Made by a program: the position numbers and the translations under genes. The notes below the pieces were generated by a model. The model had not been told where the DNA came from and searched no databases. It was given only the letters and a program-made list of their open reading frames with translations. Positions 1 to 64,000 of a stretch of 64,000 nt of DNA are shown here, in pieces. Position 1 is the first letter of the stretch. Each line of letters begins with the position of its first letter. The DNA is from Chlorobiota bacterium (lineage in GTDB: Bacteria; Bacteroidota; Bacteroidia; Bacteroidales; VadinHA17): assembly GCA_013152085.1 (NCBI GenBank), contig JAADHC010000030.1, positions 10,018 to 74,017 of the forward strand. The letters are read 5' to 3'.

Positions 1-1745
1 ATGTTGTATTAATTGCACTGATTATTATTAACAGTAGTATTGAATACGGCTGTTCGGGAGAAAAAAAAGTTACAGGATCTGCTATAAAAAATAAAGAAAG
101 AATCATTAAAAACAAAGGGGAGGCCGAACAAAATTTTAATTATTTGTTTGCTGAAGCCATAAAAATGAAAGAAAATGGAAATTATGAAATGGCTATAAAA
201 TATTTTACTGCATGTAAACAAATTAAGAATGATGATGCTGTAGATTTTCAGTTAAGTCAGCTGTGGGCTATTGCCGGAGATTTTGACAAGGCTAAAAAAT
301 ATGGTTGGGAAGCTCAAAGGTTGGATGAAAAGAACATTTGGTATTATTACCAGTTGGCCAACATTTATCAGAAAAATAATCAACAGGATTCGGTGATTAT
401 TATCTATGAGAGGATGGTAAAAACTTTTCCGGAGGAAGACGAATTGAAATACTCACTGGCTCAGGCTTATACAAAAAATAAAAAATACAAAAAAGCGTTA
501 AGCGTGTATAATAAACTCATTGAAGAATTTGGATATACTAAAGAGCTTGGATTATCTGTAGAAGGAGTGTATGAGCATATGAAGCTGTATACGCATGCGA
601 TGAGTGAGTGTAATAAATTAATAAAACTTTTCCCTGAAGATATTGTTATTAACGGCCTCAGGGCTGAACTTTTTAGCAAAGAGGGAAAGTTTAAAGAAGC
701 TGAAAAAATTTATAAAGACATTATAACGAAATACCCGGAGGATTCCAGAATCTTGTTTTCTATGGCGGAACATTACGTCAGAAAAGGGGATAATTATAAA
801 TTAAATGATATCCTAAAAAAAATATTTATTAAAGGAGATCTGGAAAACAACCAGAAATATGGTTTTGTACTAAATTTGTTACAAAACATAAAAAATGACA
901 GTACAAATGAAGTTATCATAAAATCTGCATTAAAATGGATTGAAAGCAATCAGGTGGATTTTAAGATAAAGGCGAATTTTGCAGACTATCTGATCAGGGA
1001 AAGAGATTTTAGTAATGCGATAATTATTTTAAGGAATGTAACAAAAGAAAAACCTGAAATTGTAACTGCATGGCAACAATTGGGGATTATGGAAGAGCAG
1101 GGAGGAAACCTTGACTCAATGCGAAATGAGATGGAAAACGCTATTGGGTTTCATCCGGACGATCCGGTATTATTGCTGTTGTATAGTACCGCTTTGTTAC
1201 AAAAGAAAAAAAATAATGAAGCCATTGAAGTATTGGAAAAAGGATATGATCTTGTAAATAATAATAATAATAAATCCTTGGAATTACAATACTTATCTAT
1301 GTTAGGAGATGCATATAATACCATAAAAGAATATAAAAAGTCAGAGAATTATTACGAAAAAGCTTTAAAAATTGATCCGGAAAGCAAAATTGTATTAAAC
1401 AATTACAGTTATTATTTATCATTAAGGAAAGAAAGGCTGGGTGACGCACTAAAAATGAGTAAAAAAACAATAGAAGCCGAACCGGAGAATTCGACATACC
1501 TGGATACCTATGGTTGGGTATTATATAATATGGGAAGAGTCAGGGAAGCTGAAAAATATATTAGAAAAGCACTTGAAAACCATGGGGATGAAAGTGACGA
1601 AATATTAGGGCATTACGGAGAAATACTATATAAAAACGGGAAAATACAGGAAGCTATTAAATATTGGGAAAAAGCACTGAAAATTAACCCGGACAATAAA
1701 GAAATAATGAAAAGATTAAAAGACATTAATGAAAAAAAGAAATAA
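1..1745 (+). CDS. TPR-repeat lipoprotein, 5' partial
   Basis: The reading frame is open to the left edge (codons begin at base 3), so the gene starts outside the window. The TTG at 144 is only the first start-like codon inside it. Bases 3-56 encode a hydrophobic stretch ending in EYGCSG, a relaxed Bacteroidota lipobox with Cys codon 51-53, so the product is probably an outer-membrane or periplasm-facing lipoprotein. The rest is a chain of tetratricopeptide repeats (for example AEKIYKDIITKYPEDSRILF and SENYYEKALKIDPESKIVLN), a protein-binding scaffold. It overlaps the DUF4292 gene by 17 bases and is followed by an EnvC-like gene, an order common in Bacteroidota that suggests a cell-envelope role. 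Exact function is unknown. Base composition is very AT-rich. Confidence 0.85.
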   Translation, partial: VVLIALIIINSSIEYGCSGEKKVTGSAIKNKERIIKNKGEAEQNFNYLFAEAIKMKENGNYEMAIKYFTACKQIKNDDAVDFQLSQLWAIAGDFDKAKKYGWEAQRLDEKNIWYYYQLANIYQKNNQQDSVIIIYERMVKTFPEEDELKYSLAQAYTKNKKYKKALSVYNKLIEEFGYTKELGLSVEGVYEHMKLYTHAMSECNKLIKLFPEDIVINGLRAELFSKEGKFKEAEKIYKDIITKYPEDSRILFSMAEHYVRKGDNYKLNDILKKIFIKGDLENNQKYGFVLNLLQNIKNDSTNEVIIKSALKWIESNQVDFKIKANFADYLIRERDFSNAIIILRNVTKEKPEIVTAWQQLGIMEEQGGNLDSMRNEMENAIGFHPDDPVLLLLYSTALLQKKKNNEAIEVLEKGYDLVNNNNNKSLELQYLSMLGDAYNTIKEYKKSENYYEKALKIDPESKIVLNNYSYYLSLRKERLGDALKMSKKTIEAEPENSTYLDTYGWVLYNMGRVREAEKYIRKALENHGDESDEILGHYGEILYKNGKIQEAIKYWEKALKINPDNKEIMKRLKDINEKKK

Positions 1746-2346
1746 AATAAAAAATGTTGTCGTTATTGTTATTATTTTTTTTCAGGTTTCGGGTTGCGCT
1801 ATCCTTCAAAAAAGAAACACAAACAATACGATAACAATGAGTGACCTAATAAAAACGGGAATAATTATAAAGAGTGCTGACTTTAGGGAATGTAATGGGA
1901 ACAAAAAGCTATTTAAAGGTTATATTAAATATATTGGGGATTCAGCTTTTGTTATGACTGCTATTTCTAACCAGGGAATAGTAAGTGGAAGAATATATGT
2001 ATGGAAAGATTCATTATTGATAATAAACCGGATTAACAGGCTTTATTATAAAGAAAGTGGAAGAAACGGATATCTGCGGGAAATAAAAAATATTATAATT
2101 GAAGGAAATAAGAAAAGCGGATCCATAAAATGGAAACAAGAAGGTGTTTTAGCCCTCAAATATTATTTATTGAGTTATCAAAATGGCATAAATACATATA
2201 TTCGAATTGAAGAAAAAAGTACTGGTACCTGCATAAATATTAGCTTGGGAAAAATTGAAATAAGTAAAAAACTGCCTTTGATTATTGTTAAGGAAAATCT
2301 TAAAAAAAGCTATAGAAAAGTTAATAAGCTAAATGAAATTTACTAA
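1729..2346 (+). CDS. DUF4292-type lipoprotein
   Basis: The 205-residue product starts with a basic N-terminus, a hydrophobic segment and the lipobox VSGC (Cys about residue 23), so it is a predicted lipoprotein. The remaining sequence is beta-rich. Assignment to DUF4292 rests on position between a TPR lipoprotein and an EnvC-like gene, on size and on general character rather than on a diagnostic motif. DUF4292 proteins are distantly LolA/LolB-like and may handle lipoproteins or lipids, but no function is proven. It overlaps the gene before (17 bases) and the gene after (14 bases), so the three are probably translated from one message. It is shorter than many family members. Confidence 0.65.
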   Translation: MKKRNKIKNVVVIVIIFFQVSGCAILQKRNTNNTITMSDLIKTGIIIKSADFRECNGNKKLFKGYIKYIGDSAFVMTAISNQGIVSGRIYVWKDSLLIINRINRLYYKESGRNGYLREIKNIIIEGNKKSGSIKWKQEGVLALKYYLLSYQNGINTYIRIEEKSTGTCINISLGKIEISKKLPLIIVKENLKKSYRKVNKLNEIY

Positions 2347-3535
2347 GAAAAACATTAAATTTTTTTTGATATGTGTGCTGCTTTGTAATATGCAAATTAT
2401 TACTGCGCAAAAAAAAGCATTGCAGGATATTCGCAAAGAGCAAGAAAAATTAAAAAGTGAAATTACATATACAAATAAAAGACTTAAAGAAACGGGTGTA
2501 AAGAGAAAAATAACCACTAATCAATTAAGGTTATTGGAAAAGAAGATAAAGGAACGAGAAAAATTAATAAGAAATTATGAAGATGAAATTGAAATAATAA
2601 ATCATACAATTTTAAAAAACGGACGGCAAATTGATACGCTTAAGCTTGAAATAGAGTTGCTTAGAAAAGGATATGAAAAGGCAATAAGAAATTATTATAA
2701 TCTGACAAAAACCAGGGAAAACATTTTATTTTATATTCTTGGTGCAAAAAGTATTAACCAGGCATATAACAGAATTAGGTATATAAGGGAATTTATGAAT
2801 TATGAAAAGAAAACCTACGATGAATTAAAAGAAAAGATTCAAGAGTTAAAAAGAAAAAATGATGAGCTGGTAGTAATTATAAATGACCGAAAATCACTAT
2901 TAGGTGTAATAAAACAGGAAAAGAAGGAATACCAAAGAGAAAAAGATCTTAAAAACAGGCAAATAACGCTATTAAGAAGGAAGGAAAATGAATTAAGAAA
3001 GGAAATAACAAAAAAAAGAAGAATTGCCTTGGAATTAAAAAAAGAGATAAAAAGAATTATTGAAGAAGAGCGTAAACTTGTTAAAACACCGGGAAGAATA
3101 ACTCCGGAAGAAAAAATTATTTCAAAAAAATTTGGCGAGAACATGGGTAGATTACCATGGCCAACAGGAGCAGGTGTCATTATTGATGATTTCGGAGAGA
3201 AGGAACATCCCGTTTTAAAAAATGTAAAAGTTAAAAATGATGGAATTGATATCATTACAAAAGAGGGAGAAAAAGCTCGTGCTGTTTTTGAAGGAAAAGT
3301 TAGCAGGGTTGTTGCAATACCCGGAGCAAACGAAGTGGTGATTATAAGACACGGAGAGTACATATCTGTATACCAAAACCTGATCAATGTCAGAGTTAGG
3401 AGCGGACAAAATATAAAAACAAAAGAAATAATAGGACAGATATATACAGATAAATCAAAGAAAGAAACAATATTGCATTTTGAGATATGGAAAGGAAGAA
3501 CAGTACAGAACCCGGAAAAATGGATAGCAAGATAA
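2333..3535 (+). CDS. EnvC-like murein hydrolase activator (M23/LytM domain, degenerate)
   Basis: The 400-residue protein has a signal peptide (cut near ITAQ), a long Lys/Glu-rich coiled coil (about residues 25-255) and a C-terminal LytM domain (about 280-398). Active LytM enzymes bind zinc through an HxxxD and an HxH motif. Here the first reads NDGID (His replaced by Asn) and the second LHFEIW (only one His left), so the zinc site looks broken. This matches EnvC/NlpD-type activators that switch on cell-wall amidases during division rather than cutting peptidoglycan themselves. It closes the TPR/DUF4292 gene set. An amidase partner is not in the window. Confidence 0.85.
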   Translation: MKFTKKNIKFFLICVLLCNMQIITAQKKALQDIRKEQEKLKSEITYTNKRLKETGVKRKITTNQLRLLEKKIKEREKLIRNYEDEIEIINHTILKNGRQIDTLKLEIELLRKGYEKAIRNYYNLTKTRENILFYILGAKSINQAYNRIRYIREFMNYEKKTYDELKEKIQELKRKNDELVVIINDRKSLLGVIKQEKKEYQREKDLKNRQITLLRRKENELRKEITKKRRIALELKKEIKRIIEEERKLVKTPGRITPEEKIISKKFGENMGRLPWPTGAGVIIDDFGEKEHPVLKNVKVKNDGIDIITKEGEKARAVFEGKVSRVVAIPGANEVVIIRHGEYISVYQNLINVRVRSGQNIKTKEIIGQIYTDKSKKETILHFEIWKGRTVQNPEKWIAR

Positions 3536-3606
3536 AAAATTATAAAATAATGAAACAAAAGAAATAAAAAACAAGTATAAAAATTGAATAAATGCGTCTA
3601 AGATAA

Positions 3607-4002
3607 ATGCAGAAAACAGTACAAATATATTCGAAACCCGATAACTTGAGGATCATTGAAAACATCATAGATGATATTTCGAGTGAAACAAAACTGGCAA
3701 CAGACATATATGGAAAGGTTTTAATTGCTACAGTAGAGGCAGTTAATAATGCAATTATACACGGAAATAAATCAGATGATAAAAAAAGAGTGTTTATAAA
3801 GTTTATGTCAAATGATAAAGTATTAAAAATCAGGATAGAAGATGAAGGCGAAGGGTTTGATTATACAAATATTCCGGATCCAACTTCACCTGAGAATCTG
3901 GAAAATATACATGGCCGTGGCGTATTTTTGATGTCAAAACTAAGTGACGATATCAATTTTGAAAACGAAGGATCTTTAGTTGAATTGGTATTCAAGCTAT
4001 AG
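3607..4002 (+). CDS. RsbW-like ATP-binding protein (HATPase_c_2, anti-sigma kinase type)
   Basis: The 131-residue protein consists of a single GHKL ATPase fold. The N box is EAVNNAIIHGN, the G1 box DEGEGFD and the G2 lid GRGVFLM, as in anti-sigma serine kinases of the RsbW/SpoIIAB type. These bind a sigma factor and are relieved by an unphosphorylated STAS partner. No STAS protein or cognate sigma factor is adjacent; instead it sits directly before ybeY and mnmG. A SpoIIE-type phosphatase that could belong to such a switch lies about 39 kb away (42926). Membership of the family is clear, the partner is unknown. Confidence 0.8.
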   Translation: MQKTVQIYSKPDNLRIIENIIDDISSETKLATDIYGKVLIATVEAVNNAIIHGNKSDDKKRVFIKFMSNDKVLKIRIEDEGEGFDYTNIPDPTSPENLENIHGRGVFLMSKLSDDINFENEGSLVELVFKL

Positions 4003-4005
4003 AAA

Positions 4006-4452
4006 GTGGCTATTCTGTTTCATGTGAATTCCCCGAAATTTAGAATAATTGGTAAAAACCAAATAAAGAATTGGTTAAAAATTACTATTGTGGAGGAGGG
4101 ATTCTGTGTGGGAAATCTTAATATAATATTTGTTACAGATGATGAACTCATGGAAATTAACAAAAAATTTCTGGAACATGATTATTATACGGATATTATT
4201 ACATTTAACTATAAAGAAAAGAAAAAAATCAGTGGTGATTTATTTATTAGCATAGAAAGAGTTATGGAAAATGCAATAAAGTTTAAGAGCAGTGTAACAA
4301 ATGAATTTTTAAGAGTAATTATTCATGGTGTGCTACATATAATAGGATATAATGATAAAACATACAATGAGAAAAAAGAAATAAGAAACAAAGAAAATTT
4401 CTATCTGGGAAAAATAAGTAATGAAAGAATTGGAATAAGTAATGGAATATGA
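4006..4452 (+). CDS. ybeY: Endoribonuclease YbeY (rRNA maturation)
   Basis: YbeY is a metal-dependent endoribonuclease of 16S rRNA 3'-end processing and ribosome quality control. The 148-residue product has the family motif as HGVLHIIGYND. Two metal-binding histidines are present, and the third ligand position, His in E. coli, is Asp here. The start is GTG at 4006, three bases after the stop of the RsbW-like gene; no ATG fits. The end overlaps mnmG by 11 bases, so translation is probably coupled. Confidence 0.9.
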   Translation: MAILFHVNSPKFRIIGKNQIKNWLKITIVEEGFCVGNLNIIFVTDDELMEINKKFLEHDYYTDIITFNYKEKKKISGDLFISIERVMENAIKFKSSVTNEFLRVIIHGVLHIIGYNDKTYNEKKEIRNKENFYLGKISNERIGISNGI

Positions 4453-6310
4453 TGTAATTGTGGTTGGCGCTGGTCATGCTGGGAGTGAAGCTGCTGCCGC
4501 GGCAGCGAAAATGGGATCGAAAGTACTGCTGGTTACCATGGATATGACAAAAATTGCACAAATGTCATGTAACCCGGCAATGGGAGGCATAGCAAAAGGA
4601 CAGATAGTTAGAGAAATTGATGCATTAGGAGGTTTGTCGGGGATAATAACAGATAAAAGCTCCATACAATTCAGAATGTTGAATAAATCTAAAGGACCGG
4701 CAATGTGGAGCCCAAGGGCACAATGCGATCGAATAAAATTTTCTATATTTTGGAGAGAAGAACTTGAAAAAATAAAAAATCTGGATTTTTGGCAGGATGT
4801 AGTCATAAAAATAATAATAGAAAAAGGTAAGGCAATAGGTATAAAAACAAAATTAGGCAGAAAGATTAAAGGAAAGGCTATAATTCTTACTACTGGAACA
4901 TTTATGAATGGATTAATACATGTAGGTAGAAACAGAATGGATGGCGGAAGAATTAGCGAACCCCACTCAACAGGATTAAGTGAACAAATGAAGGCTATAG
5001 GTTTAAGGGTTGGAAGAATGAAAACAGGAACCCCGGCAAGAATAGATGGAAGAAGTATAAATTTTAAAAAATTGGTAAGGCAATCTGGAGATCCGGAGCG
5101 AAGGAGATTTACCTATGATGAAGTAAAATTTAAAAGATTAATACAAAGAGATTGTTATATCGCACACACCAATGAAAGAGTGCATGAAGAAATAAGAAAA
5201 AAAATAAAAGAATCGCCTATATATAATGGAACAATACAAAGTATTGGACCGAGATATTGTCCCAGTATAGAGGATAAAATTATAACCTTTAAAGATAAAG
5301 ATACACACCAATTGTTTCTGGAACCGGAGGGGGAATATACCATTGAATATTATCTGAACGGATTTTCATCTTCATTACCTTTGGAAGTACAGATTGCCGC
5401 ACTTCGAAAAATCGAAGGTTTTGAAAAAGCACATATTTTCAGACCGGGATATGCTATTGAATATGATTATTTTGATCCAACTCAGATTAAACATACGTTG
5501 GAAACAAAGGAAATTGAAAATCTATATTTTGCGGGCCAAATAAACGGTACGACGGGATATGAAGAAGCTGCTGCCCAGGGAATAATGTCAGGAATAAATG
5601 CAAATCTGAAAACAAATAACATGGAACCGTTTATTTTAGCCAGGGATGAAGCATATATTGGCGTGCTCATAGATGATCTGGTATTAAAAGGGGTGGATGA
5701 ACCCTATCGGATGTTTACGTCAAGAGCAGAATTCCGAATGTTACTGAGGCAGGACAATGCAGATTACAGGCTAACTGGAAAAGGGTTTAAAATAGGACTC
5801 GTAGAAGAAAAAAAATACAATAGAATGATAAGTAAATATGAAAGAAGAGATCAATGGCTGGAAATAATTGAAAAAACTTCCATAAAACCTGAAAAGGTAA
5901 ATAATATACTGGAAGAGAAAAAGTCAAGCAGGTTAAGGCAGGGGGTTAAATTAAGAGAAATATTGTTGAGACCGGAAATAAAAATTGATGATTTAGCCGG
6001 AAGAATAGATGAAATAAAGCAACTTGTGGAGAAAGAGGATGATTATTCAAAGGAGTTGAAGGAAAGCATAGAAATTGCCATAAAGTACGGAGGATATATA
6101 AACAGAGAAAAGAATATGGCTGAAAAACTGAAAAGATTAGAGAGTATTAAACTAAGAAGGGATATTGATTACTTAAGGATAAAGTCATTATCTACAGAAG
6201 CAAGACAGAAATTAAATAAGGTTAGACCGAAAAATATTGCACAGGCTTCAAGAATTAGTGGAGTCTCTCCGGCAGATATCAGTGTGTTACTGATATATAT
6301 GGGTCGTTAA
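4442..6310 (+). CDS. mnmG: tRNA U34 carboxymethylaminomethyl-modification enzyme MnmG (GidA)
   Basis: MnmG binds FAD and NADH and, with the GTPase MnmE, installs the cmnm5 group on U34 of certain tRNAs. The 622-residue length is normal. The FAD-binding dinucleotide motif is at residues 4-22 (VIVVGAGHAGSEAA), followed by the family signatures CNPAMGGIAKGQIVREIDALGG and GTPARIDG, and the C-terminal helical domain ends with SRISGVSPADISVLLIYM. It overlaps ybeY. The final stop codon touches the parS-like palindrome at 6311; mnmG next to parS is common near bacterial replication origins. Codon use is strongly AT-rich (AGA, ATA, AAA), like the genes before it and unlike most later genes. Confidence 0.97.
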   Translation: MEYDVIVVGAGHAGSEAAAAAAKMGSKVLLVTMDMTKIAQMSCNPAMGGIAKGQIVREIDALGGLSGIITDKSSIQFRMLNKSKGPAMWSPRAQCDRIKFSIFWREELEKIKNLDFWQDVVIKIIIEKGKAIGIKTKLGRKIKGKAIILTTGTFMNGLIHVGRNRMDGGRISEPHSTGLSEQMKAIGLRVGRMKTGTPARIDGRSINFKKLVRQSGDPERRRFTYDEVKFKRLIQRDCYIAHTNERVHEEIRKKIKESPIYNGTIQSIGPRYCPSIEDKIITFKDKDTHQLFLEPEGEYTIEYYLNGFSSSLPLEVQIAALRKIEGFEKAHIFRPGYAIEYDYFDPTQIKHTLETKEIENLYFAGQINGTTGYEEAAAQGIMSGINANLKTNNMEPFILARDEAYIGVLIDDLVLKGVDEPYRMFTSRAEFRMLLRQDNADYRLTGKGFKIGLVEEKKYNRMISKYERRDQWLEIIEKTSIKPEKVNNILEEKKSSRLRQGVKLREILLRPEIKIDDLAGRIDEIKQLVEKEDDYSKELKESIEIAIKYGGYINREKNMAEKLKRLESIKLRRDIDYLRIKSLSTEARQKLNKVRPKNIAQASRISGVSPADISVLLIYMGR

Positions 6311-6326
6311 TGTTCCACGTGGAACA
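6311..6326. promoter_or_regulatory. parS-like centromere site (perfect 16-base palindrome)
   Basis: TGTTCCACGTGGAACA is a perfect inverted repeat matching the parS consensus TGTTNCACGTGNAACA bound by chromosomal ParB. It lies directly after the mnmG stop and 22 bases before the preferred start of ade. Inference: a chromosome-partition loading site, which would place this window in the origin-proximal part of the chromosome. ParA/ParB genes are not in the window. Confidence 0.72.
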
Positions 6327-6348
6327 AACAATCTTAATAAATACAATC

Positions 6349-7974
6349 ATGGAAATATCCGGTAAAATTATTGATGTTATAAAGAAAAGGATATATTACG
6401 GTAAATTAATTATTGAAAATAAAAAAATAAAAAATATCATTTCGAGCCATTCGGATATTTCAGGAAAATATATTCTGCCCGGTTTTGTTGATGCCCATGT
6501 CCACATCGAAAGCTCAATGCTAACGCCGACAGAGTTCAGCAGGCTCGCAGTAAGACATGGCACAGTTGCTGTTGTAACAGATCCACACGAAATTACCAAT
6601 GTGCTTGGTGTGGAGGGATTCAGATATATGGTAGAAGATGCACGTAAAGCGCTGCTGAAAATTAAGTTTGGCGTACCCTCTTGTGTGCCTGCTACAAATT
6701 TTGAAACAACCGGTGCCAATATAGGTGAACATGAAATAGAAAAATTGTTTCAGGTAGAAGCATCATATCATTTGTCTGAAATGATGAACTTTCCAGGGGT
6801 GATCAATAGAAATCCGGAAGTGATGGGTAAAATTGAAGTAGCGAAAAGATATAATAGAAAAATTGACGGGCATGCACCGGAAATATCAGGCAGGAAGCTA
6901 AAAAAATATGTTGAAGCAGGGATCACTACGGATCATGAATGCATAAGAATAGAAGAAGCTAAAGAAAAAATTGATTTAGGAATGTATATTCTGATAAGGG
7001 AAGGAAGTGCTGCAAAGAATTTTGAAGTATTATTTCCGCTTATAGAAGAATATCCGGAAAAGGTTATGTTTTGCACGGATGATTCGCACCCTGATGATCT
7101 GGCAGAAAAACACATTAACGACATGGTTAAGCGAAGCTTGAAGAAAGGGATTGGTTTATGGAATGTATTACAGGCTGCTACAGTGAATGCCGTGAAATAT
7201 TATGATCTGGATGTGGGATTGCTGCAACCGGGAGACAAAGCGGATTTTATTGTTTGTGATCATTTGGAAGAAATGAATATTAATGAGGTTTATGTTGAAG
7301 GCAACAAGGTTTTTGATAAGAGCACGGGAGTAAAACCAGCAAGAAAAAGTTTGATTATCAATAAATTTAACTGTAATGAAATTAGTGAAAAAGCTTTGGT
7401 AGTTCGGGCAGTAAACAGGAAAAATATAAGGGTAATCGGAGCAAAAGAGGACAGCCTGATGACAAAAACACTCATTGAAAAACCAATGGTACAAGGAAAC
7501 CAGGTTGTGAGTGATTTGGAAAGGGATCTGTTGAAAATTGTAGTAGTCAATCGGTTTTCTCCGAAAAAACCGGTTGTAGGCTTTGTTCATGGTTTTGGAT
7601 TAAAGAACGGAGCTCTGGCGTCCAGTATTGCACATGATAGCCATAACCTTATTGCCGTAGGGACAGATGACCATTCGATTACTGGCGCACTGAATGCAGT
7701 AATCAGAGAAAAAGGGGGAATCGTTGTTTGTCATGATGGTAAGGAAGATATCCTATCCCTGCCTGTGGCCGGACTGATGACTACAGACGACGGGGAAACA
7801 GTGGCGGATGAATACAAAGAATTAAATCAAAAGGCAAAAGAAACAGGTACGTCACTGAACGCACCGTTTATGACGCTCTCGTTCATGGCCCTGCTTGTCA
7901 TTCCGGAACTCAAAATCAGCGATCGAGGGTTGTTCGACGTGACTAAGTTTAGGTTTACGGATCTGTTTGTTTAA
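6349..7974 (+). CDS. ade: Adenine deaminase
   Basis: Adenine deaminase hydrolyses adenine to hypoxanthine and ammonia in purine salvage. The 541-residue product is an amidohydrolase with metal-binding motif DAHVHIESSM near residue 47, then DPHEITNVLG, CTDDSHPDDL and the C-terminal family motif GTDDHSITGALNAVIREKGG. The frame is open from an ATG at 6310, but that codon lies in the parS-like palindrome and adds 13 residues of non-family sequence (MFHVEQ...). The ATG at 6349 (MEISGKIIDV) fits the family. Codon use shifts along the gene from AT-rich to the more balanced style of later genes. Confidence 0.95.
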   Translation: MEISGKIIDVIKKRIYYGKLIIENKKIKNIISSHSDISGKYILPGFVDAHVHIESSMLTPTEFSRLAVRHGTVAVVTDPHEITNVLGVEGFRYMVEDARKALLKIKFGVPSCVPATNFETTGANIGEHEIEKLFQVEASYHLSEMMNFPGVINRNPEVMGKIEVAKRYNRKIDGHAPEISGRKLKKYVEAGITTDHECIRIEEAKEKIDLGMYILIREGSAAKNFEVLFPLIEEYPEKVMFCTDDSHPDDLAEKHINDMVKRSLKKGIGLWNVLQAATVNAVKYYDLDVGLLQPGDKADFIVCDHLEEMNINEVYVEGNKVFDKSTGVKPARKSLIINKFNCNEISEKALVVRAVNRKNIRVIGAKEDSLMTKTLIEKPMVQGNQVVSDLERDLLKIVVVNRFSPKKPVVGFVHGFGLKNGALASSIAHDSHNLIAVGTDDHSITGALNAVIREKGGIVVCHDGKEDILSLPVAGLMTTDDGETVADEYKELNQKAKETGTSLNAPFMTLSFMALLVIPELKISDRGLFDVTKFRFTDLFV

Positions 7975-8281
7975 ATTTTTAACCATAGGACCTATTGATA
8001 CTCGTTCTGCGCATCATCCGAAAACCGTGAGAGCAGAAGGGTTCCCGGCTACTGTAAATGAAACTATAAAGGTGTCGTGGGGAACAGGCGGGAAACAGCA
8101 ATCATTATTGATATAATTAACAGGCAGACAAGTGCTTATAATGATCTGTCAAATAATTGTATAAATTTTTTAATAGGACGTAATTCATGTACATTACCTG
8201 CAGAATAATGTAATCAATTACGTTAAAGCAAGGAGCTTTGTTGTATATTAAGGCTTCTAAAACAAAAACGGCTTCATTTCT
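7975..8281. other. Intergenic stretch with possible degenerate riboswitch-like sequence
   Basis: About 320 bases separate ade from the preferred uvrC start. Between about 8013 and 8140 there are words resembling parts of the cobalamin riboswitch core: an ACCGTGA block, CCCGGCTACTGTAA (compare CCCGCNACTGTAA), a GGGGAACAGGCGGG block and a later CAGGCAGAC block. The match is imperfect, and the next gene (uvrC) is not a usual B12 target. The same bases can also be read as about 40 open codons in frame 2 (from 7988, stop about 8114) with a protein-like composition but no start codon. Both readings are weak. 8120-8281 is AT-rich with nothing recognisable. Confidence 0.25.
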
Positions 8282-8289
8282 TATCTTTG
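8282..8289 (+). promoter_or_regulatory. -7 element TATCTTTG upstream of uvrC
   Basis: The word matches the Bacteroidota -7 consensus TAnnTTTG and ends 5 bases before the ATG at 8295, so the transcript would be leaderless or nearly so. No convincing -33 TTTG is visible. It supports 8295 over the TTG at 8238 as the start. Confidence 0.5.
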
Positions 8290-8294
8290 TTATT

Positions 8295-10130
8295 ATGAAT
8301 GCTGAAAAACAAGAAGCCACATTGGACACACAAAGAAAAAACCTACCTGATTCCCCCGGCGTTTATCTTTTCTACAATAGGGAAGGACAGGTAATCTATG
8401 TTGGCAAGGCAAAGAATTTGAGAAAAAGGGTAGCTTCTTATTTTAATAAAAACATATCGGGGAAAACCCGGGTACTGGTAAAAAAAACCGTTGCCCTAAA
8501 ACATATTGTAGTTGATACAGAATCGGATGCTTTGTTGCTGGAAAACAACCTGATAAAGAAATATCAGCCACGGTACAATATTTTGCTCAAGGATGATAAA
8601 AGTTATCCCTGGATTTGTATAAAGAAAGAAGCTTTCCCAAGAGTGTTTCTGACACGAAACATAGTGAAGGACGGATCCGAATATTATGGTCCGTACGCCT
8701 CTGCTTTTATGGTTCGTACTCTGCTTAATCTGATCCGGAAGCTCTACCCGCTGAGAACCTGTAAATACAACCTTTCAGAACAAAATATAAGGGCAGGAAA
8801 GTTCAAGCCTTGCCTGGAGTACCATCTGGGGAGCTGTAAGGCTCCATGCATCGGGAAACAAACGTCGGAGGATTATGAAAATGCACTTTCCGGTGTAAGG
8901 CAGATAATGAGGGGTAACATCCGGGAAGTTATCAAGCAATTGAAAGATGAAATGGAAAAGTATGCGACACAATATCAGTATGAAAAGGCACAATTAATTA
9001 AAGAAAAACTTGAAGTCATCGAAACCTACCGGAGCAAAACGGTAATTGTGAATCCCTCGTTAACAAATACGGATGTTTTTTCTTATATTGAAAAGGGAAA
9101 TCTGACCGTAATAAACTACCTGAATATTATAAAAGGGGCTATAGTACAGTCTCATTCTGTCGAAGTAAAAAAGGTACTTGACGAAACCAGGGAGGATATA
9201 TTACTTTTAGTGATCAGTGAGTTCCGGCTGCGATTCAATAGTAAGGCAAGGCAAACCATAATACCCTTCAGAATATCCGAGGTGTTGACCGGGACAAAAT
9301 GGATTGTGCCTACCAGGGGAGATAAAAAGAAGCTGCTTGACCTTAGTGAACGGAATGCAAGGTTATATCTTCTGGAAAAAGAAAAAAAGGCAATAAATAT
9401 TTCAGGGAAAAGAGATACGTGGAAAAAACTGGAAATATTACAAAAGGACCTGAGGTTAAAGAAAATTCCTGTACACATTGAATGTTTTGACAATTCTAAT
9501 CTGCTGGGGACAAATCCGGTAGCAGCCTGTGTTGTCTTTAAGAACGGAAAACCGGCACGGAAGGAATACAGGCACTTTCATATAAAAACGGTTACTGGTC
9601 CGGATGATTTTGCATCGATGGAAGAAATAGTTATCCGCAGGTATAAGCGGTTGCTGCAGGAAAAAGCCGGACTGCCGCAACTTATTGTGATTGATGGTGG
9701 AAAGGGACAATTAAATGCGGCTCTGAAAGCTTTGGAAGAACTGAACCTGCAGAAAAAGATTGCCGTAGTCGGTATTGCCAAAAGACTTGAAGAGATTTAC
9801 TTTCCGCACGATCCGGTACCGATGTATCTTGATAAGACAGGTATTTCCCTGAAAATGATTCAACGGATCAGAGATGAGGCTCACCGTTTCGGGATAACCT
9901 TTCACCGGAACATGCGAAGCAAACAGTTTATAAACCTGAGTCTTAATGATATTCCCGGAATAGGTCGGATAACCATACGGGAACTCATGAAAAAATATAA
10001 AAGTGTAGAGAATCTGAAAAGAGTTGAGATAAAGGAACTTGAGAAACTCATTGGCAAATCAAAAACAAAAAAGCTTTTAAAATATCTCGCAAACAATCCT
10101 CCTGATAATGAGGCAGAAGAGAAGGATTAA
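8295..10130 (+). CDS. uvrC: Excinuclease ABC subunit C (UvrC)
   Basis: UvrC makes both incisions around a DNA lesion during nucleotide excision repair. The 611-residue protein has an N-terminal GIY-YIG nuclease (SPGVYLFYNREGQVIYVGKA), a Cys cluster typical of the family (CLEYHLGSCKAPC), a UVR helix hairpin (YEKAQLIKEKLEVIE), an RNase H-like nuclease domain (ECFDNSN, VIDGGKGQLNAA) and C-terminal helix-hairpin-helix motifs (DIPGIGRITIRELMKKY). The frame extends upstream to a TTG at 8238, but the -7 element at 8282 lies between, so ATG 8295 (MNAEKQEAT) is chosen. Confidence 0.95.
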   Translation: MNAEKQEATLDTQRKNLPDSPGVYLFYNREGQVIYVGKAKNLRKRVASYFNKNISGKTRVLVKKTVALKHIVVDTESDALLLENNLIKKYQPRYNILLKDDKSYPWICIKKEAFPRVFLTRNIVKDGSEYYGPYASAFMVRTLLNLIRKLYPLRTCKYNLSEQNIRAGKFKPCLEYHLGSCKAPCIGKQTSEDYENALSGVRQIMRGNIREVIKQLKDEMEKYATQYQYEKAQLIKEKLEVIETYRSKTVIVNPSLTNTDVFSYIEKGNLTVINYLNIIKGAIVQSHSVEVKKVLDETREDILLLVISEFRLRFNSKARQTIIPFRISEVLTGTKWIVPTRGDKKKLLDLSERNARLYLLEKEKKAINISGKRDTWKKLEILQKDLRLKKIPVHIECFDNSNLLGTNPVAACVVFKNGKPARKEYRHFHIKTVTGPDDFASMEEIVIRRYKRLLQEKAGLPQLIVIDGGKGQLNAALKALEELNLQKKIAVVGIAKRLEEIYFPHDPVPMYLDKTGISLKMIQRIRDEAHRFGITFHRNMRSKQFINLSLNDIPGIGRITIRELMKKYKSVENLKRVEIKELEKLIGKSKTKKLLKYLANNPPDNEAEEKD

Positions 10131-10148
10131 AACCAGAAATAACCGTAC

Positions 10149-11123
10149 TTATTTATTTCGGGTAACGGTAAATTCCGTAAGGATAATCATTGCTTCCTTT
10201 GCCGGAGAATCTTCATATTTTTCCAGAATCTCCAACGCATGATTTTTATAACGGGTCATAACGCTTTCTGCATAGTCTGTTCCGCCATAATGCTTTACGA
10301 AAGAAATGATTTCCCGGATTTCACGAAGAGGTTTTGGGTTGTGTCTGATCAACGATAAAATATGTTTTTTTTCATTTCGCGGAGCTACTGACAAAGCATA
10401 AATAACAGGCAGCGTGAGTTTCTTTTCCTGAAGGTCATTGCCTACGGGTTTGCCTATGGTCCCATTGCTTTGATAGTCAAAAAGGTCATCTTTAATCTGA
10501 AAAGCCATTCCGACCAATTCACCAAAACGGGCAAAATCATTGAGTATCTCGGGTTGATCGCTGACTGCCTTAGCCCCACAGTGTGTACAGGCGGAGATTA
10601 ATGTAGCGGTCTTTTTACGGATAATCTTAAAATAATCATCCTCTGTGAGATTCAGCTTTCTGGATTTTTGTAATTGAAAGATTTCTCCTTCGCTCATTTC
10701 ACGTACGGCAGTTGATACGATCTCAAGTAAATCGTAGCGTTTGTGTTCAATGGCAAGCAACAGGCCCTTCGCCAGTAAGAAATCACCGGTAAGTACGGCA
10801 AGTTTGGATTTCCACAAAGCATTAAGAGAGAAGAAACCGCGTCGCTCATAAGAATCGTCCACCACATCATCATGAACGAGGGTTGCAGTATGTAATAGCT
10901 CAATCAGTGCAGCAGCTGTATAAGTTCCATCGTTTACATCACTGAGCATTTTGGATGTCAGAAGCACAAAAAGTGGCCGGATTTGCTTTCCTTTTCGGCG
11001 GAGAATAAAACGGGTGACAATATCCAATAGGGGAACCTGGCTTTTCAGTGCCCCGCGGAAATATTTCTCAAACTCTTTTAGCTCCTGTGTAACAGGCGAT
11101 TTTATTTTATCCAGTGTATTCAT
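10149..11123 (-). CDS. ispB: Polyprenyl synthetase (trans-isoprenyl diphosphate synthase)
   Basis: The enzyme adds isopentenyl units to an allylic diphosphate to make the long chain for quinone side chains. The 324-residue protein has the first Asp-rich motif in LVHDDVVDDS and the second in FQIKDDLFDYQ, plus the GKPVGNDLQEKKLTLPV segment between domains. The small residues before the first motif (LLHTATLVHDD) fit a long-chain (octaprenyl-type) enzyme, but chain length cannot be read with certainty. It is transcribed towards uvrC, with only 18 bases between the two stop codons. A TACCTTTG word lies just upstream of the start. Confidence 0.9.
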   Translation of the reverse strand: MNTLDKIKSPVTQELKEFEKYFRGALKSQVPLLDIVTRFILRRKGKQIRPLFVLLTSKMLSDVNDGTYTAAALIELLHTATLVHDDVVDDSYERRGFFSLNALWKSKLAVLTGDFLLAKGLLLAIEHKRYDLLEIVSTAVREMSEGEIFQLQKSRKLNLTEDDYFKIIRKKTATLISACTHCGAKAVSDQPEILNDFARFGELVGMAFQIKDDLFDYQSNGTIGKPVGNDLQEKKLTLPVIYALSVAPRNEKKHILSLIRHNPKPLREIREIISFVKHYGGTDYAESVMTRYKNHALEILEKYEDSPAKEAMIILTEFTVTRNK

Positions 11124-11133
11124 TTCGTATACG

Positions 11134-11141
11134 CAAAGGTA
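11134..11141 (-). promoter_or_regulatory. -7 element TACCTTTG upstream of polyprenyl synthetase gene
   Basis: On the minus strand the word matches TAnnTTTG and ends 10 bases before the ATG at 11123, implying a very short 5' leader. No clear -33 box is seen. Confidence 0.45.
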
Positions 11142-11245
11142 ACCATTGTTTATTTTCGAAGGAATAAATGTTTAAGAACATTACAAAATAGTCATTATAC
11201 TTTGTGATTATGACTTTTATCGTATTCTGATATCATACATATTTA

Positions 11246-11253
11246 TATATTTG
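11246..11253 (+). promoter_or_regulatory. -7 element TATATTTG upstream of arsR-type gene
   Basis: The word matches TAnnTTTG, 22 bases before the ATG at 11276. The surroundings are AT-rich, so chance occurrence is more likely than for the other sites. Confidence 0.4.
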
Positions 11254-11275
11254 CATGTGTTTAATATGATGCATT

Positions 11276-11572
11276 ATGATGCTTAAAGAATTAAATCCGG
11301 AACAATTGGAAAAAGCGGCAGGTATGTTGAAGGCCATTGCACATCCGATGAGAATTGCAATATTGAGCCATCTTGAAGAGGGGAAAAAACTTACGGTGAC
11401 GGAGATTCATAACCTGCTTAAAATTGAACAATCCACAACCTCCCATCATCTTGGAATTTTAAAAGACAAAGGCGTATTGTCGTCCCAGCGGGACGGTAAA
11501 AACACTTATTATTTTCTACGGCATGACAATCTGCGGCAGATTGTTGATTGTGTGAGCCAGTGTGCCCGCTAA
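11276..11572 (+). CDS. ArsR-family winged-helix regulator
   Basis: The 98-residue protein is a compact ArsR/SmtB-type helix-turn-helix repressor: AIAHPMRIAILSHLEEG, then the recognition region TEIHNLLKIEQSTTSHHLGILKDKGVLSSQRDGKNTYY. The ELCVCDL-type metal site of ArsR is absent (the region reads LTVTEIHNLL), so it is not an obvious arsenic or cadmium sensor. The only cysteines are the CVSQC pair at the C-terminus, a possible metal or redox site. No target operon is adjacent; queD follows 84 bases later with its own -7 element. Confidence 0.85.
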   Translation: MMLKELNPEQLEKAAGMLKAIAHPMRIAILSHLEEGKKLTVTEIHNLLKIEQSTTSHHLGILKDKGVLSSQRDGKNTYYFLRHDNLRQIVDCVSQCAR

Positions 11573-11626
11573 GCTTTAAGTTGAAAATAGCCGTCGACAA
11601 GAAATGACTGATTCCACCTTTTCTGC

Positions 11627-11634
11627 TATCTTTG
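11627..11634 (+). promoter_or_regulatory. -7 element TATCTTTG upstream of queD
   Basis: A TAnnTTTG match 22 bases before the queD ATG at 11657. It suggests queD and probably polA and nfo are transcribed independently of the arsR-type gene. Confidence 0.5.
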
Positions 11635-11656
11635 TAAGAAGCTTAGTATAATAAAA

Positions 11657-12103
11657 ATGACCGTAATCCGGGTAACAAAATCATTCTCATTTGAGATGGC
11701 ACATGCATTATGGAATTATGATGGTCCCTGCCGTCATATTCATGGTCATTCATATAAATTATGGGTTACCGTTAAAGGGGTTCCCGAACGCGGAAATTCT
11801 GACCCGAAAAAAGGAATGGTAATTGATTTCGGGGATTTAAAGAAAATAGTTTACCGCAATATTGTTTCCCGCTTCGACCATGCCCTGATCATTTCAGAGG
11901 AAAGCCGGCAGGAAATTACCGGTAATGCGGAACAACTCTTTGATAAACTTGAGGTACTGTCTTTCCAGCCCACAAGCGAAAACCTGATTCTCTACTTTGC
12001 TTCAATTCTGAAAGAAAACATCCCAGGTAATATTACCCTGGCAAAACTTAAACTACAGGAGACGGAAACCTCGTATGTCGAATGGTACATGGAGGACAAT
12101 TAA
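11657..12103 (+). CDS. queD: 6-carboxytetrahydropterin synthase QueD / PTPS family
   Basis: QueD converts dihydroneopterin triphosphate to 6-carboxy-tetrahydropterin, the second step of queuosine/7-deazaguanine synthesis. In the 148-residue protein the zinc histidines are in FEMAHAL and CRHIHGH, with the catalytic Cys in GPCRHIHGH, as expected for the QueD/PTPS family. Further family residues are SRFDHALI and PTSENL. The sequence alone does not fully separate QueD from 6-pyruvoyl-tetrahydropterin synthase. Other que genes are not in the window. polA begins 23 bases after its stop codon. Confidence 0.88.
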   Translation: MTVIRVTKSFSFEMAHALWNYDGPCRHIHGHSYKLWVTVKGVPERGNSDPKKGMVIDFGDLKKIVYRNIVSRFDHALIISEESRQEITGNAEQLFDKLEVLSFQPTSENLILYFASILKENIPGNITLAKLKLQETETSYVEWYMEDN

Positions 12104-12126
12104 CCAGCCAAGAACATTTATTTTTT

Positions 12127-14904
12127 ATGGAAGGAAACCGGAAGTTGATTTTAATTGATGCTTATGCCCTGATATTCAGGTCATATTATGCTTTTATACG
12201 CAATCCGAGAATTACCTCCAAAGGTCAAAACACATCAGCGGTTTTTGGTTTTACCTTAACCCTGGATGATCTGATCCGTAAATTTAGCCCGGGACATATT
12301 GCTATTGTATTTGATCCTCCGCGTCCTACATTCAGACACAAAATTTATCCGAAATATAAGGCAAACCGGGAACAAACACCCGAAGATATTAAATCGGCGG
12401 TCCCATACATAAAACAACTGGCAGAAGCGTATGGAATTCCGATTCTGGAAATTCCCGGATACGAAGCCGATGATGTGATCGGAACCTTATCAAAAAAGGC
12501 TGCAGCATCAGGATACCGGTCTTTTATGGTGACTTCTGATAAGGATTATTTACAATTGTTATCTCCGGATGTATATATGCTGAAACCCCCACGGGGCGGC
12601 GGCAATTACGAAATTATCGGAATGGATGATCTTCCGGAGGTTTTCCACGTGGAAAACCCCGGGCAGGTTATTGACATCCTGGCATTGTGGGGGGACAGCT
12701 CGGATAATATTCCGGGAGCACCGGGAGTAGGTCAGAAAACAGCTATAAAACTGATTGAAGAATTCGGTTCCCTGGAAAATCTTCTGGCTAATACGGACAA
12801 GCTTAAAGGAAAATTGAAGGAAAACATTGAAAATAATAAAAAACAAATCCTCCTTTCCAAAGATCTGGCTACGATCAGAACCGATGTAAAACTTGGTTTT
12901 GATCTGGAAACCATGAAATACCGGGGACCGGACAAGATAATGTTGACCGGGCTTTTCAGGAAGCTGGAATTTAATACTCTGGCTAAACGCCTGATAGGAC
13001 ATGAAACGAATAAACAGGAAAATTTGCAACAGGGGTCTCTTTTTTCAGGGCAGGAGCAAAAATCAGAAAGTAACCAACAGGAAGAGAAGAAAGAAACAAT
13101 TCAATCCGTCAAACACCTGTACCGCCAACTAAACACAAAGGAGGAGATGCGGATTTTAATCGGACAACTTTCCGAAGCAAAAGCGTTTTGTTTTGATTCC
13201 GAAACCACGAGCCTGGATGTTATGTCTGCAGAACTGGTCGGGATATCTTTTGCTTTTAAGGATCATGAAGCGTGGTGGGTTCCCGTTCCGGAGAACAGGG
13301 CAGAAGCTTTACGTATTCTGGAAGAATTTCGTCCGGTTTTTGAAGATGAAAACGTAATGAAAATCGGGCAAAATCTGAAGTTCGACCTTCATATCCTGCG
13401 AAATTATGATCTTCCGGTTAAAGGAAAGCTGTTCGACACGATGCTGGCACATTACCTGCTGTACCCGGATCAGCGGCATAACCTTAATTTCATGGCAGAG
13501 AGTCTGCTGAATTATACACCTGTGCATATTGAAGAAATTATCGGAGATAAAAAACAGCAACAACTATCCATGCGCGATGCAAATAAGGAAGAACTCAAAG
13601 AATATGCGGCCGAAGATGCGGATATTACGTGGCAATTGTGGGAATTATTGTCACGGGAGTTGAAGAAACAGGAGATGATGACATTGGCTGAAAAAATAGA
13701 AATGCCCCTGGTAGAGGTTCTTCTGGAAATGGAACGAACGGGTTTTCGTGTTGACAGAAAGATTCTGGACAATTATGCAGGTCAGTTAAGAGACGATCTG
13801 GTCAGCCTTGAAAAGGAGATTCACGAAATGGCAGGAGAAGCTTTTAATGTCTCATCCCCGAAACAACTGGGCGTGATCCTGTATGAAAGATTGAAAATCA
13901 CGGATAATATCCGGAAGACAAAAACAAAGCAGTATTCCACCAGCGAAGAAACACTAATGCAACTGTCGGACAAGCATCCGATCGTTGGAAAGGTTCTGGA
14001 ATACCGGTCCGTGCGAAAATTACTCACTTCCTATATCGAACCGCTTCCCTTTCTGATCAATCCTGAAACCGGGAGGATACATACCGAATTCAACCAGGCC
14101 ATTGCAGTTACCGGGAGGCTTAGTTCTGCTAATCCGAACCTGCAAAATATTCCGGTAAGGGAAGAGCGGGGCAGGGAGATAAGGAAGGCCTTTGTTGCTT
14201 CTGACAGTCAGCACATCATCCTTTCTGCCGATTACTCGCAAATCGAACTTCGCCTGATGGCTCATTTTAGCGGCGATGAAGAAATGATGCTGGCATTCAG
14301 GAAAAATAGGGACATACACATCGCTACGGCGGCTAAAATTTATGAAGTTCCCGAAGAGGAAGTTTCTCGTGAAATGAGGAACCATGCAAAAACCGCGAAT
14401 TTTGGGATTATTTACGGGATCAGTGCCTTTGGGCTGGCACAACGGTTGCAGCTTTCACGGACAAAAGCCAAAGAAATAATAGACGGATATTTCCGGTCAT
14501 TCCCCGGAGTAAAGAAATATATGGACGAAAGTATTGCACGGGCAAGGGAAAAAGGTTATGCGGAAACCATTTTCGGCCGGAGGAGATATTTACGGGATAT
14601 TCATTCATCGAATTCGGTTGTACGCAGTATGGCGGAAAGAAACGCCATAAATGCACCCATTCAGGGCTCCGCAGCGGACATTATTAAGCTGGCCATGATC
14701 AATATCCACCGGAAACTTAAAAATACGGGATATCGCTCTAAAATGATCTTACAGGTACATGACGAACTATTATTTGATGTATATAAACCGGAAAAAGACC
14801 TATTGATTGATTTGGTAAGAGAGGAAATGGAACATGTGGTGAAGTTAAAAGTACCGCTGGTTGTTGACTATGGGACAGGAGACAATTGGCTTGAAGCGCA
14901 TTAA
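12127..14904 (+). CDS. polA: DNA polymerase I
   Basis: The 925-residue, full-length enzyme fills gaps and removes RNA primers. It has the 5'-3' exonuclease domain (LILIDAYALIFRSYYAF, TSDKDYLQLL, GDSSDNIPGAPGVGQKTA), a 3'-5' exonuclease domain whose catalytic acids look intact (FDSETTSLD, QNLKFDLHILRN, YAAEDADIT), and the polymerase domain with motif A (ADYSQIELRLMAHFSGDE), motif B (RNHAKTANFGIIYGIS) and motif C (QVHDELLFDV). The frame opens at 12082 inside queD, but ATG 12127 (MEGNRKLILIDAYAL) fits the family. A 20-base palindrome with the parS-type core sits inside the gene at 12639-12658. Confidence 0.97.
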   Translation: MEGNRKLILIDAYALIFRSYYAFIRNPRITSKGQNTSAVFGFTLTLDDLIRKFSPGHIAIVFDPPRPTFRHKIYPKYKANREQTPEDIKSAVPYIKQLAEAYGIPILEIPGYEADDVIGTLSKKAAASGYRSFMVTSDKDYLQLLSPDVYMLKPPRGGGNYEIIGMDDLPEVFHVENPGQVIDILALWGDSSDNIPGAPGVGQKTAIKLIEEFGSLENLLANTDKLKGKLKENIENNKKQILLSKDLATIRTDVKLGFDLETMKYRGPDKIMLTGLFRKLEFNTLAKRLIGHETNKQENLQQGSLFSGQEQKSESNQQEEKKETIQSVKHLYRQLNTKEEMRILIGQLSEAKAFCFDSETTSLDVMSAELVGISFAFKDHEAWWVPVPENRAEALRILEEFRPVFEDENVMKIGQNLKFDLHILRNYDLPVKGKLFDTMLAHYLLYPDQRHNLNFMAESLLNYTPVHIEEIIGDKKQQQLSMRDANKEELKEYAAEDADITWQLWELLSRELKKQEMMTLAEKIEMPLVEVLLEMERTGFRVDRKILDNYAGQLRDDLVSLEKEIHEMAGEAFNVSSPKQLGVILYERLKITDNIRKTKTKQYSTSEETLMQLSDKHPIVGKVLEYRSVRKLLTSYIEPLPFLINPETGRIHTEFNQAIAVTGRLSSANPNLQNIPVREERGREIRKAFVASDSQHIILSADYSQIELRLMAHFSGDEEMMLAFRKNRDIHIATAAKIYEVPEEEVSREMRNHAKTANFGIIYGISAFGLAQRLQLSRTKAKEIIDGYFRSFPGVKKYMDESIARAREKGYAETIFGRRRYLRDIHSSNSVVRSMAERNAINAPIQGSAADIIKLAMINIHRKLKNTGYRSKMILQVHDELLFDVYKPEKDLLIDLVREEMEHVVKLKVPLVVDYGTGDNWLEAH
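12639..12658. promoter_or_regulatory. parS-like 20-base palindrome inside polA
   Basis: The palindrome has core TTTTCCACGTGGAAAA, extended by GG/CC to 20 perfectly symmetric bases. It shares TTCCACGTGGAA with the site at 6311-6326 but has T instead of G at the second parS position. It encodes VFHVEN in the 5'-nuclease part of polA. It may be a weaker second ParB site, or a chance palindrome. Confidence 0.4.
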
Positions 14905-14931
14905 AGAACATTGGACATTAAACGAGGAAAA

Positions 14932-15786
14932 ATGAAATATGTTGGTGCACATGTAAGTACTTCGGGCGGGGTGGAAAACGCCCCGGTAAATGCCCACAGC
15001 ATCGGAGCTAAAGCATTCGCCCTGTTTACTAAGAATCAACGGCAGTGGGTAGTGAAACCCCTGGAGGAACGAAACATTTTCGCATTTAAAGAAAATATTC
15101 GGCAATATCATTACAGCCCGGACCATATTCTTCCGCATGACAGTTACCTGATCAATCTCGGCCATCCGGAAAAAGAAGGACTCGATAAATCACGGAAAGC
15201 TTTCCTGGATGAGATGCAAAGATGTGAACAACTGGGGCTGAACCGGTTAAATTTCCATCCGGGAAGCCATCTGAAAAAAATCAGCGAAGCAGACTGCCTC
15301 AAAAGAATTTCGGAATCCGTAAATCTGGTACTTAATAAAACATCGGGAGTCTCAGCCGTCATTGAAAATACGGCCGGGCAGGGGACCAACCTCGGATATA
15401 CTTTCGAACAAATCCGGGTAATTATTGAAGGGGTAGATGATAAAAACCGCGTGGGTGTTTGTTTCGACACCTGTCATGCCTATACGGCCGGCTATGATAT
15501 AAAAACGAAGGAAGGCTATGAAGAAACATTTAAACAGTTTGATGAGATAATCGGACTATCATATCTGAAAGGCATGCATTTAAATGATTCAAAGAAACCC
15601 CTGGATTCGCATGTGGACCGTCATGACAACCTGGGAGCAGGATGGCTTGGGCTGGATGTTTTTAAACGCATTATGAATGATCCTCGGTTTGACGGAATTC
15701 CCATGATTCTCGAAACACCCGATGATTCCAAATGGGCCGGGGAAATCCGGACATTATATTCTTTTGTACTAAAAAAGCCCGATTAA
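14932..15786 (+). CDS. nfo: Endonuclease IV (AP endonuclease)
   Basis: The enzyme cleaves the backbone 5' of abasic sites in base-excision repair. The 284-residue TIM-barrel protein has the zinc-site motifs [35 protein letters not shown] and ILETPD, plus the N-terminal [11 protein letters not shown]. The frame opens at a TTG at 14911; ATG 14932 (MKYVGAHV) is the conventional start. It lies just behind polA, giving a repair pair that is probably co-transcribed. Confidence 0.95.
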
Positions 15787-15913
15787 CAGAGGACAGGGAT
15801 TTATTTTTACAGTACGTTCTTCACCTGACCGGTAACCTGCCCGTCGGAAATGATCTGTAGAAAAACCTTAAAAAATACAGGATACATCCTTGCCGAAAAT
15901 GAAAAAGGAGAAC

Positions 15914-16153
15914 ATGAAAATTAAAATAAGCACATATGGTATTATCCGCGAGGTTTTACCAGTAACAAAATGGGAGTGCAATAACAATAACTCCGTACCG
16001 CTGGGGAAAGTTGTAGAAGAGATCAAAGAGAAATATCCTGATCTGTCCAAATATAAATTTGTTACTGCCGTAAATAATGTAATTTCAGAATCGGGGGAAA
16101 AACTGTCTGAAGGAGATGAAATTACTTTTATCCCCCCATTTGCCGGAGGTTGA
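15914..16153 (+). CDS. moaD: MoaD/ThiS-family sulfur carrier protein
   Basis: A 79-residue ubiquitin-fold protein ending in the essential Gly-Gly (PPFAGG). MoaD carries sulfur as a C-terminal thiocarboxylate for molybdopterin synthase. ATG 15914 is chosen because AAAGGAG (15904-15910) precedes it at good spacing, one of few Shine-Dalgarno matches in the window; ATGs at 15890 and 15899 are in frame. The segment DEITFIPPFAGG favours MoaD over ThiS. No MoaE is next to it; an E1-like adenylyltransferase gene lies at 40788. Confidence 0.8.
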   Translation: MKIKISTYGIIREVLPVTKWECNNNNSVPLGKVVEEIKEKYPDLSKYKFVTAVNNVISESGEKLSEGDEITFIPPFAGG

Positions 16154-16310
16154 TCCTCCTGTCTGCCATATTTCATCCTGTCGGTTTCAAATCGTGGTTG
16201 ATGGGGATTTTTTCCAGGGTATCAGGATACCAGGGAGGGCTTGAGCTTAAAATATTCAAAGCACGATATATCCGTATAATCAGGCAGGTTTTATGTCAAA
16301 CAGCAGATGT

Positions 16311-18044
16311 TTAATGAATAGCTGCTGAAATTTTTTCTTCCGTATTCATGTTTCCTTCCAGGATTCCTTTATAAGTATCCTTATTTTCCAAAACCCCTGC
16401 TGCTTTCCCAACAATTTTATCCTTGGGCAGGCTTCCCTGAATGCGGCCGGACTGATAATAGTAACGGCCCAGAATCTCACTTTTCAACAACTGGGAAATT
16501 TCATCCCTGTGCATTTCAAAGTCAGTACCCAGATCATGAGACAGTTTCGTCTTTAACTGGGTAAATTCTGATGCAGCCCGGTCGTAGTATTTCTCTTTTT
16601 TTGCGGTTGCGATCAACTTGTTTAACGACTCTTCCGAACCGGTACTATAGCTGAAATCAATGGAATGTAGATATTCAAGGAATTGTTGCAACATATCATT
16701 GGTCACCGAAAATCTGTCGGGTCCAGGAATAGAATCGTGTTGTGATGCAAAACGGGTGGCAAAGTTGAAAATCTGAAAACCTACATAAAGGTTTATCGTT
16801 AACGGGCTAAAATCATTTTCTTTAACTTTTACGTCGGGAACAATACCGCCGCCGTCATATACTGTACGCCCATGGAGGGTTTTATAGCTTGAAATCAACG
16901 AATCGGGGATATGTCCGACACTGCCATCGGGGTTCCGGTGAGAATAATCCAATGCCTGTATGCACCGCCCGCTGGGGATGTAATATTTTGCGGTTGTAAT
17001 TTTTAACTGGTTGTTATATCCAATAGGTCGTGTTGTTTGAACGAGTCCTTTACCGAAAGTCCTTTCTCCGACAATGACTGCCCGGTCAAGATCTTGCAGT
17101 GCCCCGGAAACAATTTCAGATGCTGAGGCTGACCCACGGTTAACCAGCACAGCCAGACGGATTTGCGTATCTACAGGGTTTAGTTTGGTCACGTAAGTGT
17201 GATCAAAATCAGCAATCTTACCTCTTGTGCTGACAACCTCCTGGCCTTTCTCTACGAAAAGGCTGACAATATCAACAGCCTGCAGTAACAATCCTCCCGG
17301 ATTCCCGCGCAAGTCGAGAATAACCGACTGTGGGTGGTCTTTCTTAAGCAGGTCTGTCAGGGCTTCCCTAACCTCTTTATAGGCACTGGAAGTAAAATTT
17401 ACAAGACGGATATAGCCCGTTTCGTCGTCAATCATGCCATAGTACGGGACACTCGAAATACTGATTTTATTTCGTGTAATTTCTTTTACCAGGGGTTTGT
17501 CAATGCCATAACGGGAAATGGTCAAAATCACATTGGTGTTGGGAATTCCTTTAAGACGTTCGCTAACTTTATCCAGTGGCAGCCCCTTAATAGAAATGTC
17601 ATCAATTTTTATAATTTTATCACCCACTTTCAGCCCTGCCTTATCTGCCGGGAAATTCTTATAAAGCTCAGAGATTACGGCATAGTCCCCTTCTTTTCTG
17701 ATCAGGGAACCAATGCCCCCATACTGTCCGGTCGTCATAAAACGGAAGTTCGCCATTTCAGATTCGGGAATATAAACCGTATAAGGATCCAGGGTGTTTA
17801 ACATGGCATCAATCCCTGATTTTACCAGTTTATCAGGTTGAATCGTATCAACATAATACAAATTCAGTTCTCTGATGGTATTGGTAAAAATCTCGAGATT
17901 TTTGGCAATTTTGAAATTATGGCTTTCATGTACCGCTAAAAAACCCAGAGAAAAAACCACAACAAATAATCCCGGGAAAATCCAGGGAAACCTTCTTTTC
18001 GGTAACACACCTTTTTGATTCATCGGTTTAAATTTCATGTTCAT
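16311..18044 (-). CDS. S41-family C-terminal processing protease (Prc/CtpA)
   Basis: The 577-residue protein has an N-terminal membrane anchor (about residues 18-37, FPWIFPGLFVVVFSLGFLAV), a PDZ domain (YGGIGSLIRKEGDYAVISEL, GLKVGDKIIKIDD) and the S41 catalytic core. The nucleophile serine lies in NRGSASASE and the catalytic lysine in ERTFGKGLVQ. Such proteases trim or degrade periplasmic proteins by their C-termini. It is the last gene of the minus-strand series DUF4271 - hemD - rnpA - yidD. In-frame ATGs at 18044 and 18038 cannot be separated. Confidence 0.93.
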   Translation of the reverse strand: MNMKFKPMNQKGVLPKRRFPWIFPGLFVVVFSLGFLAVHESHNFKIAKNLEIFTNTIRELNLYYVDTIQPDKLVKSGIDAMLNTLDPYTVYIPESEMANFRFMTTGQYGGIGSLIRKEGDYAVISELYKNFPADKAGLKVGDKIIKIDDISIKGLPLDKVSERLKGIPNTNVILTISRYGIDKPLVKEITRNKISISSVPYYGMIDDETGYIRLVNFTSSAYKEVREALTDLLKKDHPQSVILDLRGNPGGLLLQAVDIVSLFVEKGQEVVSTRGKIADFDHTYVTKLNPVDTQIRLAVLVNRGSASASEIVSGALQDLDRAVIVGERTFGKGLVQTTRPIGYNNQLKITTAKYYIPSGRCIQALDYSHRNPDGSVGHIPDSLISSYKTLHGRTVYDGGGIVPDVKVKENDFSPLTINLYVGFQIFNFATRFASQHDSIPGPDRFSVTNDMLQQFLEYLHSIDFSYSTGSEESLNKLIATAKKEKYYDRAASEFTQLKTKLSHDLGTDFEMHRDEISQLLKSEILGRYYYQSGRIQGSLPKDKIVGKAAGVLENKDTYKGILEGNMNTEEKISAAIH

Positions 18045-18087
18045 TTTATAATTTGCAGTTCAATATTCTGACAAAACGGTTAAATCT

Positions 18088-18095
18088 TATCTTTG
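18088..18095 (+). promoter_or_regulatory. Orphan plus-strand -7 element TATCTTTG
   Basis: A perfect TAnnTTTG word lies in the gap between yidD and the S41 gene but points away from both. It sits 4 bases before ATG 18100, which opens an 8-codon frame (MNKLSQRK, stop ending 18126). If active, it would make antisense RNA to yidD and rnpA. Confidence 0.25.
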
Positions 18096-18130
18096 GTATA
18101 TGAACAAACTCAGCCAAAGAAAGTAAAAAA

Positions 18131-18352
18131 TTATGGAACCGGATCATGACCGTGTCCTCCCCACGGATTACAGGAAAGTATGCGCTTGATAGCCAGCCAT
18201 CCTCCTTTGAATGGACCATATTTCTTCAGGGCTTCAATACTATAGGTTGAACAGGTCGGGGTATAACGACAGGTATGGGGGAACAACGGGGAAATGGTAA
18301 GCTGGTAAAATCTGACCAGTGCAATAAAGAACTTAACCAGTATTTTTTTCAT
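18131..18352 (-). CDS. yidD: Membrane protein insertion efficiency factor YidD
   Basis: A 73-residue amphipathic membrane-associated protein that helps insertion of proteins by YidC. The family core is complete: [28 protein letters not shown], then [30 protein letters not shown] with three conserved cysteines. The start codon lies inside rnpA (20-base overlap), the usual coupling. Confidence 0.95.
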
Positions 18353-18731
18353 TTTCCCGGATTATTTTCTGTAAAATTAGCACAACCTTCTCTTCAATAT
18401 CCCGGAAAGGAATAATTTTATCATCCTGGTACAGGATGAACAAAGATAAAAAGAGATTCTTATTCTTAAGAGAATCATACAGGAGAAATTTATTGGTTCT
18501 GTATGCTTCGCGAATACGTCTTTTCAGAAGATTCCTGTGGACAGCTTTCCTGATTTTCTTTTTGGGAATACCAATGGCTGTTTCGGCAGGAAAACGTTGT
18601 GATGCCTTGTTTTCGGCCTTCCAGAAAATTAAAAACGGTTCAACAAAAAAAGATTTCCCCCCGGAAAAGAGTTCTGTGATTCGTTTTTTACTGGATAACC
18701 GCTCCGCTTTTTGGAAAGCGTTTCTTTTCAT
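18333..18731 (-). CDS. rnpA: Ribonuclease P protein component
   Basis: The protein subunit of RNase P, which matures tRNA 5' ends. It is 132 residues from ATG 18731 ([18 protein letters not shown]); the frame opens 7 codons earlier without family resemblance. The RNA-binding signature is present as [22 protein letters not shown]. rpmH is not next to it; hemD precedes and yidD follows, an order common in Bacteroidota. Confidence 0.93.
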
Positions 18732-18799
18732 GGTGATGCTCACAGGACTCATTCTGTATGTTTACGTTAAACATCAGATTTACGGGTCCGGTGGAGGTA

Positions 18800-19546
18800 T
18801 TAGTTATTCTTATTAAATATCTGGATATAATGATCAAGAGCCATAACCATCGAAGGAGCCTTGGGATTGGGGGCCTGAATATCTATCCGGAGTCCCTCTT
18901 TTTTTGCTGCCTGTGCCGTTGTGGGACCAAAAGTTGCAATTTTCGTGTTATTTTGCTTGAAATCCGGAAAATTGTATAACAATGAGCGAATCCCGGTAGG
19001 GCTGAAAAAAACGAGTATATCGTAAAAGACATCCTTCAGGTCCGAAAGGTCACTGCAAACGGTTTTGTAAAGCGTGGCTTTGGTATATTTGATCCTATGC
19101 TTGTTCAGAAGTTTCGGAATTTCGTCATTATGTGCATCAGATAAGGGAACCAGAAATTTTTCCTTCCCGTTTTTAAGAATAATATCCAGCAGGTTTTGAA
19201 ATGATTTATCACCATGAAAAATCTTGCGTTTCCGGTATACGATATATTTTTGAAGATAGTAAGCCACAGATTCCGTAACACAAAAGTATTTCATGCTGTC
19301 AGGTACCGATACCCGCATTTCCTCGGTGATGCGAAAAAAATGATTAATCGCTGTTTTACTGGTAAAAATCACCGCCGAATGATCCAGTATGTTGATCCGC
19401 TCTTTACGAATTTCCCGTGCGGGAACACTTTCTACATGAATAAATGGCCGGAAATCAATTTTTAAATGATGTTTTTCAGCCAGTTCATGGTAGGGAGACT
19501 TATCCGCTGGTGCTGGTTGTGACACCAATATACTCTTTATCTTCAA
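18800..19546 (-). CDS. hemD: Uroporphyrinogen-III synthase
   Basis: HemD closes hydroxymethylbilane to uroporphyrinogen III in tetrapyrrole synthesis. The 248-residue protein has the two-domain layout of the family, with weakly conserved motifs such as AVIFTSKTAINHFF and DILVFFSPTGIRSLL, then IATFGPTTAQAAKKEGL. The family is poorly conserved, and the call also leans on the order DUF4271 - hemD - rnpA. Other heme genes are absent nearby. Confidence 0.88.
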   Translation of the reverse strand: MKIKSILVSQPAPADKSPYHELAEKHHLKIDFRPFIHVESVPAREIRKERINILDHSAVIFTSKTAINHFFRITEEMRVSVPDSMKYFCVTESVAYYLQKYIVYRKRKIFHGDKSFQNLLDIILKNGKEKFLVPLSDAHNDEIPKLLNKHRIKYTKATLYKTVCSDLSDLKDVFYDILVFFSPTGIRSLLYNFPDFKQNNTKIATFGPTTAQAAKKEGLRIDIQAPNPKAPSMVMALDHYIQIFNKNN

Positions 19547-19588
19547 AGCACTGCGTTTTTTAGGTTAAACCTTGTGAAAACTTCTGTC

Positions 19589-20701
19589 TTAACTGAATAT
19601 TATACGGATAAATATAAACAAGGGTAAAAATTCCAGGGCACAAAGGTACAAAAACAAATAAAAAAGGGAAAATTTTTGTTGAACAAACAACACCACCAGC
19701 CAGAATAAGCGTAGCAAATACAAAACCAGGACAATACTAATGGCACTGTAAATGAAAATATTCGCGACATTATTACCGATATAAGGTACGAGTGCAGCAA
19801 ATGGGAAAAGATATAATCCCGCATTATGGAAAAACAGCACCAAATACTGGAAATTGTTTTGCATCAGGTTCTTAGCCATTCCGACAACCCCAACCAGCCA
19901 GGTGGTGATCAGCCCATAAAGAAACAGAATAAACAGTGTGCCGGCAAAATAGGGCAGGTGTTGTAATGGTGTAATCTTTGTTGAAAAAAGATCAAAATTT
20001 TTAAATGCCAGATATAAAAATAAAGTTCCGGTGAGCAGGTAATTCAGTAAAAGAGCGATACTCAACCGCTGGTACAGACTGCTGCGGGTTACTATGAGTC
20101 TGGTTGCGGATTTCCGGTTCCAAAAAGAGATCAACGTCTGGTTAAACATTCGTCCGAAAACCAACCGTGCCCAGGTAATCAGGATAAATGCAGACAAAAG
20201 AACAGGAAGCATCCAGTTTTCCTTTAACAGGGAGGTTTCCCTGATCCGGACAGGGGAGGAAGCATTTAATGTTACAGAAGATGTATAGCCAGGTTGCCTT
20301 GGTAAAATGAAAACATTCCCCGAAGACGGTTGGAAAGGACGCGGGCAGCCGTCAAAAGCTGTGAGGTCATGAAACGTTTGCCCCAATTCCCGGACGGGTG
20401 TTATCCTGTTTTTAATGATGAGATGTGTGGAATCTAGCCTTACGGGTTTTGGTTTTGGTATTTCGACCTGTTGCACAGGCGTTCTGACTGTTTTTTCCGT
20501 GGAATCAATTTTCTGGAGACGTTTCTCGGCAGCCGCCATGATTTTTTCAACGTTATCAAGGGATAAATGGCTGACCGGAACAACCTTTTGAGGCAGATCC
20601 TGTTTGACGGTGTCTTTATGTTGAAGAAAAGAGGTGTCTTTTATCTGCCGGGATGTATCCTGGGGTTGAAAAAAATAATATGAACCGAATATTTTAGGCA
20701 T
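19589..20701 (-). CDS. DUF4271-type membrane protein
   Basis: The 370-residue protein has a hydrophilic N-terminal part (about 1-165, Pro/Gln/Lys-rich) and a C-terminal part with about six hydrophobic helices (first at WMLPVLLSAFILITWARLVF, last at LYLCALEFLPLFIFIRIIF). The size and the position upstream of hemD match DUF4271 proteins of Bacteroidota. Function is unknown. A promoter with a TTG at -33 and TATCTTTG at -7 lies about 60 bases upstream. Confidence 0.75.
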   Translation of the reverse strand: MPKIFGSYYFFQPQDTSRQIKDTSFLQHKDTVKQDLPQKVVPVSHLSLDNVEKIMAAAEKRLQKIDSTEKTVRTPVQQVEIPKPKPVRLDSTHLIIKNRITPVRELGQTFHDLTAFDGCPRPFQPSSGNVFILPRQPGYTSSVTLNASSPVRIRETSLLKENWMLPVLLSAFILITWARLVFGRMFNQTLISFWNRKSATRLIVTRSSLYQRLSIALLLNYLLTGTLFLYLAFKNFDLFSTKITPLQHLPYFAGTLFILFLYGLITTWLVGVVGMAKNLMQNNFQYLVLFFHNAGLYLFPFAALVPYIGNNVANIFIYSAISIVLVLYLLRLFWLVVLFVQQKFSLFYLFLYLCALEFLPLFIFIRIIFS

Positions 20702-20759
20702 CAGGACAGATCCTTTATGGATGGAGTTTCACTTTGGTTTGATAGATTCCTACACTCTG

Positions 20760-20789
20760 CAAAGATAATGAACCGGCAAGGAACACCAA
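20760..20789 (-). promoter_or_regulatory. Bacteroidota promoter for the DUF4271-hemD-rnpA-yidD operon
   Basis: On the minus strand, TTG (20787-20789), 19 bases of spacer and TATCTTTG (20760-20767) match the -33/-7 consensus. It gives a leader of roughly 55 bases before ATG 20701. Confidence 0.55.
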
Positions 20790-20848
20790 CCGGAAAATAC
20801 AGTGAGTGGTTTCCAAGGCATGAAATAAAATCCGCACAAACAAAAAAG

Positions 20849-21721
20849 CTAGAAATAACTGCTGCCCGCATTTTTATTGAAAACACTTAAAACAATATTG
20901 GTCAGGCGGCTTGCTCCGATACGGAATAATGCAGGTATTAGCCAGTCTGTTCCAAGCACGGCAGAAACAATCCCGGCATAATACAGAGCATCCTGCAGGG
21001 AGGCAATTCCGCCGGCTGCTTTTATGCCAACACGACGCCCTGTGGCTTCAAAATAGGTCAGCGCCATTTCAGACATGATCCATACATCTTCGGGTCTGGC
21101 CGCCGGTTGCAACTTTCCGGTAGAAGTTTTCAGAAAATCCGCCCCACCTTCCAGAGCACAAAAAGCCGCTTTTTGCAGGTCTTCCTTTTTTGTGTATAGT
21201 CCCGATTCAAGAATAACCTTTAAAACAACCTTTTCTCCGCAAACAGCTTTTATACGTGAAATTTCTTCAATTACGGGATGAAGTTTCCCTTGAATAATTT
21301 TTCCCGCCGGTATAACAATGTCTATTTCTTCGGCACCATGGACTATTGCATATTTTGTTTCCGTTATTTTTACCTCCAGAGGGATTTGTCCGGACGGAAA
21401 CCCTGCAGAAACGGAAACTCTTTTTACACCCGGAACCTTAAGATGGCTTTTTAAAACCGGAATAAAAACCGGATAAACACATATCCCGGCAATATTTCCG
21501 GCGTCCTTGAAAACTTCGGGAATCCGGTTTGCTTTCTCGCACATACGGATGATTTTCTCTTCCGTATCCCTGATGTCCAGGGAGGTAAGGTCTATAAAAG
21601 AAAGAATCTGACTGGCTGTTTTTGCGGATACCTGAATCCTGTTTTCTGAAAGCTCGGTCAGTGCTGTTTCTACTTTTTTTGTATCAACCGGCTTTGCGAG
21701 TTCTCTGAATTTATTCATCAT
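20849..21721 (-). CDS. deoC: Deoxyribose-phosphate aldolase
   Basis: DeoC splits 2-deoxyribose 5-phosphate into glyceraldehyde 3-phosphate and acetaldehyde in deoxynucleoside breakdown. The 290-residue TIM-barrel protein has the Schiff-base lysine in DFLKTSTGK and the second active-site lysine in VVLKVILESG. The frame extends to 21748 inside dtd; the ATG at 21721 or the next at 21718 is preferred, 4-7 bases after the dtd stop. It is probably co-transcribed with the amidase gene and dtd. Confidence 0.93.
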   Translation of the reverse strand: MMNKFRELAKPVDTKKVETALTELSENRIQVSAKTASQILSFIDLTSLDIRDTEEKIIRMCEKANRIPEVFKDAGNIAGICVYPVFIPVLKSHLKVPGVKRVSVSAGFPSGQIPLEVKITETKYAIVHGAEEIDIVIPAGKIIQGKLHPVIEEISRIKAVCGEKVVLKVILESGLYTKKEDLQKAAFCALEGGADFLKTSTGKLQPAARPEDVWIMSEMALTYFEATGRRVGIKAAGGIASLQDALYYAGIVSAVLGTDWLIPALFRIGASRLTNIVLSVFNKNAGSSYF

Positions 21722-21725
21722 GTTT

Positions 21726-22178
21726 TTATTCTTTTTGACGGGTATCAATAATAATAGTTACCGGTCCGTCATTTTTAAGGGTGATGATCATTTTGGCACC
21801 AAAGACACCCGTTTTGGCGGGTGTCTTTGTAAGTTTTCCAATTTCAGAGATGAATTTCTCGTACAGGGGAATAGCCTGTTCGGGACGGGCGGCACGGATA
21901 TATGAAGGCCTGTTGCCTTTTCTTGTTTTGGCATGGAGCGTGAACTGGCTGACAACAAGGGCTTCTCCTCCTGTTTCAATAAGGGAAAGGTTCATAATCC
22001 CACTGTCATCATTAAATATCCGTAACTGACAGATCTTTTTAGCAAGCCATTCAACGTCATCCTGGTTGTCATTGTGTTCAATACCCAGGAATATGAGTAA
22101 CCCGTTACCAATAGATGCCGTAACCGATCCTTCAATCTGAACCGAGGATTCCGAAACACGTTGGATAACTGCCCTCAT
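21726..22178 (-). CDS. dtd: D-aminoacyl-tRNA deacylase
   Basis: Dtd frees tRNA from wrongly attached D-amino acids and glycine. It is 150 residues from ATG 22178 (MRAVIQRVSESSVQIEG), the conserved start; the frame runs 77 codons further upstream into the amidase gene without meaning. Active-site motifs are VSQFTL and NDGPVTI. It starts 7 bases after the amidase stop and ends 4 bases before deoC. Confidence 0.95.
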   Translation of the reverse strand: MRAVIQRVSESSVQIEGSVTASIGNGLLIFLGIEHNDNQDDVEWLAKKICQLRIFNDDSGIMNLSLIETGGEALVVSQFTLHAKTRKGNRPSYIRAARPEQAIPLYEKFISEIGKLTKTPAKTGVFGAKMIITLKNDGPVTIIIDTRQKE

Positions 22179-22185
22179 GGTTTTA

Positions 22186-23877
22186 TTATGGTTTTCGTGG
22201 GATAAATTTCGGAGGATGTTGTTCGTCAAAATCCGTGGCATTCTGGTATTCCTGGGCAAACTGAAGCAGGGTCCCTTCATCGAAAAGGTTTCCCAAAAAA
22301 CAGATACTTGTCGGGTTTCCTTTTTCATCAAATCCGTTGGGTACAACAATACAGGGATGACCTGTAAGATTAGTGATAAGTAATTGATTGCTGCCAAATG
22401 TCGGGGCAATAATCACATCATAATGTTTCATGAGGGTATCCATTTGTTGAATCAACAACTGACGCAGCCTGTTTGCCTGGATATATTCTACGGCAGGAAT
22501 AAATCTTGATTTTCTGAAACTGTTTGGCCAGGCCCATTTATCCTGCCTTACCAAGAGAGAATCGCGGCCAGAACGGGTGAGTTCATCAAATGCCGCCGCA
22601 GCTTCCGCATTGAGAATAATACGCATACTGTTTACAGGCAGTGATGCTGGTAAAAGGACCGGTACCGGCTTGACCCCAAGGCTGTCCAGTATCGTCAGGG
22701 TTAGGGAATCATTATGGTGGTTTCTGTCCCTGTTTTCAAAATCATCTTTCAGGTATCCGACTTTAAGGGTTTGAAGATCTTTGATAGGTTCATAGTGAAA
22801 AGGAAAATCAATAGTGGAGGGGTCTTTTGGATCAGGGCCGTAAATGGCATGAAAGACCAGGGCACAGTCTTCTGCCGTCCGGCAGATGGGACCGATCTTA
22901 TCCATGGACCAGCTTAAGGTCATCGCTCCGAAACGGCTTACACGGCCAAAAGTGGGACGGAGTCCTGTAACTCCGCAACGGGTCGATGGTGAAACAATAG
23001 AACCCAGCGTTTCGGTTCCGATGGAAAAAGCGACCAATCCGGCGGATGTGGCAGCTGCCGGTCCTGCCGAGGAACCACTCGATCCCTGCCTGAGATCCCA
23101 GGGATTTCTGGTGGTATCGGCAAACCAGACATCGCCCATAGCCAGGGCCCCCATCGATAATTTGGCAACCAGGACAGCTCCGGCATCTTCAAGCTTACGC
23201 ACGACAGTAGCCAGTGTATCTATCTTTTGATCACGGTACGGATTTGCTCCCCAGGTGGTTTTATACCCCGGGACGGAAAGAAGATCTTTAATTCCAAATG
23301 GGATTCCGTGCAACGGACCTCGGTATATTCCACGGCTGAGTTCATCATCGGCCCTTTTAGCGAGAACCATGGCCCGCTCTTCGGTTAACGAGATTACGCA
23401 ATGAAGGGAATCGTCATATTTCTTTAAACGGTTAAGATAAATCTTGGTCAATTCCTGTGAGGTTACTTTACGGCTCCTGATGAGCCGTGACAATTGTGCC
23501 ACAGAATAAAACGCAAGATCTTCACGGTTGTCCGGAACCTTGACAACAGCAGGACTTTTCCAGGTAAAAAGATTGGTTGAATACCGGGGCGTAAAATCCT
23601 GTGGTAGCGGATTGAACCGGATTGCCGGAGGAACAGCATTCGAAAAATGGACCTTACGAAGTGCTTCATATTGTTTCCTCTGGGCTGTTAATCCGTCACG
23701 CATCAGATCCTCTTCTTCCCCGGTAAAAGAAAGTCCGGTAATTTTTGCTGCTTCGTCAATGGTTTCGTCACTGAAAGAATCCGCCTCTTTTTTTGATATT
23801 CCGGTACAGGAATCGATCAATAGGAGTGGTAATATGACAAGTACCCAGCGAATTGTAAAGAAAAATGTTCGTTTCAT
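22186..23877 (-). CDS. Amidase-signature enzyme, predicted lipoprotein
   Basis: The 563-residue protein has an amidase-signature core with the Ser-Ser-Lys triad in view: Lys in GIPFGIKDLLS, the cis-Ser in QGSSGSSAGPAAA and the nucleophile Ser in GTETLGSIVSPS. From ATG 23877 the N-terminus is a signal peptide with lipobox LIDSC, so the enzyme is predicted to be anchored outside the cytoplasm. This argues against a GatA role in glutamyl-tRNA amidation and for hydrolysis of an external amide. The substrate is unknown. A frame extension to 23934 is rejected because it places sequence before the signal peptide. Confidence 0.85.
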   Translation of the reverse strand: MKRTFFFTIRWVLVILPLLLIDSCTGISKKEADSFSDETIDEAAKITGLSFTGEEEDLMRDGLTAQRKQYEALRKVHFSNAVPPAIRFNPLPQDFTPRYSTNLFTWKSPAVVKVPDNREDLAFYSVAQLSRLIRSRKVTSQELTKIYLNRLKKYDDSLHCVISLTEERAMVLAKRADDELSRGIYRGPLHGIPFGIKDLLSVPGYKTTWGANPYRDQKIDTLATVVRKLEDAGAVLVAKLSMGALAMGDVWFADTTRNPWDLRQGSSGSSAGPAAATSAGLVAFSIGTETLGSIVSPSTRCGVTGLRPTFGRVSRFGAMTLSWSMDKIGPICRTAEDCALVFHAIYGPDPKDPSTIDFPFHYEPIKDLQTLKVGYLKDDFENRDRNHHNDSLTLTILDSLGVKPVPVLLPASLPVNSMRIILNAEAAAAFDELTRSGRDSLLVRQDKWAWPNSFRKSRFIPAVEYIQANRLRQLLIQQMDTLMKHYDVIIAPTFGSNQLLITNLTGHPCIVVPNGFDEKGNPTSICFLGNLFDEGTLLQFAQEYQNATDFDEQHPPKFIPRKP

Positions 23878-23963
23878 ATCGATATTATTTTGCTTCGTCA
23901 ACTTTGCCGGTATTACATTGTGGTAAGAAAACACATGAGGGTACGTAGGCTGAAAACAAAAAA

Positions 23964-23987
23964 ACTTATAGCAAATATACTATAAGT
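23964..23987 (-). terminator. Rho-independent terminator after phosphofructokinase gene
   Basis: An 8-base perfect stem (ACTTATAG / CTATAAGT) with an 8-base loop is flanked by T-runs on the minus strand (and by weaker ones on the plus strand). It lies 30 bases past the stop of the phosphofructokinase gene. Confidence 0.7.
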
Positions 23988-24016
23988 CTTTTTGTTTTTA
24001 ATATCGAATATAAAGG

Positions 24017-25228
24017 TTAAATCTCAGAGGCCATCAGCAGAAATGGCTTCATTTCAAAGCTGTGATAATATGGCCGGAGTCGTTCAATATTATAATATTC
24101 CTGGATATTTACCACTTTTTTACGGCTGGTGACAACTTCAAGGGGGACATCGTCGTAACGACCGTTTTTCAGCACAACCAGCCGGCCATGGATTTTCGAA
24201 AGAATCAGATCGAGGGCAAGGTTTCCATAAGCCATGGGAACGATTGAATCAATGGCATCAGGATCCCCTCCACGCACAAGATATCCCAGTTTCTGATTGA
24301 TGACGTTGATGGTTATTCCCTTATTATATTTTGCAGTACGTTCTTTGATTTCATTGGAAACCAGGTCGCCAATACCTCCCAGTTTGGCGTGTCCGTAAGC
24401 ATCTCTTTCCTGATTCTGAAAAACCACTTCCCCACCCTTGAACATGGCCCCTTCAGAAATGAGAACAACGGAATATCGACTCGGATTATGATTGCGGTCT
24501 TCAACCAACAATTTAGTAAGGTGGTCAATATCAAATTCGTATTCCGGGATAACGCAACGGTTGGCTGCTCCGGCCATCGTGGGTAACATGGCCGTAAATC
24601 CGGCATAACGGCCGAAAACTTCAAGTACAAGGATTCGCTCATGCGAACCTGCCGAAGTACGAAGACTGTTGGTCATGGAAATAGTCCGTGTTACAGACGT
24701 ACTGAATCCGATACAGTAATCTGTGCCCGGAACATCATTATCCATTGTTTTCGGGATAGCAACAACTTTTACCCCTTCCTGGTAAAGGCGAACACCGTAA
24801 CTAAGGGTATCATCCCCACCAATAGGGATCAGAAAATCAATCCCCAGCCATTCGAGGTTCTTAATAATTTCAGGAGTGAGATCGTTAACCTCTTTATTAA
24901 AAGTGTTACGAAGATGCTCCGGGACCCTGTTTTTAGGCATGTGGCTGGGTCGTGTTCGGGAAGTGTGTAGAAAAGTTCCTCCTGTACGCCCGGCTTTATT
25001 CACAATATCTTCGGTAAGTTCAATAAAGTTATAACTGTTATCGTACTTAGGATCACGGATAATCTCAGTAATTCCCGCCCATCCGCGACGAAGACCGATA
25101 ACTTTATATCCTTCCCTGCGGGCACGAATCGTAACTGCACGAATGGCAGGGTTTAGCCCGGGGACGTCACCCCCACCGGTTAGAATTGCTATTATGCCTT
25201 TGGTTTTCTTAGTGTTGGCCATGTCCAA
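24017..25228 (-). CDS. pfkA: 6-phosphofructokinase, residues of the PPi-dependent type
   Basis: The enzyme phosphorylates fructose 6-phosphate in glycolysis. The 403-residue protein has the N-terminal TGGGDVPGLNPAIR, substrate motif PKTMDNDVPGTD and EVFGRYAGF. The two residues that separate phosphoryl donors point to pyrophosphate: the phosphate-binding loop reads GGDDT (Asp140 where ATP enzymes have Gly) and the next motif begins PKT (Lys160). From family knowledge this predicts a reversible PPi-dependent enzyme of the mixed PFK group; automated annotation would probably say ATP-dependent. ATGs at 25228 and 25222 are both possible. The gene stands alone, with a terminator behind it. Confidence 0.9.
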   Translation of the reverse strand: MDMANTKKTKGIIAILTGGGDVPGLNPAIRAVTIRARREGYKVIGLRRGWAGITEIIRDPKYDNSYNFIELTEDIVNKAGRTGGTFLHTSRTRPSHMPKNRVPEHLRNTFNKEVNDLTPEIIKNLEWLGIDFLIPIGGDDTLSYGVRLYQEGVKVVAIPKTMDNDVPGTDYCIGFSTSVTRTISMTNSLRTSAGSHERILVLEVFGRYAGFTAMLPTMAGAANRCVIPEYEFDIDHLTKLLVEDRNHNPSRYSVVLISEGAMFKGGEVVFQNQERDAYGHAKLGGIGDLVSNEIKERTAKYNKGITINVINQKLGYLVRGGDPDAIDSIVPMAYGNLALDLILSKIHGRLVVLKNGRYDDVPLEVVTSRKKVVNIQEYYNIERLRPYYHSFEMKPFLLMASEI

Positions 25229-25363
25229 ATCATTTATTTTTTAAAAAACTTTGCTAAATTAATAAATCTTTGTATCCAATATTCTTTCCCGGCATCTTTT
25301 ATGAAAAACAATTATAATGATTAATGGTCGTTTCAATATGCAACACACTGTAGCATATAATGG

Positions 25364-25969
25364 CTAACCCGCAGATCCCTCATGAAAATCTTTTTGCAGA
25401 CACCGGAATCCGTAAATTAGAAAACCGGCAAACAGACCTGTGGAAACCAGAAACATTGCCAGGGAAAATATACGCCTCTCTTTTAATCCCGCAAGGTGAA
25501 TACGGTCTATTTTTATGGTGATTTCATGTTGGGTATATTGTTCCATTTTTGATAAGAGGTCATCAGAAATCCGGTCAAAAACCAAAGAGAGAGAATCAAT
25601 TTTTTCCTCTCCGGGCAGGATCTTTTTTTCATAAATCTCCTGGATAAGCTCCAGGTTATCCAGGGAGGCTTCCATAAGTCGTTGTACCGAATCGTTCCAT
25701 TGTAAAGAGCGTTTCATGGTCAGACCAAGCATACCATTTGTTTCATTGACCTTCCGGTTGAATTCGTCAAGTCGAACCTTTTCGTCATTTAACTCCTGTT
25801 CTTTCAGTGAAAGCCTGACTGTGGTACTCAGAATCTTATCGGAGGTTTTTAAAAACCGGTAACCCAGGTCTTTGATTTGATAAAGAAGAAAGGTTGATGC
25901 AATGGTAATTAAAATGATTCCGGCAATAACCCTGGTAATATTTCCCCGGGGGGATGATGTTGTATCCAT
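25364..25969 (-). CDS. Unknown membrane protein with two transmembrane helices
   Basis: The 201-residue protein has an N-terminal membrane helix (about residues 10-31, ITRVIAGIILITIASTFLLYQI), a helical, probably coiled-coil middle (about 45-155) and a second helix near the C-terminus (about 169-190, IFSLAMFLVSTGLFAGFLIYG). The layout resembles the sensor part of a chemoreceptor or kinase without its signalling domain, but there is no family match I recognise. Its neighbours are the phosphofructokinase gene (same strand) and a TonB receptor (opposite strand). Confidence 0.65.
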   Translation of the reverse strand: MDTTSSPRGNITRVIAGIILITIASTFLLYQIKDLGYRFLKTSDKILSTTVRLSLKEQELNDEKVRLDEFNRKVNETNGMLGLTMKRSLQWNDSVQRLMEASLDNLELIQEIYEKKILPGEEKIDSLSLVFDRISDDLLSKMEQYTQHEITIKIDRIHLAGLKERRIFSLAMFLVSTGLFAGFLIYGFRCLQKDFHEGSAG

Positions 25970-26236
25970 TTCTTTGATTTTTTTATATTGATAATAAAAA
26001 TAGCGGGATCTTTTTTGTATTTGACTGGGCCGGGAAGCATAATCGTTTCTTAATTCCGATTAAGTAAAGGGTTATAATAATACATAATATAATATATATT
26101 AAAATACATATTTATATTGTTGTTTAAATCGGATTTCTTTTAAATTAATATTAGATTATTGTTGTTCTGCACGGTTTGTTGGTATTTGTTGAAAATTACG
26201 ATTAATTTTCGAGATTCAAAAAAGGAATGGAGAGGA

Positions 26237-28564
26237 ATGGCTTTTTTTAAACGGATAGGTTATATCCTGATTTTATTATATTCTTTTTTTAATGTGTATG
26301 GGCAGGGAAAACATACGCTTAGTGGCTATGTACGGGATGCCGCTACCGGTGAAGAATTAATCGGTGCAACAATCACCATGGATTCTTTGCAAACCGGAAC
26401 ATCAACCAACCAGTACGGATATTATGCGCTGGTATTGCCCGAAGGGAGATACTCGGTCACATACCGTTATATTGGTTACAGCCCTGTAGTCATTGATATT
26501 GTTTTGTCTGGGGATATTCAGAAAAATATTATTTTAAAGCAATCATCCGAGACATTGGAGGAGGTAGTGGTTTCCGGGGAAGCTTCAGACCGGAATATAC
26601 GCTCCGCTGAAATGGGTGTGGAAAAGATTACTACAAAACAGCTTCAGGCAGTCCCTGTTATTTTTGGAGAACAGGATATTCTGAAAAGCATACAGCTTCT
26701 TCCCGGGATCAGTGCCGTTGGAGAAGGAAACAGTGGTTTTTACGTGAGAGGAGGTGATGCCAGCCAGAACCTGATTCTGTTGGATGAAGCTCCGGTATAT
26801 AATGCTTCGCATCTTTTGGGTTTCTTTTCTGTATTTAACAATGATGCCATAAAAGATGTAAAAATTATGAAAGGAAGCATGCCGGCCCAATATGGAGGAA
26901 GGCTTTCTTCTGTGCTGGACATCAAAATGAAAGAGGGGAACAACCAAAAGCTTACTACTTCGGGTGGCATCGGCCTTATTTCTTCAAGATTTCAGGTGGA
27001 GGGTCCGCTGCTGAAACAAAAAGGTTCTTTTATGGTCACCGGAAGACGTACTTATGCCGATCTGTTCCTGAAATTTTTTTCTGATACAAATCTGAACAGT
27101 AATGTACTATACTTTTATGATCTGAATGCAAAAGCAAACTACCGGTTTAGTGATAAAGACCGCCTGTTTCTTTCAGGATATCTGGGCCGGGATATTTTTA
27201 AATTCAGGAAAACCTTTGGGTTTGACTGGGGAAACCGTACCCTGTCCATGCGATGGAATCATATTTTTAACTCACGCCTTTTTCTGAACAGCTCACTCAT
27301 ATACAGTAATTATGACTACAAGTTCAACCTGATGTTCGAGGATGCGGAATTTACCATGAGGTCTGCTATTACAGACTTTAACTGGAAAGAGGATTTCCAG
27401 TATTATTTCTCGGCGGGGAACACCCTTAAATTCGGAACGAAATTAAACTACCACCGTTTTTTACCGGGAGAAGTAAGTTCTTCGGGTGATTTTCCGGTTA
27501 ACGACACAAAACTGGAAAATAAATATGCTTTGGAATCGGCCCTTTACATTTCGCACGAGATGAAACTTTTTTATTTTATGTCGGCGAACTATGGGTTACG
27601 GTTTTCTGCTTTTACACAAATGGGGCCCGGAAGTGTTTATTCTTTTGATTCGTTTGGAAATGTGATTGACACCCTCAGATTCGATCATATGGAAAACATT
27701 AAAACCTATTATAATCTGGATCCCCGTGTAACGCTGACTTTCCAACTTTCTGACCAAAGTTCTGTAAAGACTGCCTATATGCGGACACATCAATACCTGC
27801 ATCTTCTTTCCAATACCACCTCAGCCACACCGATCGATCTGTGGGTACCAAGCAGCCGGGTCATCAGGCCGCAAACCTCCGATCAGGTTTCGATCGGTTA
27901 TTTCAGAAATTTCAGGCAAAATCAATATGAAGCGTCCATGGAGATCTATTATCGTAAATTATACCACCAGATTGATTACAAAAACGGAGCGGATATTTTC
28001 CTGAATGACCTGGTGGAGACACAGCTTGTTTTTGGCAGTGGCCAGGCTTATGGTATGGAATTGTTTTTCAGGAAAAACTATGGAAAATGGCATGGATGGC
28101 TTAGTTATACACTTGCCCGTTCACTACGACGTTTCCCGGATATCAACAATGGGAACCCTTACCCGGCAAGACAGGATCGCATTCATGATATTTCTGTGGT
28201 AAGTATATGGGAGATCGGCCGAAAATGGTCTCTTTCCGCCGTATGGGTTTATTATACCGGAGATGCCGTAACCTTTCCCAGTGGAAAGTACCTGATTGAA
28301 AACCAGTACGTAAATTATTATACGGAGCGTAACGGTTCCCGGATGCCTGATTATCACAGAATGGATCTGGGGATCACCTACCATTCGGATCGTAAAAAGA
28401 AATGGCAATCAGGATGGAATTTCTCGATCTATAATGTATATGGAAGGAAAAATGCTTATTCCATCACTTTCGAATCCGACAAAGATAATCCGCAGAAAAC
28501 CGAAGCTGTAAAATTATACCTGTTTTCCGTAATCCCTTCGATAACTTATAATTTTAAATTTTAA
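26237..28564 (+). CDS. TonB-dependent outer-membrane receptor with carboxypeptidase-regulatory-like domain
   Basis: The 775-residue protein has a signal peptide ending near VYGQ, an N-terminal carboxypeptidase D regulatory-like domain (TLSGYVRDAATGEELIGATI), a plug domain (GFYVRGGDASQNLILLDEAPVYN, MPAQYGGRLSSVLDIKMKEG) and a long beta-barrel. No SusD gene follows; instead a DUF4249 lipoprotein gene starts 4 bases after the stop, a known alternative pairing. The substrate is unknown. ATG 26237 is preferred to the upstream TTG because it begins the signal peptide. The 267 bases before it are AT-rich without a clear regulatory site. Confidence 0.92.
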   Translation: MAFFKRIGYILILLYSFFNVYGQGKHTLSGYVRDAATGEELIGATITMDSLQTGTSTNQYGYYALVLPEGRYSVTYRYIGYSPVVIDIVLSGDIQKNIILKQSSETLEEVVVSGEASDRNIRSAEMGVEKITTKQLQAVPVIFGEQDILKSIQLLPGISAVGEGNSGFYVRGGDASQNLILLDEAPVYNASHLLGFFSVFNNDAIKDVKIMKGSMPAQYGGRLSSVLDIKMKEGNNQKLTTSGGIGLISSRFQVEGPLLKQKGSFMVTGRRTYADLFLKFFSDTNLNSNVLYFYDLNAKANYRFSDKDRLFLSGYLGRDIFKFRKTFGFDWGNRTLSMRWNHIFNSRLFLNSSLIYSNYDYKFNLMFEDAEFTMRSAITDFNWKEDFQYYFSAGNTLKFGTKLNYHRFLPGEVSSSGDFPVNDTKLENKYALESALYISHEMKLFYFMSANYGLRFSAFTQMGPGSVYSFDSFGNVIDTLRFDHMENIKTYYNLDPRVTLTFQLSDQSSVKTAYMRTHQYLHLLSNTTSATPIDLWVPSSRVIRPQTSDQVSIGYFRNFRQNQYEASMEIYYRKLYHQIDYKNGADIFLNDLVETQLVFGSGQAYGMELFFRKNYGKWHGWLSYTLARSLRRFPDINNGNPYPARQDRIHDISVVSIWEIGRKWSLSAVWVYYTGDAVTFPSGKYLIENQYVNYYTERNGSRMPDYHRMDLGITYHSDRKKKWQSGWNFSIYNVYGRKNAYSITFESDKDNPQKTEAVKLYLFSVIPSITYNFKF

Positions 28565-28568
28565 CCCT

Positions 28569-29369
28569 GTGCGAAACCATTTATATGTTTTGATATTATT
28601 GTTGTTGTTTTCCTCTTGTGAAGAGGTTGTGGATATTTCACTGAAGAATGTTCAATCTGCTGTTGTTGTTGAAGCAACAGTAACAAACCTTCCCGGAGGC
28701 CAAACGGTGAAAATATCAACGACTACAGATTATTATAACCCTTCGTTGCCGCTGATGAAACAGGGGGCCGAAGTCAGCGTGCTGGATGATCTCGGGAACA
28801 GCTGGTTGTTTAACGAAATCAGTAAGGGAGTGTATACAAATGGTAATCTTACCGGGAAAGAAGGCCGGAAATATACCTTAGAGGTAAAGGTTGACGGGAA
28901 AGATATAACCGGAGAATCCGAGATGCAGACAGTAACCCCTATTGATTCCATCCGATCGGAATATTTTCCGGGAACGCGATTTGCCGATCCGGGATATTTT
29001 GTAATTATTATGTTTACAGATCCTCCGGGGGAAGACCCGGATTACTACAGGATACGAATGTTTAACGGACAGAAACCCAATCCGGTAATTCAACTGGTAG
29101 ATGACCGTTTAACCAACGGGAATCAGATGGAGTTTTTCCTTTATGGCGGGAGTTATCAACCGGGGGATACCGCCATCGTAGAGTTGCAATCCATTGACTA
29201 CGGTACCTACATATATTTCTATACCTTAAGCAATGTCCTGGCCAGTGATCAGCAGGGAGCTACCTCCACGCCTGCCAATCCAAATACCAATCTGAGCGAT
29301 GATGCCCTGGGATATTTCGGGGCAATTGCCATTAGCAGGGATACCCTGGTTATCAGGGATCATGATTAA
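28569..29369 (+). CDS. DUF4249 lipoprotein partner of TonB receptor
   Basis: The 266-residue product starts at GTG 28569 with a signal peptide and lipobox (FSSCEE), followed by the DUF4249 opening EVVDISL and a beta-rich body (VVEATVTNLPGGQTVKIS). DUF4249 proteins are encoded next to TonB-dependent receptors in Bacteroidota and are thought to be surface lipoproteins working with them, in the way SusD works with SusC; biochemistry is lacking. The 4-base gap to the receptor supports one operon. Confidence 0.82.
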   Translation: MRNHLYVLILLLLFSSCEEVVDISLKNVQSAVVVEATVTNLPGGQTVKISTTTDYYNPSLPLMKQGAEVSVLDDLGNSWLFNEISKGVYTNGNLTGKEGRKYTLEVKVDGKDITGESEMQTVTPIDSIRSEYFPGTRFADPGYFVIIMFTDPPGEDPDYYRIRMFNGQKPNPVIQLVDDRLTNGNQMEFFLYGGSYQPGDTAIVELQSIDYGTYIYFYTLSNVLASDQQGATSTPANPNTNLSDDALGYFGAIAISRDTLVIRDHD

Positions 29370-29387
29370 AAACAGGCATTCAGTGAA

Positions 29388-30122
29388 CTAAGTTTGTACC
29401 TGCCATTTACGCTTTTCATGATGATGGTAAATTTCCATGGCGATCCAGACAACGATAGTGACAGCAAGGACGACGATCCAGAAAATTGGGACGTGAAACC
29501 TGCCGGTTAGTCCGTAGATTCTGGCAGTGATCATGGCTGTAAAAGCTAATGGAATTTCAAGGATCATGTGATATTCGTTAATCAGGACCTTTTTGAGTGA
29601 AAAGGGATACAGGGGTGGCTTGTAATGATTAAAAACAGGAAGAAATGCAGGGGTTTTGCTTTCCCAGGATGTAAAAACATCACCAAACTTTCCGGCAAGA
29701 AAATCGTCTTCTGCAAGCGAAATAAGTTTGTAATACATCCCCAGAATGACAAGATAAAAAAGGATAAAAACAACCGATTCGGTGAGAAGCAGCGGCCCGA
29801 GGTAGAGCAGGTAGTTTGCTATATAAAGGGGGTGACGAAAGATGGAGTACCAACCTGATGTGTTGAGCGTTTCGGCAACCTGGCGTGTACGGTTCCGGCC
29901 CGATGTCCCCGGAGGAACATGTCCGATGGTATCTATACGGATAAACAGGCCTGTCAGAGAAACCAGAAAATAGAAAAAAATCCTGAGATTTTCACCTTGA
30001 CCGGGGTTTCTGGGGAAAATGATCACAAAAACCAGGGCCAGCAGGAAAAAAAACACAGGAATTTGTCCCCGGTATCTGAATAAAAAATTCCCTGTCTTAA
30101 CCATCCAATGTTTTTTTTTCAT
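29388..30122 (-). CDS. Membrane methyltransferase of the PEMT/ICMT family
   Basis: The 244-residue multi-pass membrane protein has the cofactor-binding signature GWYSIFRHPLYIANYLLYLGPLLL typical of phospholipid and isoprenylcysteine methyltransferases. It is extended by two C-terminal hydrophobic segments. A lipid substrate is likely but not identifiable. ATG 30122 (MKKKHWMVK) is preferred to 30152. It is convergent with the DUF4249 gene, with 18 bases between the stops. Confidence 0.75.
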   Translation of the reverse strand: MKKKHWMVKTGNFLFRYRGQIPVFFFLLALVFVIIFPRNPGQGENLRIFFYFLVSLTGLFIRIDTIGHVPPGTSGRNRTRQVAETLNTSGWYSIFRHPLYIANYLLYLGPLLLTESVVFILFYLVILGMYYKLISLAEDDFLAGKFGDVFTSWESKTPAFLPVFNHYKPPLYPFSLKKVLINEYHMILEIPLAFTAMITARIYGLTGRFHVPIFWIVVLAVTIVVWIAMEIYHHHEKRKWQVQT

Positions 30123-30213
30123 TCTTCTGCAATTTAATGGGGGTTCGCCCAAAAATAATATAAAAGTTATAAAACTTTAAACGGTTGAACGGATTATTTT
30201 TTGTCGATGTGAT

Positions 30214-30897
30214 TCAGGGAATGCTGTCTTTTATACAGCGTACGGAAAACGCCCGGACTTTAAGTTCCTGTTGAATAATGGGTCTCCGGGTACTGTTGTT
30301 AAGTAACAGGTAATATGCATAAGATGACTGATTTCCGGTGGAAGACCAGTAAGCCCCGAGCGCATTAAGGTTTCCGTAGAGAACATCATATTTATTCCCT
30401 CCGAGCAAACCTTTGAAACCGGAGACTCCGTCAGGTAAAAGCTCCATTGACGAAGGATAGGCCGTGATCAGTGATTCCCAGTCTGGTTTTGAAGGCACCC
30501 GCCATCCGGCAGGACAAATCCCCGTATCACGTTCCGTAGTTGAGTAGTTCATCATCTCATCCCATGTATACAGCCCTCCGTAAACATCACAGTTTTGCAG
30601 TTTATCTCCATAGCAATATTTTTCCGGGATGCCATTATCAGAGGGAAGCCCGTCTCCGTTATCTCCGCCGGTTTTTGAATCAATGACTTTGCCATAATTC
30701 AGGTTTTCAGACATCCACCATCGCCCGTTGATAAATACGGTGGTATAGAAAACGCTGTCCCGCTGATCAAACAGGGTTCCTTTTGCAGAAGTGGGCGTAA
30801 CCAGAATTTCTTCCTGTTTGCAACCGGTCAGGATAATTATGGGCAGGACAAAAAGAAAGACCCGTTTCTTTAAACAATATTTCTGAATGATAAACAT
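30214..30897 (-). CDS. FISUMP-domain lipoprotein
   Basis: The 227-residue product has a signal peptide with lipobox LTGC, then the Fibrobacter succinogenes major paralogous (FISUMP) domain: NGRWWMSENLNYG, YCYGDKLQNCDVYGGLYTWDEMMNY, GICPAGWRVPSKPDWESLI and the ending VRCIKD. The fold is common in surface lipoproteins of Bacteroidota and Fibrobacteres; its role is unknown. It stands alone between a methyltransferase gene and the envelope-transport operon. Confidence 0.88.
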   Translation of the reverse strand: MFIIQKYCLKKRVFLFVLPIIILTGCKQEEILVTPTSAKGTLFDQRDSVFYTTVFINGRWWMSENLNYGKVIDSKTGGDNGDGLPSDNGIPEKYCYGDKLQNCDVYGGLYTWDEMMNYSTTERDTGICPAGWRVPSKPDWESLITAYPSSMELLPDGVSGFKGLLGGNKYDVLYGNLNALGAYWSSTGNQSSYAYYLLLNNSTRRPIIQQELKVRAFSVRCIKDSIP

Positions 30898-30975
30898 TCC
30901 TGATCCCTGTATGTTTTTCTTTGCTTTATAATTATAAATTACGGATCTTCCGGATGATTGTTGTGTGGCATGTGC

Positions 30976-32124
30976 TTAAAAACTCCACTTTAACCTGAGA
31001 AAACCAATGGTGATTTTCTGTCGTCCGGTATCAGGATTAAATTCTCCGTCGAAATACTGCAGGAAAAAGGAGAGATCAAGATTTTCCATTAAAGAAGCAG
31101 ACAGGCTGGGACCAAGAAACATTCCGTTAATTGACGGATAGTAAATGGCAGAAAAGGTACCGTTAATCAGGGGAGTAAAAGGGTAACTTACCTGTCCGAA
31201 AATATTAAAATCGGTAAAAGCGATGGTTTTAACCGAAAGCGGCATAAAATAAAAATCGGTAAAGCTGGAAAAACGATAATCAATACTGGAATACAGAAAT
31301 TCAAATTGCAGATAAAGTGAATTTTTAAATACATAATCAGCATCCAGCGAAAGCATAATATCTCCATTACCCCAGGTCGAATCCTTTGGCTGAAACAGGG
31401 AAACTTCCCCTTTAAAACCTGCTCCCCCGATATTTCCGGACCAGCCCATACCCGTCACCCAGTCAGTACTGTTCAGAATTCCGGCAAAATATTGTAAATC
31501 AAAGTTTCCCGGACTGATGTTAAAACGGGAAGCTGCGGTAACTTTATTATTTCCATCCACTTTTGCGGTAATTTCTACCCCGGAGGATGTTCCGGGGAAA
31601 TACCGGATCCGCACTGCATCAGAACCCGGTTTTTCAGGGTAATCAATGTCAAAAAAAGAATAAGCATTGAAAATATCATTGGGATTCCACACATAAGTCT
31701 GTCCCCAGTTGATGCGCTGTCGCCCGACGCGTATTTCAAGTTTGTTAAACTGAAAGTTAAGCCAGGCACGGTCGATCATGGAGTTCAAAATGTAGGAAGT
31801 TCCCGTAGAAACATTAAAGGAAAGATCCATCCATCCGTTGTCCCGTCCGAACAGGTCGGTATACCCGGGAATATTGAGGGAGGTTCCGTAAAAAAAGCGG
31901 TTCCGCATTTCAACATCTGCGGTGATATATGTATTGGCGTACCATTTCAGTTGCAGCCTGTTATGGATCAGATTATCATGGATCCAGGAAGCACCAACTT
32001 TTTCAAACATCACGTCCTGCATATTGTTCAGATATCCGGAAAACACAAGTTGCCCTTGAACCCTATTCATTCCGGAGAAAATCAGGAAGACAATCAACAG
32101 GGATATGATGATACTTCTCCTCAT
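30976..32124 (-). CDS. Outer-membrane beta-barrel protein of the ABC/LolA-like operon
   Basis: The 382-residue protein has a signal peptide ending near VQGQ and alternating aromatic/polar strands throughout, ending in IGFLRLKWSF, a terminal Phe typical of BAM-inserted barrels. The stretch RVGRQRINWGQTYVWNPNDIF resembles DUF1302/alginate-export-type porins. It is the last gene of the seven-gene operon starting with the TetR gene, 27 bases behind the ATPase gene. Inference: outer-membrane end of the transport route. The family call is tentative. Confidence 0.7.
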   Translation of the reverse strand: MRRSIIISLLIVFLIFSGMNRVQGQLVFSGYLNNMQDVMFEKVGASWIHDNLIHNRLQLKWYANTYITADVEMRNRFFYGTSLNIPGYTDLFGRDNGWMDLSFNVSTGTSYILNSMIDRAWLNFQFNKLEIRVGRQRINWGQTYVWNPNDIFNAYSFFDIDYPEKPGSDAVRIRYFPGTSSGVEITAKVDGNNKVTAASRFNISPGNFDLQYFAGILNSTDWVTGMGWSGNIGGAGFKGEVSLFQPKDSTWGNGDIMLSLDADYVFKNSLYLQFEFLYSSIDYRFSSFTDFYFMPLSVKTIAFTDFNIFGQVSYPFTPLINGTFSAIYYPSINGMFLGPSLSASLMENLDLSFFLQYFDGEFNPDTGRQKITIGFLRLKWSF

Positions 32125-32151
32125 GGATATTCGTTTTATTTAGCCCTTAAA

Positions 32152-32838
32152 TTAATGCTTCAAAGAGTCGTTGACAATATGCCCGTCTTCGAGGGTTACG
32201 ACACGGTGTGCTTTTTTTACCACGCGTGCATCATGGGTAGAGAAAATAAACGTTGTTCCTTCTTCTTTATTCAGCCTTTCCATAATATCCAGGAGGTTCT
32301 CGGTGGATTTGGAGTCCAGGTTTGCTGTCGGCTCATCGGCAAGGATAAATTTAGGCTTTGACGCCAGAGCCCGCGCTACGGCAACCCGCTGTTGTTGCCC
32401 GCCGGAAAGTTTGCTGGGCCGGCTGTTGATTCGGTCGCCCAATCCTACGGCTTCCAGCAATTCCCGGGTTCTTTCCATACGTTTTGCTTTAGGCCATCGC
32501 TGCAGGTTCATAATAAATTCCACATTCTCGCCTGCCGTCAGAACAGGAAGCAGGTTATAAGCCTGAAATACAAATCCGATATTGTGAAGTCTGAAATCGA
32601 TGATCTTACGTGGTTTTAACGACCACAGATCAATACTGTCAATGATCACTTTCCCTTCGGTGGGGCTGTCAAGGCCACCAATAAGGTTCAGAAACGTAGT
32701 CTTTCCTGATCCCGACGGGCCGACAATGGCCGTAAACTCTCCCTGTTCGACGACAAAATTAACATGGTCAACGGCTTTTACTTCTATTTCCGTACTGTCA
32801 TAGATTTTGGTCAGTTCCTGTGTTTCGAGAATTTTCAT
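32152..32838 (-). CDS. ABC transporter ATPase, LolD/MacB type
   Basis: A 228-residue nucleotide-binding subunit with Walker A (GPSGSGKTTFLN), Q-loop region (FVFQAYNLLPVLTAGENV), signature motif (LSGGQQQRVAVARAL), Walker B (FILADEPTANLD) and H-loop (FIFSTHD). The sequence resembles LolD and MacB, which power mechanotransmission by FtsX-type permeases rather than transport through the membrane. It is the only ATPase for three adjacent permease genes. Confidence 0.93.
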   Translation of the reverse strand: MKILETQELTKIYDSTEIEVKAVDHVNFVVEQGEFTAIVGPSGSGKTTFLNLIGGLDSPTEGKVIIDSIDLWSLKPRKIIDFRLHNIGFVFQAYNLLPVLTAGENVEFIMNLQRWPKAKRMERTRELLEAVGLGDRINSRPSKLSGGQQQRVAVARALASKPKFILADEPTANLDSKSTENLLDIMERLNKEEGTTFIFSTHDARVVKKAHRVVTLEDGHIVNDSLKH

Positions 32839-32880
32839 AGCTAAATTGATTTATACGAATTATTTCTTTAGGGATCAAAA

Positions 32881-34098
32881 TTATTCCATCCGGAGCGCAT
32901 CTGCCGGATCATTGCGAAGCGCTTTCCATGCAGGATATATGGCTGCAATGATTCCGGTAATAACGACCATGATGGTTACCGTGATGAGCATATTGGTATC
33001 AAGACTGGTATTGATCATGGAGTCATAGCCCAGTTGGGCATAACCTTCCGACCACATCGACATATCAATCACATGGGTTTCGAAATATTTTGAAATCAAT
33101 GTCCCGAGAATAACCCCGGAAATACCACCGGTAAGAGACAGCATGACCGTTTCGAGGATAACCATGCTGAAGATCTTTAATTTGCTCATTCCAATGGCCA
33201 TGAGCATGCCGATTTCCTTTGTTCTTTCAAGTACAACCATGAGCATGGTGTTGATAATGCCGAATAAAAGGGCAAGAAGTATGATAATAATAAAAATGTA
33301 CATATACATATCCATAACTTCGGTGATATAACTCATTTCTGGACTGATTTCTTTCCAGTTGAGCACTTCAAGTGAAGGAACAATGGTTTTGATTTTATGC
33401 TGAACCGCCAGGGTGGATTCATTGTTGTCCAGACGTATTGCAATTTCATGACAGGCATCCTTTGGCAGATCAATCAGGGCTGCCAGATCATCGAAACGTA
33501 CATAAATGTTGCTTTCGTCAAAAGCAGAATTGGCCGTTTTATAGATCCCGGCAACACGAAAGGCCCCGGCAGTAAGATTCCTGTCCATGTCCTGCAGGGT
33601 AATCACTACTTTTGAGCGTACATGAACATTTAACTTTTTGGCCAGTTTTTCACCGATAACAACAGGATTACGTTTTATCCCTTCGAAATATTTCCCGTTT
33701 GTTATTTTTTCAAAGATGTTTGTAACCTGCTTTTCTTCATCCGGATATATTCCTGAAATTTTGACCCCGGCACCTGTTTCAGCAGAAGAGACCATGGATT
33801 GAATAACAATCCTGGGGCTGACTCCGACCACATGGGGAATTGCCCGGATTGAATCTGTCAGGGAAGAAACGTCCGGAATGATATATTTCATTTCTGAAGT
33901 TTTCCGGAACAATGAATCGTGAATTTGAATATGCGAAATTTCGGTCTGAATGGCTGTATCAATCCGCTTGTCCATCATTCCTTTCATAAATGCCGTGGAA
34001 AAGACCCCGGCCGTTATGCCCAGGGCAATAGCAGTAATAATGACCAGACTGCGAACTTTGTTTCTCCATATGTTTCTCCAGGATACCGGTATTAACAT
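32881..34098 (-). CDS. FtsX/LolC-type ABC permease (third, divergent copy)
   Basis: The 405-residue protein has the MacB/LolCE layout: N-terminal helix (SWRNIWRNKVRSLVIITAIALGITAG), a large periplasmic domain (about residues 45-270) and three C-terminal helices of the FtsX domain (IFIIIILLALLFGIINTMLMVVLERTKEIGMLMAIGMS). It differs clearly from the two other permeases of the operon. It may form the partner half of a heterodimer with one or both of them. Confidence 0.88.
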   Translation of the reverse strand: MLIPVSWRNIWRNKVRSLVIITAIALGITAGVFSTAFMKGMMDKRIDTAIQTEISHIQIHDSLFRKTSEMKYIIPDVSSLTDSIRAIPHVVGVSPRIVIQSMVSSAETGAGVKISGIYPDEEKQVTNIFEKITNGKYFEGIKRNPVVIGEKLAKKLNVHVRSKVVITLQDMDRNLTAGAFRVAGIYKTANSAFDESNIYVRFDDLAALIDLPKDACHEIAIRLDNNESTLAVQHKIKTIVPSLEVLNWKEISPEMSYITEVMDMYMYIFIIIILLALLFGIINTMLMVVLERTKEIGMLMAIGMSKLKIFSMVILETVMLSLTGGISGVILGTLISKYFETHVIDMSMWSEGYAQLGYDSMINTSLDTNMLITVTIMVVITGIIAAIYPAWKALRNDPADALRME

Positions 34099-34126
34099 GA
34101 TATTATACTTTTGATGAATTCATGAA

Positions 34127-35344
34127 TTATGCACGTAATGAGGTTGTTACATTCAAATGAAAAGATTTATATAAAGGATAAATGGCTATTAAAAGAGTCA
34201 GTACAAACACGGTAATGGCCTGATTGTAAAACACAAATGGTTGCCAGGAAAAAGCCAGTACCGGCTCTAACCCCATGTCCAGATATGTTTTGGCTGCTTC
34301 GCCCGTCAAACGGATAGGATGATTATAATAATAAGCAATGATCGGAACGCTTCCTGCAATTCCTGATATTACACCAAGGAAGCCAATATAAAGGGTCTCA
34401 AAAAAGAGGATTATTCCCAATACTGATTTTTGCATGCCGATGGCCACCATCACTCCCATTTCGCGTCTTCGTTCGGAGATCATCATCATAATGGTTCCCA
34501 GGATACCGAAAGCAATGATTAAATAAAGGATGGCTTTCATGATTTTTCCTCCGCTGCGGTCGGCATCAATCATTTGCACAATCTCGGGCTGCATTTCATC
34601 CCAGGACATCAGGGAATAAGGGGAAGAAACAAGCATGTTTAATTTCTTTTTAGCATGTGGTAAATGATAATGGTTTTTAACCATGATAACCAGTGATGTA
34701 ACCAGGTTATCGGCAGAGTAAAAATCCTGTGCCAATTTGAGGTCCATGTATATAAATTGCTTGTTGAATTCGGGCAGGGGATATTCAAAAATTCCTTCCA
34801 CAGGGTATTTCCCTGCCGCATTCGCTCCATGGTATCCCATCCCGAGCAACACCAAAGTGTCACCAACATCAATCTGCAAAAAACCCGCAAGTTCCTTCCC
34901 CATTATAATGCCCTTGCTCCCCGGTTCAAGATAGCGACCCCGGATGATCCACTTCTCAGGATTGGTGATTTTATTCTCACCAACCGGGTCAATGCCGATA
35001 ACCATAGCACCTTTGGTCAGGTCTTCGGATGAAGCCAAAGCATACGATTCAAGCCTTGGAGAAAAAGAAGTAACCTCATTAACAGAGGAAACCTTTTTTA
35101 ACAAGCTGTCATTCAAAGTAAAGGTGTTATTGATGGTTTTGTTTTCCCAGTAATCCACATTGTGAATCTGCAGGTACCCCGAATAAAACTTCACTACATT
35201 ATCAATCATTGTCCCGTAGCTGCCTTCCTGCATTGAGGACATGACTGCGGCAAAAATAACCCCGAAAAATACCGAAGCCGCTGTGATCAGGGTTCTTCTT
35301 TTGTTCCGCCAAAGGTTACGCCATGCAATTTTCAGGTAATTCAT
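34127..35344 (-). CDS. FtsX/LolC-type ABC permease (second copy)
   Basis: The 405-residue permease opens with MNYLKIAWRNLWRNKRRTLI followed by TAASVFFGVIFAAVMSSMQEGSYG, nearly the same as the next gene upstream (TASSVFFGVIFAITYTSVQEGSFG), so the two are recent or conserved tandem paralogs. It has a large periplasmic domain, then three C-terminal helices (AILYLIIAFGILGTIMMMISERRREMGVMVAIGM). The gap to the first copy is 11 bases. Confidence 0.88.
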   Translation of the reverse strand: MNYLKIAWRNLWRNKRRTLITAASVFFGVIFAAVMSSMQEGSYGTMIDNVVKFYSGYLQIHNVDYWENKTINNTFTLNDSLLKKVSSVNEVTSFSPRLESYALASSEDLTKGAMVIGIDPVGENKITNPEKWIIRGRYLEPGSKGIIMGKELAGFLQIDVGDTLVLLGMGYHGANAAGKYPVEGIFEYPLPEFNKQFIYMDLKLAQDFYSADNLVTSLVIMVKNHYHLPHAKKKLNMLVSSPYSLMSWDEMQPEIVQMIDADRSGGKIMKAILYLIIAFGILGTIMMMISERRREMGVMVAIGMQKSVLGIILFFETLYIGFLGVISGIAGSVPIIAYYYNHPIRLTGEAAKTYLDMGLEPVLAFSWQPFVFYNQAITVFVLTLLIAIYPLYKSFHLNVTTSLRA

Positions 35345-35355
35345 TTTCTTGAGTT

Positions 35356-36579
35356 TTATTCGTTAATGGCTTTGGTTTCCTTGATTCTGAATACGGCATA
35401 AAATATATATAGAGACAGAAACAACATAATATAGAAGACAACCAGGGCCGGATCAAGGAATATCCTGAATTGTTCGCTGAAGATGATTACCGGTTCAAAA
35501 CCCATCTGTGTAAACGTGTCACGCATACTTCCGGTAAGCGCTACAGGGTGAGAGACAAACCGGTGGATTATGGGAAACATTACCGCAAAACCGATAAAAA
35601 CCCCCACTAACCCCATCAGCAGGGTTTCGGTGAATATCATCAGGGACAAACGCATTCTTCGCATACCCAGAGCCATCATAATCCCCATCTCGCGCATTCG
35701 CTCGTCAACAAGCATGATCAGGGTACTCAGGATCCCGAAAGCAATGATCATAAACAATAATCCTGAAACAACTTTGCCTGCTGCTTTTTTCCCTTCGATA
35801 AATTCTACAAGACCTTTATTCAGATCAGACCAGGTATAGAGGGAAAGGTTTTTAGGAAGATGTGGTTGTATTTTAGCAAAGACGGGATCAACAGCATTAT
35901 GGTTCCGCACCATGATTACCATAGAAGTAACCAGCTTCGGAGCATTAAAGAACGATTGGCATGTCTGAAGATCCAGATAAATCAACTGTTTGTTCAGGTC
36001 GGGTGTGGGAAAATGTGCTATCCCGCTTACAGGAAATATCCCCGCGGAAGATGTTCCCCGGTATCCTTGGCTGATAAGGATCAGTGTATCCCCAACCGTA
36101 AGGTGAAGATTGGTTGCAAGATCTTCTCCGAGAACAGCGCCTTTACTTCCCGAAGTAAGAAAATGTCCGTCAGTAATCCATTTTGAAACATGAGAAAAAG
36201 ATTCCTCTTTTTCGGGCTCAATACCAATAACCAAAGCCGGAAATGTGTTCCCTCCCGAAGATGCCAGGGCAAAGCTCTCAATTCTGCCGGCAATTTGTGT
36301 GATTTCAGGCTGCTGTAACAATGAATCAAGACCGGGGGTGATGATAAAGCTGTCGTTCAGGGATCGTGTTTTTCGGAAATCCTTCTGCTTGATATTCAGA
36401 TAACCGGTATGGAATCGTACAATATTATCAATCATATTGCCGAAAGATCCCTCCTGAACAGATGTATAGGTAATGGCAAAAATAACACCGAAAAAAACCG
36501 ATGATGCCGTGATCAGTGTACGGCGGGGATTCCGCCATAAATTGCGCCAGGATATACGGATAAAATTCATCATCGGCAA
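35356..36579 (-). CDS. FtsX/LolC-type ABC permease (first copy)
   Basis: The 407-residue permease is a paralog of the second copy with the same layout (RISWRNLWRNPRRTLITASS at the N-terminus; LLFMIIAFGILSTLIMLVDERMREMGIMMALGMRRMRL in the FtsX domain). ATGs at 36579, 36573 and 36570 are possible; MNFIRISWRN matches the paralog start best (36570). The gene begins 14 bases after the LolA-like gene. Confidence 0.88.
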   Translation of the reverse strand: MPMMNFIRISWRNLWRNPRRTLITASSVFFGVIFAITYTSVQEGSFGNMIDNIVRFHTGYLNIKQKDFRKTRSLNDSFIITPGLDSLLQQPEITQIAGRIESFALASSGGNTFPALVIGIEPEKEESFSHVSKWITDGHFLTSGSKGAVLGEDLATNLHLTVGDTLILISQGYRGTSSAGIFPVSGIAHFPTPDLNKQLIYLDLQTCQSFFNAPKLVTSMVIMVRNHNAVDPVFAKIQPHLPKNLSLYTWSDLNKGLVEFIEGKKAAGKVVSGLLFMIIAFGILSTLIMLVDERMREMGIMMALGMRRMRLSLMIFTETLLMGLVGVFIGFAVMFPIIHRFVSHPVALTGSMRDTFTQMGFEPVIIFSEQFRIFLDPALVVFYIMLFLSLYIFYAVFRIKETKAINE

Positions 36580-36593
36580 GGTTGTTTCGGCTT

Positions 36594-37361
36594 TTATCTC
36601 ACTTTCCTGATGTTTTGCAGGGAAAAGAAATTGTCATCAAGGGGGATGTTAAATTTGATGGAAGTGAACTCCATGGTTGTTTTCTGTCCCGGTTTGTCTT
36701 CAGGGATCATTTCAAAATAAGTGGGGATGGTCCGGTCCCCGACATTTTTAATTTCCGACAGGATTTCGGTATTTACAAGATAACCATCTTCATCATAATA
36801 TTCATTTCTGAGGGTGAAATAAGATTTCTTACTGATCCAGCTGACGATTTTACCCCACACAACGGCCGATTCTTCTTTGGGGATAAGAGTGATCTTATAA
36901 CATTCGTATCCTTCAATGGTTTCTGTTCCGCTCATCTCCTGGTCATAATCATCCACAATAGAAGATTCTTTGACAAGGTCGTCATTGGTCATATCCGAGC
37001 CCATCCAGGATTGCATCATCATCGATGGCGGGATTTTAATGGTTCGCTCAATGGAAGGAATCCAGTTCCACATTTCCTTGTCTCGCTTCAGAAAAACCTG
37101 TCCTTTTTCCTTTGCCGGTGCCGTAACATAAATCATAGAGTATTTGGTTCCCTTAGCCCAGGCTTTGAATGAAAGGGTTCGTTCCCATTTAGGCCGGATA
37201 ATTTTCATGGTAATCTCAGAATAACTGGATTTCCCGCGCATCAGGTCATATGATTTCTGCACAACCTCACGTGCTGTGGGTTCCTGTGCCCCCAGGGGAG
37301 GAGCCATAACTAAAATAAGCAATGAAAATAGTATGATCGACCGTTTTTTCATGATATTCAT
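36594..37361 (-). CDS. LolA-like periplasmic protein (outer-membrane lipoprotein-sorting family)
   Basis: The 255-residue protein has a signal peptide cut near PLGAQ and a beta-rich body with family features: EVVQKSYDLMRGKSSYSEI, LKRDKEMWNWIPSIERTIKIPPSMMMQSWMGSDMTNDDLV and YECYKITLIP. Proteins of this group share the LolA half-barrel fold and often accompany RND or ABC exporters, where they are thought to carry lipids or other hydrophobic molecules through the periplasm. Its ATG overlaps the TetR stop by 4 bases (ATGA), so translation is coupled. It is longer than classical LolA. Confidence 0.82.
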   Translation of the reverse strand: MNIMKKRSIILFSLLILVMAPPLGAQEPTAREVVQKSYDLMRGKSSYSEITMKIIRPKWERTLSFKAWAKGTKYSMIYVTAPAKEKGQVFLKRDKEMWNWIPSIERTIKIPPSMMMQSWMGSDMTNDDLVKESSIVDDYDQEMSGTETIEGYECYKITLIPKEESAVVWGKIVSWISKKSYFTLRNEYYDEDGYLVNTEILSEIKNVGDRTIPTYFEMIPEDKPGQKTTMEFTSIKFNIPLDDNFFSLQNIRKVR

Positions 37362-37945
37362 TTTTGTGATGGGTTATATAATTTATAAATTTTTTCCTTC
37401 AGTTTGTCAAGATGAAAAAATTCCGGGGCATTGATATATTTAATGGCTAATCCGCTGAGGATTGCAGCAAGAAATTCAAATTCCGTATCGGGATCTTCAT
37501 AATGATTGTCTTCAAAGTATTTGTGAAGGATTGAGAAAACCGGGATCCCCATCGACATCATTTCTTCCTGCACCAGATTTATTACGGACGGCTGTATGAG
37601 TATGGCAAAATATAACTTCCAAAACTCCCTGTTTTCCTTTAATGTATCCAGGTAGGAAGAAATGAAAAACAGAAATTCATCATGAGTCAGAATTCCATCG
37701 TGGTTGGGATCGAAATCCTTATACATCTCATCCATCCCCCGTTTCATGAGGTCTCTTAAAATGGATTCTTTACTGTCAAAATAATTGTAAATCAGCCCTT
37801 TTGAAATTCCTGCCTCCCGCGCAATCTGACTTATGGATGTTTCATGAAAACCGTGATTGGCAAACAAACGGCAGGCTGTGTCCAGGATTTGCTGCTCCCG
37901 TGCTTCCTTAATGCCTTTAAGCTGCGCTGTGGTTTTAGGTGTCAT
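37358..37945 (-). CDS. TetR/AcrR-family regulator with EF-hand-like loop
   Basis: The 195-residue protein has the N-terminal TetR helix-turn-helix (ILDTACRLFANHGFHETSIS, then QIAREAGISKGLIYNYFDSK) and a helical ligand domain. Residues 79-90 read DPNHDGILTHDE, a full EF-hand calcium loop (Asp1, Asn3, Asp5, Gly6, Leu8, Glu12). It sits between two helices of the effector domain, which is unusual for a repressor. The frame extends to 38272 but ATG 37945 is the family start. Upstream lie a -33/-7 promoter and a palindrome overlapping it, so self-repression is likely. First gene of the seven-gene envelope operon. Confidence 0.92.
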   Translation of the reverse strand: MTPKTTAQLKGIKEAREQQILDTACRLFANHGFHETSISQIAREAGISKGLIYNYFDSKESILRDLMKRGMDEMYKDFDPNHDGILTHDEFLFFISSYLDTLKENREFWKLYFAILIQPSVINLVQEEMMSMGIPVFSILHKYFEDNHYEDPDTEFEFLAAILSGLAIKYINAPEFFHLDKLKEKIYKLYNPSQK

Positions 37946-37969
37946 ATGTTGCTTTAAATAATTTATGAC

Positions 37970-37983
37970 TGACCGGCCGGTCA
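37970..37983. promoter_or_regulatory. TetR operator candidate, 14-base palindrome
   Basis: TGACCGGCCGGTCA is a perfect inverted repeat of the type bound by many TetR-family repressors. It lies 24 bases before the TetR ATG, overlaps the last two bases of the -7 element and covers the expected transcription start of the operon. Confidence 0.7.
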
Positions 37984-38012
37984 AAAATAAAACATTTTTA
38001 ATTAAAAACAAA
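37982..38012 (-). promoter_or_regulatory. Promoter of the TetR/LolA-like/ABC operon
   Basis: On the minus strand, TTTG (38009-38012), a 19-base spacer and TATTTTTG (37982-37989) match the Bacteroidota -33/-7 consensus exactly. It is the best promoter match in the window. Confidence 0.7.
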
Positions 38013-38062
38013 ATCAGAAAAGATTTTTTTACCTTGTAACAAAAGACAGGCAATAATCGTCG

Positions 38063-38070
38063 TATTTTTG
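38063..38070 (+). promoter_or_regulatory. -7 element TATTTTTG upstream of ECF sigma gene
   Basis: A TAnnTTTG match ends 10 bases before the sigma-factor ATG at 38081. It diverges from the TetR promoter. Confidence 0.5.
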
Positions 38071-38080
38071 CAGTGCTTTT

Positions 38081-38566
38081 ATGACCGTAAAAGAATATAA
38101 TCAAAGTGTAGGGGATTATGCGGATGCCCTTTTCAGGTTTCTGACGGGAAACTTGCGAGAACAGGGGAAAGCGGAGGATATTGTACAGGAAACATTTGAA
38201 AAACTGTGGGTAAAACTGGAGACGGTCAATTATGAAAAGGTTAAATCTTACCTTTTTGCAACGGCCTATCATACGATGATCGATTGGATCAGAAAAGAGA
38301 AAAGGATGGTATTAATGGAAGATTCGGAGCTGAATGAACCGTCCTTTACGGATCAGGTCAGTGATTTGAATGAAATTTTACATGAAGCGTTGCAACGGTT
38401 ACCGGAAGATCAGCGATCGGTGATTTTACTGCGGGATTATGAAGGTTATGCATACAGGGAAATTGCTGAAATTACCGGCTTGAGCGAATCACAGGTGAAA
38501 GTATATATATACCGTGGGAGAATGTTTCTGAAAAAATATATCGGAAGTATAGAAGTGCTGGTATGA
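38081..38566 (+). CDS. ECF-type RNA polymerase sigma factor
   Basis: A 161-residue sigma-70 family protein with region 2 (FRFLTGNLREQGKAEDIVQETFEKLWVK, KSYLFATAYHTMIDWIRKEKR) and region 4 (LQRLPEDQRSVILLRDYEGYAYREIAEITGLSESQVKVYIYRG). It is followed, with a 4-base overlap, by a membrane-anchored protein that is probably its anti-sigma factor. The set sigma - membrane protein - barrel suggests an envelope-stress or surface-sensing switch, but the signal is unknown. Confidence 0.92.
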   Translation: MTVKEYNQSVGDYADALFRFLTGNLREQGKAEDIVQETFEKLWVKLETVNYEKVKSYLFATAYHTMIDWIRKEKRMVLMEDSELNEPSFTDQVSDLNEILHEALQRLPEDQRSVILLRDYEGYAYREIAEITGLSESQVKVYIYRGRMFLKKYIGSIEVLV

Positions 38567-39672
38567 TGGAGAGGATTAACACACATAATGTTGAGGCATA
38601 CTTGCTTGATCTTCTGGAAGGAAGGTTAGATGAGAAGCAAAAAGAAGCGATTATGCTCTTTCTGGAAGGGCATCCGGATCTTATTCCTGAAAACTGGAAC
38701 AATCCGGAAGCAGTCAGACTTGTGGCCGGGGATATGCATTTTCCTGAAAAGCAGAAACTGCTGAAAAAAGGGAACCGTTTTGACAAGGTAACAGACGAAA
38801 CGGCTGAGGCGGCAATGATTGCCTGGTGGGAGGGAGATCTCTCTACGGAGGAAAGAGAAAAAGTGCTTGATTATATCGGGGAATCAGAAGAAAGGGAAAA
38901 ACTTTTTGATACTTACGGAAAGCTTTATCTTCAACCGGAAGCATCGGCCGTATTTCGGAATAAGGGAATACTTTCCCGGAAAGAGAAACCGGTGATTCGT
39001 ATAGTTGTCCGGGCATCAGTAGCCGCAGCCATCATCGTTATGGCCCTGTTCCCTGGCCCAATCAGGAAACTTGAACATTCCGGCTCAGAAAAAACAGGAG
39101 TACAAATTATTTCTGAAGTTCAGAAGAACAATTATTTTGGGACGGAAACCAAAAAGGGAATTACACCTGCGTTTGAACAGAAGGGAAAAAATCGTACTGA
39201 AAATACCGGAGAACGGCAATATCCTTCGGGGAATAAATCCCACATAATATCCGAACCGGAAATAATGAACAGGGATAAGAAAATAATCGTTGAGGCAAAT
39301 ATAATTCCTGTGAGGGAAGAACCCATATCATATTATGCAGTGGCCCTGACTCCTCTGCTTCCGGTGCGGGAGGTTTCTTACCCGTTAAAAAACGGAGAAC
39401 GGTTAGTGCCTGAGATAAAAGAGACAGATTATCTTTCGATACAGGAATGGCTGGCTTATGAGATTAAATCCGGAATATTGAAAGAAGAGAACGCACAGCC
39501 GGGAGATCCGATTTCTGCTCCGGACTTTCTAAATCTTGGTATTAAAGGCTTGAATACGCTCACCGGATGGAATATTCGCACAGAACAATATCAGGACACT
39601 ACCGGTAAAACAAGATTTTTTGCTCTTACTTCTCAACTTATCGGCTATACCAGAGAAAGAAAAAATAAATAA
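38563..39672 (+). CDS. Putative membrane-anchored anti-sigma factor
   Basis: The 369-residue protein has one membrane helix (about residues 146-164, VIRIVVRASVAAAIIVMALF). The cytoplasmic part has two related helical units, about residues 11-40 (LLDLLEGRLDEKQKEAIMLF) and 81-110 (IAWWEGDLSTEEREKVLDYI), like the helical sigma-binding units of anti-sigma factors but without zinc ligands. The long C-terminal part is periplasmic. Role inferred from the 4-base overlap with the sigma gene and this topology; I recognise no named family. Confidence 0.65.
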   Translation: MMERINTHNVEAYLLDLLEGRLDEKQKEAIMLFLEGHPDLIPENWNNPEAVRLVAGDMHFPEKQKLLKKGNRFDKVTDETAEAAMIAWWEGDLSTEEREKVLDYIGESEEREKLFDTYGKLYLQPEASAVFRNKGILSRKEKPVIRIVVRASVAAAIIVMALFPGPIRKLEHSGSEKTGVQIISEVQKNNYFGTETKKGITPAFEQKGKNRTENTGERQYPSGNKSHIISEPEIMNRDKKIIVEANIIPVREEPISYYAVALTPLLPVREVSYPLKNGERLVPEIKETDYLSIQEWLAYEIKSGILKEENAQPGDPISAPDFLNLGIKGLNTLTGWNIRTEQYQDTTGKTRFFALTSQLIGYTRERKNK

Positions 39673-39737
39673 TTCCTGCAGTAACTTTTTGTTTAGCTTC
39701 TCCGTCACACATTCGAAACCGTAAAACAAACTAGAAA

Positions 39738-40622
39738 ATGAAACCATTTGTAAGTTTATTTTTAGCTTTTATTCTTACCCTGGGTTTATCGGCACAGGAA
39801 CCTGTAACTTCTGTTCAGGAACCGGATACAATGGTTAAACCTGCAGAAAAGGAGAAGATAGTATCTCCGGTAATTAATGTTGAAGACAAGAATGATACCA
39901 TCACGGTCAGAGTAGGTAAGAAAGGGGTAAAGATTTATGAGAGTGATAAAGGGACCTCTGTCGAGATTATTCCCATGGAAGAAAATAAAACCAAAAACAA
40001 AAAGCATAAACGTAAGCGTTTTGAAGGACATTGGGAAGGGTTGGAAATCGGAATGAACAACTTTCTTACACCGGATTATACCTATCCCGATAATTTCCTG
40101 AATCTGAATACCGGGAAATCATGGAATATAAACCTTAATTTTTTACAATATGATGTAGGTATCATTGGCAACAGTGTGGGACTTGTTACCGGCCTGGGTC
40201 TTCAGTTTAACGATTATAAATTCTCCGGAAATCACAGCATTGCAAAAGATTCAACAGGGTCTGTAGTGATGCTTGCTTATGCTGATCCGCTGAAAATGAC
40301 AAAACTGAATATTGGATATCTGACCCTGCCCCTGCTTATGGAGTTTCATTTCGGGCGATCATTTTATATGGCCGGCGGGGTGATCGGAAGTATGAAAATC
40401 CGGTCTTATACTAAAGTGAAATATTATGAAGAAGGCAAAATAACCAAGAACAAGGTGAGGGATGATTTTGCCATTTCCCCGTTGCAGTATGAGGCAACCG
40501 TCCGGTTTGGCATTAATGAATTAAATGTATATGCCAATTATAATCTTTCCCCGTTGTTTCAGAAAAATAAAGGTCCTGAACTGTATCCTTTTTCCGTCGG
40601 TTTGGCCGTAAGATTTGACTAA
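39738..40622 (+). CDS. PorT-like outer-membrane beta-barrel protein
   Basis: The 294-residue protein has a signal peptide (MKPFVSLFLAFILTLGLSAQ), a variable linker (about 20-95, ending in a Lys/Arg-rich KNKKHKRKRFEGHW) and a barrel with aromatic-rich strands, finishing PFSVGLAVRFD. It resembles small PorT/OmpA-like barrels that follow sigma/anti-sigma pairs in Bacteroidota. It may be a target or sensor of the upstream sigma system. A terminator follows. Confidence 0.75.
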   Translation: MKPFVSLFLAFILTLGLSAQEPVTSVQEPDTMVKPAEKEKIVSPVINVEDKNDTITVRVGKKGVKIYESDKGTSVEIIPMEENKTKNKKHKRKRFEGHWEGLEIGMNNFLTPDYTYPDNFLNLNTGKSWNINLNFLQYDVGIIGNSVGLVTGLGLQFNDYKFSGNHSIAKDSTGSVVMLAYADPLKMTKLNIGYLTLPLLMEFHFGRSFYMAGGVIGSMKIRSYTKVKYYEEGKITKNKVRDDFAISPLQYEATVRFGINELNVYANYNLSPLFQKNKGPELYPFSVGLAVRFD

Positions 40623-40659
40623 AAACAGGAGCAGTACATACCGGTGATTTATACCGGGA

Positions 40660-40690
40660 AATCCGGACGGATTTGTCCGGATTTTTTATT
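40660..40690 (+). terminator. Rho-independent terminator after the sigma operon
   Basis: A perfect 9-base stem AATCCGGAC / GTCCGGATT (40660-40668 and 40675-40683) with a 6-base loop runs into a T-rich tail. Confidence 0.8.
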
Positions 40691-40787
40691 ATTACGGATC
40701 CTTCTTTTTTTGATTGATGGAAACCAATCCTTTGCGGGATTTATTTAAATTTACATCGTATTTAGCCGTAATTAAAAGAAATATAAA

Positions 40788-41564
40788 ATGACAGATTTTC
40801 CTGAACTGGAACAAAAGGAACTGCGCAGGTATAAGCGGCACATTATGTTACCGCAAATTGGCGAAGCAGGTCAAAAAAAGCTGAAGAACGCCAAAGTGCT
40901 CGTTGTTGGTGCCGGAGGATTGGGATGTCCGGTGTTGCAATATTTATCAGCAGCAGGTGTAGGTACTTTAGGAATTATGGATGATGATTTCGTGGACGAG
41001 AGCAACCTGCAGCGACAGGTTCTTTACGGGTTGAATGACCTGGGCAAACTCAAGGCCATCATTGCACGTGAGCGCCTGACAGAGAAAAACCCCCTGATCC
41101 AATACCGTATCCTGAATATTCGTCTTCATGATAAAAATGTTCTTGAAATTGTACCTGAATATGATATAGTGGTAGATGCCACAGACAATTATCCCTCCCG
41201 CTATCTGATTAATGACGTGTGTGTAACTTTGGGCAAACCTATGGTTTACGGTGCCATTTACCAGTTTGAAGGACATGTTTCCGTATTGAATTATAAAGGG
41301 GGCCCAACTTATCGATGTCTTTTCCCGGAGGCACCCAGGCGGTTCGAAGCTCCGGAACCAACCGAAACAGGAGTCATTGGCGTATTACCTGGGGTGATCG
41401 GGACACTTCAGGCTACTGAAGTAGTAAAAATGATCCTTGGACGAAAAGAGATCCTGGCTGGAAAGCTGCTCATTGTCGATATTCTGAAACAGGAAACAAG
41501 AAAAATTGCTATTCCGTTGAACCCTGATAACCTGCAGGTTAAATTTATTCCTGCCGGAGAATGA
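40788..41564 (+). CDS. HesA/MoeB/ThiF-family E1-like adenylyltransferase
   Basis: Enzymes of this family adenylate the C-terminal Gly-Gly of MoaD or ThiS-type sulfur carriers. The 258-residue protein has the nucleotide motif VVGAGGLGCPVLQYLSAAGVGTLGIMDDD, SNLQRQVLY and DATDNYPSRYLIND. The four zinc-binding cysteines of MoeB/ThiF are missing: the first pair reads TYRC (only Cys177) and there is no C-terminal CxxC. Whether it still serves MoaD (15914) is open, but the ATP-binding part looks intact. It is flanked by its own AT-rich leader and not part of an evident molybdopterin operon. Confidence 0.87.
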   Translation: MTDFPELEQKELRRYKRHIMLPQIGEAGQKKLKNAKVLVVGAGGLGCPVLQYLSAAGVGTLGIMDDDFVDESNLQRQVLYGLNDLGKLKAIIARERLTEKNPLIQYRILNIRLHDKNVLEIVPEYDIVVDATDNYPSRYLINDVCVTLGKPMVYGAIYQFEGHVSVLNYKGGPTYRCLFPEAPRRFEAPEPTETGVIGVLPGVIGTLQATEVVKMILGRKEILAGKLLIVDILKQETRKIAIPLNPDNLQVKFIPAGE

Positions 41565-41721
41565 CCCTCTCCTCCTGAAAAAACCCGGTTTGTTTTTCTA
41601 CCTGATCCTTGCAAGAAGCATAGATATTGATGGAAGGGATTTATGAAATATTTATTGTCACAGGCAACAATCCTTATCGAAATACGTACAATCAATGCTT
41701 CATTTTAAAAATTAAAAAGAC

Positions 41722-42789
41722 ATGAGAAAAAATATTATTCTTTTTATAGTGATTTTGGGAGCCCCCTTTCTTTTTCAAGATTGCCAGAAAAAAAAGGGGG
41801 AAAATGTTGTCCCCGATAATTTAAAAATCGGTGTTTCGGATGCTATCAGTTTTCCGGACCTCGATAAAAAGAAATCCCTTGAACTGATTCCCGATACCCT
41901 CTCTGGCAGAGAACTTTATCAGACACTCCGGACTCTTGTTTATATTTCTGATTTTTCTTCTGACATGATTCAGGGCGCCATTGAATTTGTCCACAATCAG
42001 GACATTACCGGCCCGGTCTCTTTTTCCTACACCAGTCCGGATGATGGACAGGTGAAATATCTGGAAGTAAAGCAGGATTTCATTTACGACAAGCAACAGT
42101 GGCAATTTGGCCTTACCATTAATGATGAAACAGAAGGGAAAGGGCTGTTGGTCGTGTGGAATCTTTATCCGTTAAAAGTGATTGCCATTCTTCATCCTAT
42201 GGCGTATAACACAAAATCGGTTTCTGAAAGGAAAGCACTTATAAAGGTAGAGTATAATGAGGATAGCCAGAATTTCGACAGAACAATGATAGTAAGCGCA
42301 TCAGGCCTGGATTCGTTGAACGCGGATTATATTTCAAGGTTGAAGGTCTTTTTTGGTCAGAAGGGAGACATTGTATATCTCTATGGGAATTATAATATGC
42401 CTTTTTCCTATATTTTTGACCCCAGTGAAGTTCGCGGACGGAGCTGGAGCTTTAAGGCAAAAAACAATGTAAAACTGGATATTGCCGTAGCCCGGGTCGC
42501 CATGCCTCATATTAACCTCGGCGATATAAGCACCCTGTGGACCGACTATGCCCTGGACAAAGTTATGGTAGAAGAAATGACCAATGTATATCCTTTATTG
42601 GATACGGCTACCATAAATGCGTATGTACAGAATGCCATAGGTAAGGCATATTTTGTTGGCAAACAGGGATTCGTTTCTAATGATACAAATATCCCTGCTG
42701 TTGAAGGGTTCACCAATGAATTTTTAGATTTAAGTAATATGAATCCCTGGCCTCCGGCAGAAATTGAAAATATGACAATCGATTTCTAA
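41722..42789 (+). CDS. Unknown predicted lipoprotein
   Basis: The 355-residue product begins with a signal peptide and relaxed lipobox FQDC (about residue 21) followed by a Lys-rich tether. The rest looks beta-rich and soluble, with no motif I recognise (for example LTINDETEGKGLLVVWNLYP). It is followed by a strong terminator and stands as a single gene. Probably a periplasmic or surface lipoprotein. Confidence 0.65.
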   Translation: MRKNIILFIVILGAPFLFQDCQKKKGENVVPDNLKIGVSDAISFPDLDKKKSLELIPDTLSGRELYQTLRTLVYISDFSSDMIQGAIEFVHNQDITGPVSFSYTSPDDGQVKYLEVKQDFIYDKQQWQFGLTINDETEGKGLLVVWNLYPLKVIAILHPMAYNTKSVSERKALIKVEYNEDSQNFDRTMIVSASGLDSLNADYISRLKVFFGQKGDIVYLYGNYNMPFSYIFDPSEVRGRSWSFKAKNNVKLDIAVARVAMPHINLGDISTLWTDYALDKVMVEEMTNVYPLLDTATINAYVQNAIGKAYFVGKQGFVSNDTNIPAVEGFTNEFLDLSNMNPWPPAEIENMTIDF

Positions 42790-42811
42790 GTTTTGTTATT
42801 CGTAAGCTTTT

Positions 42812-42845
42812 GGCCGCCTGTATTCGCTACCGGCGGCTTTTTTTT
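42812..42845 (+). terminator. Rho-independent terminator
   Basis: The stem GCCGCC (42813-42818) / GGCGGC (42832-42837) is followed by eight T residues. It ends the transcript of the unknown lipoprotein gene. Confidence 0.85.
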
Positions 42846-42912
42846 ATAAATAAAATTGTTTTTAAGGCCGGATTTATACCTTGTTTTCATACTCAGAGCG
42901 GATTAATTTATT

Positions 42913-42920
42913 TAAGTTTG
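42913..42920 (+). promoter_or_regulatory. -7 element TAAGTTTG upstream of TPR-SpoIIE gene
   Basis: A TAnnTTTG match ends 5 bases before ATG 42926, implying a leaderless transcript and supporting that start codon. Confidence 0.5.
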
Positions 42921-42925
42921 CAGGT

Positions 42926-45262
42926 ATGATCCGGCGTTATCTCAAAATATTATTTGTCATCTTATCATTCTTACTGAGTGGTGCGATCTCTTTTACCCAA
43001 ACAAATGTGGCGGATTCTCTTCAGTCAGCTTTGAAATCCGCTCACAAAGATCAAAAACTTGTGATTCTCCATCAGCTTTGTAAAATCTTTCTTGCAAACG
43101 ACAATCGTTTATCCGAATCTTACGCCAAGGAGGCGATTGTTTTGTCAAGAGAACTGAAAAAACCGGAAAAGGAAGCTCAGGCACTAAACGATCTGGCCAA
43201 AACATATTTTTTCAGGGGAGATTATGAACAGGCGGAACAAAACTATATTGCCTCCCTGGGATTATACGAACAAATCGGGAATAATGCCGGAATTGCCGGA
43301 ACACTGAATAATATAGGTGTTCTCTATCGCAGCAAAGGCGATTACGGAAAAGCGCTGGAGTATTATCAGCAGTCTCTTGAAATTAAAAGAAAGATGGGAG
43401 ACAAACAGGGTATCGCAAACACGCGGAATAATATCGGCGAAATTCATAAATTCAGAGGTGAATATCCGGAAGCGGTAAAAAATTATCAGGAGTCGTATGA
43501 ATTGAAAAAAGAACTTGGAGACAAATGGGGAATGGCGAATTCGCTGAACAATCTTGGGGAGATTTATTCAATATGGAGTGAATATGAAAAAGCCCTTGGA
43601 TATTATCTGGACGCAGCAGCTCTCTGGGATGAATTGAATAATTCTTCCGGAACAGCAGGCGCATATCATAATATCGGGGAAATATATAAAAACCTCGAAA
43701 ATTATGACATGGCCGAAAAATATTACAAGAAGGCGATGAAAATACAACGTGCCACCAATGATAACAGAAATCTTGCCTCTACATTAAGACATCTGGGTGC
43801 CATTTATATGGACATGAAAAAATATGACATTGCCCTGGAAGATTTTACCGAGTCTCTTGCTTTCGAACAGCAACTGGAAAACAAGTCAGGTGTTGCCAAT
43901 ACCCTGGAAAATTTAGGCGAGCTGTATTTTCATCGCCGCGAATATCAGATGGCACTGAAAACCTTTGAACAGGCATTAAGCATTAATCAGGAGATTGGAA
44001 ACCGGAAGGGTGTGTCTTCCAATTATACCAACATGAGTGAAGCATTGCTTAAATTAAACAAGCCCCATGATGCTGTAACCTATTACGGTAAAAGTTTATC
44101 TGTTGCCCGCGAATTGGGTGTGCTGTCCATCATTCAGAACGATTATCTCGGCCTGGCACATGCCTATCAGCAAATGGGAAACTACAGGAAGGCACTGAAT
44201 TATTATTTCAATTACCAGAGTATTAAGGATACCCTGCTGAATGAGCAAATACATAAACAAATTGCTGAGCTGGAGACAAAATATCAGACCCGGCAAAAGG
44301 AAAAGGAGTTACAGCTTAAAGATGCTGAGTTAATGAGGAAAGATCTTGAAATAAAACAGCAAAACCTGCAGCGGAATGCGATCCTGACAGGTTTATTTAT
44401 GGTGATTTTACTGGCAGCAGTGGTGTACCGGAACTACAGGCAGAAACAAAAAGCCAATGAAATTCTGACACGTCAAAAAGCAGAAATTGAATTAAAAAAC
44501 ACTGAAATTACTGACAGCATTCGTTATGCTCAACATATTCAGAATGCTTTTCTGCCACATGAAAAATATATTAAGGAGTTGTTTACCGATATTTTTGTAT
44601 TCTTCAGACCGAAAGACATTGTAAGTGGAGATTTCTACTGGTTCGGAGAAAGCCATGGGTATAAATATGCAGCAGCTGTCGATGCGACGGGACATGGTGT
44701 CCCCGGCGCTTTCATCTCTTTATTGGGGTATAACCTTTTAAATAATATTTTAAAGGAGAATCCGGAAATAACACCGGCCCGGATGCTGGACGAACTCAAT
44801 AAGGGGTTTAGTGAAAGGATGTTCAAATCCTACCAGGAACAGGCTCTTCGTGATAGTATGGATATTGCGCTTTGCAGAATTGACCCTTCCGGACATCGTC
44901 TGACTTTTGCCGGAGCCTATAATCCGCTCTGGATTGCACGCAATGGCAAAATGTTGATAACCAAAGGCGATAAATTTCCAATCGGATCATATCAGGAAGA
45001 CCCCGGGAACCATTATCATCATCATGAAATTGAACTACAGGTGGGAGATGTATTTTATATTTTTTCAGACGGGTATGCAGACCAGTTTGGTGGTGACAAA
45101 GGAAAGAAATTTATGTACCGGCAAATGCGCGAATTGTTACTTGAAATTTCTTCCGAACCCGTTGTCCGGCAACAGGGAATTCTCGAAAAAAAGATGGATA
45201 AATGGAAACGGGATTATGAGCAGATAGATGATCAATTGATTATAGGTATCCGTTATGTTTAA
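42926..45262 (+). CDS. TPR-domain SpoIIE-type serine phosphatase
   Basis: The 778-residue protein has a signal peptide (MIRRYLKILFVILSFLLSG), then about ten tetratricopeptide repeats in the periplasm (for example YGKALEYYQQSLEIKRKMGD), one membrane helix (about residues 490-507, AILTGLFMVILLAAVVYRNY), a coiled coil and a cytoplasmic PP2C/SpoIIE phosphatase domain. Metal-binding and active-site segments are visible (KDIVSGDFYW, AVDATGHGVPGAFIS, YIFSDGYADQFGG). Such proteins dephosphorylate STAS-type partners in partner-switching pathways in response to an external signal. No STAS gene is adjacent. The frame extends to 42881, but the -7 element fixes the start at 42926. Confidence 0.9.
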   Translation: MIRRYLKILFVILSFLLSGAISFTQTNVADSLQSALKSAHKDQKLVILHQLCKIFLANDNRLSESYAKEAIVLSRELKKPEKEAQALNDLAKTYFFRGDYEQAEQNYIASLGLYEQIGNNAGIAGTLNNIGVLYRSKGDYGKALEYYQQSLEIKRKMGDKQGIANTRNNIGEIHKFRGEYPEAVKNYQESYELKKELGDKWGMANSLNNLGEIYSIWSEYEKALGYYLDAAALWDELNNSSGTAGAYHNIGEIYKNLENYDMAEKYYKKAMKIQRATNDNRNLASTLRHLGAIYMDMKKYDIALEDFTESLAFEQQLENKSGVANTLENLGELYFHRREYQMALKTFEQALSINQEIGNRKGVSSNYTNMSEALLKLNKPHDAVTYYGKSLSVARELGVLSIIQNDYLGLAHAYQQMGNYRKALNYYFNYQSIKDTLLNEQIHKQIAELETKYQTRQKEKELQLKDAELMRKDLEIKQQNLQRNAILTGLFMVILLAAVVYRNYRQKQKANEILTRQKAEIELKNTEITDSIRYAQHIQNAFLPHEKYIKELFTDIFVFFRPKDIVSGDFYWFGESHGYKYAAAVDATGHGVPGAFISLLGYNLLNNILKENPEITPARMLDELNKGFSERMFKSYQEQALRDSMDIALCRIDPSGHRLTFAGAYNPLWIARNGKMLITKGDKFPIGSYQEDPGNHYHHHEIELQVGDVFYIFSDGYADQFGGDKGKKFMYRQMRELLLEISSEPVVRQQGILEKKMDKWKRDYEQIDDQLIIGIRYV

Positions 45263-45277
45263 TAAAAAATACAATGT

Positions 45278-45997
45278 ATGCGATTACTTCTGATTAGTAA
45301 TTCCACGAATGCAGGTGAAGAATATCTTGAATATCCACGGGAAGAAATCGGACGGTTCCTGGGAAAAGATAAAATTGACGCACTGTTTATTCCTTATGCT
45401 GCTGTTACCTTTTCGTATGATGAATATGAAAAGAAGGTATCCGGGCGATTTGCTGAAACGGGCCATTCAATACGATCCATACATCATGAGCAGGAACCTT
45501 TACAGGCCATTGAACAGACTGAGGCGATTGTTGTCGGGGGTGGAAACACCTGGCACTTGCTCAAAACGCTTCAGGACAACAAATTACTTGAACCGTTAAA
45601 AGAAGCTGTTCTTGACGGGAAACCCTATATTGGCTGGAGTGCGGGAAGTAATATGGCCTGTCCCACCATCCGGACAACAAATGATATGCCTATTACTGAA
45701 CCGGACAACTTCAAAGCCCTGTCACTTATCCCTTTTCAGATTAATCCGCACTACCTGGATGCCAACCCTGAAGGACATGCTGGTGAATCCCGGGAAACCC
45801 GAATACGGGAATTTATTGAAATTAATAAGGACATTTATGTTGTCGGCTTGCGCGAAGGAACCATGCTCAGGATAGAAAACCAAAACATTAAACTGATTGG
45901 CCCAAAGACGATCCGGCTATTCCGGAAAGGAATGAATCCTGTCGAACTTTCTGGCAACGACAATCTGGACTTTCTTTTAATTCCCCCGTCAGAATGA
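45278..45997 (+). CDS. pepE: Dipeptidase E (S51 family)
   Basis: PepE cleaves Asp-Xaa dipeptides. The 239-residue protein opens with MRLLLISNST. It has AIVVGGGNTWHLLKTL, the nucleophile serine in GWSAGSNMACPTI and the histidine region HYLDANPEGHAGESRETRI, all typical of aspartyl dipeptidase. It starts 15 bases behind the TPR-SpoIIE gene. Confidence 0.93.
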   Translation: MRLLLISNSTNAGEEYLEYPREEIGRFLGKDKIDALFIPYAAVTFSYDEYEKKVSGRFAETGHSIRSIHHEQEPLQAIEQTEAIVVGGGNTWHLLKTLQDNKLLEPLKEAVLDGKPYIGWSAGSNMACPTIRTTNDMPITEPDNFKALSLIPFQINPHYLDANPEGHAGESRETRIREFIEINKDIYVVGLREGTMLRIENQNIKLIGPKTIRLFRKGMNPVELSGNDNLDFLLIPPSE

Positions 45998-46051
45998 GAT
46001 TGTTCCTTAAGGTGATAGTGTGTAATACCTAATTAAACTGACAAATAAGAA

Positions 46052-48679
46052 GTGTTGAAAATCATTGTCAAATGGATGTTGATGTTGTTGTCTGTAATGA
46101 TCATCATTGCCGGTGGTACGGCAATATACCTTTCGACACAAAAGGATAAAATACAGTCTTTTATCATTGATGAGTTGAATAATAACATTAATGCCATTGT
46201 AAATGCCGGAGACCTGGATATCAAACTATTCCATAATTTACCATACCTGTCAGCCACGTTTAGTGATGTTGAGGTGATTCCTTATCATGAAAAAGGAGAA
46301 AAGGGTAGAGATACCGTTCTGCTTGCAAATAAGGTTTTTATAGACATTGATATCTGGCGGGCCCTGGTAAAGAAAAAAGTATTGATCCGATCCCTGGAAA
46401 TCTCAGACGGAATGTTGTACTTGATAAAAAGCGGAAAAGGTTCCGTTAACTGGAATATCTGGCAAAAGGAACACGATCCAAAAAAAAAGGAATCTGCTTT
46501 TACAATCCGTTCCTTCAGGGCAAACAACCTGAGAATTGTCTATTCTGATATGAAATCCGGATTAAACGGAGAAATTTTCTTTCATCAACTCAGAATAAAT
46601 GAGTTTCCCTGGCAGGAAAACTTTTACAGATTCAGGCTTGCCGGTACGGTGGATCGTCTGGCTAAGCAGAAGAAAACCTGGATTGGGAGCCAAAAACTAT
46701 TTGAAATGAACGGGTATCTGAAAAAAGGAGATGACCGGATAGAAATCAATAAAAGCCATTTAAAGCTTGCAAACAATTTTCTGGATGTCAGGGGATATTT
46801 GCTCGGAGAGGAAGGAAAATACCATCTGGAAGGAACAGCCGTCGATGTAAAACCGTTAAAGACAGCATTAACATGGGGTATGATCCCGGATTCATTATAC
46901 AAAGATATACATGAAAAGGAAGGATGGGATTGCTCTTTTTACATCGATGGGAATACCACATCAACTTCAGGCATAAAAGGTGAGGTAAGTTTTGAAACGA
47001 AGGGGTATAAGATACTTTGGCCCGGGATGGATTGGCCGGTGGTGATCATAAAAAACTGTTCCGGGAAGTATCTTTTGGATGTAAACGGAACCAATCATGT
47101 CACTTCCCTGGTCTTTAATAATTTGTCGGTGGTGACCGGAAAGTCTGCTCTTACGGGCGATATAACCTGGCAAAACCCCGGGGAAAAAGGACAAATTTCA
47201 GCAAATTTAAATGCAGAGCTGAACGCAGGGGATTTAAATGCTCTTCTTAAGACCGAAAAAATATTGTTACAAACCGGAACCCTCACGGGAAAAGTAAGCA
47301 TCCGTGTTCCGGTTGAAACAGTTCACGGGGGAATAGGGTTTATTAAAGACCAGGGAGAGATTAAAGGAGAGGTTACGGTTAAAAACTTTTCGGGGGGAAT
47401 GACAGAAAGCCTGATTTATGCTGATGGGATAAGTGGTAATTTCTCTATGAATAAACAGATCGTATTCCGTGGTGTGAAAATGAACTGGTTGGGATTTCCG
47501 GTTGTGGTTGACGGGAAAATTCCGGCTCTTGGCACCCTTCTGTTTTCAAAGGATCCCCGGAACCTGGACATTAAGGTACGGGCAGGTACGTTTATTCTGG
47601 ACACATTGATGTCCCGGCTTGGAAAATTTCCAGGCGAGGAACAAAAGAAAGGGAAGGAGACAATATCGAATTGGAATCTTAAATGTGATTTTGACATACA
47701 AAAATTCAGGTATCGGAAACTGGCCGGTGAAAAGGTTCAGGGATCACTGATTTATGACGCAAGAGACCTGAAGATTGATCCATTGCAATATCTGGCACTT
47801 GATGGTAAAGGATCAGGTTTTTTTGAATGGGAAAAGAATGGTGGTGGACGTTCGGTAATCCGGGCATATACTGATTTAGGGCACGTGAATATTTCCCGGC
47901 TGTTTCAGGCATTTGACAACTTCGGCCAGACGTTTGTTACCACTGAAAACATTGAGGGCTTTTTAACCGGAAATATAGCCTTCCAGACAAATCTGGATGC
48001 GCAAGGGAATGTTGATCTTTCCTCTGTTCTTTCCAATGCGGTGGTTGAAGTTAAAAACGGAAGGCTGAAAAATGTGAAAGCACTTTATTCCCTGTCAAAA
48101 TTTATAAAATTATCTGAACTTGAAAACATTTCATTTTCTAACTTGCAAAATGAAGTATTTGTACAAAATCAGACGGTAATCATCCCTTCCATGCATATCG
48201 GTTCCTCTGCCCTGGACTTGGATCTATATGGCACACATACTTTTGAAAACCGGTTTTCATACCACATCCGTTTATTGCTGTCTGACATCCTGTTTCATAA
48301 AGCCGGAAAAGCCAGACAGGAAAACAATGAATACGGTATTATCGAAAAAGGAGACAACGGGAAAACCAGTCTTTACCTTATTTATGAGGGGGATAGTTTA
48401 AATAGCAGGGTTTTGTATGATAAATCCCGGGCCAGGCAGGCAAGAAAAGAAGAGATCATAAAAGAGGGAAAGCAGTTAAAAGCCATTTTACACGAAGAAA
48501 TGGGTCTGTTTAAAAAGGATACGTCTCTTGTAAGTACGGAGAAAAAAGACGGAAAAAAATTCAGGATCATCTTTCCGGAAAATGATACTACCAGGAAAGA
48601 TTCGGCAAGAAATAAAAAGTCAAATTTATTAAACGTTGTCTGGGAAGACGAACCGCCGGATACCTTAAAAAAGAAATAA
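46052..48679 (+). CDS. AsmA-family protein
   Basis: The 875-residue protein has one N-terminal membrane helix (VKWMLMLLSVMIIIAGGTAI) and a long beta-rich periplasmic part with the AsmA opening (LDIKLFHNLPYLSATFSDVEV) and AsmA-like C-terminal repeats (GFLTGNIAFQ, ALDLDLYGTHTFENRFSYHI). AsmA-like proteins form long grooves that bridge the inner and outer membranes and move phospholipids. The start is GTG 46052 or TTG 46055. The charged C-terminal tail (Lys/Asp-rich) is longer than usual. Confidence 0.85.
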   Translation: MLKIIVKWMLMLLSVMIIIAGGTAIYLSTQKDKIQSFIIDELNNNINAIVNAGDLDIKLFHNLPYLSATFSDVEVIPYHEKGEKGRDTVLLANKVFIDIDIWRALVKKKVLIRSLEISDGMLYLIKSGKGSVNWNIWQKEHDPKKKESAFTIRSFRANNLRIVYSDMKSGLNGEIFFHQLRINEFPWQENFYRFRLAGTVDRLAKQKKTWIGSQKLFEMNGYLKKGDDRIEINKSHLKLANNFLDVRGYLLGEEGKYHLEGTAVDVKPLKTALTWGMIPDSLYKDIHEKEGWDCSFYIDGNTTSTSGIKGEVSFETKGYKILWPGMDWPVVIIKNCSGKYLLDVNGTNHVTSLVFNNLSVVTGKSALTGDITWQNPGEKGQISANLNAELNAGDLNALLKTEKILLQTGTLTGKVSIRVPVETVHGGIGFIKDQGEIKGEVTVKNFSGGMTESLIYADGISGNFSMNKQIVFRGVKMNWLGFPVVVDGKIPALGTLLFSKDPRNLDIKVRAGTFILDTLMSRLGKFPGEEQKKGKETISNWNLKCDFDIQKFRYRKLAGEKVQGSLIYDARDLKIDPLQYLALDGKGSGFFEWEKNGGGRSVIRAYTDLGHVNISRLFQAFDNFGQTFVTTENIEGFLTGNIAFQTNLDAQGNVDLSSVLSNAVVEVKNGRLKNVKALYSLSKFIKLSELENISFSNLQNEVFVQNQTVIIPSMHIGSSALDLDLYGTHTFENRFSYHIRLLLSDILFHKAGKARQENNEYGIIEKGDNGKTSLYLIYEGDSLNSRVLYDKSRARQARKEEIIKEGKQLKAILHEEMGLFKKDTSLVSTEKKDGKKFRIIFPENDTTRKDSARNKKSNLLNVVWEDEPPDTLKKK

Positions 48680-48712
48680 GACAGCAAATAATACCGGGCT
48701 CCTAAAATATTG

Positions 48713-48720
48713 TATTTTTG
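48713..48720 (+). promoter_or_regulatory. -7 element TATTTTTG upstream of histidine kinase gene
   Basis: A TAnnTTTG match 24 bases before ATG 48745. It supports that start over the TTG at 48718, which lies inside the element. Confidence 0.5.
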
Positions 48721-48744
48721 TCACCTGTTAAAAGAGTTAGGTGC

Positions 48745-49911
48745 ATGAACGTATATTCAAAAAAGATAAAATGGAAATTCTTATTGTTCCTCCTCGCGGT
48801 TATTATTGGCGTTTCCTCTTTATGGTATACGGGGAAGTTGGTTCGTGAACTTAAACAGGAAGAACGTCGAAAAGTTGAATTGTGGGCCGGGGCCACTCAG
48901 AAATTAATTGAAACAGATGTCCCGGGTGATCTTGACTTTCTTTTTCAGGTTATTGAAAATAATACTACGGTGCCGGTTTTACTGGTAGACGAAGATACGT
49001 TAATTGTCTCCAGCAGGAATATAGACGAATCCCGGTTTGATCATCGGAAAACACTTGTTCGAGAAGTTAAGAAAATGGGGAAAAAGCATCCTCCATTGGA
49101 AATAAGTCTGGGTGACGGCAAGAAAAATTTTATTTATTATAAGGATTCGACAGTACTGACAGAACTGGAATGGTTTCCTTATATTCAGTTGAGTGTGATA
49201 ATCCTTTTTATAGGCGTATCTTATCTGGCTTTTAGTGCAGCCCGGAAATCAGAGCAGAATCAGGTATGGCTGGGCTTATCGAAGGAAACGGCCCATCAGT
49301 TAGGCACTCCCACTTCATCCCTGTTATCCTGGCTTGAAATAATTAAGGAAAAAATCTCTGATGAACATTTACTGAAGGAATTGGAGAAAGATATCATACG
49401 CCTCGAAAAAATCACCGAGAGATTCTCTAAAATCGGTTCTGTACCGGCACTGGAAAATCAGGATGTAAACCGGGTAATCAGAAATGCCGTTCAGTATATT
49501 ATAAGAAGAACTTCGGAGAAAGTACAGGTGCGATTGAATTTTTCTGATGACGAAAACGTTTGGGTGCCCATCAATGCGGAACTGTTTGAATGGGTAATCG
49601 AGAACTTGTGTAAAAATGCTGTTGATGCGATGAAGGGAGAAGGAATGATCGATATTTATGTTACTGATATAACCCAGTTCGTATATATAGATGTACAGGA
49701 TTACGGTACGGGTATCCCAAAATCCAGGTTTAAAACAATCTTTAAACCCGGGTATACGACCAAGGAAAGAGGCTGGGGACTCGGCCTTTCATTATCGACG
49801 AGGATTATTGAAGATTATCACGGCGGAAAAATTTTTGTCAATTATTCTGAGCCCGGCAAAGGATCTGTTTTCCGCATTGTACTGAAGAAAACACCTAATC
49901 TTCCGTCCTGA
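48745..49911 (+). CDS. Sensor histidine kinase
   Basis: The 388-residue kinase has a short extracytoplasmic sensor between two membrane helices (about 11-29 and 144-162), an H-box with histidine in GLSKETAHQLGTPTSSLLSW and a GHKL ATPase (N box NLCKNAVDAM, G1 DYGTGI, G2 GWGLGLSLS). The TAHQLGTP box differs from the common SHELRTPL type. No response regulator is adjacent, so it is an orphan kinase. A U32 protease gene starts 14 bases after the stop. Confidence 0.9.
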   Translation: MNVYSKKIKWKFLLFLLAVIIGVSSLWYTGKLVRELKQEERRKVELWAGATQKLIETDVPGDLDFLFQVIENNTTVPVLLVDEDTLIVSSRNIDESRFDHRKTLVREVKKMGKKHPPLEISLGDGKKNFIYYKDSTVLTELEWFPYIQLSVIILFIGVSYLAFSAARKSEQNQVWLGLSKETAHQLGTPTSSLLSWLEIIKEKISDEHLLKELEKDIIRLEKITERFSKIGSVPALENQDVNRVIRNAVQYIIRRTSEKVQVRLNFSDDENVWVPINAELFEWVIENLCKNAVDAMKGEGMIDIYVTDITQFVYIDVQDYGTGIPKSRFKTIFKPGYTTKERGWGLGLSLSTRIIEDYHGGKIFVNYSEPGKGSVFRIVLKKTPNLPS

Positions 49912-49925
49912 AAAAGTCTGATGAT

Positions 49926-51164
49926 ATGAAGAACAAAGTTGAGTTGATGGCTCCGGCAGGAGATGTTGAGTCGGTAAGGGCTGCCATCCAGGGGGGTGCC
50001 GACGCTGTCTATTTCGGAGTAAAACAACTCAATATGCGGGCACGTTCCTCACATAACTTTTCTTTATCTTCCCTGCCCGAGGTTATCGGTCTGGTTCATG
50101 AGGCCGGTGTCCGTGCCTACCTTACTTTGAACACCATCGTTTACGACCAGGAAATCCCGGTGATGCAGCGGGTTCTGAATGAAGCTAAACGGTGTGGGAT
50201 TGATGCCGTTATCATCAGCGATCAGGCAGCTTTGCAGTATGCTCATGAACTGGGCCTGGAAATCCATCTTTCCACGCAACTGAATATATCGAACATCCAG
50301 TCGTTAAAGTTTTATGCCGGATATGCGGAGGTGGTTGTATTGGCACGTGAATTAAATCTGATGCAGATTGAAAAAATTACCCGGCAGATAAAACGGGAAA
50401 ACATTACCGGCCCTTCGGGATCACCGATACGGGTTGAACTCTTTGCTCATGGCGCTTTGTGTATGGCCATTTCAGGGAAATGTTACCTTAGCCTGCATGA
50501 AAACAATGCTTCGGCAAACCGCGGAACTTGTGAGCAAACATGCAGAAAAGCCTATGTGGTTACCGAGAAGGAAACAGGGTATGAGCTCGAAATTAACAAT
50601 GAGTATATTATGTCTCCCAAAGACTTGGCTACTATTGGTTTTCTTGACCGGATTCTGGATACCGGCATTTCCGTACTTAAAATTGAGGGACGGGCAAGAT
50701 CTCCCGAATATGTGAAAACAACAGTGTCTTGTTATCGCGAAGCCATTGATGCTGTTGAAAACGGTTCTTATAACGCTGATAAGGTAAAGATCTGGAAAGA
50801 ACGCCTTTCTACGGTATTTAACCGGGGTTTCTGGGGTGGCTATTATCTTGGGGAAAAACCGGGTGAATGGAGCGACCGTTATGGTTCACATGCAACCAGA
50901 AAGAAAGTATATGTGGGGAAAGGAAAGAACTATTTTTCAAATCAGGGCATTGCTGAATTCATTATCGAAAGTGAATCCATAGCCAAAGGCGATGAGGTAC
51001 TCATCATCGGACCAACAACAGGGGTTGTACAAAGGGTTGTGCAGGAAGTCCGTGTTGATGACAAACCGGTACAACGGGCAGAAAAAGGCATGATCGTTTC
51101 TATACCGGTAGATACTAAAATCCGGCGGTCTGATAAATTATACCGGCTGGATAAAACAACGTAG
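49926..51164 (+). CDS. U32-family peptidase-like protein (TrhP/YegQ type)
   Basis: U32 proteins of this type act with prephenate in hydroxylation of uridine 34 in tRNA, or in older annotations as collagenase-like proteases. The 412-residue protein has the U32 signature ELFAHGALCMAISGKCYLS, four clustered cysteines (CMAISGKC, CEQTC) and the N-terminal barrel motif LMAPAGDVESVRAAIQGGADAVYFG. A second C-terminal domain reads AEFIIESESIAKGDEVLIIGPTTG. The product is the length expected for a YegQ/TrhP protein. Confidence 0.9.
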   Translation: MKNKVELMAPAGDVESVRAAIQGGADAVYFGVKQLNMRARSSHNFSLSSLPEVIGLVHEAGVRAYLTLNTIVYDQEIPVMQRVLNEAKRCGIDAVIISDQAALQYAHELGLEIHLSTQLNISNIQSLKFYAGYAEVVVLARELNLMQIEKITRQIKRENITGPSGSPIRVELFAHGALCMAISGKCYLSLHENNASANRGTCEQTCRKAYVVTEKETGYELEINNEYIMSPKDLATIGFLDRILDTGISVLKIEGRARSPEYVKTTVSCYREAIDAVENGSYNADKVKIWKERLSTVFNRGFWGGYYLGEKPGEWSDRYGSHATRKKVYVGKGKNYFSNQGIAEFIIESESIAKGDEVLIIGPTTGVVQRVVQEVRVDDKPVQRAEKGMIVSIPVDTKIRRSDKLYRLDKTT

Positions 51165-51193
51165 AAATCAAATTCAGGTCGTTAACCTTTCTT

Positions 51194-51901
51194 TTACAGG
51201 AGGACTTTGCGGATTTCTTCAAGATAAATATTACGTAATTCACGCAGCCGGTCTTTTCCCGGGTCTTTTTCATATATCCGGACAACATCCATCAGGTTTT
51301 TTGCATAGACGGTTGCCAATGCTGCATCAAAATTATTGTTGTCTACGTTGTTTTTAATATTCATCGTGATACTTTCAAATATTTTCCAGCTCAACGGGCA
51401 GGAAATTTCCAGGTAATGCATCAACGGATCAATGGTGTCCTTAAAAATCCCGTCTTCCAACTCTTCAAGGCTGAAATGCTTAAATACCCGGATAAGTCCC
51501 TTTTTATTATAACTTCTTTTTTTCATAAAACCGATTCCTTTATCCTGATACCATCTCTGTAATTCCGGTATCAGTTCGAAACCCGGCAGATCCTTTACAC
51601 GAATGGCATGAAGCACACTATTGAAAATATGAAGTTCTGCCGGTCGTGCCCCGAAAGAATGCATGAAATGTCTACGTATTTCCTCTGATTTACGGATAAT
51701 AAATTCATTGCCATATTCCTTTTTTGTGACAAGGAATATATGGTGGGGCGTCTTTTTGCTGGGAATATTTTCACCATGGTATCCCGGAAACGGTTCAAAG
51801 CTTTCAAGAACAAAGGTGTTTTCAAGAATATTGGAATTTAATGTATGTAACAGCTCTTCCTTGGTTATGGTCCCGAATGTTTCTATTTTTCTCATGTGCA
51901 C
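51194..51901 (-). CDS. Unknown cytosolic protein
   Basis: The 235-residue protein has no signal peptide, membrane helix or motif I recognise. It starts MHMRKIETFGTITKEELLHTL (51901, or 51895) and contains FVLESFEPFPGYHGENIPSK and a mainly helical C-terminal half (DPLMHYLEISCPLSWKIFES). It stands between the U32 gene (convergent) and mnmH, and codon use is like its neighbours. It looks like a real gene, function unknown. Confidence 0.65.
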   Translation of the reverse strand: MHMRKIETFGTITKEELLHTLNSNILENTFVLESFEPFPGYHGENIPSKKTPHHIFLVTKKEYGNEFIIRKSEEIRRHFMHSFGARPAELHIFNSVLHAIRVKDLPGFELIPELQRWYQDKGIGFMKKRSYNKKGLIRVFKHFSLEELEDGIFKDTIDPLMHYLEISCPLSWKIFESITMNIKNNVDNNNFDAALATVYAKNLMDVVRIYEKDPGKDRLRELRNIYLEEIRKVLL

Positions 51902-52001
51902 AAAGTTTTATTGTTTTAACACAGGTGTTTCTTAAGTCCTTTAAATATACGTAGCAAAGATGTAATCTCCAAAGTAAAAGTTGATTAAGTACAAACTAAA
52001 A

Positions 52002-53063
52002 TTATCTTCCGGAAGGGGAAGCTTTGGAAAATTCAGGGATCCCTGATATTTCCCGCAGAATTCTTTCTGCATTTTTAATTGGATCCTGATTTTCCAATAT
52101 GATATGGTGTATTGTTCTGCGACGATTTTTCCCCATTGATAACCGGTATGCTTTATCATAATAATATAATAAGAGGCCGGCAGCCTTTTCATAGTGGCCT
52201 CTTTCTATGGCTTCAATGCTTTCCCGGGTTATTTTTCCACCCAGTCTTTTTTCAAGTTTCAGGACATTTCGTGCAAGAACACCGATATCTTCAAGACTGT
52301 ATTCTTCAACCAGATTGCGGATGCGTATATCTTGTGGTACCTCAATTTCAACCAGGGGACTTTGTTTCATCGGAACAAATAATTCGTCCGGGATAAAAAT
52401 CCTGCCTATAGGCTTACTTTCGTCTTCCAGCCATATCCGTTTTGTTTTATCCAGTTTCCACCACTGATCAAATAAAAGATTTTCAAAGTGTTCGGTGGTC
52501 GGTTGTGGCTTATCAGACCAGCCCCCGAATACCGAACCCCGGTGCCGGGCCAATGATTCCAGATCAATAACCTGTTCTCCCCGTTGGGAAAGTGCATGTA
52601 AAAGCAGTGTCTTCCCACTACCGGTCATTCCGCCGAGAACAATAATATTGGCTGGTTTAGAAAATGATTCCCTGGCAAAACGCCTGAAAGCTTTATAACC
52701 TCCTTCGAGAACATAAGTATTCATGCCGGCACTATCAAATAACCAACCCAATGAATTGCTTCGTTGCCCGCCTCTCCAGCAGTACAAAAGCAGTGCCTCT
52801 CTGCCAGACAACAACTCCCGGGCCTTTTTCAGAAACCCTGCCATTTTGGGTCCGGTAATCCGAAGACCTTCATCAAAAGCTTCCTGTTTTCCGGTTTGTT
52901 TATACAAGATGCCTATGCGGTTGCGTTCCTCATCTGAAAAAAGCGGAATATTTACAGCCCGGGGGATATGACCCCGGTTGTATTCTGATGGAGAACGTAC
53001 ATCAACAACCGGATTTGAAGAGGCCAGATCTAAAAATCGCAAAACAGGAACAATCTGTTTCAT
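52002..53063 (-). CDS. mnmH: tRNA 2-selenouridine/geranyl-2-thiouridine synthase (MnmH/SelU)
   Basis: MnmH replaces sulfur by selenium at the wobble uridine of some tRNAs, using selenophosphate via a geranylated intermediate. The 353-residue protein has a rhodanese domain with catalytic Cys in LLYCWRGGQRSNSL and a P-loop domain with Walker A GGMTGSGKT, then LARHRGSVFGG. ATG 53063 (MKQIVPVLRF) is preferred to the frame start at 53102. It implies the cell makes selenophosphate, but selD is not in the window. Confidence 0.92.
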   Translation of the reverse strand: MKQIVPVLRFLDLASSNPVVDVRSPSEYNRGHIPRAVNIPLFSDEERNRIGILYKQTGKQEAFDEGLRITGPKMAGFLKKARELLSGREALLLYCWRGGQRSNSLGWLFDSAGMNTYVLEGGYKAFRRFARESFSKPANIIVLGGMTGSGKTLLLHALSQRGEQVIDLESLARHRGSVFGGWSDKPQPTTEHFENLLFDQWWKLDKTKRIWLEDESKPIGRIFIPDELFVPMKQSPLVEIEVPQDIRIRNLVEEYSLEDIGVLARNVLKLEKRLGGKITRESIEAIERGHYEKAAGLLLYYYDKAYRLSMGKNRRRTIHHIILENQDPIKNAERILREISGIPEFSKASPSGR

Positions 53064-53147
53064 AAAAAATATAAATTTTAACCAAATGCACATCCTCACC
53101 AACCAATGGTGTAATCAAGATCATATGCCCACAAGGTTAAAGCGAAA

Positions 53148-56000
53148 TTATTGCTTGTTTACGGAAAAATGCTTGATCAAAACCCTTTTGATGTCATCTA
53201 TTTTTACCGGTTTTGGAATATAGTCATTCATACTGGACTCCATAGACCGTAACCTGGTCTCCTCGGACACATCTGCCGTTACAGCGATAATTGGAATGTC
53301 AATACCTTCATTACGGAGATCACGCGTTGCTTCCCAGCCATCCTTTATGGGCATCATTACGTCCATAAAAATGATATCATATTGATTCTTTTTAGCTTTT
53401 TCAACCGCTGTACTTCCGTCATCGGCAATGTCAACTTCAAACCCCAGATTCTTAAAATAAACCTGCATGACCTTCTGATTGATTTGATTGTCTTCTGCAA
53501 TCAGTATTTTAAGATCACGGGAAATGGTGTCAAGGGCTTTTGGGGAGACATCTTCCATGACAATGGCATTAAAGTTATCCTGAATAATATTAAACAATTC
53601 AGAACCCTGTACCGGCTCGATAAGGTAATAATCAATACCGAGTTTCCGGGCCCGGACATAGTTTCCTTTCCTGTCGTTTGAACTGGTGAGTATGATCAGA
53701 TATTTTGTAGTAAGCTTTCGGTCATAAAGTTCCTGGATTAGCTCAAAACCATCAAATGTTGGTGAATCCTTAATGATTAACAAGTGATATTTCTGTTCCG
53801 GATGGGCTGCATTGGCTTCCAGCAAATGTATAATCTTGTCCATTTTGAAATTGACAATGGCCTGTACGCCAAATTGTTTTAGCTGTTGCTGGATATAATT
53901 ATTAGGCTCATCATTATTCTTGATGATTAAAGCTTTGATCTGTTTATAGCTTGTAATCTGATCCAGATAGGTGTCCTTCTTCAACTTTTCGTTGGAAAAT
54001 ACAGGAATCTTTACCCTTACCAGGGTCCCGGGCGTTTCTCCTTTCTTCTTTCCGCGAACCGGACTGATGAATTGAATATCCCCGTTCAGCATGTCCAAAA
54101 GCTGGATGGTGATGGATATTCCTAATCCGGAACCGGTAATGTTCTTCTTTTTTTTACCATTGGTTTTCAGGAATGGTTCAACTTTTTTCTTGTTGAACAA
54201 TTCAAGTTGTTCTTTAGTTAATCCGATTCCGGTATCTTCAATATCAAACTGAAGATGTAATTTTCCATAGATTTCTTCTGTCTGTGAAACACGGACTTCA
54301 ACTTTCCCTGCTGTGGTATGTTTCAGTGCATTGTCAATCAGTTTTGTAAGAACCTGCCTGATTTTAAAGGGATCTCCGATAAAATGGTCTTTTACATTTT
54401 CATCAAACACGGTCTGAAATGATAATTTTTTATCTATGGCAACCGGCTTTAAGCTTTTAAAAACCATTTTTAATTCCTGTCGCAACCTGAAAGGAATTTC
54501 TTCCAGCATCATTTTTCCTGCCTCAATCTTTGAAAACTCCAGGATATCATCAACAATAGATAGAAGAAGATCGGCAGAATACCGGATATCTTTGATAAAT
54601 TTTTCATCCGGCTTGACCTCCGAAGACCTTAGCAACGTACTGGCCTTGTCAATAATATTTCCAAGAGGCACCCTGATTTCCTGGCTCATATTGACCAGAA
54701 GCTCTGTTTTGGCTTTAACTGCTGCGGCTTCCTGGCGCCTGGCTTTTTCAAGGGGCGTTACATCGATCAGGGCTTCGAGCGTCGCCTGTTTTCCTTCAAA
54801 AAGGATCGGTATCTCCTCACGCAACAGTACCCATTCGGTATTGTCTTTCTCGAGGTAAAGGAAATTACTTGTATCAGCGATGGTCCCCAGCGTTCCTTCA
54901 ATCTGCTTTTTATTCCCCGTAAAAAACCAGTCGCCAATCACATTTCCTTCTTCAAGTTTATCTCCGGTTATGGAAAAAGTAGATCTTGCATTTTCATTAA
55001 TAAAAAGAATATGGTGGGACTCAGCAAGCACCATAATGCCTATGGGAATATTGGCCAGAATCTTTTTCAGGTTTGCTTCCGAGCTTTTTAACCGTTCCTC
55101 TTCAGATTTTTTACGCTGCAGCATCAGGAAAAACACAGTAATAATCAATGCAATGAGAATTAGCGTTAGAGAGGCTATCGTTATGGCATTTTTTATAATG
55201 GCGTTGAGAATAACGTCGTTTTGTAAAGAAAACACGATCCCGAAATCCCGGTTGAGAAAATGCGTCGGATAATAAGCTGAAATGACATCTGATTCTTTTC
55301 CTTCGATCGATACTTTGTGCTTTAAAGCTCCCTGAAAACCATCGATAATTTCATCGGCAATTTTCCCTTGGTCAAAGATCTGTAGCCGATCAACTCCCAA
55401 ATTGTTATATATGATATGCCCTTTGTTGTTAAGGATCCATTGCCATTGCGTATTCCCCAGGTGGGATTTCTCAAGAACAGAAGCGATATAATGAATGTAG
55501 TCCAGCGATACCAAAACGTTACCGGAAACACGACGACCTGCAAAGACAGGTAAAACGTACTGGAAAGTGTTATCCTTCACTAGAATCTGATCCCTGGTTA
55601 ATAATTCCCGCTGGTTGTGTGCCGTAAAAACATTGGCTATAAACTTGTTCTTTGGATCCTTGTACAAAGAAAACACGTGCCTGGTGTCATCATAATAAGT
55701 TATACTGGTAACCAAGTCTCTATACTTGGAATAAAAAACCTCAAATTTCTTGGAAATATCCTGCTGAACTTTTTCATCAACGAAAAAACGATTCATTTTC
55801 CCGGAAAAAAGAATAAAATTGAGATCACTGGTGAATGTCGAACTGGTTTGTTCGATTTCGTATCCGGAAATTTGTGTTTGTTTCAGAAGGAAATTCTTCT
55901 GAAAATCAACCTGCAATTCATAAATATTGAAATAATAATAAATATTGGATGCGACGATCAATAAAATGATTATAGGGGTTAGTATATAAATCTTTCTCAT
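53148..56000 (-). CDS. Hybrid histidine kinase-like protein without the phospho-acceptor histidine
   Basis: The 950-residue membrane protein has two helices (about 4-26 and 272-293) around a Cache-like sensor (about 30-265), a PAS region (about 310-420), a dimerisation domain (about 430-495), a GHKL ATPase (NALKH at 557-561, DTGIGL at 589-594, GSGLGIS at 623-629) and two receiver domains. The H-box reads NMSQEIRVPL: residue 440 is Gln (codon CAG, 54681-54683) where His is needed. The first receiver (about 689-808) has Ile743 at the Asp position; the second is intact (Asp880, Lys930). ATP binding may remain, but self-phosphorylation should not. Confidence 0.9.
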   Translation of the reverse strand: MRKIYILTPIIILLIVASNIYYYFNIYELQVDFQKNFLLKQTQISGYEIEQTSSTFTSDLNFILFSGKMNRFFVDEKVQQDISKKFEVFYSKYRDLVTSITYYDDTRHVFSLYKDPKNKFIANVFTAHNQRELLTRDQILVKDNTFQYVLPVFAGRRVSGNVLVSLDYIHYIASVLEKSHLGNTQWQWILNNKGHIIYNNLGVDRLQIFDQGKIADEIIDGFQGALKHKVSIEGKESDVISAYYPTHFLNRDFGIVFSLQNDVILNAIIKNAITIASLTLILIALIITVFFLMLQRKKSEEERLKSSEANLKKILANIPIGIMVLAESHHILFINENARSTFSITGDKLEEGNVIGDWFFTGNKKQIEGTLGTIADTSNFLYLEKDNTEWVLLREEIPILFEGKQATLEALIDVTPLEKARRQEAAAVKAKTELLVNMSQEIRVPLGNIIDKASTLLRSSEVKPDEKFIKDIRYSADLLLSIVDDILEFSKIEAGKMMLEEIPFRLRQELKMVFKSLKPVAIDKKLSFQTVFDENVKDHFIGDPFKIRQVLTKLIDNALKHTTAGKVEVRVSQTEEIYGKLHLQFDIEDTGIGLTKEQLELFNKKKVEPFLKTNGKKKKNITGSGLGISITIQLLDMLNGDIQFISPVRGKKKGETPGTLVRVKIPVFSNEKLKKDTYLDQITSYKQIKALIIKNNDEPNNYIQQQLKQFGVQAIVNFKMDKIIHLLEANAAHPEQKYHLLIIKDSPTFDGFELIQELYDRKLTTKYLIILTSSNDRKGNYVRARKLGIDYYLIEPVQGSELFNIIQDNFNAIVMEDVSPKALDTISRDLKILIAEDNQINQKVMQVYFKNLGFEVDIADDGSTAVEKAKKNQYDIIFMDVMMPIKDGWEATRDLRNEGIDIPIIAVTADVSEETRLRSMESSMNDYIPKPVKIDDIKRVLIKHFSVNKQ

Positions 56001-56114
56001 CTCAGGGATACTTTAATCCGGCTCAATATTCTCTGTTTTTGTTTTCCGATTGTCTATTGCAGGTGCAGCAGGTAAAACAACGAACGAATATAAAAAAAAT
56101 CATTGTAAGAACTC

Positions 56115-57047
56115 CTACTCTCTGTATTTTTTGTCTTCTTCGAAAAACAAATTCAGGTAACTGTTATATCTTGACTGGCTGATTTTTCCTGTTCCTGCGG
56201 CTTCCTTTACGGCACAACCCGGCTCGTGTGTATGGGTACAGTTATAATAGTTACACGAGGCTGAAAAACGGAAAATTTCAGGGAAAAAATGATACAGTTC
56301 CTCCTTGTCAAAGCCAACCAGGCCAAAACCTTTAATACCTGGTGTATCAATTACATAACCACCGAAATTTAAACGAAACATTTCACTGTAGGTGGTGGTG
56401 TGCCTTCCCGATTGGTGGTATGTTGACAGGGAATTGGTTTTCAGGTTCAGGCCTGGTTCAACAGTATTGATCAGGGTAGACTTCCCCACTCCGGAATTGC
56501 CTGCAATCAGCGAAGTTTTTCCGGCCAATAATGTTTTGAAATGATCAATGTTTTTCTTATCCGGAACAGAGGTTCGTAATACACGGTAACCAACATCTGT
56601 GTATATTTTTATAAGGTTTTCCAGCCGGTTAAGGAGCAGGGAATCATAAAGGTCGGTTTTATTGAAAACAATACAGACCGGAATACGGTAAGCTTCGGCC
56701 GAGACAAGAAACCGATCGATAAACTCGGGATAGGTTTTCGGTTTGATTAATGTGGCAATCAGGATGGCCTGATCAATATTGGCTGCCAGGATTTGTGTGG
56801 CGTGTGAAAGATTGGCTGACCTTCTGATAATATAATTCCTTCGGGCGGAAATGCCGGTGATCATACCCGAATCGGTTTGGTTATCATGGATAAAAGTTAC
56901 CTGATCTCCCACAACAACAGGATTTGTGTTGCGTCCGCCATCCAGGCGAAAACGACCCTTCGCAGCACACCGGACGCTACGATGTTCCGGGGTTTCTACC
57001 CAAAACCAGCGCCCGGTAACTTTAGTAACAATCCCGGTATTTTCCAC
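56115..57047 (-). CDS. rsgA: Ribosome small-subunit GTPase RsgA
   Basis: RsgA is a circularly permuted GTPase that checks late 30S subunit assembly. The 310-residue protein has an OB domain (GIVTKVTGRWFWVETPEH), G4 FNKTDLYDSL, G1 GNSGVGKSTLIN, G3 DTPGIKGFG and the C-terminal zinc site CNYYNCTHTHEPGCAVKEA. It starts at GTG 57047; no in-frame ATG is available, and a TAATTTTG element lies just upstream. Confidence 0.95.
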   Translation of the reverse strand: MENTGIVTKVTGRWFWVETPEHRSVRCAAKGRFRLDGGRNTNPVVVGDQVTFIHDNQTDSGMITGISARRNYIIRRSANLSHATQILAANIDQAILIATLIKPKTYPEFIDRFLVSAEAYRIPVCIVFNKTDLYDSLLLNRLENLIKIYTDVGYRVLRTSVPDKKNIDHFKTLLAGKTSLIAGNSGVGKSTLINTVEPGLNLKTNSLSTYHQSGRHTTTYSEMFRLNFGGYVIDTPGIKGFGLVGFDKEELYHFFPEIFRFSASCNYYNCTHTHEPGCAVKEAAGTGKISQSRYNSYLNLFFEEDKKYRE

Positions 57048-57061
57048 CTGTATGTTTTTTA

Positions 57062-57069
57062 CAAAATTA
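57062..57069 (-). promoter_or_regulatory. -7 element TAATTTTG upstream of rsgA
   Basis: On the minus strand it matches TAnnTTTG and ends 14 bases before the GTG start at 57047. Confidence 0.45.
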
Positions 57070-57104
57070 ACTTTTCCGTAAATATTGTTCCGGACGGATA
57101 CTTT

Positions 57105-58481
57105 TTAACGCAGGAATTTCCGTAGCAGTTTGTTTTTCGCCGGGGTATAAGGAAGATAACGCAGGGGAATATCCGGATGAATTCTTTTTCGCAAAAAAGA
57201 CCTGAGATGTGAAAAGGTTTCGAAAGAATAATATCCATGATACCTGCCGATGCCACTTTGTCTTTTCCCTCCCAGGGGCAGATGCAGGTTACTGAACTGT
57301 ACGACTGTATCATTGATCGCCACATTCCCTGAAGCTATGTTTTGGATTATTTCTTTTTCCACCCTGCGATCCTTTGTGAAAATATACAGAGATAATGGAT
57401 TAGGGGTTTGTGATGAAATCCGGTAAACCTCCTCAAGGTGATCATATCCGCTCACCGGCAATACCGGGCCAAATATCTCTTCTTTCATGACCGGGATTTC
57501 CACCGAATCAACTACCAGCAGAGTTGGGTTAACAATACGGTTCAAAACATCGGTTTCCCCACCGATAATAATTTTCCCGTTTTTCATCAATTCTTCCTGG
57601 CGGATAACTGCGGCAGAACTGATCATTTGGGTTAGACTTTCTGTTTGTGAGAAATCAGGGCCATAATCTTTTATCATACAGGCTTTAATTTCACTGATCA
57701 GTTTTTCTTTTACTTCATTATGTGCCAGAATATAATCCGGGGCTACACATGTTTGACCGGCATTGATGAATTTTCCCCAGGTAATGCGTCGTGCTGCAAT
57801 TTTAATATCAGCATCCCGGTGGACAATACAAGGATTCTTCCCTCCCAATTCGAGGGTTACCGGTGTCAGATTTTCAGCAGCAATTTTCATGATCTTCTTT
57901 CCCACCTGTTGGCTCCCGGTAAAAAAAATATAATCTGCCGGCCGGGAGAGAATTTGTTCGGCTGTCTCATGACCTCCGTTAATCAGGGCGATATAAGCCG
58001 GATCGAAATATTTTGAAAACATTTCCTGAAGGATGGCATTCAGCGCCGGAAGCTTACCGGTAGGTTTAAGCGTAACGCAGTTCCCGGCCGAAATAGCGCC
58101 TACCAGCGGTGAGAAAAGCAGTAATAGCGGATAATTCCAGGGAGAGAAGATCAGCACCCTCCCATAGGGCTCGGGAACAATATAGCTGCGCGCAAATGCA
58201 AGAAAAAGAGGAGTGGCTGCACGTCTGGGTTTCACCCAGGACCGTAAATGGCGCAGATGATACCTGATCTCCTTTAATACCTGGCCGGTTTCAAAATAGG
58301 CTTCAAATGCAGGTTTGTGTAAATCGATGTAAAGCGCATCTTCAATTTTCAAATCATATTCAAGAATGGCATTCTGAAGATTTTTAAGTTGCTTTTTTCT
58401 GAAACCCGGATCAAGGGTTTTATGAGTGGCAAAAAAAGCTTCCTGCATATCTGCCAAATTTTCCAGATCTGTTTTATTCAT
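57105..58481 (-). CDS. Aldehyde dehydrogenase (class 3-like)
   Basis: The 458-residue NAD(P)-dependent dehydrogenase has the catalytic glutamate in ELGGKNPCIV and the nucleophile cysteine in GQTCVAPDYIL, plus SPWNYPLLLLFSPLVGAISAGN. The length and the motif FSNLHLPLGGKRQSGIGRYHG fit the class 3 group that oxidises fatty or aromatic aldehydes. Its start overlaps the GMC oxidoreductase gene by 8 bases. Together they could oxidise an alcohol to an acid in two steps. Confidence 0.92.
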   Translation of the reverse strand: MNKTDLENLADMQEAFFATHKTLDPGFRKKQLKNLQNAILEYDLKIEDALYIDLHKPAFEAYFETGQVLKEIRYHLRHLRSWVKPRRAATPLFLAFARSYIVPEPYGRVLIFSPWNYPLLLLFSPLVGAISAGNCVTLKPTGKLPALNAILQEMFSKYFDPAYIALINGGHETAEQILSRPADYIFFTGSQQVGKKIMKIAAENLTPVTLELGGKNPCIVHRDADIKIAARRITWGKFINAGQTCVAPDYILAHNEVKEKLISEIKACMIKDYGPDFSQTESLTQMISSAAVIRQEELMKNGKIIIGGETDVLNRIVNPTLLVVDSVEIPVMKEEIFGPVLPVSGYDHLEEVYRISSQTPNPLSLYIFTKDRRVEKEIIQNIASGNVAINDTVVQFSNLHLPLGGKRQSGIGRYHGYYSFETFSHLRSFLRKRIHPDIPLRYLPYTPAKNKLLRKFLR

Positions 58482-60081
58482 GCTTTATCCGGTTTATTTG
58501 TTGTTTTAAAGTAATGTTTTTATTCCCCTCTTTTTCAGAAATATGTGACATGGCATATTCTGCCTGGGCGGTTATGCTGAAGCTTGGGTTTACGCCAATA
58601 TTTCCCTGTATCACCGAACCGTCGGTAATATACATCCCGGGGTACCCCAATACACGAAAAGAGGAATCCACAACACCGTTTTCTCTGTGATCCCCCATGG
58701 GACATCCGCCTAAGATATGGGCAGTAGTCGGCCGGTTGAGAAGTGTTTCCAGAATAATATTCTGTGGAATCCCTCCTGCGATTTTTGCCAGATTATTCAT
58801 TGCTTCCTGGCCTTTGGGAATGAAGGCAGGAACCTTTTGCCTGCCTGCATTCCTGATTTTCATTCTGCTGCCAAAAACGCCCTTTTTCCATACCATGGTC
58901 ATTGCATTTTCAGCAGATTGCATCACCAGAAGTATGACACTGTTTGATGACCAGTTTTTCCGGAAAATAAATCGGAAAAAACCCAAAGGATGGAATATCA
59001 CTTTCTTGATCCACCTGTACGGCCGGTTATGTTTGCCGATATCTCCTGAAACAGCAAATGAAAAAAAGAGACGCAATAAGTTAGAACGGTCAGGATATTT
59101 AACGACCTCAATATGTGTTTCATGGTCGGCATGAAATCCGCTTGAAATGGCAATTCCGTTATTCAGCTTTTTCCCGGGAACGGTGATGGCATTTAAGGTT
59201 TCCGAATTGGTAAGGAGGTTTTCCCCAAGCCGGTCAGAAAGGGCAGGTAAAGTTTTGTATTTGTATTTTTGTTTCAGCAATAAATCAAGTGTCCCGAGGG
59301 TTCCTGCCGCAACAACAACGTTCCGGGCATGTATTATTCGTCTCTTTTTTACCGGTAATCCGGTTATATTATACAGGGTTACGGTGTATTGTCCACGGTG
59401 ATATTCTATTTTGTCCGCTTTATGTTCACTGAGGATTGTGGCACCAAATTTTTCAGCAAAAAAAAGGTAATTCTTGTCAAGTGTGTTTTTGGCATTTTCG
59501 CGGCATCCCACCATGCATCCGGCACATTCAGAACATGGGGTACGTTCCGGGCCAAGACCTGAAAAATATGGATCGTAAGATTTGTCTTTATCATTAAAAT
59601 AAACACCGACATATACAGGCTTAAATGTTTCGGACAACCCCATCTTCCCTGCCGTTTCACGCAAAAGCCGGTCTTCTTCGTATAACTTTTCATTTATGCA
59701 TCGACCTAACATAAAGGCTGCTTCGTCATAATATGGACGAAGAATCTCCTCCCAGTTTCCGAAACGGCTCCAGTTTTTATGACGGAAAAATGACTGAGGC
59801 GGGTAAAACAGCGTATTGGCATACACCAGGCTGCCTCCGCCAACCCCAACACCGGAAAGAATGCTTGCATTTCTGAAAAAGGATAGTTTCTGTATGCCAT
59901 ACATCCGTATCAAAGGGGCCCATAAATATTTTCGAAAGTGCCAGTTTGATGTTGCAAAATCGGCAGCAGAATATCTTTTCCCCTGTTCCGCGATAAGAAC
60001 GGAATAACCTTTTTCCACAAGACGCAAAGCAGAAACTGCTCCGCCAAAACCAGAACCGACGATCAGGAAATCATAAACCAT
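58474..60081 (-). CDS. GMC-type oxidoreductase, cholesterol-oxidase-like, with four-cysteine motif
   Basis: The 535-residue FAD enzyme has the dinucleotide-binding start FLIVGSGFGGAVSALRLVEKG, the GMC motif GVGVGGGSLVYANT and the C-terminal GMC part (HILGGCPMG, NPSFSITAQAEYAM). Residues 183-193 read CSECAGCMVGC, a Cx2Cx2Cx3C arrangement followed by RENAKNTLDKNYL; a similar Cys cluster is known from ChoD-type relatives and could hold an iron-sulfur cluster. It probably oxidises a hydrophobic alcohol or sterol-like compound. It is coupled to the aldehyde dehydrogenase gene. Confidence 0.88.
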   Translation of the reverse strand: MVYDFLIVGSGFGGAVSALRLVEKGYSVLIAEQGKRYSAADFATSNWHFRKYLWAPLIRMYGIQKLSFFRNASILSGVGVGGGSLVYANTLFYPPQSFFRHKNWSRFGNWEEILRPYYDEAAFMLGRCINEKLYEEDRLLRETAGKMGLSETFKPVYVGVYFNDKDKSYDPYFSGLGPERTPCSECAGCMVGCRENAKNTLDKNYLFFAEKFGATILSEHKADKIEYHRGQYTVTLYNITGLPVKKRRIIHARNVVVAAGTLGTLDLLLKQKYKYKTLPALSDRLGENLLTNSETLNAITVPGKKLNNGIAISSGFHADHETHIEVVKYPDRSNLLRLFFSFAVSGDIGKHNRPYRWIKKVIFHPLGFFRFIFRKNWSSNSVILLVMQSAENAMTMVWKKGVFGSRMKIRNAGRQKVPAFIPKGQEAMNNLAKIAGGIPQNIILETLLNRPTTAHILGGCPMGDHRENGVVDSSFRVLGYPGMYITDGSVIQGNIGVNPSFSITAQAEYAMSHISEKEGNKNITLKQQINRIKHE

Positions 60082-60171
60082 GTTGCTTTTGCAAGATTCT
60101 TCAGAAGGTAAATGTAGAAAAAATTTGCAGCCTGACGGAAAATATAAAGAAATCCCCTGGCTTTACATTTT

Positions 60172-61761
60172 TCAGAAATGAAAAAGGCCTGTTAACTGAA
60201 CCAGTATGATGATCAGTACCATGGCAAAAGGATATACGGTTGCATAAGCAACTTGTGCTGCATTAGAATCGGACATGCTGTCGGCGGCTGCCAGACCGGG
60301 CGTGCTGGTCATCCCACCTGTAATAATACCAAGAAGTTTTAAAGGATTGATTTTATAAAACCGTAAACCGACCCATGTCCCGATGGTCATGGGGATAAGA
60401 GTAATTAACATTCCGATAAAAAATAACTTAAATCCGTATTGTGTAAAAGTTTCAGCAAGATGTTTTCCTGCATGTGTGCCCACGGTGGCCAGGAAAAGTA
60501 ACAAGCCCAGTTGTTTAAGCAACTGGTTGGCAGCCCCCGACATAGTCCATATCACCGGCCCTGTTTTTCCGATACTGCTCAGGATCATGCCGGTGACGAG
60601 GACTCCTCCGGTCAGGCCCAGACTAAAAGTGAAATTTTCAGTGAACCCAATGCTGATCTTTCCCAGCAAGACACCCAGAACAATACCGGCAGCTACCGGA
60701 AAGAAATCGGTATCAGAAAGCTTTTTATCCTCATTTCCCAGCAGGAATACGATGTCTTTCATTTGGCTCCGGCTGGAGGCAACTATGAGCTTATCACCAA
60801 AACGCAGATGAGACGCAGGTGACGGAACAATATCAATACCGCTTCGGCGTATGCGGGTAACGGTGGCATGAAAAGAATGCCACAGGTTTATTTCGGCCAG
60901 GGTCTTATTGACTACTTTTTTGTTTGTTACCAGAATGGAACGAACTTCGTAATCTTTCCCAAGCGGAATTTCTTTTTCGGTTTCGGAACCAACCAATAAC
61001 CTGAATTTTTCCAAAGCTTCCGCCGTTCCAACTGCACGGATAATATCTCCTTTCTCTAAAAACACGTCTGAATCAGGTGTAATAGCCGTTTTTCCTTTGA
61101 GTACCCGTGAGATATTGGCTCCGGTCATTGACCTGATCTTTAGTGCCCCGATGGTTTTATTAATTATGTTTTCGTTTTCCACCATGAAGTTTTTACGGAG
61201 GATTTCGGGATAGTCCCTGTTGATTTCATCCTTAATCTCTTCTCCTGCCCGTATAAAATCTATGCGGGTAAATACCGGAAGCAATTTAACAAACAGAATC
61301 ACACCCAGTACGCCGAAAGGATATGCAATACCATAACCAATGGAAGCGCGGGGAGATTTTGCCGCATCAATGGCAGCTGCCAGACCGGGTGTGCTGGTGA
61401 GTGCTCCGGTGAAAAGCCCGGAGGTCATATCCCGGTCAATGTGGATGGCCCGACCCAGAACAAGTGCCGTAAGCCAGCCACTGATAACCAGAATAAAAGT
61501 AATAACAAATATTGAACTTCCCTGATGGATAAACGACCTGAAAAAACCCGGACCAGCCTGAATTCCAATGGTAAAAATAAACAGAACAAGCCCAATCGTT
61601 TGAAAGTCCTTTGGTATCTGGATACCAAGATGACCGAATAACAACGCTACAAAAATTACTGCCGATGCATCAAGTGAAATCCCCCGGATACGGATATTAC
61701 CCAGAATAAACCCCAGGGCAATAATCAGAAACAGCACAAAATAGGTCTGATTCAGTAACAT
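60172..61761 (-). CDS. AspT/YidE/YbjL-family transporter
   Basis: The 529-residue membrane protein is built from two homologous transporter halves (each with a TSTPGLAA motif: GALTSTPGLAAAIDAAKS and GGMTSTPGLAAADSMSDS) flanking a cytoplasmic region with two RCK_C/TrkA-C-like domains (IGALKIRSMTGANISRVL and INLWHSFHATVTRIRRSG). This is the aspartate:alanine exchanger family layout; the substrate is uncertain. ATG 61761 is preferred to 61857, supported by a -7 element 20 bases upstream. Confidence 0.9.
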   Translation of the reverse strand: MLLNQTYFVLFLIIALGFILGNIRIRGISLDASAVIFVALLFGHLGIQIPKDFQTIGLVLFIFTIGIQAGPGFFRSFIHQGSSIFVITFILVISGWLTALVLGRAIHIDRDMTSGLFTGALTSTPGLAAAIDAAKSPRASIGYGIAYPFGVLGVILFVKLLPVFTRIDFIRAGEEIKDEINRDYPEILRKNFMVENENIINKTIGALKIRSMTGANISRVLKGKTAITPDSDVFLEKGDIIRAVGTAEALEKFRLLVGSETEKEIPLGKDYEVRSILVTNKKVVNKTLAEINLWHSFHATVTRIRRSGIDIVPSPASHLRFGDKLIVASSRSQMKDIVFLLGNEDKKLSDTDFFPVAAGIVLGVLLGKISIGFTENFTFSLGLTGGVLVTGMILSSIGKTGPVIWTMSGAANQLLKQLGLLLFLATVGTHAGKHLAETFTQYGFKLFFIGMLITLIPMTIGTWVGLRFYKINPLKLLGIITGGMTSTPGLAAADSMSDSNAAQVAYATVYPFAMVLIIILVQLTGLFHF

Positions 61762-61781
61762 CGTATTTCCGTTTAAGGCAA

Positions 61782-61789
61782 CAAAAATA
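61782..61789 (-). promoter_or_regulatory. -7 element TATTTTTG upstream of AspT/YidE-type gene
   Basis: A minus-strand TAnnTTTG match located inside the extended reading frame. It supports ATG 61761 as the start. Confidence 0.5.
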
Positions 61790-61979
61790 AGGATTACTTT
61801 CACAGGAAAGATAACAAAAAGCCAGGGTAGAAAAGATGATACGATGTATAAAATCACTTCCGGAACACGTAATACGCCGAAGATGAATTGTTTATAAATA
61901 GCACAGGGATTTATGAAAGCCTGCGGGAAAAGGCAATTGGATAATGCTTAAAAAGTGCGGAATTGAGAAGAATTATGCC

Positions 61980-61987
61980 TATTTTTG
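61980..61987 (+). promoter_or_regulatory. -7 element TATTTTTG upstream of binding-protein gene
   Basis: A TAnnTTTG match 19 bases before the TTG start at 62007. With a stop codon at 61989-61991 in the same frame, it limits how far upstream the gene can begin. Confidence 0.5.
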
Positions 61988-62006
61988 ATAAACAAAGCCA
62001 TTCTGT

Positions 62007-62915
62007 TTGGATCAACCGCGTATCATATCCCTGTCACCCTGGGGCACCGGGGTTCTGGCTGAAACCGGCCTCGATCGGTGGCTGGTTGGGATTTCCCATA
62101 AATGCCGTGTTCCGGAGTCTGCCGGAAATCTCCCGGTGGTGACGAAACCCATGGAAAATGACCAGCCGCTGCCGGAGGATTTCTTACAGTTACCCAGACA
62201 TTTTCCCACAATGATATTGTCTCCTTTTAATGTTGATCCCGGGATACTGATATCGCTTAAACCTTCACATATTATTACGGAATCACTGTCTCCGGTTTGC
62301 AGGATTTCAGTAAATGATATTGAACAACAATTATTCGAATGGCTTGGGTATAAGGTAAAGGTAGTTCATCTTTCGGATGCAAACCTGGGGGATATTTTCG
62401 GATCGGTAAAATCGGTGATCCATGCACTGGGATTGCCTGACTCCAACATGACCGCATACGACAAATGCCGCAAACAACTTACCAAAGCGGGGAAAAAAAT
62501 GGCTTCCAAAAAACACCAACCTCTTATAGGTGTTTTAATGAATTATTTTCCAGCCCGTTTTGCCGGACGTTATTTTTCAGAGCTGATACCGCTGGTAGGA
62601 GCCACTCCGCTCAACTGGCCTCATGATATCTGGATCCCAGATCCGGTGTATGCATATCCTGTTCCCCATAAGGTGATTGTAGCCGAGCCCGATACACCTC
62701 TTGAAAAACAACGGGAAAAACTGATTCGGTATGCATCAAAAATTCTTTCTTTATGGGGCGTAAATTGCCGCATCAAATTTTATCCTGTTGATGGCCCGGA
62801 TTTTTGGGATAAATCCTGTTCCGGACTTCTTACAACGCTTGAAACGATCGGTGAAATTGTTTTGGATGACCCTAAACATCAACAGAGAAAAGGAACGGTC
62901 TGGGATCATTGGTAA
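62007..62915 (+). CDS. ABC substrate-binding-like protein (BtuF/helical-backbone metal receptor type), no signal peptide
   Basis: The 302-residue protein resembles class III periplasmic binding proteins for cobalamin or iron chelates: RIISLSPWGTGVLAETGLDRWLVGISHKC, then ILSPFNVDPGILISLKPSHII. The start is TTG 62007 and the frame is closed by a stop 15 bases upstream, so there is no room for a signal peptide. The protein would remain in the cytoplasm, or the N-terminus is lost. No permease or ATPase is adjacent. It overlaps the frame of the next gene but not its preferred start. Confidence 0.75.
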   Translation: MDQPRIISLSPWGTGVLAETGLDRWLVGISHKCRVPESAGNLPVVTKPMENDQPLPEDFLQLPRHFPTMILSPFNVDPGILISLKPSHIITESLSPVCRISVNDIEQQLFEWLGYKVKVVHLSDANLGDIFGSVKSVIHALGLPDSNMTAYDKCRKQLTKAGKKMASKKHQPLIGVLMNYFPARFAGRYFSELIPLVGATPLNWPHDIWIPDPVYAYPVPHKVIVAEPDTPLEKQREKLIRYASKILSLWGVNCRIKFYPVDGPDFWDKSCSGLLTTLETIGEIVLDDPKHQQRKGTVWDHW

Positions 62916-62956
62916 CCCGTTTGCTTTTAATATTTGTTAACAATAAATCTCATATT

Positions 62957-63637
62957 ATGGAAACACGATCAGACTCGAACAACATGCAGAACCCGGGAAT
63001 GCTTGCACCTGGTCTCGGCAATGCTTTTCATCATGGCTGGGAAACCATGAAAAACCATTTTCTTGAATTACTTCTGGTTATATTAGTGGTCATTGTGGCA
63101 CAAATTCCCACGGGCCTGTCAGGGGTCGGTGAATCGGCAGGGTTCTCCCCACTGACAGGTTTATTGCAGGTATTTGTTTTAGCATATGGAATATTGGTGC
63201 TGGCTCCTGTAAGTTATGGTTCTCACTGGCTTTTCCTTAGAGCAGCCCGGAACGAACACTTCCAAACAACCGAAGTGTTTGAAGGATTTAAACTCTGGCA
63301 GCAGGTGGTATTGGCAAATATTCTTGTTGCGGCGATTGTTATCGCCGGGATTATTCTGCTGGTTATTCCCGGTATTGTTTTTGCCTGCAAACTGGTTTTT
63401 GTCCCTTACCTGGTGATGGACAAAAAACTGGATGCCGTAGAAGCCGTGAAGAAAAGCTGGAAGATGACGACGGGACACGGATGGACCGTCTTTTTCATGG
63501 GCTTATTGTCCTTTTTTATTGTTCTTGCAGGACTGATCCTGCTGATTGTGGGTGTTATTCCGGCAGCGATATGGATCAGTGCCTCCTTTGCATCATTATA
63601 TCATGCTGTGGATCAGGAGGAGAAAGAAAAAACCTGA
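62957..63637 (+). CDS. Unknown multi-pass membrane protein
   Basis: The 226-residue protein has about five membrane segments, including FLELLLVILVVIVAQIPTGL, IVIAGIILLVIPGIVFACKL and FFIVLAGLILLIVGVIPAAI, with a short amphipathic stretch KKLDAVEAVKKSWKMTTGHG between the last two. The pattern ...VIPGI...PYLVMD...AVKKSW resembles DUF975/glycerophosphodiester-phosphodiesterase-associated membrane domains. Function unknown. ATG 62957 is preferred to the frame start at 62909 inside the previous gene. Confidence 0.75.
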   Translation: METRSDSNNMQNPGMLAPGLGNAFHHGWETMKNHFLELLLVILVVIVAQIPTGLSGVGESAGFSPLTGLLQVFVLAYGILVLAPVSYGSHWLFLRAARNEHFQTTEVFEGFKLWQQVVLANILVAAIVIAGIILLVIPGIVFACKLVFVPYLVMDKKLDAVEAVKKSWKMTTGHGWTVFFMGLLSFFIVLAGLILLIVGVIPAAIWISASFASLYHAVDQEEKEKT

Positions 63638-63649
63638 GGAACCGTTTTA

Positions 63650-64000
63650 TTAGTCAGGTAAAGCAGGATAATCAATGTACCCCTTTGGCCCCTGTGTATA
63701 AAATGTCGACTCATCCGCCTCTGCCAGCGGAGCACCACGGGCAAACCGCTCCGGCAGATCAGGGTTGGAGATGAACAGTTTGCCAAAAGCCACCAGGTCG
63801 GCAAAGCCCTCTTTAATGATCCTGTTTCCGGACTCAAAAGTAAATCCTTTGTTAATCATTAATGTCCCCCGGTAGATCGGCCGGAAGTGTTTGGCAACCT
63901 CCGGATGACCCCAGGGATGCCCGGTAATGTCGGTAAAGGGTTCGGTAAGGTGGAGATAAGCAAGATCATAACCGTTGAGACGGTCAACAAGCCGGTCAAA
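63650..64000 (-). CDS. Old-yellow-enzyme family alkene reductase (NemA-like), N-terminal part outside window
   Basis: The minus-strand frame is open to the right edge and encodes the last 116 residues of an FMN-dependent ene-reductase. Family sequence includes YLHLTEPFTD, then ADLVAFGKLFISNPDLPERFARGAPL and the ending STFYTQGPKGYIDYPAL. The ATG at 63859 is internal. Such enzymes reduce activated double bonds in, for example, maleimides and nitro compounds. It converges with the membrane-protein gene, with 12 bases between stops. Confidence 0.88.
   Translation of the reverse strand, partial: FDRLVDRLNGYDLAYLHLTEPFTDITGHPWGHPEVAKHFRPIYRGTLMINKGFTFESGNRIIKEGFADLVAFGKLFISNPDLPERFARGAPLAEADESTFYTQGPKGYIDYPALPD

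Follow-up and report, generated by a model that had tools for sequence, protein, structure and literature searches.

What does a hybrid histidine kinase do once its phospho-accepting His is gone? The question is raised by one gene of the window, the whole stretch of 64,000 nucleotides that was analysed. Its minus-strand ORF (56000..53148) starts with ATG and holds an intact frame of 950 codons, and its codon 440 (ctg at 54681-54683 of the plus strand) reads CAG, for Gln. Pfam searches of the 950-aa protein returned HisKA (residues 430-495), HATPase_c (542-667) and two Response_reg stretches; a dCache_1 match was weak and under its cut-off, and no PAS match was found. The gene, its domains and its neighbours are the following:

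53148..56000, minus strand: hybrid sensor pseudokinase gene, 950 aa (ORF, Pfam and orthologue matches)
55221..55805, minus strand: probable extracytoplasmic sensor, dCache-like, residues 66-260, flanked by two hydrophobic helices
54762..55049, minus strand: PAS-like domain, residues 318-413 (secondary structure of the AlphaFold2 model)
54522..54758, minus strand: DHp helices, HisKA, residues 415-493 (Pfam and AlphaFold2 model)
54681..54683, minus strand: codon 440, CAG, Gln where the phospho-acceptor His is expected (sequence and alignment to solved kinases)
54669..54671, minus strand: residue 444, where Val replaces the HExxT phosphatase Thr (alignment)
53994..54497, minus strand: CA (HATPase_c) domain, residues 502-669 (Pfam and AlphaFold2 model)
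54342..54344, minus strand: residue 553, where Lys replaces the first N-box Asn (alignment)
53574..53936, minus strand: first receiver, residues 689-809, a pseudo-receiver that lacks an acid pocket (alignment and model)
53166..53507, minus strand: second receiver, residues 832-945, with E836, D837, D880, T908 and K930 all present (alignment and structure comparison)
53361..53363, minus strand: phospho-acceptor Asp880 of receiver 2 (alignment)
56115..57047, minus strand: rsgA, the conserved upstream neighbour (flanked orthologue loci)
52002..53102, minus strand: mnmH (selU), the downstream neighbour, conserved in most of the family (flanked loci)

The sensor probably lies outside the cytoplasm, as the hydrophobic pattern of the protein suggests. 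The AlphaFold2 model (mean pLDDT 80.5) gives the order TM-sensor-TM-PAS-DHp-CA-REC1-REC2, with nothing beyond REC2; the TM and PAS labels are our reading, and PAS is inferred from the modelled fold of residues 318-413. The pTM of 0.41 makes the arrangement of the domains in the model unreliable. The fold is ordinary and its parts are all known; what is unusual is the serial, convergent loss of the kinase inside one orthologous gene.

In the alignment to solved kinases, Q440, within the motif NMSQEIRVPL, stands at the phospho-accepting His, which bears out the substitution reported in the preliminary description. That description also held the ATP-binding boxes and the reading frame to be intact. 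This is correct for the frame, for N557, for DxGxG (D589, G591, G593) and for GxG (G625, G627), but not for the N-box, which reads RQVLTKLIDNA against RQxxxNLxxNA and has K553 at the first Asn; in addition, the ATP-lid stretch carries an insertion (605-609). ATP may still be bound through the retained N557 and G-box glycines. All the other kinase H-boxes matched in the window genome carry His, which rules out a genome-wide loss.

Four sister-genus species (identity about 64-65%) carry the same CAG codon, and so the orthologues proposed as a check point to a conserved loss and rule out a recent mutation or base error. Of the 117 genomes that belong to the same GTDB family, 111 have a match to the gene (E <= 1e-60), nearly always a single one, and six have none; the residue counts for the family are drawn from the genomes with a match. 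Across the order Bacteroidales it is present in 39 of 393 sampled genomes (E <= 1e-100). The locus order is rsgA-gene-mnmH: of the 56 flanked loci tested, only L234 and L243 show no rsgA, and mnmH follows the gene in most of the family. The family genes are therefore orthologous by position and by sequence. One orthologue (L218, G034:C213:9394-12241) is broken into two frames exactly at the H-box, either truly or by an assembly error.

An assembly or sequencing error, or a decaying pseudogene, has in its favour that the window genome is a draft of 75 contigs. Against this stand the shared codon, the unbroken frame, the wide presence in the family and the low dN/dS of His-less close pairs, which is 0.06-0.17 in DHp plus CA (a single Tyr pair of very near relatives reaches 0.22, and values are higher for some His-bearing pairs whose dS is very low). 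Conservation and dN/dS rule out a pseudogene, and decay or error together can be given practically no weight.

The loss extends far beyond Gln. The phospho-acceptor position of 155 aligned sequences, including eight His-bearing hybrid kinases from outside, is occupied by H in 61, Y in 58, F in 23, Q in seven, R in four and K in one, with one gap. Thus Tyr, Phe, Gln, Arg or Lys replaces His in 93 of about 145 orthologues, while the published frequency of HisKA domains missing the His is 0.9% (PMC12632262). The codons at the position are CAT/CAC for His, TAT/TAC for Tyr, TTT/TTC for Phe and CAG for Gln. Even close species disagree, with H, R and Y within one genus and H and Q within another; His is retained in the other families of the order whose sequences were read. 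A tree was made from 85 sequences with the H, N, G1, F and G2 regions left out, and symmetric parsimony on it gives five changes of His state. Provided that a lost His never returns, we count six losses: in f15, in the g12/g13/g14 group, in g10, in one g8 species, in two g11 species and in g1 plus g3, which holds the window. Judged from these sequences, His has been lost independently in several branches of one family of uncultured Bacteroidales.

Other parts of the core have decayed as well. The first N-box Asn is lost throughout the clade of g1, g3, g8, g10 and g11, and in two His-bearing species next to the window's clade (L039 and L046) it is replaced by His. In the g7/g15 group (L054, L055, L057 and L165) the phospho-acceptor His is kept and the second N-box Asn, N557, is lost, which means that His alone is no sign of an active kinase. 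Kinase damage thus appears to precede the loss of His in two lineages, in a reading of present-day sequences rather than a reconstruction. Many sequences of the Tyr and Phe genera alter N557, the second G1 glycine and the G2 glycines. With receiver 2 as the reference and His-bearing branches as the unit, evolutionary rates are 2.1 times as high in DHp (5-95% interval 1.3-3.1) and 1.9 times in CA (1.3-2.4) for the window's clade; 4.1 and 1.4 times, respectively, for f15, where the CA interval includes 1; and 0.78 and 1.1 times for the Tyr and Phe genera. By these rates, constraint on the core has slackened in the window's clade; in the Tyr and Phe genera it either never slackened or has been imposed anew.

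The same residues bear on the view that the protein is a kinase still, through another acceptor residue or in trans on the His of a partner. The N557 and G1/G2 glycines retained in the window protein would suit it, but the first N-box Asn is gone from the whole clade, many Tyr and Phe sisters have also lost N557 and the G1/G2 glycines, and CA runs faster on the window's branches; we regard it as unlikely.

Pseudo-histidine kinases are proteins that have lost one or more kinase functions and are retained in two-component networks. The window protein, as its residues and their evolution indicate, is one of them: a catalytic residue is missing, and the protein is conserved and selected. The pseudokinase proposed in the preliminary description is strongly supported in this way, with a His loss that is recurrent, conserved and under purifying selection. 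Its further proposal, an ATP- or signal-dependent scaffold, is compatible with the data as to the signal and weakened as to ATP by K553 and by the roughly twofold faster DHp and CA relative to the receiver. Its last one, a sensor that acts only as a phosphatase for its own receiver, is disfavoured, and so is the same role for the receiver of a partner. HisKA phosphatase activity does not need the His (PMC12632262) and RetS has such activity (PMC5992135), but the HExxT Thr is Val444 here and Ile or Leu in all six sister-genus sequences examined, and the T428A change abolishes the activity of RetS (PMC5992135). The lost Thr argues against a phosphatase in the window's clade, where we consider this role improbable, somewhat more so than a remaining kinase; it is possible in those Tyr and Phe genera that keep Thr.

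The receivers show opposite patterns. Throughout the group, receiver 1 lacks the acid pair found in active receivers. In receiver 2, D837, D880 and K930 are kept in all family orthologues readable there, with D or E at 836 and T or S at 908. Its best match in the structure comparison is SLN1 bound to the HPt YPD1, in a match list filled by receiver domains and not covering the sensor.

The cores of ShkA, GacS, RetS and DivL are all among the solved-structure matches; ShkA (6qrj) was the best in Foldseek, with GacS and RetS among the best. ShkA of Caulobacter shares the order DHp-CA-pseudoREC-REC, and its pseudo-receiver gates the HisKA domain (PMC12632262), but it is an active kinase with the H-box His. 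The best NCBIfam matches were hybrid kinases of the BarA/RcsC/LuxQ/TorS type; the window protein scores far under the family cut-offs and, unlike them, has no HPt domain after the last receiver.

RetS of Pseudomonas aeruginosa likewise has a membrane sensor, a kinase-dead HisKA/HATPase core and two receivers, the second a working acceptor (PMC5992135). The window protein shares the intact REC2 and, as predicted from its residues, the dead core. Both a kinase and a stand-alone HPt are linked to this kinase-dead hybrid (PMC5992135). The RetS REC2 takes phosphate from GacS-P and, according to work cited in that paper, also from HptB-P. On the other hand, RetS keeps HExxT and has lost its G-boxes, whereas the window protein has lost His and Thr (Gln440, Val444), so that HExxT is absent, and keeps the G-boxes. 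The comparison, made at the level of the cores, gave no evidence of descent from RetS.

DivL of Caulobacter also has its phospho-acceptor His replaced, by Tyr, keeps its CA motifs largely and works without kinase activity (PMC4211667). It is described as PAS domains plus a histidine kinase module without receivers, whereas the window protein has two; and Tyr is found across the DivL clade bar one Ala, whereas H, Q, R, Y, F and K all occur within one orthologous group here. DivL regulates CckA by an allosteric route, unlike RetS.

Then, we propose, with a probability of about 0.55, that the window protein is a hybrid sensor that has lost its own kinase signalling and whose sensor-controlled receiver 2 would exchange phosphate with an HPt phosphorelay or another kinase. 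Without the His, the protein can neither autophosphorylate in the ordinary way nor relay phosphate forward from its own DHp; the sensor, the dimer core and a chemically complete receiver 2 remain and are conserved, which together with the precedent of RetS favours a sensor-gated acceptor. The protein has probably changed its role: where it once sent phosphate signals, it would now receive or gate them. An external ligand would alter the PAS/DHp core, and the state of the core would control the uptake and loss of phosphate by receiver 2. The phosphate might come by reverse transfer from the stand-alone HPt or, alternatively, from an active hybrid kinase that would form a mixed dimer with the protein and donate from its His. 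As a result, the HPt/STAS phosphorelay would be drained or gated, in the way that RetS acts on GacS and is able to act on HptB in Pseudomonas.

The main rival is pure allostery in the manner of DivL, in which the DHp/CA core would bind a phosphorylated receiver or another kinase and signal by conformation, the chemistry of receiver 2 being secondary. Although phosphorylation of a His is impossible there, the Tyr and Phe genera hardly vary in the motif S-Y/F-E-I-R-T-P-L, and DivL has the same H-to-Y change, a conserved patch at that place, and binds DivK~P (PMC4211667). The DHp of these genera is not faster than receiver 2 (0.78 times), which means that the function there may be docking and not phosphate exchange. 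However, a scaffold alone leaves unexplained the phosphorylation residues of receiver 2 retained in nearly all orthologues, and it fits poorly with the fast drift of DHp in the window's Gln/Arg clade; as a full account of the protein it seems to us rather doubtful.

For the sensor-gated acceptor, the HPt-STAS pathway is one candidate partner. The single HPt match in the window genome is a stand-alone protein of 131 aa whose gene adjoins a STAS gene. HPt matches were found in 108 of 114 family genomes. The two genes were called as a pair in nine of the ten regions read, and in L263 both reading frames lie side by side on the minus strand; the phospho-His of HPt is invariant in the nine sequences aligned, Tyr and Phe genera included. 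A strong match to the HPt-linked STAS, in a list compiled by eye at about 100 bits, is present in 33 of 39 genomes of the order with the gene and in 23 of 354 without it, or by family in 11 of 14 and seven of 106, both comparisons being uncorrected for relatedness. HptB-like phosphorelays join an HPt with a STAS partner and a REC-PP2C regulator (HsbR-like). The candidate partner, and not the window gene itself, is HptB-like in being a stand-alone HPt next to STAS with a conserved His. The window genome has sixteen SpoIIE matches, and no REC-PP2C (HsbR-like) partner was recognisable among the few SpoIIE proteins whose first residues were inspected. Counting against the link, the HPt could serve only the other hybrid kinases of the genome.

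More tentatively, the gene could belong to a phosphorelay hub found across the Bacteroidales. One syntenic hybrid kinase would there be undergoing repeated conversion, by varied substitutions, into a drain that takes phosphate from a single HPt-STAS pathway under the control of its sensor, and in two sister lineages the N-box would have decayed before His was lost. If this less probable extension were true, one orthologous gene would offer a naturally evolved series leading from kinase to pseudokinase. DivL, RetS and other bacterial pseudo-histidine kinases have mostly been studied as single end products. Here a single gene, largely syntenic, single-copy in the family and with its receiver preserved, seems to display the steps among living relatives: a full kinase, a broken N-box with His, and a His-less form with Q, R, Y, F or K. 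Comparing them makes the fate of a hybrid kinase after kinase loss directly testable. The literature searched contained no description of this gene family, of His-less hybrid kinases in Bacteroidales or of recurrent conversion in one largely syntenic gene.

Some minor observations were also made. Receiver 1 (53574-53936, minus strand) carries a largely conserved S-S-N stretch and YL-x-x-P, and so may have a binding role of its own. L254, a distant f7 relative outside the family, has Asn at the phospho-Asp position of receiver 2. At L262:7242-7996 (G000:C6) the stand-alone HPt gene is followed by the STAS gene beside a clpB-like gene, an arrangement conserved across the family. The window holds a second histidine-kinase-like gene (48718-49911, plus strand) with an intact His (AHQLGTP), which adjoins a U32-peptidase-like gene in a conserved neighbourhood.
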